This document shows, piece after piece, positions 1-22,298 of a stretch of 22,298 nucleotides of DNA. Made by a program: the position numbers and the translations under genes. The DNA is from a virus. How positions within the stretch are numbered: the stretch's first letter is position 1; every line of letters begins with the position of its first letter. A model generated the notes under the pieces. That model ran no database searches and was not told the DNA's origin. It worked only from the letters and a program-made list of their open reading frames with translations. The stretch lies in the IMG/VR virus record IMGVR_UViG_3300031997_000619, positions 1 through 22,298 of that record; one strand, written 5' to 3'.

Positions 1-52
1 TGAACGAGACGCCGCCGCCATCGCCGCCGCCTACGCCGAGGAGACGAAGTGA
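1..52 (+). CDS. C-terminal end of an upstream gene (partial)
   Basis: An open frame enters from the left edge and stops at TGA 50-52. The 16 visible residues (ERDAAAIAAAYAEETK) are Ala/Glu-rich and helical in character. The stop overlaps the GTG start of the next gene, so the two are probably translationally coupled. Nothing can be said about function from this fragment. Confidence 0.55.
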   Translation, partial: ERDAAAIAAAYAEETK

Positions 53-273
53 CCCGCGTGAGTTCGACGCTCTGGACGTGTGACCGATGCGGAGCAACGG
101 CCACGACCAACACCAGCCAGCAGCCGAAGTGGCTGGGCGTCGTGTTCGGCGCTCCACCCGAGGCCGATCCCACCGAGTCGAAGTGGGCGCGCAAGCACCT
201 GTGCCCCACCTGCGACACCGAGTTCGCCGTGTTCCTGCGTCCGATCACGCGGGACGCCGAGGAGACCCCGTGA
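49..273 (+). CDS. Small zinc-ribbon protein
   Basis: This encodes 74 residues from a GTG start overlapping the previous stop. Two Cys pairs, CDRC near residue 11 and CPTC near residue 52, are spaced as in a four-cysteine zinc ribbon. Small proteins of this kind are common in actinobacteriophage early regions, and their partners are mostly unknown. It is followed by a second small zinc-ribbon gene with a GTGA overlap, and then by the helicase, so the three are likely co-transcribed. No specific function is recognised. Confidence 0.65.
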   Translation: MTRVSSTLWTCDRCGATATTNTSQQPKWLGVVFGAPPEADPTESKWARKHLCPTCDTEFAVFLRPITRDAEETP

Positions 274-503
274 ACTGCCCGAAGTGTGGCGAGGACTGGT
301 CCGACGTGGCCGTTGTCCGCAACGCCAAGCGAGAAGCCCATGCCGCCGCCCCCGCCCCGCTGGCCCCGCATCCCGGCGAGCACCACGACTACCGCATGAC
401 CTGTCTCCGCTGCGGCGAACCGGGCTACCTGTTCGTCGGCTTCCACAGCCCCGGCGAGACGTTCAGGTGGAGCGAGGCCCAGCCGAAGGAGGCCGACCGA
501 TGA
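270..503 (+). CDS. Small zinc-ribbon protein
   Basis: This encodes 77 residues. The frame stays open upstream, but the start is placed at GTG 270 because it overlaps the preceding stop (271-273) in the GTGA arrangement used throughout the window, and because the first Cys pair (CPKC) follows immediately. A second pair (CLRC) lies near residue 50. Between them is a low-complexity Ala/Pro/His linker. The gene overlaps the ATG of the helicase at 500. It is probably a zinc-binding nucleic-acid or protein-interaction module; function is not recognised. Confidence 0.65.
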   Translation: MNCPKCGEDWSDVAVVRNAKREAHAAAPAPLAPHPGEHHDYRMTCLRCGEPGYLFVGFHSPGETFRWSEAQPKEADR

Positions 504-2080
504 CTATCGACTTCGTTCAGGGGAAGCTCATCGTCAAGCCTGGACGTATCGCGCCAGAACTCAAAGAGGCTGGCGGACGTTGGGATGGGCGGGCCCAGTG
601 CTGGTACTTCCCAGCGTACTCGTCGTACGCACAGATCGTTCACGAGATGATGCCATCGCTCGAAGTCACGAAGACCGCTCAGCAGTTACTCGAAGGGTGG
701 GGCTTCCCGTCTCACCCGATCGACTCCGACCTGTCGGTCGAACAGCAAGCCGTCTGGGAGAAGCTCTACCCGTACCAGCGTGACGCAGCGACCTTCCTCT
801 ACAGCTCGGCGTTCAGTCGACCGGGAGCGTTACTCGCATTGTCACCAGGGCTCGGGAAGTCGGCTGTGTCGATGTTCACGGCGAAGGCGTTGGGCGCCGA
901 GACGGTCCTCGTTGTCTCACCCCTGGCGCTCCTCGCCACCTGGGAGCGTGAGTCTCGTCTGTGGGCGGGTCGTCAGCTCAACCGGGCCTACGGCTCAGAA
1001 CCGGCTGAGCAGTGGACGGTGACGAACTACGACACCGTCGTGCGTCGGAGTGGCTACACTCGCATGAAGTGGGACGTCGTGATCCTCGACGAGTCGATTC
1101 TCGTCAAGAATCGAGACACGAAGCGCTTCCAGGCGATGAAGCTTCTGCGAGCGTCGGCTCAGCGCTTCTGGCTGTTGTCCGGGTCGCCAACGAGTCGATA
1201 CGTCGACGATCTCTGGGCACAGTTCCATCTGATCGACCCCACAGCGTTTCGTAGCTACTGGCGTTTCACGAATCGATACTGCTGGCTCGAGGAGACCAAC
1301 TGGGGCACGAACGTCATTGCGTCTCGGGAGGATCGCGACATCCAGGGAGACTTTCGTGACGTGATGTTCGTACGTCATCAGAAAGACGTCCTCCCGGAGC
1401 TGCCCGAGTACCTCGTCGAAGAGATCGTCTGCGAGCTCACCCCCGCCCAGAAGAAGGCGCACGAGGAGCTGAAGAAGGACTTCCTGACAGTGCTCGAGTC
1501 TGGCGAAGAGGTGACCGCCGACATCAAGCTCACTCAGCTGATGCGGATGCAGGAGGTGACATCGTCGCTTGCTAACATCGGCGAACCCGCCGGAGCGTCG
1601 TCGAAGCACGATGCGATCGACGACATGCTCGAAGCTGGCTCGTTCGAGCTCCCAGCTATCGTCTGGGCTCACTGGCGCCCAGGTGCCACTCAGCTGTACG
1701 AGCGTCTGAAGAAGACGTACCCGGAGCTTCGGGTCTCGTTGGCTCTCGGGGGCGACCAAGCGGCGAACGAGCTGACGTTGAAGGCGTTCGTCGACGGCGA
1801 AGTCGATCTCCTCATCCTGTCGTTGCAGGTGGGCAAGTTCGGGCTGACGATGACGAACGCACGGACCGTCATCTACCTCGACAAGACGTTCAACGCGGAC
1901 GACTTCATTCAGAGTCGTCAGCGTGTCCAACGGATCGGCCTTGACCACAGACCGCTCCTCATCACCCTCAAGTGCCCTCGCACTGTCGATCAGCTCGTTG
2001 AAGACAACTTGACGGGCAAGATGCACAGCATCGCGAAAGTGACGAACGCTGATCTCGTTCGTCTGCTAGAGTCGCTATGA
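500..2080 (+). CDS. SNF2-family (SF2) DNA helicase / translocase
   Basis: A 526-residue protein; the open frame extends far upstream, but ATG 500 overlaps the previous stop and begins the recognisable protein. Residues 1-50 carry a short GGRWD...W.FP segment resembling the HARP-type substrate-binding region of SMARCAL1-like enzymes. The ATPase core follows: Walker A GLGKS at 117-121, DEx-box DES at 197-199, LSGSP motif III near 225, and a C-terminal RecA-like lobe ending in QSRQRVQRIG (motif VI) near 471. Phage relatives act in replication-fork remodelling or recombination-dependent replication, which fits the neighbouring recombination genes. Family assignment is firm; the exact role is inferred. 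Confidence 0.88.
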   Translation: MTIDFVQGKLIVKPGRIAPELKEAGGRWDGRAQCWYFPAYSSYAQIVHEMMPSLEVTKTAQQLLEGWGFPSHPIDSDLSVEQQAVWEKLYPYQRDAATFLYSSAFSRPGALLALSPGLGKSAVSMFTAKALGAETVLVVSPLALLATWERESRLWAGRQLNRAYGSEPAEQWTVTNYDTVVRRSGYTRMKWDVVILDESILVKNRDTKRFQAMKLLRASAQRFWLLSGSPTSRYVDDLWAQFHLIDPTAFRSYWRFTNRYCWLEETNWGTNVIASREDRDIQGDFRDVMFVRHQKDVLPELPEYLVEEIVCELTPAQKKAHEELKKDFLTVLESGEEVTADIKLTQLMRMQEVTSSLANIGEPAGASSKHDAIDDMLEAGSFELPAIVWAHWRPGATQLYERLKKTYPELRVSLALGGDQAANELTLKAFVDGEVDLLILSLQVGKFGLTMTNARTVIYLDKTFNADDFIQSRQRVQRIGLDHRPLLITLKCPRTVDQLVEDNLTGKMHSIAKVTNADLVRLLESL

Positions 2081-2090
2081 AGGAGAGATC

Positions 2091-2213
2091 GTGATCGAAA
2101 CCGTAGCGTTCATCGCGTGGGCGATCGTCCTCGTCGGGGGTGTCGCCTTCTGGGATCGTCGCCAATCGATGACCCGACGTCACGCCCATCGGGCTCGATG
2201 GTGGGAGCGTTGA
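2091..2213 (+). CDS. Small single-pass membrane protein
   Basis: A 40-residue ORF starts at GTG 2091 behind a good ribosome-binding site (AAGGAGA at 2080-2086). Residues 3-20 are a hydrophobic stretch (TVAFIAWAIVLVGGVAFW), followed by a very basic tail rich in Arg, His and Trp, which would place the C-terminus in the cytoplasm. Its stop overlaps the ATG of the next gene (ATGCTC at 2213). The ribosome site, membrane segment and coupling support a real gene, but I recognise no family. Confidence 0.6.
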   Translation: MIETVAFIAWAIVLVGGVAFWDRRQSMTRRHAHRARWWER

Positions 2214-2587
2214 TGCTCCCCGTCGTCGAGGCGTGCATCGCCCTCAGCCTGATCACCAGCCATCCGCGACTGATCGAGCAGCGTCCGCCCAAGGCGATCG
2301 TGGAGCACGCCACCTCCAAAGGACGCGGCTGGGCCTCCTACTACGCGACGGGTCCAGGGCCGCTCGATGCCGCCGCAGGCCCGGGACTCCGACACGGCAA
2401 CTGGCGGGGATCGTGGGTCACTGTCCGAGCGAACGGGCACGCCATTCGAGTGCGTCTCACCGACTGGTGCGCCTGCGGTCCGCGCCACGGGATGCCGACC
2501 TTGATCGATCTGTCTCCCGTAGCGTTCACTCGTCTGTCGCTCTTGTCGAGGGGCATCGTCTCCGTCGTCATCTCGACATCGCACTAG
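2213..2587 (+). CDS. RlpA-like double-psi beta-barrel protein
   Basis: A 124-residue protein from ATG 2213. Residues 38-120 match the RlpA/expansin double-psi beta-barrel pattern: a GWASYYATGPG opening, a central VTVRANGHAIRVRLTDW strand pair with Asp84 where RlpA has its catalytic DRGP Asp, and IDLSPVAF at 98-105. RlpA proteins bind or cleave peptidoglycan glycan chains. The hydrophobic N-terminus (1-15) could be a weak signal peptide. The DRGP motif reads TDWCACGP here, with two extra cysteines. The location among replication genes, beside a tiny membrane protein, is unusual for a wall-active enzyme. The last His codon and stop lie inside the first copy of the 112-nt element. Confidence 0.7.
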   Translation: MLPVVEACIALSLITSHPRLIEQRPPKAIVEHATSKGRGWASYYATGPGPLDAAAGPGLRHGNWRGSWVTVRANGHAIRVRLTDWCACGPRHGMPTLIDLSPVAFTRLSLLSRGIVSVVISTSH

Positions 2588-2692
2588 AATCGATTCTCCC
2601 ACGTGAGTTCCCGGCGGATGGCTACTTATGCCATGCTCGAGCTGAACTCGTGGGAGCATCGAGGCCTGTGCGGTTGTACATGAAGCTACAAG
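2581..2692 (+). promoter_or_regulatory. 112-nt repeated structured element, copy 1
   Basis: This 112-nt stretch aligns without gaps to 9733-9844, with about 75 of 112 positions identical by my count. Four conserved blocks stand out: positions 1-23 (including the 12-bp palindrome AGAATCGATTCT), 64-72 (GAACTCGTG), 88-100 (GTGCGGTTGTACA) and 106-112. As RNA it can fold a 13-bp helix: CTCCCAC (2596-2602) with GTGGGAG (2650-2656), and GAGTTC (2605-2610) with GAACTC (2644-2649), separated by a 2-nt bulge. A 5-bp apical hairpin (ATGGC/GCCAT, 2618-2634) sits inside. It begins in the last codons of the RlpA-like gene and ends 23 nt before the start of the RuvC-like gene, so cis-regulation is the simplest reading. 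Confidence 0.65.
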
Positions 2693-2715
2693 GGCCACTT
2701 AGACCGGAGATCATC

Positions 2716-3120
2716 GTGCGACTGTTGAGTCTTGACCCGGGTCTCTCGACCGGCTGGGCGATTATCGACATCGACGGGACGACACTCGTTCTGCTCACGT
2801 CAGGGACGGTTGACTACGCGTACCTCGGGTCGTTCATCCCAGTCATGCAAGCGTGGGAGCCCGACGAAGTGATCATGGAGTTCGTTCTGACGTTGACGAA
2901 CAGCAAGCTCAATCGTCTTCTCACTCAAGCGGAGCGTCAGCTAGTCGATGCCTTCCCGAACGCACATATCGTTCGACCGGGACATTGGAAGCCGGTGACC
3001 GGCAAGTCGCCGATCCCGAACGTCGGGACGAAGCACACGAGAGATGCGATGAGGATGGCCCTCTACTGGGCTCGATCAAACGTATCCCCCCACGTTGTCT
3101 TCGCCCTTGATTCGCGCTAA
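2716..3120 (+). CDS. RuvC-like Holliday-junction resolvase / endonuclease
   Basis: A 134-residue protein. GTG 2716 is chosen because GGAGA lies 5 nt upstream and the fold begins at once with LLSLDPGLSTGWAI, the first RuvC beta-strand with its catalytic Asp (residue 7). The second acidic residue is the Glu of VIMEFVL near 55, and the last is the Asp of KHTRDAMRMALYW near 115. These are the RNase H-like catalytic positions of phage RuvC-type resolvases, which resolve branched DNA during recombination or before packaging. It lies downstream of the 112-nt element and upstream of the nuclease gene. Confidence 0.8.
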   Translation: MRLLSLDPGLSTGWAIIDIDGTTLVLLTSGTVDYAYLGSFIPVMQAWEPDEVIMEFVLTLTNSKLNRLLTQAERQLVDAFPNAHIVRPGHWKPVTGKSPIPNVGTKHTRDAMRMALYWARSNVSPHVVFALDSR

Positions 3121-3136
3121 GCTTACCCCGTACCAT
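3107..3136 (+). promoter_or_regulatory. Possible sigma-70-type promoter
   Basis: TTGATT (3107-3112) and TACCAT (3131-3136) are separated by 18 nt just ahead of the nuclease gene. Each hexamer matches about four of six consensus bases. The position in one of the few intergenic gaps on this strand is the main support. Confidence 0.25.
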
Positions 3137-3142
3137 AACCAT

Positions 3143-3173
3143 GGTGACGTCGTAATCCCCCTACGGCGTCACC
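3143..3173 (+). terminator. Intergenic hairpin between RuvC-like and nuclease genes
   Basis: GGTGACG pairs with CGTCACC (7 bp), and CGTA with TACG inside it, around a C-rich loop. There is no T-run afterwards. It could be a terminator of a GC-rich phage, an attenuator, or a 5'-UTR hairpin of the nuclease gene, whose ribosome site follows about 15 nt later. Confidence 0.4.
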
Positions 3174-3198
3174 CCTTCCCGGGCCACGAAAGGAGCGT

Positions 3199-4272
3199 AT
3201 GAAGCAGCTCGTCATCCCGAGTCTCTCCGTCACGGAGAAGTACTCGTTCAGGGAGTGTCGACGGGCGTGGTACCTCAGCTACGTTCGCAAACTCACTCCC
3301 GTCGTTACGTACATGCCGTTCTGGTTCGGGACGGGATTGCACTCAGCGTTGCAGGCGTATCACAGCCCGCAGACCGTCACATCACCCCTCGAAGCTGCTC
3401 TCGCAGCGTATGACGAGTGGTACGTCGGAGCTGAAGTCGAAGTCGCCGAAGCGTACGGCTTCCTCTGGGAGGGGGCTCGTCAGGAGTACTTCGACGCGTA
3501 TGCCCTCACGCGAACGATGCTAGTCAACTACGACCAGTATCATCGAGCAGAGCAGGACGTTTGGGAGCCAGTCGCAGTCGAGCAACGAGTGTGGGTGCCC
3601 ATTCTTCACCCTCACAGTCGACGAGCGTTGCCTGGGCATCCTCGACTGACCGCTCGTCTCGACTTTCTGGGATCACGTCCCGAGAACCGTCGCCTCGGTC
3701 TTCGAAGTGGGACGGTCGTCGTTGACCACAAGAGTGCAGCGTCAGCACCGTCGATGGGCAGGGAGCTCGACCTCGACGACCAGCTGACGGGCTACGCGTA
3801 CGTCTACTGGCGTCTCACGGGTGAGCTTCCCGAGTCGATCATCTACAACGTCCTGGTCAAGAAGGCGCCCAAGCCACCCGAGATCCTGAAGAACGGCACG
3901 CCATCCAAGGCGAAGGGTCAGCAGACCACCTTCGGGCTCTACCTCGAAGCTCTCGACGAACGGGATCTAGACCCGGCACCGTACGCGGAGGTGCTGGCGG
4001 CGTTGCAAGCGGAAGGATGGAGTAGGTACTTCGTTCGAGAGAGCGTCACTCGCAACCTCGCTCAGATCGAGTCGTACGAGCGGCATCTCTACTACGAGTA
4101 CCGAGACATGGTCGACGTGGTTGAGCACCCCGAGAAAGCGTATCCGAGCCCGTCGCCGATGACATGCGGTCGGTGCCCCTACGCCGGTGTGTGCATGTCG
4201 ATGGACGACGGGGGTGACTACGAGTCGTTGATCAGCGCCAAGTTCAAAGTGTCTATCGAAGAGCGTTGGTAG
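3199..4272 (+). CDS. Cas4/RecB-like PD-(D/E)XK nuclease with Fe-S cysteines
   Basis: A 357-residue protein from ATG 3199, preceded by AAAGGAG. The nuclease core shows Asp155 (TARLDFLG) and the VVDHKS motif (Asp176, Lys178), the PD-(D/E)XK catalytic set. Cys20 (FRECRRAWY) together with Cys323, Cys326 and Cys332 (CGRCPYAGVC) reproduces the split one-plus-three cysteine arrangement that binds a [4Fe-4S] cluster in Cas4 and AddB. Such phage exonucleases resect DNA ends for recombination. The next genes encode a Sak4-like ATPase and a DUF669-like protein, a common phage recombination neighbourhood. There is no CRISPR array or other cas gene here, so a CRISPR role is unlikely. Confidence 0.85.
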   Translation: MKQLVIPSLSVTEKYSFRECRRAWYLSYVRKLTPVVTYMPFWFGTGLHSALQAYHSPQTVTSPLEAALAAYDEWYVGAEVEVAEAYGFLWEGARQEYFDAYALTRTMLVNYDQYHRAEQDVWEPVAVEQRVWVPILHPHSRRALPGHPRLTARLDFLGSRPENRRLGLRSGTVVVDHKSAASAPSMGRELDLDDQLTGYAYVYWRLTGELPESIIYNVLVKKAPKPPEILKNGTPSKAKGQQTTFGLYLEALDERDLDPAPYAEVLAALQAEGWSRYFVRESVTRNLAQIESYERHLYYEYRDMVDVVEHPEKAYPSPSPMTCGRCPYAGVCMSMDDGGDYESLISAKFKVSIEERW

Positions 4273-4282
4273 GGAGGGAGCA

Positions 4283-5032
4283 GTGCCGTTACACATTCAG
4301 AAGCCCGAAGAACTGAGGCACATGAAGGGCCTCGTGTTCGGACCGCCTGGGCAAGGCAAGACCACGTTGCTCGGGACGGCGCAGTACGATGAGCGTACGT
4401 CGCCGATTCTCATCCTGGACTTCGAGGGTGGGAGCGAGTCTCTCGTCGGTCTAGATGTCGACATCGTTCGCGTGACCAGCTGGGACATCTACAACGAGGC
4501 GTTCGACTTCCTCGCGAACGACAAGCACGACTACAAGAGCGTTGGGATCGACAGCATCTCGGAAACGCACGTCTTCTCGCTGTTGAACATCCTCAAGCTC
4601 GAGGGGCCCACTCGCAAGGACCCCGATCTGCTTCAGCAAGGGGACTACGGCAAAGCGTTGGTGCTGATGCGACGGTTCCTACGCGAGTTCCGGGATCTCC
4701 CGATGCACGTGTTCTTCACCGCCCTCGCCAAGGACGAGCTAGACCCCCGCGAGGGCATGGTGAAGAAGCCAGCACTCGCGGGAGCGTTGGCCGACGAGGT
4801 CCCGGGCATGATGGGCATCGTCGCGTACCTAGCTCTCACGACTGACAACGATGGCAACACCATGCGAACGTTGCTCTTGAAGAATCACGCCCGCATTCGG
4901 ACGAAGGTCCGGAGCAGTTGGGCTCACCACGAGGAGGTCCCGAACGAGATCGACAACCCCACGGTGACAGCGTTGCTGGACATGCTCCAGTATCCCACGA
5001 TCAATCCCAGCCCGACACCACGCAAGAAGTGA
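4283..5032 (+). CDS. Sak4-like RecA-fold P-loop ATPase
   Basis: A 249-residue protein from GTG 4283, with GGGAGGGAG just upstream. Walker A is GPPGQGKT (20-27), followed by LILDFEGG near 44-50 and a Walker B candidate VGIDS around Asp90. Length, motif order and neighbours match the Sak4 group of phage RecA-like ATPases, which support single-strand annealing with phage ssDNA-binding partners. The DUF669-like gene follows after 7 nt. A more general phage AAA ATPase is the alternative label. Confidence 0.8.
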   Translation: MPLHIQKPEELRHMKGLVFGPPGQGKTTLLGTAQYDERTSPILILDFEGGSESLVGLDVDIVRVTSWDIYNEAFDFLANDKHDYKSVGIDSISETHVFSLLNILKLEGPTRKDPDLLQQGDYGKALVLMRRFLREFRDLPMHVFFTALAKDELDPREGMVKKPALAGALADEVPGMMGIVAYLALTTDNDGNTMRTLLLKNHARIRTKVRSSWAHHEEVPNEIDNPTVTALLDMLQYPTINPSPTPRKK

Positions 5033-5039
5033 GAGATCA

Positions 5040-5534
5040 ATGACACGCCTTACCGTCGACTTCTCGCAGACAGAGTCGTACGAGCCGCTTCCGCCCGGCG
5101 AGTACCCGGTCGTGATCGACTCGATCGAGCTTCGACAGAGCGAGAACTCTGAGCACCCGTACCTCAACTTCACGTGCAAGGTGAGCGAGGGCGAGTTCGC
5201 GAATCGCAACCTGTGGTTCATCGGTTCGCTTAGCCCGAAGGCGCTCTGGCGCCTCCAGGCGGTGTTCGCGTCTTTCGGTCTCACCGACGCGAACGTCGAG
5301 CTTGATATCGACGATGCCTCCGGTACCCTGCTCGAGCCCCAGCTGGTCGGTCTGCCGGCCATCGCTCGTTGCCGCAACGAGACGTATCAGGGGTCGCTTC
5401 GAACTCGCGTCGAGGAGCTGATCGGTCTCGAGGGAGCGTCGACTGCCCCCGCGGTCGCCCCTTCGGCTGGCACTGCCGCTAAGCGTCAGAGCCCGTTCGC
5501 TCCGAAGACGGGGGAGAAGCGCACCTTCTCGTGA
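5040..5534 (+). CDS. DUF669-like protein, possible ssDNA-binding partner
   Basis: A 164-residue protein from ATG 5040. The LPPGEYPVVIDSIE opening, the NFTCKVSEGEFANRNLWF strand pair and the central LQAVFASFGLTD segment follow the DUF669 pattern. The C-terminal 40 residues are a flexible Ala/Pro/Thr-rich tail, as often seen in ssDNA-binding proteins. In phages DUF669 genes sit next to Sak4-like or related annealing ATPases, as here. The ssDNA-binding role is inferred from this context, not from a known catalytic motif. The stop overlaps the GTG of the next gene. Confidence 0.65.
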   Translation: MTRLTVDFSQTESYEPLPPGEYPVVIDSIELRQSENSEHPYLNFTCKVSEGEFANRNLWFIGSLSPKALWRLQAVFASFGLTDANVELDIDDASGTLLEPQLVGLPAIARCRNETYQGSLRTRVEELIGLEGASTAPAVAPSAGTAAKRQSPFAPKTGEKRTFS

Positions 5535-5938
5535 GCCTTCGTAGCCAACGACGGGGTCTCTCCGCGGACCCCGTCTGGCAACGACTGACTTCTTGGGAGC
5601 GTCCCCTTTGGCTCATCGCGGCGGTCGCAAACGGGACAGCAGATATCATCTGCCCCCGTTGCGGCCGTGCTGAGAAGTTCAGTCGCTACTGCACGTTGTG
5701 CTACTACCCGATCCAGCTCTCGGACATTCGAATCCACACTCCAGGCGACACTCACTCGTGTGTGTTCAAACGGGTGCCCCCTGACGCAGTGAACGGGGGC
5801 TGGGGTGACAGTAGCGTCTCCAAGTGGACTCCAGAGGAGGGAATCGTTGACAGCTCCGTCGAACCGGCAATTCGAATCGCTCAAGCCCAAGCCGCTCGAG
5901 ACGAGGTCGGGCTTGGAGACGTTCTCGACGCCTCGTAG
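5531..5938 (+). CDS. Zinc-finger protein of unknown function
   Basis: A 135-residue protein starting at GTG 5531, overlapping the preceding stop. Residues 41-58 hold CPRCGRAEKFSRYCTLC, a clear four-cysteine zinc-binding knuckle. After it come a Gly/Asp-rich linker and an Ala/Gln-rich helix. The last 92 bp overlap the 5' end of queF in another frame, much more than other overlaps in the window. No family is recognised. Confidence 0.6.
   Translation: MSLRSQRRGLSADPVWQRLTSWERPLWLIAAVANGTADIICPRCGRAEKFSRYCTLCYYPIQLSDIRIHTPGDTHSCVFKRVPPDAVNGGWGDSSVSKWTPEEGIVDSSVEPAIRIAQAQAARDEVGLGDVLDAS
5833..5840 (+). promoter_or_regulatory. Ribosome-binding site deciding a TTG start for queF
   Basis: AGAGGAGG lies 6 nt before TTG 5847, in frame with queF. 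An alternative GTG at 5805 would add 14 residues unlike QueF and lacks an equally good site, so TTG 5847 is preferred. Confidence 0.65.
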
Positions 5939-6320
5939 CGTCGGTTACGTCAAGATGTGCTCGGACGAGGTCACGAGTCTCTGCCCGATCACCAACCAGC
6001 CAGACTTCGAGACGATCACGATCGAGTATGCTCCTCGGGGGCTGTGCATCGAGAGCAAGAGCCTCAAGCTGTTCTTCCAGTCGCTTCGCGACGAGGGAGC
6101 GTTCATCGAGGACCTCAGTTCGATGATCGCTCACCTCGTCGCCAACACGATCGATCCCGCGTGGGTTCGGGTGATCGCCCACCAGAAGCCTCGTGGCGGC
6201 ATCGCGATCGATGCGGTCACTCATCTCGGTCGCGTCATCAAGGACAACGACGAGATCGGCTACGAAGCGTGGGACTACACGCCCAACTTCGGCTTCCAAG
6301 AGCCTTGGAGGGCTGAGTGA
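5847..6320 (+). CDS. queF: NADPH-dependent preQ0 reductase (QueF-like)
   Basis: A 157-residue protein of the short, unimodular QueF type (tunnelling fold), which reduces 7-cyano-7-deazaguanine (preQ0) to 7-aminomethyl-7-deazaguanine (preQ1). Visible signatures: SLCPITNQPDF with the nucleophile Cys46 and catalytic Asp53, the family motif ESKSLKLF at 69-76, and Glu88. In canonical QueF this Glu is preceded by His (FHED); here the motif is FIED with Ile87. PRGGI near 115 is also family-typical. A preQ1 product would supply a primary amine for the acylation cassette downstream. GTGA overlap couples it to queD. Confidence 0.88.
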   Translation: MTAPSNRQFESLKPKPLETRSGLETFSTPRSVGYVKMCSDEVTSLCPITNQPDFETITIEYAPRGLCIESKSLKLFFQSLRDEGAFIEDLSSMIAHLVANTIDPAWVRVIAHQKPRGGIAIDAVTHLGRVIKDNDEIGYEAWDYTPNFGFQEPWRAE

Positions 6321-6682
6321 ACACAGCGACCGTCACCAAGCAGTTTCAGTTCCACGCAGCTCATCAGCTGCCCAACCACGCCGGGAAGTGTCGCAATCTT
6401 CACGGCCACACCTACCAGGTCGACGTGAGCGTCACCGGCGAGATTCGCACGTGCGACGGCTCGACCGACGAAGGGATGGTGATCGACTTCGATCGCCTCA
6501 AGGAAGCTTGGGTCCCGATCGACGAAGCGCTCGACCACAAGTACCTCAACGACGTCCTCGAGACACCGACGGCGGAGCGTATCGCGCTCTGGATTCTCGA
6601 TCGACTCCTCGAGGGAGGGCTCGAGCAAGTCGGGGTCTGCGTCTGGGAAACGCAGACGTCGTGTGCGGAGGTGTGGGGGTGA
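6317..6682 (+). CDS. queD: 6-carboxy-5,6,7,8-tetrahydropterin synthase
   Basis: A 121-residue protein that converts the FolE product, dihydroneopterin triphosphate, to 6-carboxytetrahydropterin. The zinc-binding histidines are visible in FQFHAAHQL (His16) and LHGHTYQ (His29, His31), and the catalytic Cys25 in GKCRNLHGH. IDFDRLK and LDHKYLND are further family motifs. Length is normal for bacterial QueD. The start GTG 6317 overlaps the queF stop, and the queD stop overlaps the queE start. Confidence 0.93.
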   Translation: MNTATVTKQFQFHAAHQLPNHAGKCRNLHGHTYQVDVSVTGEIRTCDGSTDEGMVIDFDRLKEAWVPIDEALDHKYLNDVLETPTAERIALWILDRLLEGGLEQVGVCVWETQTSCAEVWG

Positions 6683-7416
6683 GCGGCTTCCCGATCGTCG
6701 AGCTGTTCGGGCCCACCCTGCAGGGCGAGGGTCAGGACATCGGCATGCCCTGCTACTTCATTCGGTTCGGCGGCTGCGACTTTCGATGCGGTCAGCGTGA
6801 CGACGGGACCTGGCGATCGGACGGGTGGGTGTGTGATTCGCTCCACGCCGTTCTCCCGGAGGAGGTTCGTCTCGCCCCCAAACTGAGCGTTGACGAGATC
6901 ATCAACAGTCTCGTCGAACTAACGCCCGGTCCAGACTGGGTCGTCTTCTCCGGGGGCAACCCCCTGCTACACGAGTTGGGAGACCTCGTCGAAGCTCTTC
7001 ACGACAATCACTACAAGGTCGCTGTCGAAACGCAAGGGACGATCTGGAAGGAGTGGCTCAACGATGTCGACCTGGTGACAGTGTCACCGAAGCCGCCGTC
7101 GACGTTCCAGAAGTACGGCGCCGGGACGATCGATACCTTCATGAAGCGTCTCAACGGACCTCGAGTGGTCGTCAAGGTCGTCATCTGGGACGAAGACGAC
7201 ATCAAGTGGGCGGAGTGGTTCCGCGACTGGGTGCCGGGTGTTCCCTTCTACCTGAGCGTATGCAACGACTGGCACAAGCCTGACGGCTCCGACGAGCTTC
7301 TCGGTCGTCTCAAGTGGATTCACGAGACGATCGTTGCTCGAGGGGCCAAGCTGGGAGACGTCCCGATTCTGCCGCAGCTACACGTGCTGCTCTGGGGGAA
7401 CTCCCGTGGTCGATAA
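6679..7416 (+). CDS. queE: 7-carboxy-7-deazaguanine synthase (radical SAM)
   Basis: A 245-residue protein whose frame continues upstream, but GTG 6679 overlaps the queD stop and starts the family motif PIVELFGPTLQGEG. It contracts 6-carboxytetrahydropterin to 7-carboxy-7-deazaguanine using SAM and a [4Fe-4S] cluster. The cluster cysteines read GGCDFRC and then, after 14 residues, VCDSLHAV (CX3CX14C). The usual radical-SAM motif is CX3CX2C, so a 12-residue insertion separates the second and third cysteines. The FSGGNPLLH glycine-rich SAM motif, VETQGT and SPKPPS are intact. It is probably active. Confidence 0.92.
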   Translation: MSGFPIVELFGPTLQGEGQDIGMPCYFIRFGGCDFRCGQRDDGTWRSDGWVCDSLHAVLPEEVRLAPKLSVDEIINSLVELTPGPDWVVFSGGNPLLHELGDLVEALHDNHYKVAVETQGTIWKEWLNDVDLVTVSPKPPSTFQKYGAGTIDTFMKRLNGPRVVVKVVIWDEDDIKWAEWFRDWVPGVPFYLSVCNDWHKPDGSDELLGRLKWIHETIVARGAKLGDVPILPQLHVLLWGNSRGR

Positions 7417-8023
7417 GACCGAAGCCTTCGTCGACGCTGTCATCGCCATTGACGATGCTCTTCTGCTGCAGTCGCTGGAAGGCGACATCGCTTGTATGCT
7501 CAAGGACCTCGGCGTCTCGATGACGGATGAGAACTTCGCTGAGACGCCTCGTCGTCTAGCGTCGTACCTCCGAGAGCACTTCCTGCAGGATGGCGAGGAG
7601 GAAGAGCAGGTCCAGAAGTTCGCTGCAGCGACCTTCCCGTCCGACTACAAGGGCATGGTGATCGTCGACGACATCGAAGCTCACGGCATGTGTCCACATC
7701 ACCTTCTCCCAGTTCGCTACGTGATCTCGATCGCGTACTTACCAGCAGAGCGTGTAGTCGGGCTGAGCAAGCTTCCTCGGATCGCCGAAGTGATCGCTCG
7801 TCAGCCGCTCCTTCAGGAGACGGTCACGACGAAGATCGCGGACACGATCGAGCGTCTCTTGGCTACGCCCCACGTCGCCGTAGTCGTCACGGGGATTCAC
7901 TCATGCATGGCCGTTCGTGGCGTCCGGCGACCTACGCCGGTCACGACCTCAGCAGTCCGTGGGGACTTCTTGCACGACCCGACGACGAAGACCGAGTACC
8001 TCTCACTGAGGGATCGCCCATGA
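7406..8023 (+). CDS. folE: GTP cyclohydrolase I
   Basis: A 205-residue protein from GTG 7406, overlapping the end of queE by 11 bp. It opens the GTP ring to give dihydroneopterin triphosphate, the first step of 7-deazaguanine synthesis. Zinc ligands are visible: Cys96 and His99 in GMCPHHLLP, and Cys167 in IHSCMAVRGV. The VVGLSKLPRI and TTKIADTI segments are conserved FolE motifs. A phage copy next to queDEC most likely boosts precursor supply beyond host folate needs. Confidence 0.93.
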   Translation: MVDKTEAFVDAVIAIDDALLLQSLEGDIACMLKDLGVSMTDENFAETPRRLASYLREHFLQDGEEEEQVQKFAAATFPSDYKGMVIVDDIEAHGMCPHHLLPVRYVISIAYLPAERVVGLSKLPRIAEVIARQPLLQETVTTKIADTIERLLATPHVAVVVTGIHSCMAVRGVRRPTPVTTSAVRGDFLHDPTTKTEYLSLRDRP

Positions 8024-8301
8024 CCAGCCCGGCTGACTTCTCGTCGTACCTTCTTCACGCAACAGCGTTGATGCGGGATCGAATGTTCGATCCCAAGAAC
8101 ATGGCTAAGCCGTCGATCCACGAGAAGTCGTTCGAGACCGTCAACACCCGTCTCGATCGACAAGTCTCGAAGCTCCGCATTGCGATCGGCGACGACGATC
8201 TCGAAGGAGCGTGGAGTGCTGCAGCTGACGTAGCCAACTACGCCTGGATGCTCGTTGTCAAGCTCGAAGACAAGCGAGCAGAAGAGGCAGAGCGTCGATG
8301 A
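8020..8301 (+). CDS. Small helical protein, MazG/DUF1599-like
   Basis: A 93-residue protein from ATG 8020 (ATGA overlap with folE). Its second half, with RLDRQVSKLRIAIGDDDL and then WSAAADVANYAWML, resembles the last helices of MazG-like and DUF1599 proteins, where an (A/E)-A-D-V-A-N-Y-A motif is typical. The acidic EExxE metal motif of a catalytic MazG is not evident, so activity is uncertain. A second protein of the same general type is encoded at 12180. It may process or bind modified nucleotides; this is inferred from context. Confidence 0.45.
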   Translation: MTSPADFSSYLLHATALMRDRMFDPKNMAKPSIHEKSFETVNTRLDRQVSKLRIAIGDDDLEGAWSAAADVANYAWMLVVKLEDKRAEEAERR

Positions 8302-8993
8302 GTACGATCCGACTCGAAGACACGACCCGAGGCCCGCTGACATCCTCGGGGACCAAGCACCGCGTGTTCGAAGGCCCGTTCAGCTACTATCGGACGTTCG
8401 GCGTCGGCGTCGATATCTTCGTGTTCGATACACCGAGCGTTGACGCCGACTGCACCCTCGACGAGTACGATCGATGGCTCGACGAACAGTACGAGCACAT
8501 CGAAGGACTTCGAGCGAAGGACGCCGTGCTGATCCTGCTGCCGACCGACCGCAAGGGTCACCCGTGGAGCAAGTCGGTCGCTACCGCCTCCTCTGCGATG
8601 TCCCACGGGTGGCAGCTGTTCCGCCACTTCGTGTGGCTCAAGCAGGAAGCGGACTTCCACCGATCGCAGTACGCGTTCCAGGACGTCTGGACGTTTCGCA
8701 AGGGCAGTCGGGCAACGAACGGCGACGCCGAAGCTCGCTACAAGGACGTCGTTCGCATCCTGATGCCTCACGACGCCGACAGCCACGTCGGAGCGTTGCC
8801 ATCGATCGTCATCGAGTACTTCCTCGCCCTGTGGGCGAAGGCGGGCGACCTCGTTATGGACCCGTTCGCCGGCCGAGGGAGCGTTATGGAAGCAGCACAC
8901 ACTCTCGGGCTGGGGTCGATCTCGTGCGAGCTCGACCCCGAACGAGCGGAGCATCTCCGCCAGATGTCCAGAGCGTTGGAGGGCAACGAGTGA
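8298..8993 (+). CDS. DNA methyltransferase-like protein with altered catalytic motif
   Basis: A 231-residue protein with motifs in beta-class amino-methyltransferase order. Motif IV comes first: VDIFVFDTPS, with DTPS at 44-47 where N6A/N4C methyltransferases carry DPPY or SPPY. The SAM-binding motif I is C-terminal: LVMDPFAGRGS (Asp188) and then SCELDPERAEHL. The SAM site looks intact, while the catalytic tetrapeptide lacks the second Pro and the aromatic residue. It may be inactive or may act on a different exocyclic or side-chain amine, for instance on preQ1. It lies between folE and queC with ATGA and GTGA overlaps, so it belongs to the modification operon. Confidence 0.75.
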   Translation: MSTIRLEDTTRGPLTSSGTKHRVFEGPFSYYRTFGVGVDIFVFDTPSVDADCTLDEYDRWLDEQYEHIEGLRAKDAVLILLPTDRKGHPWSKSVATASSAMSHGWQLFRHFVWLKQEADFHRSQYAFQDVWTFRKGSRATNGDAEARYKDVVRILMPHDADSHVGALPSIVIEYFLALWAKAGDLVMDPFAGRGSVMEAAHTLGLGSISCELDPERAEHLRQMSRALEGNE

Positions 8994-9739
8994 AAGCAGT
9001 CTCGCTTCTGTCGGGAGGTCTCGACAGCACTACCCTCGCGTACGAGCTTCGTCACGAGGGCTACGACCTCGTCTTGCTGAGCTTCGACTACGGGCAGCGT
9101 CACAAGAAGGAGCTAGCTGTCGCTTCGGACATCGCCAAGCTTCTCGGCGCTGAGCATCACATCGTCTCGCTCGGGGTCTATGCGAACGACTTCGAGTTTC
9201 AGGCCTCGTTGCCGCTAGCATCCGTCCTCGGGCCTAGCGTCCTTGTCGATCAGACCACGGCAGTTCCCGACGGACACTACGCCGACGAGAACATGAAGCA
9301 GACCGTCGTCCCGAATCGGAACGCGATCATGCTTAGCATCGCGTACGGCATCGCAATGGCAAAGGGAGCCGACGTCGTAGCGTTCGGGGCTCACGCCGGC
9401 GATCACACCATCTACCCGGACTGCCGACCAGGGTTCGTGGAGCGGTTGGGGGACACGTTCCGAGAAGGAGCTGCCTGGTCGCTCGCCGAGATGGATAGCG
9501 TCCCTCGACTCATCGGGCCGTATCTGTTCATGACGAAGACGGATATCGCCAAGCAGGCGATCGAGCTGGGAGTGCCGGTCGAGCTCACGTGGAGCTGTTA
9601 CAAGGGGGGTGACGTTCAGTGCGGGACGTGCGGGACGTGCTACGAGCGTCGTGAGGCGTTCGTCCTCGCCGGCGTTCTAGACCCAACGGAGTACCTCGAC
9701 AGCACGACCGAGTTCGAGGACCCGACGAAACCGCACTAG
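8990..9739 (+). CDS. queC: 7-cyano-7-deazaguanine (preQ0) synthase
   Basis: A 249-residue protein from GTG 8990, overlapping the stop of the methyltransferase-like gene. It converts 7-carboxy-7-deazaguanine to preQ0 with ATP and ammonia. The PP-loop SGGLDS (8-13), SFDYGQRH, VVPNRN and FGAHAGDH motifs are present. The zinc site is Cys203, Cys211, Cys214 and Cys217 (QCGTCGTC region). Length is usual. The last His codon and TAG stop lie inside copy 2 of the 112-nt element. Confidence 0.94.
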   Translation: MKAVSLLSGGLDSTTLAYELRHEGYDLVLLSFDYGQRHKKELAVASDIAKLLGAEHHIVSLGVYANDFEFQASLPLASVLGPSVLVDQTTAVPDGHYADENMKQTVVPNRNAIMLSIAYGIAMAKGADVVAFGAHAGDHTIYPDCRPGFVERLGDTFREGAAWSLAEMDSVPRLIGPYLFMTKTDIAKQAIELGVPVELTWSCYKGGDVQCGTCGTCYERREAFVLAGVLDPTEYLDSTTEFEDPTKPH

Positions 9740-9844
9740 AATCGATTCTCCCACGAGTTTCTACGAAAGATGATGAAGTGTAGCAGGCACAGGGAGAACT
9801 CGTGTCCTAATGAGTTCTAGTGCGGTTGTACACGATTCTACAAG
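9733..9844 (+). promoter_or_regulatory. 112-nt repeated structured element, copy 2
   Basis: This copy has the same length as 2581-2692 and aligns to it without gaps. It has several helices: an outer 9-bp stem GCACTAGAA (9733-9741) with TTCTAGTGC (9815-9823), an inner 8-bp stem CACGAGTT (9752-9759) with AACTCGTG (9797-9804), and a short CTAC/GTAG hairpin within. AGAATCG (9738-9744) can instead pair with CGATTCT (9833-9839), which competes with the outer stem and suggests a switch. It lies between queC and the GNAT-ACP-DltA-DpdA genes, ending 7 nt before the GNAT ribosome site. Confidence 0.65.
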
Positions 9845-9865
9845 TAGTCGAAGGAGTCAGATTCC

Positions 9866-10633
9866 GTGATCACTGTGAAACTGCCGCGAAAGGGGGTGAC
9901 GCCCGAGGCCGAAGTCGAGCGTATCTGCGACATCATGCAACACGCGCCGGAGCTCGGCTTCGTCTACAAGGCAGTCGTTCTCGACGCCATCGCAGGGAAC
10001 GATGTCCGCGGGACCCTGTGGGCCGTCTACGACAATGACGAGCCTGTAGGCGTCGCGATGATCGGTTCGCGAAGGCCGTACGACCACGTCTATCGCACAG
10101 GCGATGTCACCGTCGTCCCGGAGCGTCGTCGTCAACGATTCGGCACTTGTCTCTACACCGCAACCGCGATGCAGGGCATCCTCGAAGGTCGAAGGGAGGT
10201 CGAGGAGACCGTCATCGCGAGTCTCAGCCCGTGGATGGTCTACGAAGCTCTTGAGCGTGACCGGGGGACGGAGACGCGATTCGGGACAGACGGGCCCCCG
10301 AACTTCGACGGTCAACTTCGGATGGGGTCGGTCGACGGTCACGGCTTTCTGCGGTCGCTCAACTACAAGCACTACGGCACCCTCCCGATGCGTACCGGGG
10401 GCTTTCGCGACATTCAGCTGTGGTGCCACTCACCGTTCGACATCGACGACTACCTCGAGCGTCTCCCGGAGGACGACGTCGTGATCGAGCTTGCGGATCG
10501 GGAGCACGACTGGAAGGTGTACGATCGCAACATCGAGAACTACAAGAAGCACGACATGACCTTGGCAACGAGGGCAGAACGACTGAAGACGTGGGTGCTG
10601 GAGGGAGCTGATGGCCTCGTTCGAATTGTCTGA
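9866..10633 (+). CDS. GNAT-family acyltransferase
   Basis: A 255-residue protein from GTG 9866, with AAGGAG 9 nt upstream. Residues 50-100 form the GNAT core: WAVYDNDEPVGVAMIG, then the acyl-CoA/pantetheine-binding motif A at 81-99 (VTVVPERRRQ followed by RFG), then a long helix. About 150 residues follow that are not part of a minimal GNAT, rich in Trp, Tyr and acidic residues, which could recognise a large substrate such as DNA. The following genes encode a carrier protein and its adenylating enzyme, so the donor may be an aminoacyl-carrier thioester rather than acyl-CoA. Substrate is inferred from context only. Confidence 0.75.
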   Translation: MITVKLPRKGVTPEAEVERICDIMQHAPELGFVYKAVVLDAIAGNDVRGTLWAVYDNDEPVGVAMIGSRRPYDHVYRTGDVTVVPERRRQRFGTCLYTATAMQGILEGRREVEETVIASLSPWMVYEALERDRGTETRFGTDGPPNFDGQLRMGSVDGHGFLRSLNYKHYGTLPMRTGGFRDIQLWCHSPFDIDDYLERLPEDDVVIELADREHDWKVYDRNIENYKKHDMTLATRAERLKTWVLEGADGLVRIV

Positions 10634-10880
10634 GTTCGAAGCGTATCGCACCGTTCTAGTCTGGGTGATCGCGACTCTGAAGGGCGAGCTCGACATCGAT
10701 GCGTCCCCCGACACCGACCTCCAGAACGGGGAGATCGAGCTCGACAGTCTAGACAAGACGACTTTGCTCGTTGCAGCGGAGGAGGGATGGGCAATCGATC
10801 TAGGGACCGAGCCCATCGAGCGGGAAGTCTGGCAGACTCCAAGCACGATCGCGAGGATGATCGCCAGTGCTCTTGCTTGA
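10611..10880 (+). CDS. Acyl/peptidyl carrier protein (DltC-like)
   Basis: An 89-residue acidic helical protein from ATG 10611, with GAGGGAG just upstream. ELDSLDKTTLLV places Ser46 in the DSL motif that is modified with 4'-phosphopantetheine. The size and acidic helix II fit DltC and ACP proteins. It overlaps the GNAT gene by 23 bp and the DltA-like gene by 14 bp, so the three are probably made together. No phosphopantetheinyl transferase is visible, so a host enzyme would be needed to activate it. Confidence 0.82.
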   Translation: MASFELSEFEAYRTVLVWVIATLKGELDIDASPDTDLQNGEIELDSLDKTTLLVAAEEGWAIDLGTEPIEREVWQTPSTIARMIASALA

Positions 10881-12183
10881 TCGCATTGCGTACTGGGCGA
10901 TGGTCGCGCCGGGACGTCGGGCAATCGTCTCCCCCGACGAGCATCTCTCGTACGGCGAGCTCTGGCAACAGTCTGCGGAGCGTAGTCAGCAGCTCCACGA
11001 CCCGTTCTTAGCTGTCATCGGGCACAAGAGCCCCGACATGGTCGTCAGCTTCATTGCTGCGTTGATCGCCGACATCCCGTTTGTCCCGATCGACTCCGAG
11101 CTGACCCCGATCGCTCGTCAGGAGCGTATCCTGCACACGTTCGAAGAGCATCTCGCGCCGCCGGGAACAGCCTACATCATCTTCACGAGTGGCTCGACCG
11201 GCGACCCTAAGGGGGTGATGGTGCCTCGAGAAGCGCTCGATGCGTTCATCGACTCGACGATCACGGTTCACGATCTCCCGTCAGCTGAACGATGGCTCAA
11301 CGTCGCTCCGTGGAGCTTCGATCTCTCGGTCTTGGACACGTGGGTGGGTCTGGCAACCGGGGGAACGGTCGTGACCGTCTCTCGATCGCTCCTAGACAAC
11401 CCCGGAGCGTTGCAGCAGTTCCTCGAGCTCAATCCCGTCGACAACTGGGTGAGTACCCCGACGTTCGCTGACTACTGCCTCTCGCTCGCGAGGTTCACTT
11501 CCACCGAGATCCAACCTCCTCGTCGATTCTTCTTCTGCGGCGAGGTGCTTCGACCTTCGACAGTGCGAGCGTTGTACGAACGCTTCCCCGATTCCCTCGT
11601 CTACAACATGTACGGCCCGACCGAAGCGTGTTGTGCGGTCACGTCGACCCTCGTCACCCCGAAGATGGCGAGCAGCAATCTCCCGCTATCGTGTGGCAAG
11701 CCGTACCCCACGATCGACATCGTCATTGATCACGGGGACGACACTAGACCGTACGACCCCGGGGAGGTTATGCTTATGGGACCTCAGGTCGCGTGGGGAT
11801 ACCTCGGCACACAGAGTGACAAGTTTGCTGTACAGAATGGCCGACGAAGCTATCGAACAGGCGACCTGGGGTACATTGCGCACGGCGAACTCCAAGTCTG
11901 CGGGAGGATCGATCGACAAGTGAAGGTGCACGGCTACAGAGTGGAGCTGGCAGAGATCGAGCGTACTATCCGAGGGGCGGGGGCTTACGATGCAGCCGTC
12001 GTTCAGATGCCCGACGGTTCGTTGACGGCGTTCGTTCGACAAGTGACCGGCTCGAAGATTCGCGATCGACTTCGTCACGAACTGCCGTCGTACATGATCC
12101 CGAAGCGGATCGTCCGGCTCGACGACTTCCCTCGAACAGCGAATGGCAAGGTCGACTTGCTAGCGTTGAAGAAGATGGGATGA
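10867..12183 (+). CDS. dltA: DltA-like amino-acid adenylating enzyme (carrier-protein ligase)
   Basis: A 438-residue ANL-superfamily enzyme, shorter than typical DltA (about 500). All core motifs are visible: FTSGSTGDPKG (A3, to residue 116), WSFDLSVLDTW (A4, Asp152), NMYGPTEA (A5, near 247), YRTGDLG (A7), GRIDRQVKVHGYRVELAEIE (A8) and ANGKVD (A10, Lys428). It resembles DltA more than generic NRPS domains: APWSFDLSV, FFFCGEVL and TYGP/MYGPTEA..AVTS contexts are shared. Cys224 in FFCGEVL matches the DltA cysteine linked to D-alanine selectivity, and Asp152 matches the residue binding the substrate amine. It should adenylate a small amino acid and load the adjacent carrier protein. DltB and DltD are absent, arguing against teichoic-acid alanylation. 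Confidence 0.85.
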   Translation: MLLLDRIAYWAMVAPGRRAIVSPDEHLSYGELWQQSAERSQQLHDPFLAVIGHKSPDMVVSFIAALIADIPFVPIDSELTPIARQERILHTFEEHLAPPGTAYIIFTSGSTGDPKGVMVPREALDAFIDSTITVHDLPSAERWLNVAPWSFDLSVLDTWVGLATGGTVVTVSRSLLDNPGALQQFLELNPVDNWVSTPTFADYCLSLARFTSTEIQPPRRFFFCGEVLRPSTVRALYERFPDSLVYNMYGPTEACCAVTSTLVTPKMASSNLPLSCGKPYPTIDIVIDHGDDTRPYDPGEVMLMGPQVAWGYLGTQSDKFAVQNGRRSYRTGDLGYIAHGELQVCGRIDRQVKVHGYRVELAEIERTIRGAGAYDAAVVQMPDGSLTAFVRQVTGSKIRDRLRHELPSYMIPKRIVRLDDFPRTANGKVDLLALKKMG

Positions 12184-12530
12184 AGACCCCGATGACCCGA
12201 CCCGACGTACAGGGCAACCCCCGCTATCTCGAGCTGCTCGACTACATGCGGGAGCTCCACATCGCCAAGTCCGCAGGCTACTCCGGCGAGGGGCCTGACT
12301 CGTGGGCGAACTTCCGCGAAGCAGAGGGATGGGGCGTCAGCACGATCGAAGGCTGTGCGGTGCGTCTCGGCGACAAGTACAAACGAGCCCAGAACGTCTT
12401 TCGCAACTCGCAGCTCGATATGGTGGGGGAAGCTCTTCCCGCCACCCTGGTCGACCTGGCATCTTATGCGCTGATCCTACTGTGCCTGTACGAGGAACGA
12501 ACGGGTACGAAGCTCGTGGAGGTCAAGTGA
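12180..12530 (+). CDS. DUF1599-like (MazG-related) helical protein
   Basis: A 116-residue protein from ATG 12180 (ATGA overlap); a second in-frame ATG lies at 12192. The pattern SWANFREAEGWGVSTIEGC, then RLGDKYKRAQN, then LPATLVDLASYALIL follows DUF1599, an all-alpha family related to MazG and often found near phage nucleotide- or DNA-modification genes. Its biochemical activity is not settled to my knowledge. It sits between the DltA-like gene and dpdA, overlapping both, which ties it to DNA modification. Confidence 0.65.
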   Translation: MKTPMTRPDVQGNPRYLELLDYMRELHIAKSAGYSGEGPDSWANFREAEGWGVSTIEGCAVRLGDKYKRAQNVFRNSQLDMVGEALPATLVDLASYALILLCLYEERTGTKLVEVK

Positions 12531-13330
12531 AGACAGCGTTGATCCCGCCCGCTGCACATCTCGACGAGTTCGGTAGGGGCGACTTCCACCTTCTCCTCGG
12601 GCACGTCGACAGCTCCGAGTATCGAGCCCACTACACCGGGCAGGGGGCTCAGGGCGCGTTCATGGTGCTTGACAACGGAGCCCACGAGAACGTTCGGGGG
12701 ATGAACTCCCGAGCTCTGCTGCTTCGCGCTGCCGAGTTGGGAGCGTCTGAGGTTGTTGCCCCCGACGTTCTGTTTCGCTCGCAGTTGACGGTCAGTCGAA
12801 CCACGAAAGCCCTCGAGCGTTGGGCGGGAGTCGACCGAGAGCTGTTCGAGAGTCTCGGGCTGTCGGTCATGCTAGTTCCGCAGGGCGAAGACGCCTGGGC
12901 TTGGCGAACATGCCTTCAGTCGATTCTGTGGACATACGAGCGTCTCGCCGACAAGCACCCGGGCCTGTTCAAGGAGCCGACGATCGGCATCAGCAAGGAC
13001 TACATCCTGTGGCCCGGTGGTCTCTCGAAGCTCCTCGAGCAGGCGGTCATCCCGCTCGGTCACCCGGTCCATCTTCTCGGCTGGGCTAACGATCTCTGGA
13101 CTCTCGGGGAGATCGCTCACCGCTGGCCGCAGATTCGATCGACCGACTCCGCCCGGCCGTTCACGTACGCCTTGAGGGGGATCGCTCTAGACCCGACCGA
13201 TGAGGTTCCGACTTACGAGCGTCGTCAAGGCGACTACTTCGGGCTCGAGCTCACTCCTGACCAGATCGAGCTCGCCTGGCACAACGTCGGCGTGTTCAGG
13301 GAACTAGCGAATGATCATCGCGACGACTGA
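12527..13330 (+). CDS. dpdA: DpdA-like 7-deazaguanine-DNA transglycosylase
   Basis: A 267-residue protein of the TGT/DpdA superfamily, which exchanges guanine in DNA for a 7-deazaguanine base. Expected landmarks are in order: VLDNGAHE (Asp49, the position of DSGGFQ in TGT), VVAPDVL (Asp80), LVPQG (Gln119), GISKD, VHLLGWAND near 181-189, and RSTDSARPF with Asp207 as candidate nucleophile. It is far shorter than tRNA enzymes and lacks the four-cysteine zinc site near the C-terminus, as in phage DpdA. The start GTG 12527 overlaps the upstream stop. Position immediately before the DNA polymerase fits incorporation around replication. Confidence 0.85.
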   Translation: MKTALIPPAAHLDEFGRGDFHLLLGHVDSSEYRAHYTGQGAQGAFMVLDNGAHENVRGMNSRALLLRAAELGASEVVAPDVLFRSQLTVSRTTKALERWAGVDRELFESLGLSVMLVPQGEDAWAWRTCLQSILWTYERLADKHPGLFKEPTIGISKDYILWPGGLSKLLEQAVIPLGHPVHLLGWANDLWTLGEIAHRWPQIRSTDSARPFTYALRGIALDPTDEVPTYERRQGDYFGLELTPDQIELAWHNVGVFRELANDHRDD

Positions 13331-15800
13331 CGCACGACCTCTCCTTCTGGGAGAATGCGCTAAGTGTCCGCTGTACGTCGACGACGACTACAAGCACCTC
13401 GTTCGAGGGTTCGGCACTGCCGACCGTCTGATGATCGTCGGTGAAGCCCCCGGCGCAACCGAGGTTGCCCAAGGCAAGCCGTTCGTCGGCGAGTCTGGGA
13501 GACTCATTCGTAGCGTCCTGACGAAGCTCGGAGTTCATCCCGACGAAGACGTCTACTGGACGAACGCCGTCTTGTGTCGACCGCCTGGCAACAAGACGCC
13601 GACCCCGACGACGATCAAGTTGTGTAACGACCGACTGCTCAAGGTCGAACTGCCGATGGTCGCTCCCCAGAAGATCCTCGCCCTCGGCGGCGTAGCGTTG
13701 AGTGCCGTGCTAGGCACCCCCGCTGGGCTTCCGATCACGAAGTGGCACGGACGATCGATGTGGGTGGAGTGGGCGGACGAGATCGGTAGCTTCCCACCCC
13801 GAGCGTTGGCGATGTCGACGTATCACCCGTCGGCAGTCCTTCGCGACCTCGACCTGTTCCGAGACTTCGCGTACGACATCGAGAAGCTGATCTCCCGTTC
13901 GGCGCCGATCCCGGACATCGAGTACACCTGGGTGGTCGCAACCGACGGGCCAGAAGCCTTGGGGGCGTTGAAGGAGCTAGCAGACGGGGCTGACGAGCTC
14001 TCGCTTGATATCGAGACGATGGGTCTCAACCCGATGAGTGACGACATCATCAGCATCGGCTTCGGTTCGCACGACCCAGATCGCGGAGTGATCATTCCCC
14101 TCGCAGTTCTCAACGGGGACCTGACGGCCAAAGCCGAGGTAGCTCGCTTCATCCAGGAGTACAACCACCCGCTCGTTCTTCAGAACGGGAAGTTTGACCT
14201 GCAGTTCCTCGACGTCTACTTCGAGCAAGCGTTGCGACCGAAGCACGTGAAGGACACGATGCTACTTCACTACGCGCTCGACGAACGACCGATCGGTCGA
14301 TACGCGGCTCACGGCCTCAAGGACCTCGCCCGTATCCACTACGATGCGCCCGACTACAAGTTCGACTTCCCTCAGTTCTACGCCTCGCTCGAGAAGCAGC
14401 GTCTTCAGCTCTCGACCGACGACTACCAGACGTGGTACGACGAGACGATGTCGAAGCTGTACGAGTACCAGGTGCGTGACTGCATCTACACGGCGAAGCT
14501 CCACGTCGATCTGTCTGCAGAACTAGAGGCCGAATACCCCGAGGGCAGAGGGCTCCTCGAGACCTTGCTCTACCCAGGCTCGATGGCGTTCACTGAAGTC
14601 GAACTCTACGGCGTCAAGATCGACCTCGAGTACCTGCGGGGGATGAAGGCTGACTACACGGAGCGTCTCGAAGGCTTTCGCAGCGAGCTCGAGACGATCG
14701 CGTGGGAAGGGTTCAACCCCCTCTCGCCCGTCCAGGTCGTCAAGCTTCTCTTCGACGAGTGGCAGCTCGACGATAGCAGAGGGCGATCGACAGAGCGGGA
14801 AGCGTTGGACTCCCTCGTTCGTCGAACGAAGAACCCCGCTCACGTCGACGGCATCAAGAAGATCATCGAGTATCGCTTGCGGGCGAAGGTGCTAGCGACG
14901 TACATCGATGGGATGCTCACGCGAGTCGATAGCGATGGTCGACTGCGAACCGATATCCGACTCGCCGGAACGGCGACGGGGCGTCTCAGCAGCTCCGACC
15001 CCAACCTCCAGAACATCCCAACGTTGATGGGCCAGGAGATCCGCGATGCGTTCATCAGCGAGGACGGCTACACGTTCCTAGAGGTCGACTACTCGCAGCT
15101 AGAGCTTCGCGTTGCTGCCTGGCTGAGCGAAGACGAGAAGATGATCCAGACGTTCAAGGACGGCAAGGACATCCACCGCGCGGTCGCTGCCGCGATGTTC
15201 AACAAGCGCGAAGAAGACATCTCGGAGCATGAACGGTACCTCGCCAAGTACGTCGACTTCGGGGTGATCTACGGTCGCGGAGCGTTGAGCCTCGCTGAGG
15301 GCTGGGAGATGGACTACCTCGAAGAGAAGCTCGGGGGCGTTCGCTGGACCCTTCCTCAAGCCGAGAAGTTCCTGAACGAGTTCCTTGCTGGCTTCCCGCA
15401 GCTGACAGCGTGGATGAAGCGACAGCAGAACCTGGGCTTCCGTCAGCAGTACGTCAGTTCGGCGACAGGGCGTCGTCGTCGCTTCCCGTTCGTGAGCGAC
15501 AGACTCAAGTCACACATCGGTCGACAAGCTGTCAACACGCCGATCCAAGGCTTCGCGTCGGACATCTGTCTATCGTCTCTCATTCGTTTGCACAACTCGT
15601 TGCCGGAGGGGGCGAACGTCCTCTTCCCGGTACACGACGCGATCTACTTCGAGGTCCGCGACGATCTACTCGACGCAGTCATCCCGCTCATTCACGACGG
15701 CATGGAACGAGACCTCCCCAACGGGATCGACCAGGTGGTCCCTATCCCAGTCAAGCTCAAAGCTGGCCGTCGCTGGGGCCAGGTGGAGGAGATCAAGTGA
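13311..15800 (+). CDS. Uracil-DNA glycosylase / family A DNA polymerase fusion
   Basis: An 829-residue protein from ATG 13311, overlapping dpdA by 20 bp. Residues 1-190 are a family-4-type uracil-DNA glycosylase domain: GEAPGATE (44-51), KPFVGESGR, TNAVLCRPPGN and TYHPSAVLR, with Cys16, Cys19, Cys89 and Cys105 providing a full [4Fe-4S] set. Residues 205-405 are a DnaQ-like 3'-5' exonuclease with SLDIET (Asp233, Glu235), QNGKFDLQF and YQVRDC. The polymerase domain follows: motif A LEVDYSQLELR (Asp593), motif B with Lys646, Phe650 and YG, and motif C VHD (Asp776). All catalytic residues are present, so it should polymerise and proofread. SPO1-type phage polymerases are the known precedent for a UDG-like N-terminus. 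Confidence 0.92.
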   Translation: MIIATTDARPLLLGECAKCPLYVDDDYKHLVRGFGTADRLMIVGEAPGATEVAQGKPFVGESGRLIRSVLTKLGVHPDEDVYWTNAVLCRPPGNKTPTPTTIKLCNDRLLKVELPMVAPQKILALGGVALSAVLGTPAGLPITKWHGRSMWVEWADEIGSFPPRALAMSTYHPSAVLRDLDLFRDFAYDIEKLISRSAPIPDIEYTWVVATDGPEALGALKELADGADELSLDIETMGLNPMSDDIISIGFGSHDPDRGVIIPLAVLNGDLTAKAEVARFIQEYNHPLVLQNGKFDLQFLDVYFEQALRPKHVKDTMLLHYALDERPIGRYAAHGLKDLARIHYDAPDYKFDFPQFYASLEKQRLQLSTDDYQTWYDETMSKLYEYQVRDCIYTAKLHVDLSAELEAEYPEGRGLLETLLYPGSMAFTEVELYGVKIDLEYLRGMKADYTERLEGFRSELETIAWEGFNPLSPVQVVKLLFDEWQLDDSRGRSTEREALDSLVRRTKNPAHVDGIKKIIEYRLRAKVLATYIDGMLTRVDSDGRLRTDIRLAGTATGRLSSSDPNLQNIPTLMGQEIRDAFISEDGYTFLEVDYSQLELRVAAWLSEDEKMIQTFKDGKDIHRAVAAAMFNKREEDISEHERYLAKYVDFGVIYGRGALSLAEGWEMDYLEEKLGGVRWTLPQAEKFLNEFLAGFPQLTAWMKRQQNLGFRQQYVSSATGRRRRFPFVSDRLKSHIGRQAVNTPIQGFASDICLSSLIRLHNSLPEGANVLFPVHDAIYFEVRDDLLDAVIPLIHDGMERDLPNGIDQVVPIPVKLKAGRRWGQVEEIK

Positions 15801-16102
15801 CGAAGAAGCGCAAGCGTCGGGGTCGAGTGCTCCGAACCTTGACCGCGCTCCGGCTCAAGCTCGATATGTCGCAAGAGGAGCTCGCACGAGAGATGGGACT
15901 GTGGCAGCCGGACATCTCGATGTTCGAGAGTGGAGCGTTGCCGCTCTCCTCGGAGCGAGCGAATCAGATCCTGTCAGTGTTCGTCGCTCACCCAAGCTCG
16001 AATGTCTTGCCCGACGGGCTCACCGCCCGTGACCTTCCCCTCCCGTGGGATGATGTCTTGCTGCGATTGGCAGGAGTACATCGCGCTAGCTCGGAGGGGT
16101 AG
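15797..16102 (+). CDS. XRE-family helix-turn-helix regulator
   Basis: A 101-residue basic protein from GTG 15797, overlapping the polymerase stop. Residues 12-60 form an XRE/Cro-type HTH: LTALRLKLDMSQEELAREMG, then WQPDISMFESG as recognition helix and turn. The N-terminus is a Lys/Arg patch. As the last gene of the plus-strand operon it could control early/late timing; its operator is unknown, although the palindromes in the 112-nt elements and at 20922-20936 are candidates. Confidence 0.8.
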   Translation: MTKKRKRRGRVLRTLTALRLKLDMSQEELAREMGLWQPDISMFESGALPLSSERANQILSVFVAHPSSNVLPDGLTARDLPLPWDDVLLRLAGVHRASSEG

Positions 16103-16107
16103 CCTAA

Positions 16108-16157
16108 GGACCCCAGCGTCGAGGGTCCCCCCGTGTACAACCGGTGTACACACGGGG
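16108..16157. terminator. Double hairpin between convergent operons
   Basis: Two adjacent inverted repeats lie between the last plus-strand and last minus-strand genes: GGACCC/GGGTCC (16108-16128), and CCCCGTGT (16129-16136) with ACACGGGG (16150-16157). Position and symmetry suit a bidirectional terminator. The rest of the gap up to 16192 shows nothing recognisable. Confidence 0.65.
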
Positions 16158-16192
16158 ACACGGCGGGTAGCTACGAGCGCTGTCAACTCAGG

Positions 16193-16534
16193 TCAGGGTG
16201 TGATCGTCCGCTGAACGAGCAACGTGCCTTGGACGGGGGTCGTGATCTCGCCGCTCAGCGTCATCTCGATATCGAAGATGAGCACCTGCGGCGCGTAGAG
16301 GGGGTTGGTGTCGCTTGGCACGAAGGTGATGTCGACGATGCCGTTTGGAGCATCCGAGATCGCCAGCCCTGCTCCCGTCGTCTTCGTGATCACCGCCGCA
16401 GACGGAGCGTCACCGACCGACTTCCGAACGAGGAAGCGGAATGTGGCTCCCGAGATGTCGAGTGGTCGACCGTCTCGTTGAACTGCGAGCGAGAACACGC
16501 GATTGTTCCCGCGGAACATCTCCAAGTCGTACAC
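16193..16534 (-). CDS. BppU-like tail / baseplate protein
   Basis: A 113-residue protein from GTG 16534, with AGGAG 6 nt upstream, 8 nt after the large tail gene. The pattern FRGNNRVFSLAVQRDGRPLDISGATFRFLVRKS, then DAPNGIVDITFVPSDTN and LIFDIEMTLSGE follows the beta-sandwich of BppU N-terminal-like proteins found in siphovirus baseplates and tail fibres. This supports a virion role. Last gene before the convergent terminator. Confidence 0.6.
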   Translation of the reverse strand: MYDLEMFRGNNRVFSLAVQRDGRPLDISGATFRFLVRKSVGDAPSAAVITKTTGAGLAISDAPNGIVDITFVPSDTNPLYAPQVLIFDIEMTLSGEITTPVQGTLLVQRTITP

Positions 16535-16542
16535 GTCGTCTC

Positions 16543-19500
16543 CTACTTGATCTTGCCGCGGGTGTTGTTGCGGGGGACGGTCTTGCCGCTCGTGTGAGAA
16601 CTGCGGAGCGTCCCATCGACGTCATGTGTGCTGCTCACGCGACCCCGAGTCAGTCGACTCGTGAGTCGTCCGACGATCGCCCCGATGACTGGCTCGACGT
16701 ATCGCTGGGTGACGTGGGTGACGACTTCTGAGACTGTTCCCAAGGTGTCTGCAGTCGTCCGAGCCCACGCTTTGGGGCTTCGACCGACAGCCTCGGCTAG
16801 CGTAGCGAGGGTGTCAACAATGCTTCGAAGGATTGCTAGAGGCGCTCTGATGGCGGACTCTGTGACAGACGAGAGCGTATCTGCCGTAGTCCGTAGTGCT
16901 CCCTTGATTCGGATCGGGACTTCGGAGAGCCCGGAGATCGCGTCACCCACCAGGCGTCCGTAGTCGATGTGCCTCGTAAGAGCTTCGGTCATCGCATTCA
17001 GCGTATCGCCGACTGTTCGGACTCGAGCTGCGCTGGCCCGCGCAACCGCTTCTGTCAAGGACGAGAACGTATCGCCGACTGTACGGAACAGAATCTTGCC
17101 GCCGAGCACCGTCTCCGAGACGATCGATAGAGCATCCGATACGGTTCGAGCTACTGCAATGCCCCCACGAACGACTGCCTCGGTCAACGTCGGAAGAGTG
17201 TCGGCAAGCTCCCGGGCGTTCGTAACCCGGCGCGTCATGGCGTCAGACAACGAACTTAGTGCGTCCCCCGTGATGCGGAACAGAATCTTGCCGCCCTGTA
17301 CAGCTTCAGAGACTACCGACAGAGCGTCTTGGACCGTACGCGGGAGCCCAACGACCCGAGTGACCGACTCGGACATGCTGGACAGGGTGTCCGAGGCTGC
17401 ACGGGCACGAGCCCCCGCAGCCCTTGCTACCGTTTCAGCCAACGATCCGAGAGCGTCGACTGTAGTTCGGAATAGAATCTTACCGCCAACGACTCCCTCT
17501 GAAATCGTTGACAACGTGTCAGCAACTACCCGGGCTACTACGGTACCGCGTAGGGCGGACTCCGTGATGTTCGAGAGGGCGTCCGCTACTGTCCGACTCC
17601 GTACACTGAGTCGAACGACAGCTTCGGACAAGCTCGAAAGGGTGTCGGGGACGCCACGTCGCCAGAACCGAACGGTCGTAATCGACTCGACGATCGAGCT
17701 TAGAGCGTCTGCGACCGTGCGGAATCGAGCCCCGATACGGGCTGCCGCTTCGGTAAGGGCAGATAGGGAGTCGGCCGCTGTCCGACTTCCAGTAAAGGCA
17801 CGAGTCGTAGCGTCCGAGATTGCCGAGAGGGCGTCGCCGGCAGTTGCAAAGAAAGCACCGACGCCCGACTTGATGCCAACGACCGCTTCCGATAACGTCG
17901 AGAGAGTGTCACTAATCGTCCGAGCGACGTCGATGTGTCGAAGAGCGCTATCGGCTAGCGTTGACAGTACATCCCCTGCTGTCCGCACCTTCGCGGCAAC
18001 CGACCGGGCGAGACTATCTGCAACCGAACTGAGGGCATCGTTAGTCGAGCGGCCCTTCGCTGCAGCAGCGCGCGCTACGAACTCACTCGCGGTCGCTAGT
18101 GCGTCTCCAACCGCCCTGACCAGGGTCTTCCGGCCTAGTGCAGTCTCCGAGATTGCTGACAGGACATCCTGAACTGCACGAGTGATATCGATATGGCGAG
18201 TGATGGCTTCGGTCAACGTTGTCAGACTGTCACTGGCCGTTCGGACCTTAGAGGCGACAGATCGGACGACCGCTTCGCTCAGGGTCGAAAGAGTATCGTT
18301 GACTGTCCGTCCCGTTCCCTTGAGTCGAGAAGGGACTTCGCCGAGTGTTGACAGTGCATCTGCTACGGCACGTACGGGATCAACGTGTCGTCCGATGGCA
18401 TCGGCCACCGTTGCTACGGTATCGGCGGCGGTCTTGATGTGAGCAGTAACCCCGCCCTTGACCCCGACAACGGCTTCGGAGAGCCCGCCGCCAGCGGTCG
18501 TGTACTCGATCTCGATTGCGAGGGAGACGTAGTTGCAATCGAACTGACGGGCTGCGCCCGCGTAGGACACAATCGCGACATCAGGCGCAGCGGATGACAA
18601 TGCGGTCCCGCCCGAGATTGTCACCCAGTCGTTGCTTGGGTAGTCGCCGTCGTTGAACACGTCGGTCGCGCCAGCGCCAAGGACGAAGGTCCCGTCAATG
18701 ACGATCTTTCCGCAGTAACACCCCACGTCAATCGACACGACGGACCCGGTGAGTGGAGCAACGGTGCTGGTGCGGACTCGCGTGATCGTGGCACCGACGG
18801 GAACGCCCCAGTCCTCCCACGTCTCGGCACCGGCAGAGGGCGTTCTGATGCGCGCAAATCCGGCGTCGCTGGCGCCCTGATCCCAGCGGTGGTTGACCCC
18901 GCTATAGAGGGAGAACGCGCCACCCGTGTCGTCCGTAGCCCACCCGGCGTCGTTCGAGTAGAACGGCCACGTCTTTGTGACGGTCGCGGTACCCCCGCCG
19001 AAGGCGTCCGCTGCGGTGCGGAATCTCGCGGCAACCCGGGCGACTGCCTCCGACAGGGTGGAGATCGCGTCACCGGCGGTGCGCGGCATCCCCTTGACGC
19101 GGGTCGGAGCCTCGGAGAGGGTGGCAAGCGAGTCGGCGGTGGTCTGGGTGTAGTTGACCGCGACCCTTGGATAGATCGCGACCGTGTAGGCCCGCCACGC
19201 GAGGCTCTGGGCGGTGGTGAACGCTGCAGGATCAAGGACGGAGTTCGTGTAGGCGTACTGCGCGCTCGCCGTCTGGCAGTTGACGGTGACGGCACCCGAC
19301 GTACCCGTCGCCTTCTGGCGCAGGTTGGAGAACGAGGTCGGGGTGCCGCTGACCCACGTGTCGTCATCCGCTTCCTCACCCGCCTGCCCGAACGCTGTCA
19401 GCCAAAGGTAGTCCTTTGACCCGCCAGCGGGCGTCAGCGACCCGGCGTCAGGCGCGGTGCTGGTGCCGGTGGCGACGGTCGAGAACACCGGGGCCGTGGC

Positions 19501-19803
19501 CGAGTCGTGCGTCCCGGTCGTGATGTTGTACGCGATCCACGCGCTCTTGGTGGCGACCGCAGCCGTCACCACCACGCCGCCGCCCTCGGAGCCGTCCAGC
19601 ACCTTGGTGAAGATGTGGAACGTGGCGCTCGTGTTGGTCAGGTTGACGAACGAGGCACCGATGGTCAGCGTGCGCGCCGTGGCATCGTTGGCGAAGAAGA
19701 TGACGACCCGGTCACCCGTGGTCTGGGAGAACGTGACCGTGTGCGTGGTCGAGGACGAACCTGCACCCTCGACCGGGGTGCCCCGGACGGTCGGGCTTGC
19801 CAT
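16543..19803 (-). CDS. Large repetitive tail (fibre-like) protein
   Basis: A 1086-residue protein from ATG 19803, which overlaps the stop of a 27-codon ORF. Residues 1-210 form a beta-rich N-terminal domain of the kind seen in phage structural proteins. Then come about 30 copies of a 21-22 residue unit with consensus RTVADTLSTLSEAVxR, interrupted by a globular insertion of about 170 residues (18490-19000), and finally a basic tail (GKTVPRNNTRGKIK). Ser/Thr- and Ala-rich repeats of this form occur in actinobacteriophage tail proteins and probably build an elongated shaft. No ribosome site is seen, so translation may depend on the ATGA coupling. Confidence 0.75.
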   Translation of the reverse strand: MASPTVRGTPVEGAGSSSTTHTVTFSQTTGDRVVIFFANDATARTLTIGASFVNLTNTSATFHIFTKVLDGSEGGGVVVTAAVATKSAWIAYNITTGTHDSATAPVFSTVATGTSTAPDAGSLTPAGGSKDYLWLTAFGQAGEEADDDTWVSGTPTSFSNLRQKATGTSGAVTVNCQTASAQYAYTNSVLDPAAFTTAQSLAWRAYTVAIYPRVAVNYTQTTADSLATLSEAPTRVKGMPRTAGDAISTLSEAVARVAARFRTAADAFGGGTATVTKTWPFYSNDAGWATDDTGGAFSLYSGVNHRWDQGASDAGFARIRTPSAGAETWEDWGVPVGATITRVRTSTVAPLTGSVVSIDVGCYCGKIVIDGTFVLGAGATDVFNDGDYPSNDWVTISGGTALSSAAPDVAIVSYAGAARQFDCNYVSLAIEIEYTTAGGGLSEAVVGVKGGVTAHIKTAADTVATVADAIGRHVDPVRAVADALSTLGEVPSRLKGTGRTVNDTLSTLSEAVVRSVASKVRTASDSLTTLTEAITRHIDITRAVQDVLSAISETALGRKTLVRAVGDALATASEFVARAAAAKGRSTNDALSSVADSLARSVAAKVRTAGDVLSTLADSALRHIDVARTISDTLSTLSEAVVGIKSGVGAFFATAGDALSAISDATTRAFTGSRTAADSLSALTEAAARIGARFRTVADALSSIVESITTVRFWRRGVPDTLSSLSEAVVRLSVRSRTVADALSNITESALRGTVVARVVADTLSTISEGVVGGKILFRTTVDALGSLAETVARAAGARARAASDTLSSMSESVTRVVGLPRTVQDALSVVSEAVQGGKILFRITGDALSSLSDAMTRRVTNARELADTLPTLTEAVVRGGIAVARTVSDALSIVSETVLGGKILFRTVGDTFSSLTEAVARASAARVRTVGDTLNAMTEALTRHIDYGRLVGDAISGLSEVPIRIKGALRTTADTLSSVTESAIRAPLAILRSIVDTLATLAEAVGRSPKAWARTTADTLGTVSEVVTHVTQRYVEPVIGAIVGRLTSRLTRGRVSSTHDVDGTLRSSHTSGKTVPRNNTRGKIK
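16690..19155 (-). repeat. About 30 tandem coding repeats of 63-66 bp
   Basis: The repeats encode units such as RTVADALSSIVESITTVRFWR. Most are exactly 21 codons, several are 22, and one is 25. Positions 1 (R), 5 (D), 7 (L) and 12 (E) are the most constant. Individual copies are diverged at DNA level, while short tails (GGKILF, RHIDxx) recur in several non-adjacent units, indicating past shuffling or gene conversion. The DNA is coding and is not a CRISPR. Confidence 0.85.
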
Positions 19804-19886
19804 CAGTCGGTCGGCCGGGCAGCCTTGTGGGCTGCGCGCTCCTGCGGCGTCAGGCCGACCAGTTCATCGGAGATCGGGTGCGTCAT
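19803..19886 (-). CDS. 27-residue ORF coupled to the large tail gene
   Basis: ATG 19886 to TGA 19803-19805 encodes 27 residues (MTHPISDELVGLTPQERAAH and seven more). The stop overlaps the ATG of the 1086-residue gene. It begins directly after a hairpin (19887-19912). It may be a short protein or a leader ORF that controls the tail gene; no family recognised. Confidence 0.4.
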   Translation of the reverse strand: MTHPISDELVGLTPQERAAHKAARPTD

Positions 19887-19912
19887 GGTCGGCCCCCAAG
19901 CCGGAGCCGACC
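19887..19912 (-). promoter_or_regulatory. Hairpin directly before the 27-residue ORF
   Basis: GGTCGGC and GCCGACC form a 7-bp GC-rich stem around a 12-nt loop, read on the minus strand between the 302-residue structural gene and the short ORF. It has no T-run. It could attenuate transcription or mask the start codon at 19886. Confidence 0.35.
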
Positions 19913-19941
19913 ATGCTCGTGATCGGCTCCGGGGGAAGTCC

Positions 19942-20850
19942 TTACGCGCCGGCGGCCGGAAGCGTCCAGGTCCAGGTGACCTGAAGAGTGTCGTTGTTAG
20001 CGAGCACCGCATCTGCGTTCAGGTCGGTGATCGCAGCCATGACTCCGCCACCGGCAGCACCGTAGCCACCTGTGAAGTTGCCCGCACGATGAACGGTCTG
20101 TGCGCCTGATGCGGTCCAGGTCTTGACGAGGGTGTACGTGGTAGCGCCGCCCGTGTGGGCGAACGTCGCGGCAGCCCGGCCGCAGCCGTTCGCCGTGATC
20201 TCCGACGCTAGGGTCGTCATGCCTGCGCTGTACGCTGTAGCGTCGTTGGTCAGGGCGATGAACCGTGCAGGACCCTGGCCCGGTAGGATGAGGAAGGCGT
20301 TGGTAGCGGCCGGAGTGCCACCGGACGATGTAAGGACGTCCGTAGCGATCCACCAACCGTCGATGGCGATGGTCGGACCTGCGCCAGTCGTGTTGGCCAG
20401 GACGTTTGTGTAGACTGGAGCTGTCGTGATGCCGGTGATCGGCGCGACGATCCTCGTTCCGGCGAGGGCGTTGGACGCCCAACCTGGTGTACCGGTAGCA
20501 GTAATGGAAGTTGTGGAGACGGCCGTCGCGGGGCTGCCTGCCGCGGTCTGGACGTTTCCGCCCATCGTGTTGTGGATCCAGTCCATCCCGGCGGTGGGAC
20601 GGTAGTTGTGGTTCCAGCCGAGGTCTTCGAAGGTGCCGGGCTTGCCGTGCACCCCAGAGTTTCCGCGACCGATCATCGCGTGGACCCAGTTCGGCCCAAC
20701 GTCGACTCTATCGCCCATGAAGCGTCCGCGGCCGATGATCGTCTGGAGATCCTCATCGATCCGATCGAGAACCTCGGCCTGACTCAGCCCCGTTCGCGGC
20801 TTGTTCTTCGACGTCAGCCGAAGAAAGTTCGGAACGATGATCTTGCCCAT
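19942..20850 (-). CDS. Predicted virion structural protein
   Basis: A 302-residue protein from ATG 20850, with GAGGT about 10 nt upstream. The N-terminal 90 residues are mixed helical (LSQAEVLDRIDEDLQTIIGRG), and the rest is rich in Thr, Ala and Gly with alternating beta-strand patterns, ending in DTLQVTWTWTLPAAGA. This composition is typical of phage capsid-decoration, tail or fibre proteins. The next genes encode tail proteins. I do not recognise a named family, so the label rests on composition and context. Confidence 0.5.
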   Translation of the reverse strand: MGKIIVPNFLRLTSKNKPRTGLSQAEVLDRIDEDLQTIIGRGRFMGDRVDVGPNWVHAMIGRGNSGVHGKPGTFEDLGWNHNYRPTAGMDWIHNTMGGNVQTAAGSPATAVSTTSITATGTPGWASNALAGTRIVAPITGITTAPVYTNVLANTTGAGPTIAIDGWWIATDVLTSSGGTPAATNAFLILPGQGPARFIALTNDATAYSAGMTTLASEITANGCGRAAATFAHTGGATTYTLVKTWTASGAQTVHRAGNFTGGYGAAGGGVMAAITDLNADAVLANNDTLQVTWTWTLPAAGA

Positions 20851-20889
20851 TGCGTGCTGTACCTCGTACTGCGAGCTTTCTTTGATCGT

Positions 20890-20936
20890 ATCCTACGTCC
20901 TTCTCGATTCACTCCCAAGGGCATCGACTATCGATG
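20890..20936 (-). promoter_or_regulatory. Possible promoter with upstream palindromic operator
   Basis: On the minus strand TTGGGA (20918-20913) and TAGGAT (20895-20890) are 17 nt apart, each matching four of six sigma-70 consensus bases, upstream of the 302-residue structural gene. A perfect 6-bp inverted repeat, CATCGA-CTA-TCGATG (20922-20936), lies 3 bp upstream of the -35. The 105-bp gap is the largest on this strand, consistent with a promoter. Confidence 0.35.
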
Positions 20937-20955
20937 TTCCCGGAGCGTCATTGCC

Positions 20956-21180
20956 TCACTCAGTCGTGCCCATCTTGGCGCGCAGCCAGATCAGGAACCC
21001 GGGCACGGCACGGCGCACCGCGCTGATGAGCGCACCTGCGATGGCAGCGCCGAGCAGCAGCCCGACCTCCTTGGCCTGATCCACACTGGTCGGGACGATC
21101 AACGTCAGGGCGAGCAGGGCGGCCAATCCAGTCTCGATGGCATCGACGATGAAGGATCTGGCGAACAGGGGCAATGTCAT
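20956..21180 (-). CDS. Holin-like membrane protein
   Basis: A 74-residue protein from ATG 21180, with AAGGAG 6 nt upstream; the frame stays open further upstream but that part overlaps the next gene. Two hydrophobic segments are visible (about residues 13-30 and 41-58), followed by a basic C-terminal tail (VRRAVPGFLIWLRAK). Size, two membrane spans, charged tail and position near the putative lysin fit a class II-type phage holin. No catalytic motif is expected. Confidence 0.65.
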   Translation of the reverse strand: MTLPLFARSFIVDAIETGLAALLALTLIVPTSVDQAKEVGLLLGAAIAGALISAVRRAVPGFLIWLRAKMGTTE

Positions 21181-21383
21181 GTCGGCTCCTTGTCTGTGCG
21201 TCGGGCGATGATTCGCAGGCATGTCTCGCAGGACTTGCCCACGGGCAGCGTGTCGGTCTGGGCAGCGTGGTCGTGCCAGACGCGCCCGCAGAACGTCCGA
21301 CCGCTGACCTCGCCCGTCACCTCGTCTGCCACCTGCTCGCGGATGGCGTGCCAGCTCACGCGCTGGACCCACTGGACGTCCAT
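21177..21383 (-). CDS. Small cysteine-rich (zinc-ribbon) protein
   Basis: A 68-residue protein. ATG 21383 is chosen over ATG 21395 because GGAGG sits 6 nt before it. Cys32 (RTFCGRVWHDHA) and the pair Cys52/Cys55 (KSCETC), with nearby histidines, make a plausible zinc site. The stop overlaps the start of the holin-like gene (ATGA), so it is part of the lysis cluster. Function unknown. Confidence 0.6.
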   Translation of the reverse strand: MDVQWVQRVSWHAIREQVADEVTGEVSGRTFCGRVWHDHAAQTDTLPVGKSCETCLRIIARRTDKEPT

Positions 21384-21394
21384 GACTGCCTCCA

Positions 21395-21967
21395 TCAGAG
21401 ATGCTGTAGCGGGATGTAGCCGACCAGCAGGTGCGGGGATCTGCAGCGGTCCGCCCATTCCTCGGCAGCGGCCCTGATCCACTTGGCCGGGATCCACTGC
21501 CCGTGATGGCTGGTGTTCGCGTCCAACGGGTCCCACGTTCGACAACCTGACGCGAGGCTGTCGTGGGACACCCAGACGGCGTGCCCGAGGGTTCCGTCCG
21601 CCTGGTGCCTGTACATCCGCGGGATGCTTCCGTACCAGATCTGGATGATCGAGCCCTTGCGTGCCCGGAGATGGGTGCGAAGGTCGGCCCAGTCCCACGT
21701 CTGCGGGAGGATGATGGTGGAGATGCTCAGGGACTCAATGGCGCGCTTGGCCTGCAGCAGATTGAGCCCGTTGACATCGTGCGGGTGGACGGCAGCCCGG
21801 ATGGCGCGACCGTCGAGGTTGTTGCGACCGTTGGTCGCGTAGCAGAGGGCTCGTCCGGCCGCGGTGTCCGTGCAGGTGACGAACTCGCCGCCCGCGCCAG
21901 GCGTCCGATCATCACCTTCCCAGTCGCCATGCGGCAAGCGTCTCCCTGCGAGCAGGACCGTGGTCAT
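21395..21967 (-). CDS. Putative C39-like cysteine peptidase / lysin
   Basis: A 190-residue protein from ATG 21967, preceded by GGAGGTGG. FVTCTDTAAGRAL places Cys32 at a helix start as in papain-like enzymes. GHAVWVSHD (His129) and TWDPLDANTSHHGQW (Asp146) complete a C39-like Cys-His-Asp set. Proteins with this GDWEGDDRTPGAGG opening occur near holin genes in actinobacteriophages and are candidates for peptidoglycan peptidase activity. The membrane-protein gene upstream and the holin-like gene downstream support a lysis role. Catalytic assignment is by motif only. Confidence 0.5.
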   Translation of the reverse strand: MTTVLLAGRRLPHGDWEGDDRTPGAGGEFVTCTDTAAGRALCYATNGRNNLDGRAIRAAVHPHDVNGLNLLQAKRAIESLSISTIILPQTWDWADLRTHLRARKGSIIQIWYGSIPRMYRHQADGTLGHAVWVSHDSLASGCRTWDPLDANTSHHGQWIPAKWIRAAAEEWADRCRSPHLLVGYIPLQHL

Positions 21968-22298
21968 GTTCCACCTCCCAGATACCGGGACGCCAAGTCG
22001 GCCACGATGGCGGCGAAGCCAAGCAGGAAGCCGAGAACTGCGAACAACGCGATGAGGGCGTTCTTGTAGTTGGCGCCGATCCACGCGGCCCCGGCCTTCA
22101 GCGGCCTGACGCGCCCCTGCATCACGAGGTCGTCGTCGTGTTCCCGCGCGAAGTGGATGTTCGCGACGACGAGATGCGCCTCCAATGCCTTCTCGACCCG
22201 GACGATCTCGGCTGCCAACTCGTTCTCCACCTTCTCGAACTTGGCCGTGATCGTCGCCCGGTTGCGCTCCAACTCCTCGTCGTGGAGCCGCCAGCGCG
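21964..22298 (-). CDS. Coiled-coil membrane protein (5' end beyond window)
   Basis: The frame is open to the right edge, so the true start may lie outside; TTG 22272 is only an internal candidate. The visible 110 residues start with a charged heptad-like coiled coil (RATITAKFEKVENELAAEIV), then a basic loop, then one strong membrane segment (NALIALFAVLGFLLGFAAIV) and a short tail. The stop overlaps the lysin start. It may be a second holin, a spanin-like or a lysis-control protein. Confidence 0.55.
   Translation of the reverse strand, partial: RWRLHDEELERNRATITAKFEKVENELAAEIVRVEKALEAHLVVANIHFAREHDDDLVMQGRVRPLKAGAAWIGANYKNALIALFAVLGFLLGFAAIVADLASRYLGGGT

Follow-up and report, generated by a model that had tools for sequence, protein, structure and literature searches.

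Why should a phage carry, in the midst of its genes for DNA modification, an amino acid-activating ligase and a carrier protein of the kind that bacteria use on their cell wall? In bacteria, DltA and DltC act there, in the D-alanylation of teichoic acid. The question is raised by IMG/VR record IMGVR_UViG_3300031997_000619, a phage fragment of 22,298 bp which was analysed whole and is called the window below. Besides the DltA-type ligase and the DltC-type carrier, it codes for a GNAT-fold acyltransferase. The original prediction was that these three proteins together aminoacylate the amine of preQ1, a base made by the same operon.

The + strand of the window holds a block of replication and DNA-modification genes. 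It opens with genes for an SNF2 helicase, a PD-(D/E)XK nuclease, an AAA_24 and a DUF669 protein. Then come queF (5805..6320), for the 7-cyano-7-deazaguanine reductase that makes the preQ1 amine (PF14489, E=3e-20, above cut-off), queD (6317..6682), for 6-carboxytetrahydropterin synthase (PF01242, E=5e-33), queE (6676..7416), for the radical SAM 7-carboxy-7-deazaguanine synthase (a weak match to PF04055; its homologue in locus L094 is 43% identical), and folE (7334..8023), for GTP cyclohydrolase I (PF01227, E=8e-49). After folE, a small ORF and an N4/N6 methyltransferase-like gene precede queC (8990..9739; preQ0 synthase, PF06508, E=1e-56), which is followed by the genes for the GNAT (9866..10633, 255 aa), the carrier (10611..10880, 89 aa) and the ligase (10867..12183, 438 aa), the GNAT and the ligase having GTG starts. 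A small putative ORF overlapping the ligase stop (12180..12530; weak match to phrog_1485), a divergent dpdA (12530..13330), for a DNA-guanine transglycosylase, and a fusion of UDG with DNA polymerase A complete the block. All of these genes lie on the + strand, and the preQ0 set FolE, QueD, QueE and QueC is complete.

From the GNAT gene to dpdA, each gene overlaps the next, by 23, 14, 4 and 1 nt in order. The open frames and these overlaps confirm that an overlapping trio stands between queC and dpdA in an operon that also has queF. A mis-named folE can be ruled out as the source of 'queF', both genes being present. The codon use and GC content of the trio are those of phage genes; this codon use, together with a GNAT that is native to the phage group, speaks against a chimeric assembly. 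Between queC and dpdA, promoter and terminator signals do not rise above chance. The methyltransferase-like gene (8298-8993) has a counterpart in locus L062 (908-1651) with 47% identity. On the - strand, a 1,086-residue ORF (16543-19803) with many degenerate repeats and no Pfam match is probably a tail or fibre protein.

Is there an amine to acylate? The QueF of the window retains the catalytic Cys and Asp (CPITNQPDF) and the NADPH motif ESKSLKL (sought with the pattern E(S/L)K(S/A)xK), and so, judged by its sequence, keeps the motif set of the dPreQ1-making type. It is homologous to the QueF of Dp-1, with the same Cys, Asp and ESKSLKL; dPreQ1 was found in virion DNA of Streptococcus phage Dp-1 and of Halovirus HVTV-1 (Hutinet 2019, PMC6884629). 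In the F-H-E-D stretch the Glu is kept and the His has become Ile, which we count against the proposal. At the position of this His, other phage QueFs (Funsized, Mufasa8) vary as well, so that it is no strict requirement in the phage family. In the DNA of this phage, some guanines are probably replaced by the amine-bearing preQ1. Near queF, several loci carry a gene for a Vut_1 (YhhQ-like) transporter, probably for preQ0/preQ1 uptake (L027:10375-11148, L035:3517-4155, L094:9028-9666, L047:6475-7188). Elsewhere, the 535-aa queE frame L081:1457-3064 has an intein-like insert just past the start of its radical-SAM cysteine motif.

The enzyme that would place the base in DNA could be recognized by its predicted fold. 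The dpdA product has no Pfam match, and its match to known TGTs is weak when sequence is used by itself (E=0.77). An AlphaFold model built from a 19-sequence alignment reached a pLDDT of 92, however, and the best 50 PDB matches returned by Foldseek are all TGTs, DpdA 7ui4 among them, so that we assign the TGT fold with confidence on the strength of this model. Asp48 and Asp206 are invariant. Homologues come from phage MA9V-3 and from about 20 queF phage loci. This makes a family of about 265 residues, for which there is no Pfam model (window 12530-13330 and some 20 loci, L013, L027, L045, L062, L094 and others); it occurs with UDG-polymerase A phages and in Chryseobacterium phage MA9V-3. Just upstream of dpdA, four loci have a gene for a CxxCxxCC protein, zinc- or iron-binding (L027:11595-12284, L035:4557-5249, L094:12407-13093, L047:10528-11262).

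The identity of the first member of the trio rests on its relatives and on its fold. Against PF00583/PF13508 the GNAT of the window scores below the gathering cut-off, and all five members of its family match Pfam GNAT models. Its own model (pLDDT 70) retrieves GNAT N-acetyltransferases with Foldseek. The protein has a C-terminal extension of about 65 residues, and its motif A, QRFGTC, keeps a Gly where the relatives in L027 and L094 have Glu. For the ligase the matches are strong (PF00501, E=1e-50, and PF13193). The top sequence score goes to a linear gramicidin synthetase, yet DltA structures of the PDB match at E from about 1e-75 to 1e-52. Stretches of DltA-like signature are present (FDLSV, WVSTPTF, FFFCGEVL, YGPTE), and a tree that also took in 40 dltA genes and two NRPS domains puts the ligase within the DltA clade, split from the NRPS domains at 100/100; its branch is long (3.14), its exact place within DltA being unsure. 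The core motifs TSGSTGDPKG, GPTE and YRTGD and the catalytic Lys of NGK are intact. The window has neither a condensation domain nor a multidomain NRPS module, the trio consisting of single-domain proteins. The carrier had no match in a Pfam search. Its best PDB matches are DltC/Dcp, and a profile built from 76 DltC sequences, run against 7,581 viral ORFs, picked it out at E=2e-9, with no other match below 0.1; it has the LDSL phosphopantetheine serine and the signature EREVWQTP. The three assignments of the original prediction, GNAT, carrier protein and DltA-like ligase, are upheld.

What would the ligase activate? The residues with which DltA binds D-alanine, including the Cys that selects the enantiomer, have been described (PMC8972799). 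Asp152 and Leu153 are present in the protein of the window, as is the enantiomer-selecting Cys224, while a Met is replaced by Leu156, the equivalent of Val301 by Cys256, and a Thr by Met. Most of the pocket being kept, D-alanine is the first guess as substrate; another small amino acid is possible. The pocket changes, and the lack of some 50 residues ahead of the P-loop, are counted against the proposal.

The usual partners of this pair are missing. Profiles were built for DltB (MBOAT) and DltD, and neither matched anything in the record, hence the record lacks the standard route to teichoic acid D-alanylation. Beside the 80 cellular ligases closest to that of the window, by contrast, DltB is a neighbour in 75 and DltC in 52, with no credible GNAT partner in any.

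The relatives of the GNAT tell with what it usually travels. A scan of IMG/VR for QueF gave 80 loci, five of which hold a homologue of the window GNAT; the GNAT alignment, when searched against IMG/VR, found six contigs, these five and a new one. In all six (L062, L094 and the L027/28 and L035/36 group among them) the stop of the GNAT gene overlaps the start of queF. Four of the six belong to the L027/L035 group, which leaves about three independent lineages. Identity to the window GNAT is 47% in L062 and 28-29% in L027 and L094, and the order of the other genes varies from locus to locus; given this strong divergence, the adjacency to queF must be conserved. Genes for preQ0 and/or dpdA lie near by, and dpdA is present in each of the lineages. 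Read from sequence and gene order, this suggests that the GNAT family is tied to the preQ1 amine. Homologous cassettes occurring mostly in genomes without dpdA or queF had been named as evidence against the original prediction; for the GNAT the opposite is seen, all homologues found abutting queF. The expected co-occurrence with dpdA holds for the GNAT family in every lineage, but the full trio was seen in one record only. No AMP-binding ligase was found in the records with GNAT homologues, nor any match to the carrier in a search that had no positive control. Relatives without ligase and carrier make acylation from CoA the likely ancestral state. No bacterial genome was found with the GNAT patterns.

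These elements can be assembled into a scheme. FolE, QueD, QueE and QueC would make preQ0, which QueF would reduce to the aminomethyl base preQ1, and DpdA would swap guanine in the phage DNA for preQ1, or for preQ0 reduced later. By way of the adenylate, the ligase would activate a small amino acid (D-alanine is the likeliest) and pass it to the phosphopantetheine arm of the carrier; the holo form of the carrier would have to be made by a host transferase. From there the GNAT would transfer the aminoacyl group to the preQ1 amine, giving N-aminoacyl dPreQ1. By analogy with other late steps, the acceptor is more likely preQ1 in DNA than the free base, and the product might protect against nucleases. 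As for history, a CoA-dependent GNAT acylating (d)PreQ1 may have come first, the phage later gaining a captured DltA-DltC pair without DltB and DltD. We consider it somewhat more probable than its negation that the trio carries out such a carrier-protein-dependent N-aminoacylation of (d)PreQ1. The gene identities, an operon that holds both QueF and DpdA, and the independent link between GNAT and queF speak for this core of the original prediction; the complete cassette in a single record speaks against it.

Several other readings compete with this scheme. A minority of our credence, though a substantial one, goes to a GNAT that acylates (d)PreQ1 from an acyl-CoA such as acetyl-CoA, while ligase and carrier serve a separate purpose, for example another aminoacylated product. 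GNATs normally use CoA donors, as do the nearest folds, and the homologues that adjoin queF in records without ligase or carrier show that the enzyme need not take an aminoacyl group. Yet in the window it is away from queF, overlapping the carrier gene and grouped with the ligase pair, for which no other acyltransferase is seen, DltB being absent. The separation from queF is also counted against our own scheme. Rather unlikely, in our judgement, is a trio that aminoacylates a host envelope polymer, a tRNA or a small molecule, for instance in superinfection exclusion, its position in the operon being incidental. The cell-wall role of bacterial DltA and DltC and the dlt operons around the nearest cellular ligases speak for it; the absence of DltB and DltD, the tie of the GNAT family to queF and the overlaps that run into dpdA speak against it.

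That the ligase or the carrier has decayed, leaving plain or CoA-acylated dPreQ1 in the DNA, strikes us as improbable: the gap before the P-loop and the long branch might be read in this way, but the core motifs are intact, the frames open and the codon use phage-like. We hold it slightly more improbable still that the aminoacyl group goes onto another amine or another modified base, for example in connection with the N4/N6 methyltransferase-like gene. This gene is the second one upstream of the GNAT, and in L062 it stands beside the GNAT as well; the GNAT of L094 and L027, however, adjoins queF without this gene at its side, and hydroxymethyl-pyrimidine genes were not seen in the record.

How rare, then, is aminoacylation by carrier protein among viruses? 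Ligase and carrier, and with them the complete cassette, were seen in one viral record only, that of the window. Single-sequence scans of IMG/VR with the GNAT, the ligase and DpdA as queries gave no matches. DltA-like matches in 'phage' records, L180 set aside, are mostly unannotated, labelled Listeria, Staphylococcus or Enterococcus phage, and probably host sequence; L011 (one contig with L179) resembles a host dltA situated at the end of a prophage contig, and L012 is an NRPS.

Four known systems stand closest to the locus. Further substitution of the dPreQ1 amine has a precedent, in that N-formyl (DpdN) and N-methyl (DpdM) dPreQ1 are reported to be present in phage DNA in the 2023 work of Cui; there the groups are said to be formyl and methyl, not aminoacyl, and no carrier protein is known to take part. 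The Dlt system shares the ligase and carrier families and the Asp and Cys of the D-alanine pocket, whereas the window has a GNAT in place of DltB and DltD, in a DNA-modification operon. With Dp-1 and HVTV-1 the window shares the set FolE-QueD-QueE-QueC-QueF, and DpdA with Dp-1, but no acyltransferase, carrier or ligase is described there, and its own DpdA is of a divergent family (PMC6884629). An amino acid amide in phage DNA is known as 5-carboxymethylcytosine-glycine, where CmoY of the CmoX/CmoY system joins glycine to the base (PMC12783734). In that case, as in the scheme for the window, an amino acid is amide-linked to a DNA base after activation by ATP. But there an asparagine-synthetase-like ligase activates the carboxyl of the base and the amine comes from glycine; in the window the base would contribute the amine, and activation would fall to the amino acid. 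In a limited literature search, no route to modified DNA by way of a carrier protein or of DltA/DltC came to light.

If the scheme is right, a thioester on a carrier protein, familiar as chemistry in the making of cell walls and peptides, can serve to decorate phage DNA. This would widen the choice of groups attachable to DNA, and new modified nucleosides could be predicted by exact mass. In its fullest form the idea is tentative, and we would bet against it rather than for it: phage DNA would carry D-alanyl-dPreQ1, to which a GNAT and a captured pair of DltA and DltC would bring the D-alanine in the manner of teichoic acid D-alanylation. It would be the first nucleic acid modification of its type that depends on a carrier protein, and GNATs beside queF or dpdA in other phages would mark a wider N-acyl dPreQ1 group.

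The link of GNAT to queF provides, by itself, an uncharacterised set of candidate dPreQ1 N-acyltransferases. GNATs of two other families occur in eight additional loci of the 80, no farther than about 2.5 kb from queF or dpdA. Among 141 control ORFs more than 4 kb away in the same loci, each GNAT family accounts for at most one, and no GNAT family is found among those with at least two members. The comparison is suggestive rather than a formal test, several of the loci being near-duplicates. The second family (L044:4443-5096, L064:709-1161, L065:3579-4031 and L091:8246-9183, the last with two in tandem) stands near dpdA-like and queF genes or immediately upstream of them, and may comprise further dPreQ1 acyltransferases. 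The third, GNAT-like, is found upstream of queF in related phages (L019:8291-8827, L020:7670-8206, L022:6377-6913, L024:6606-7139).
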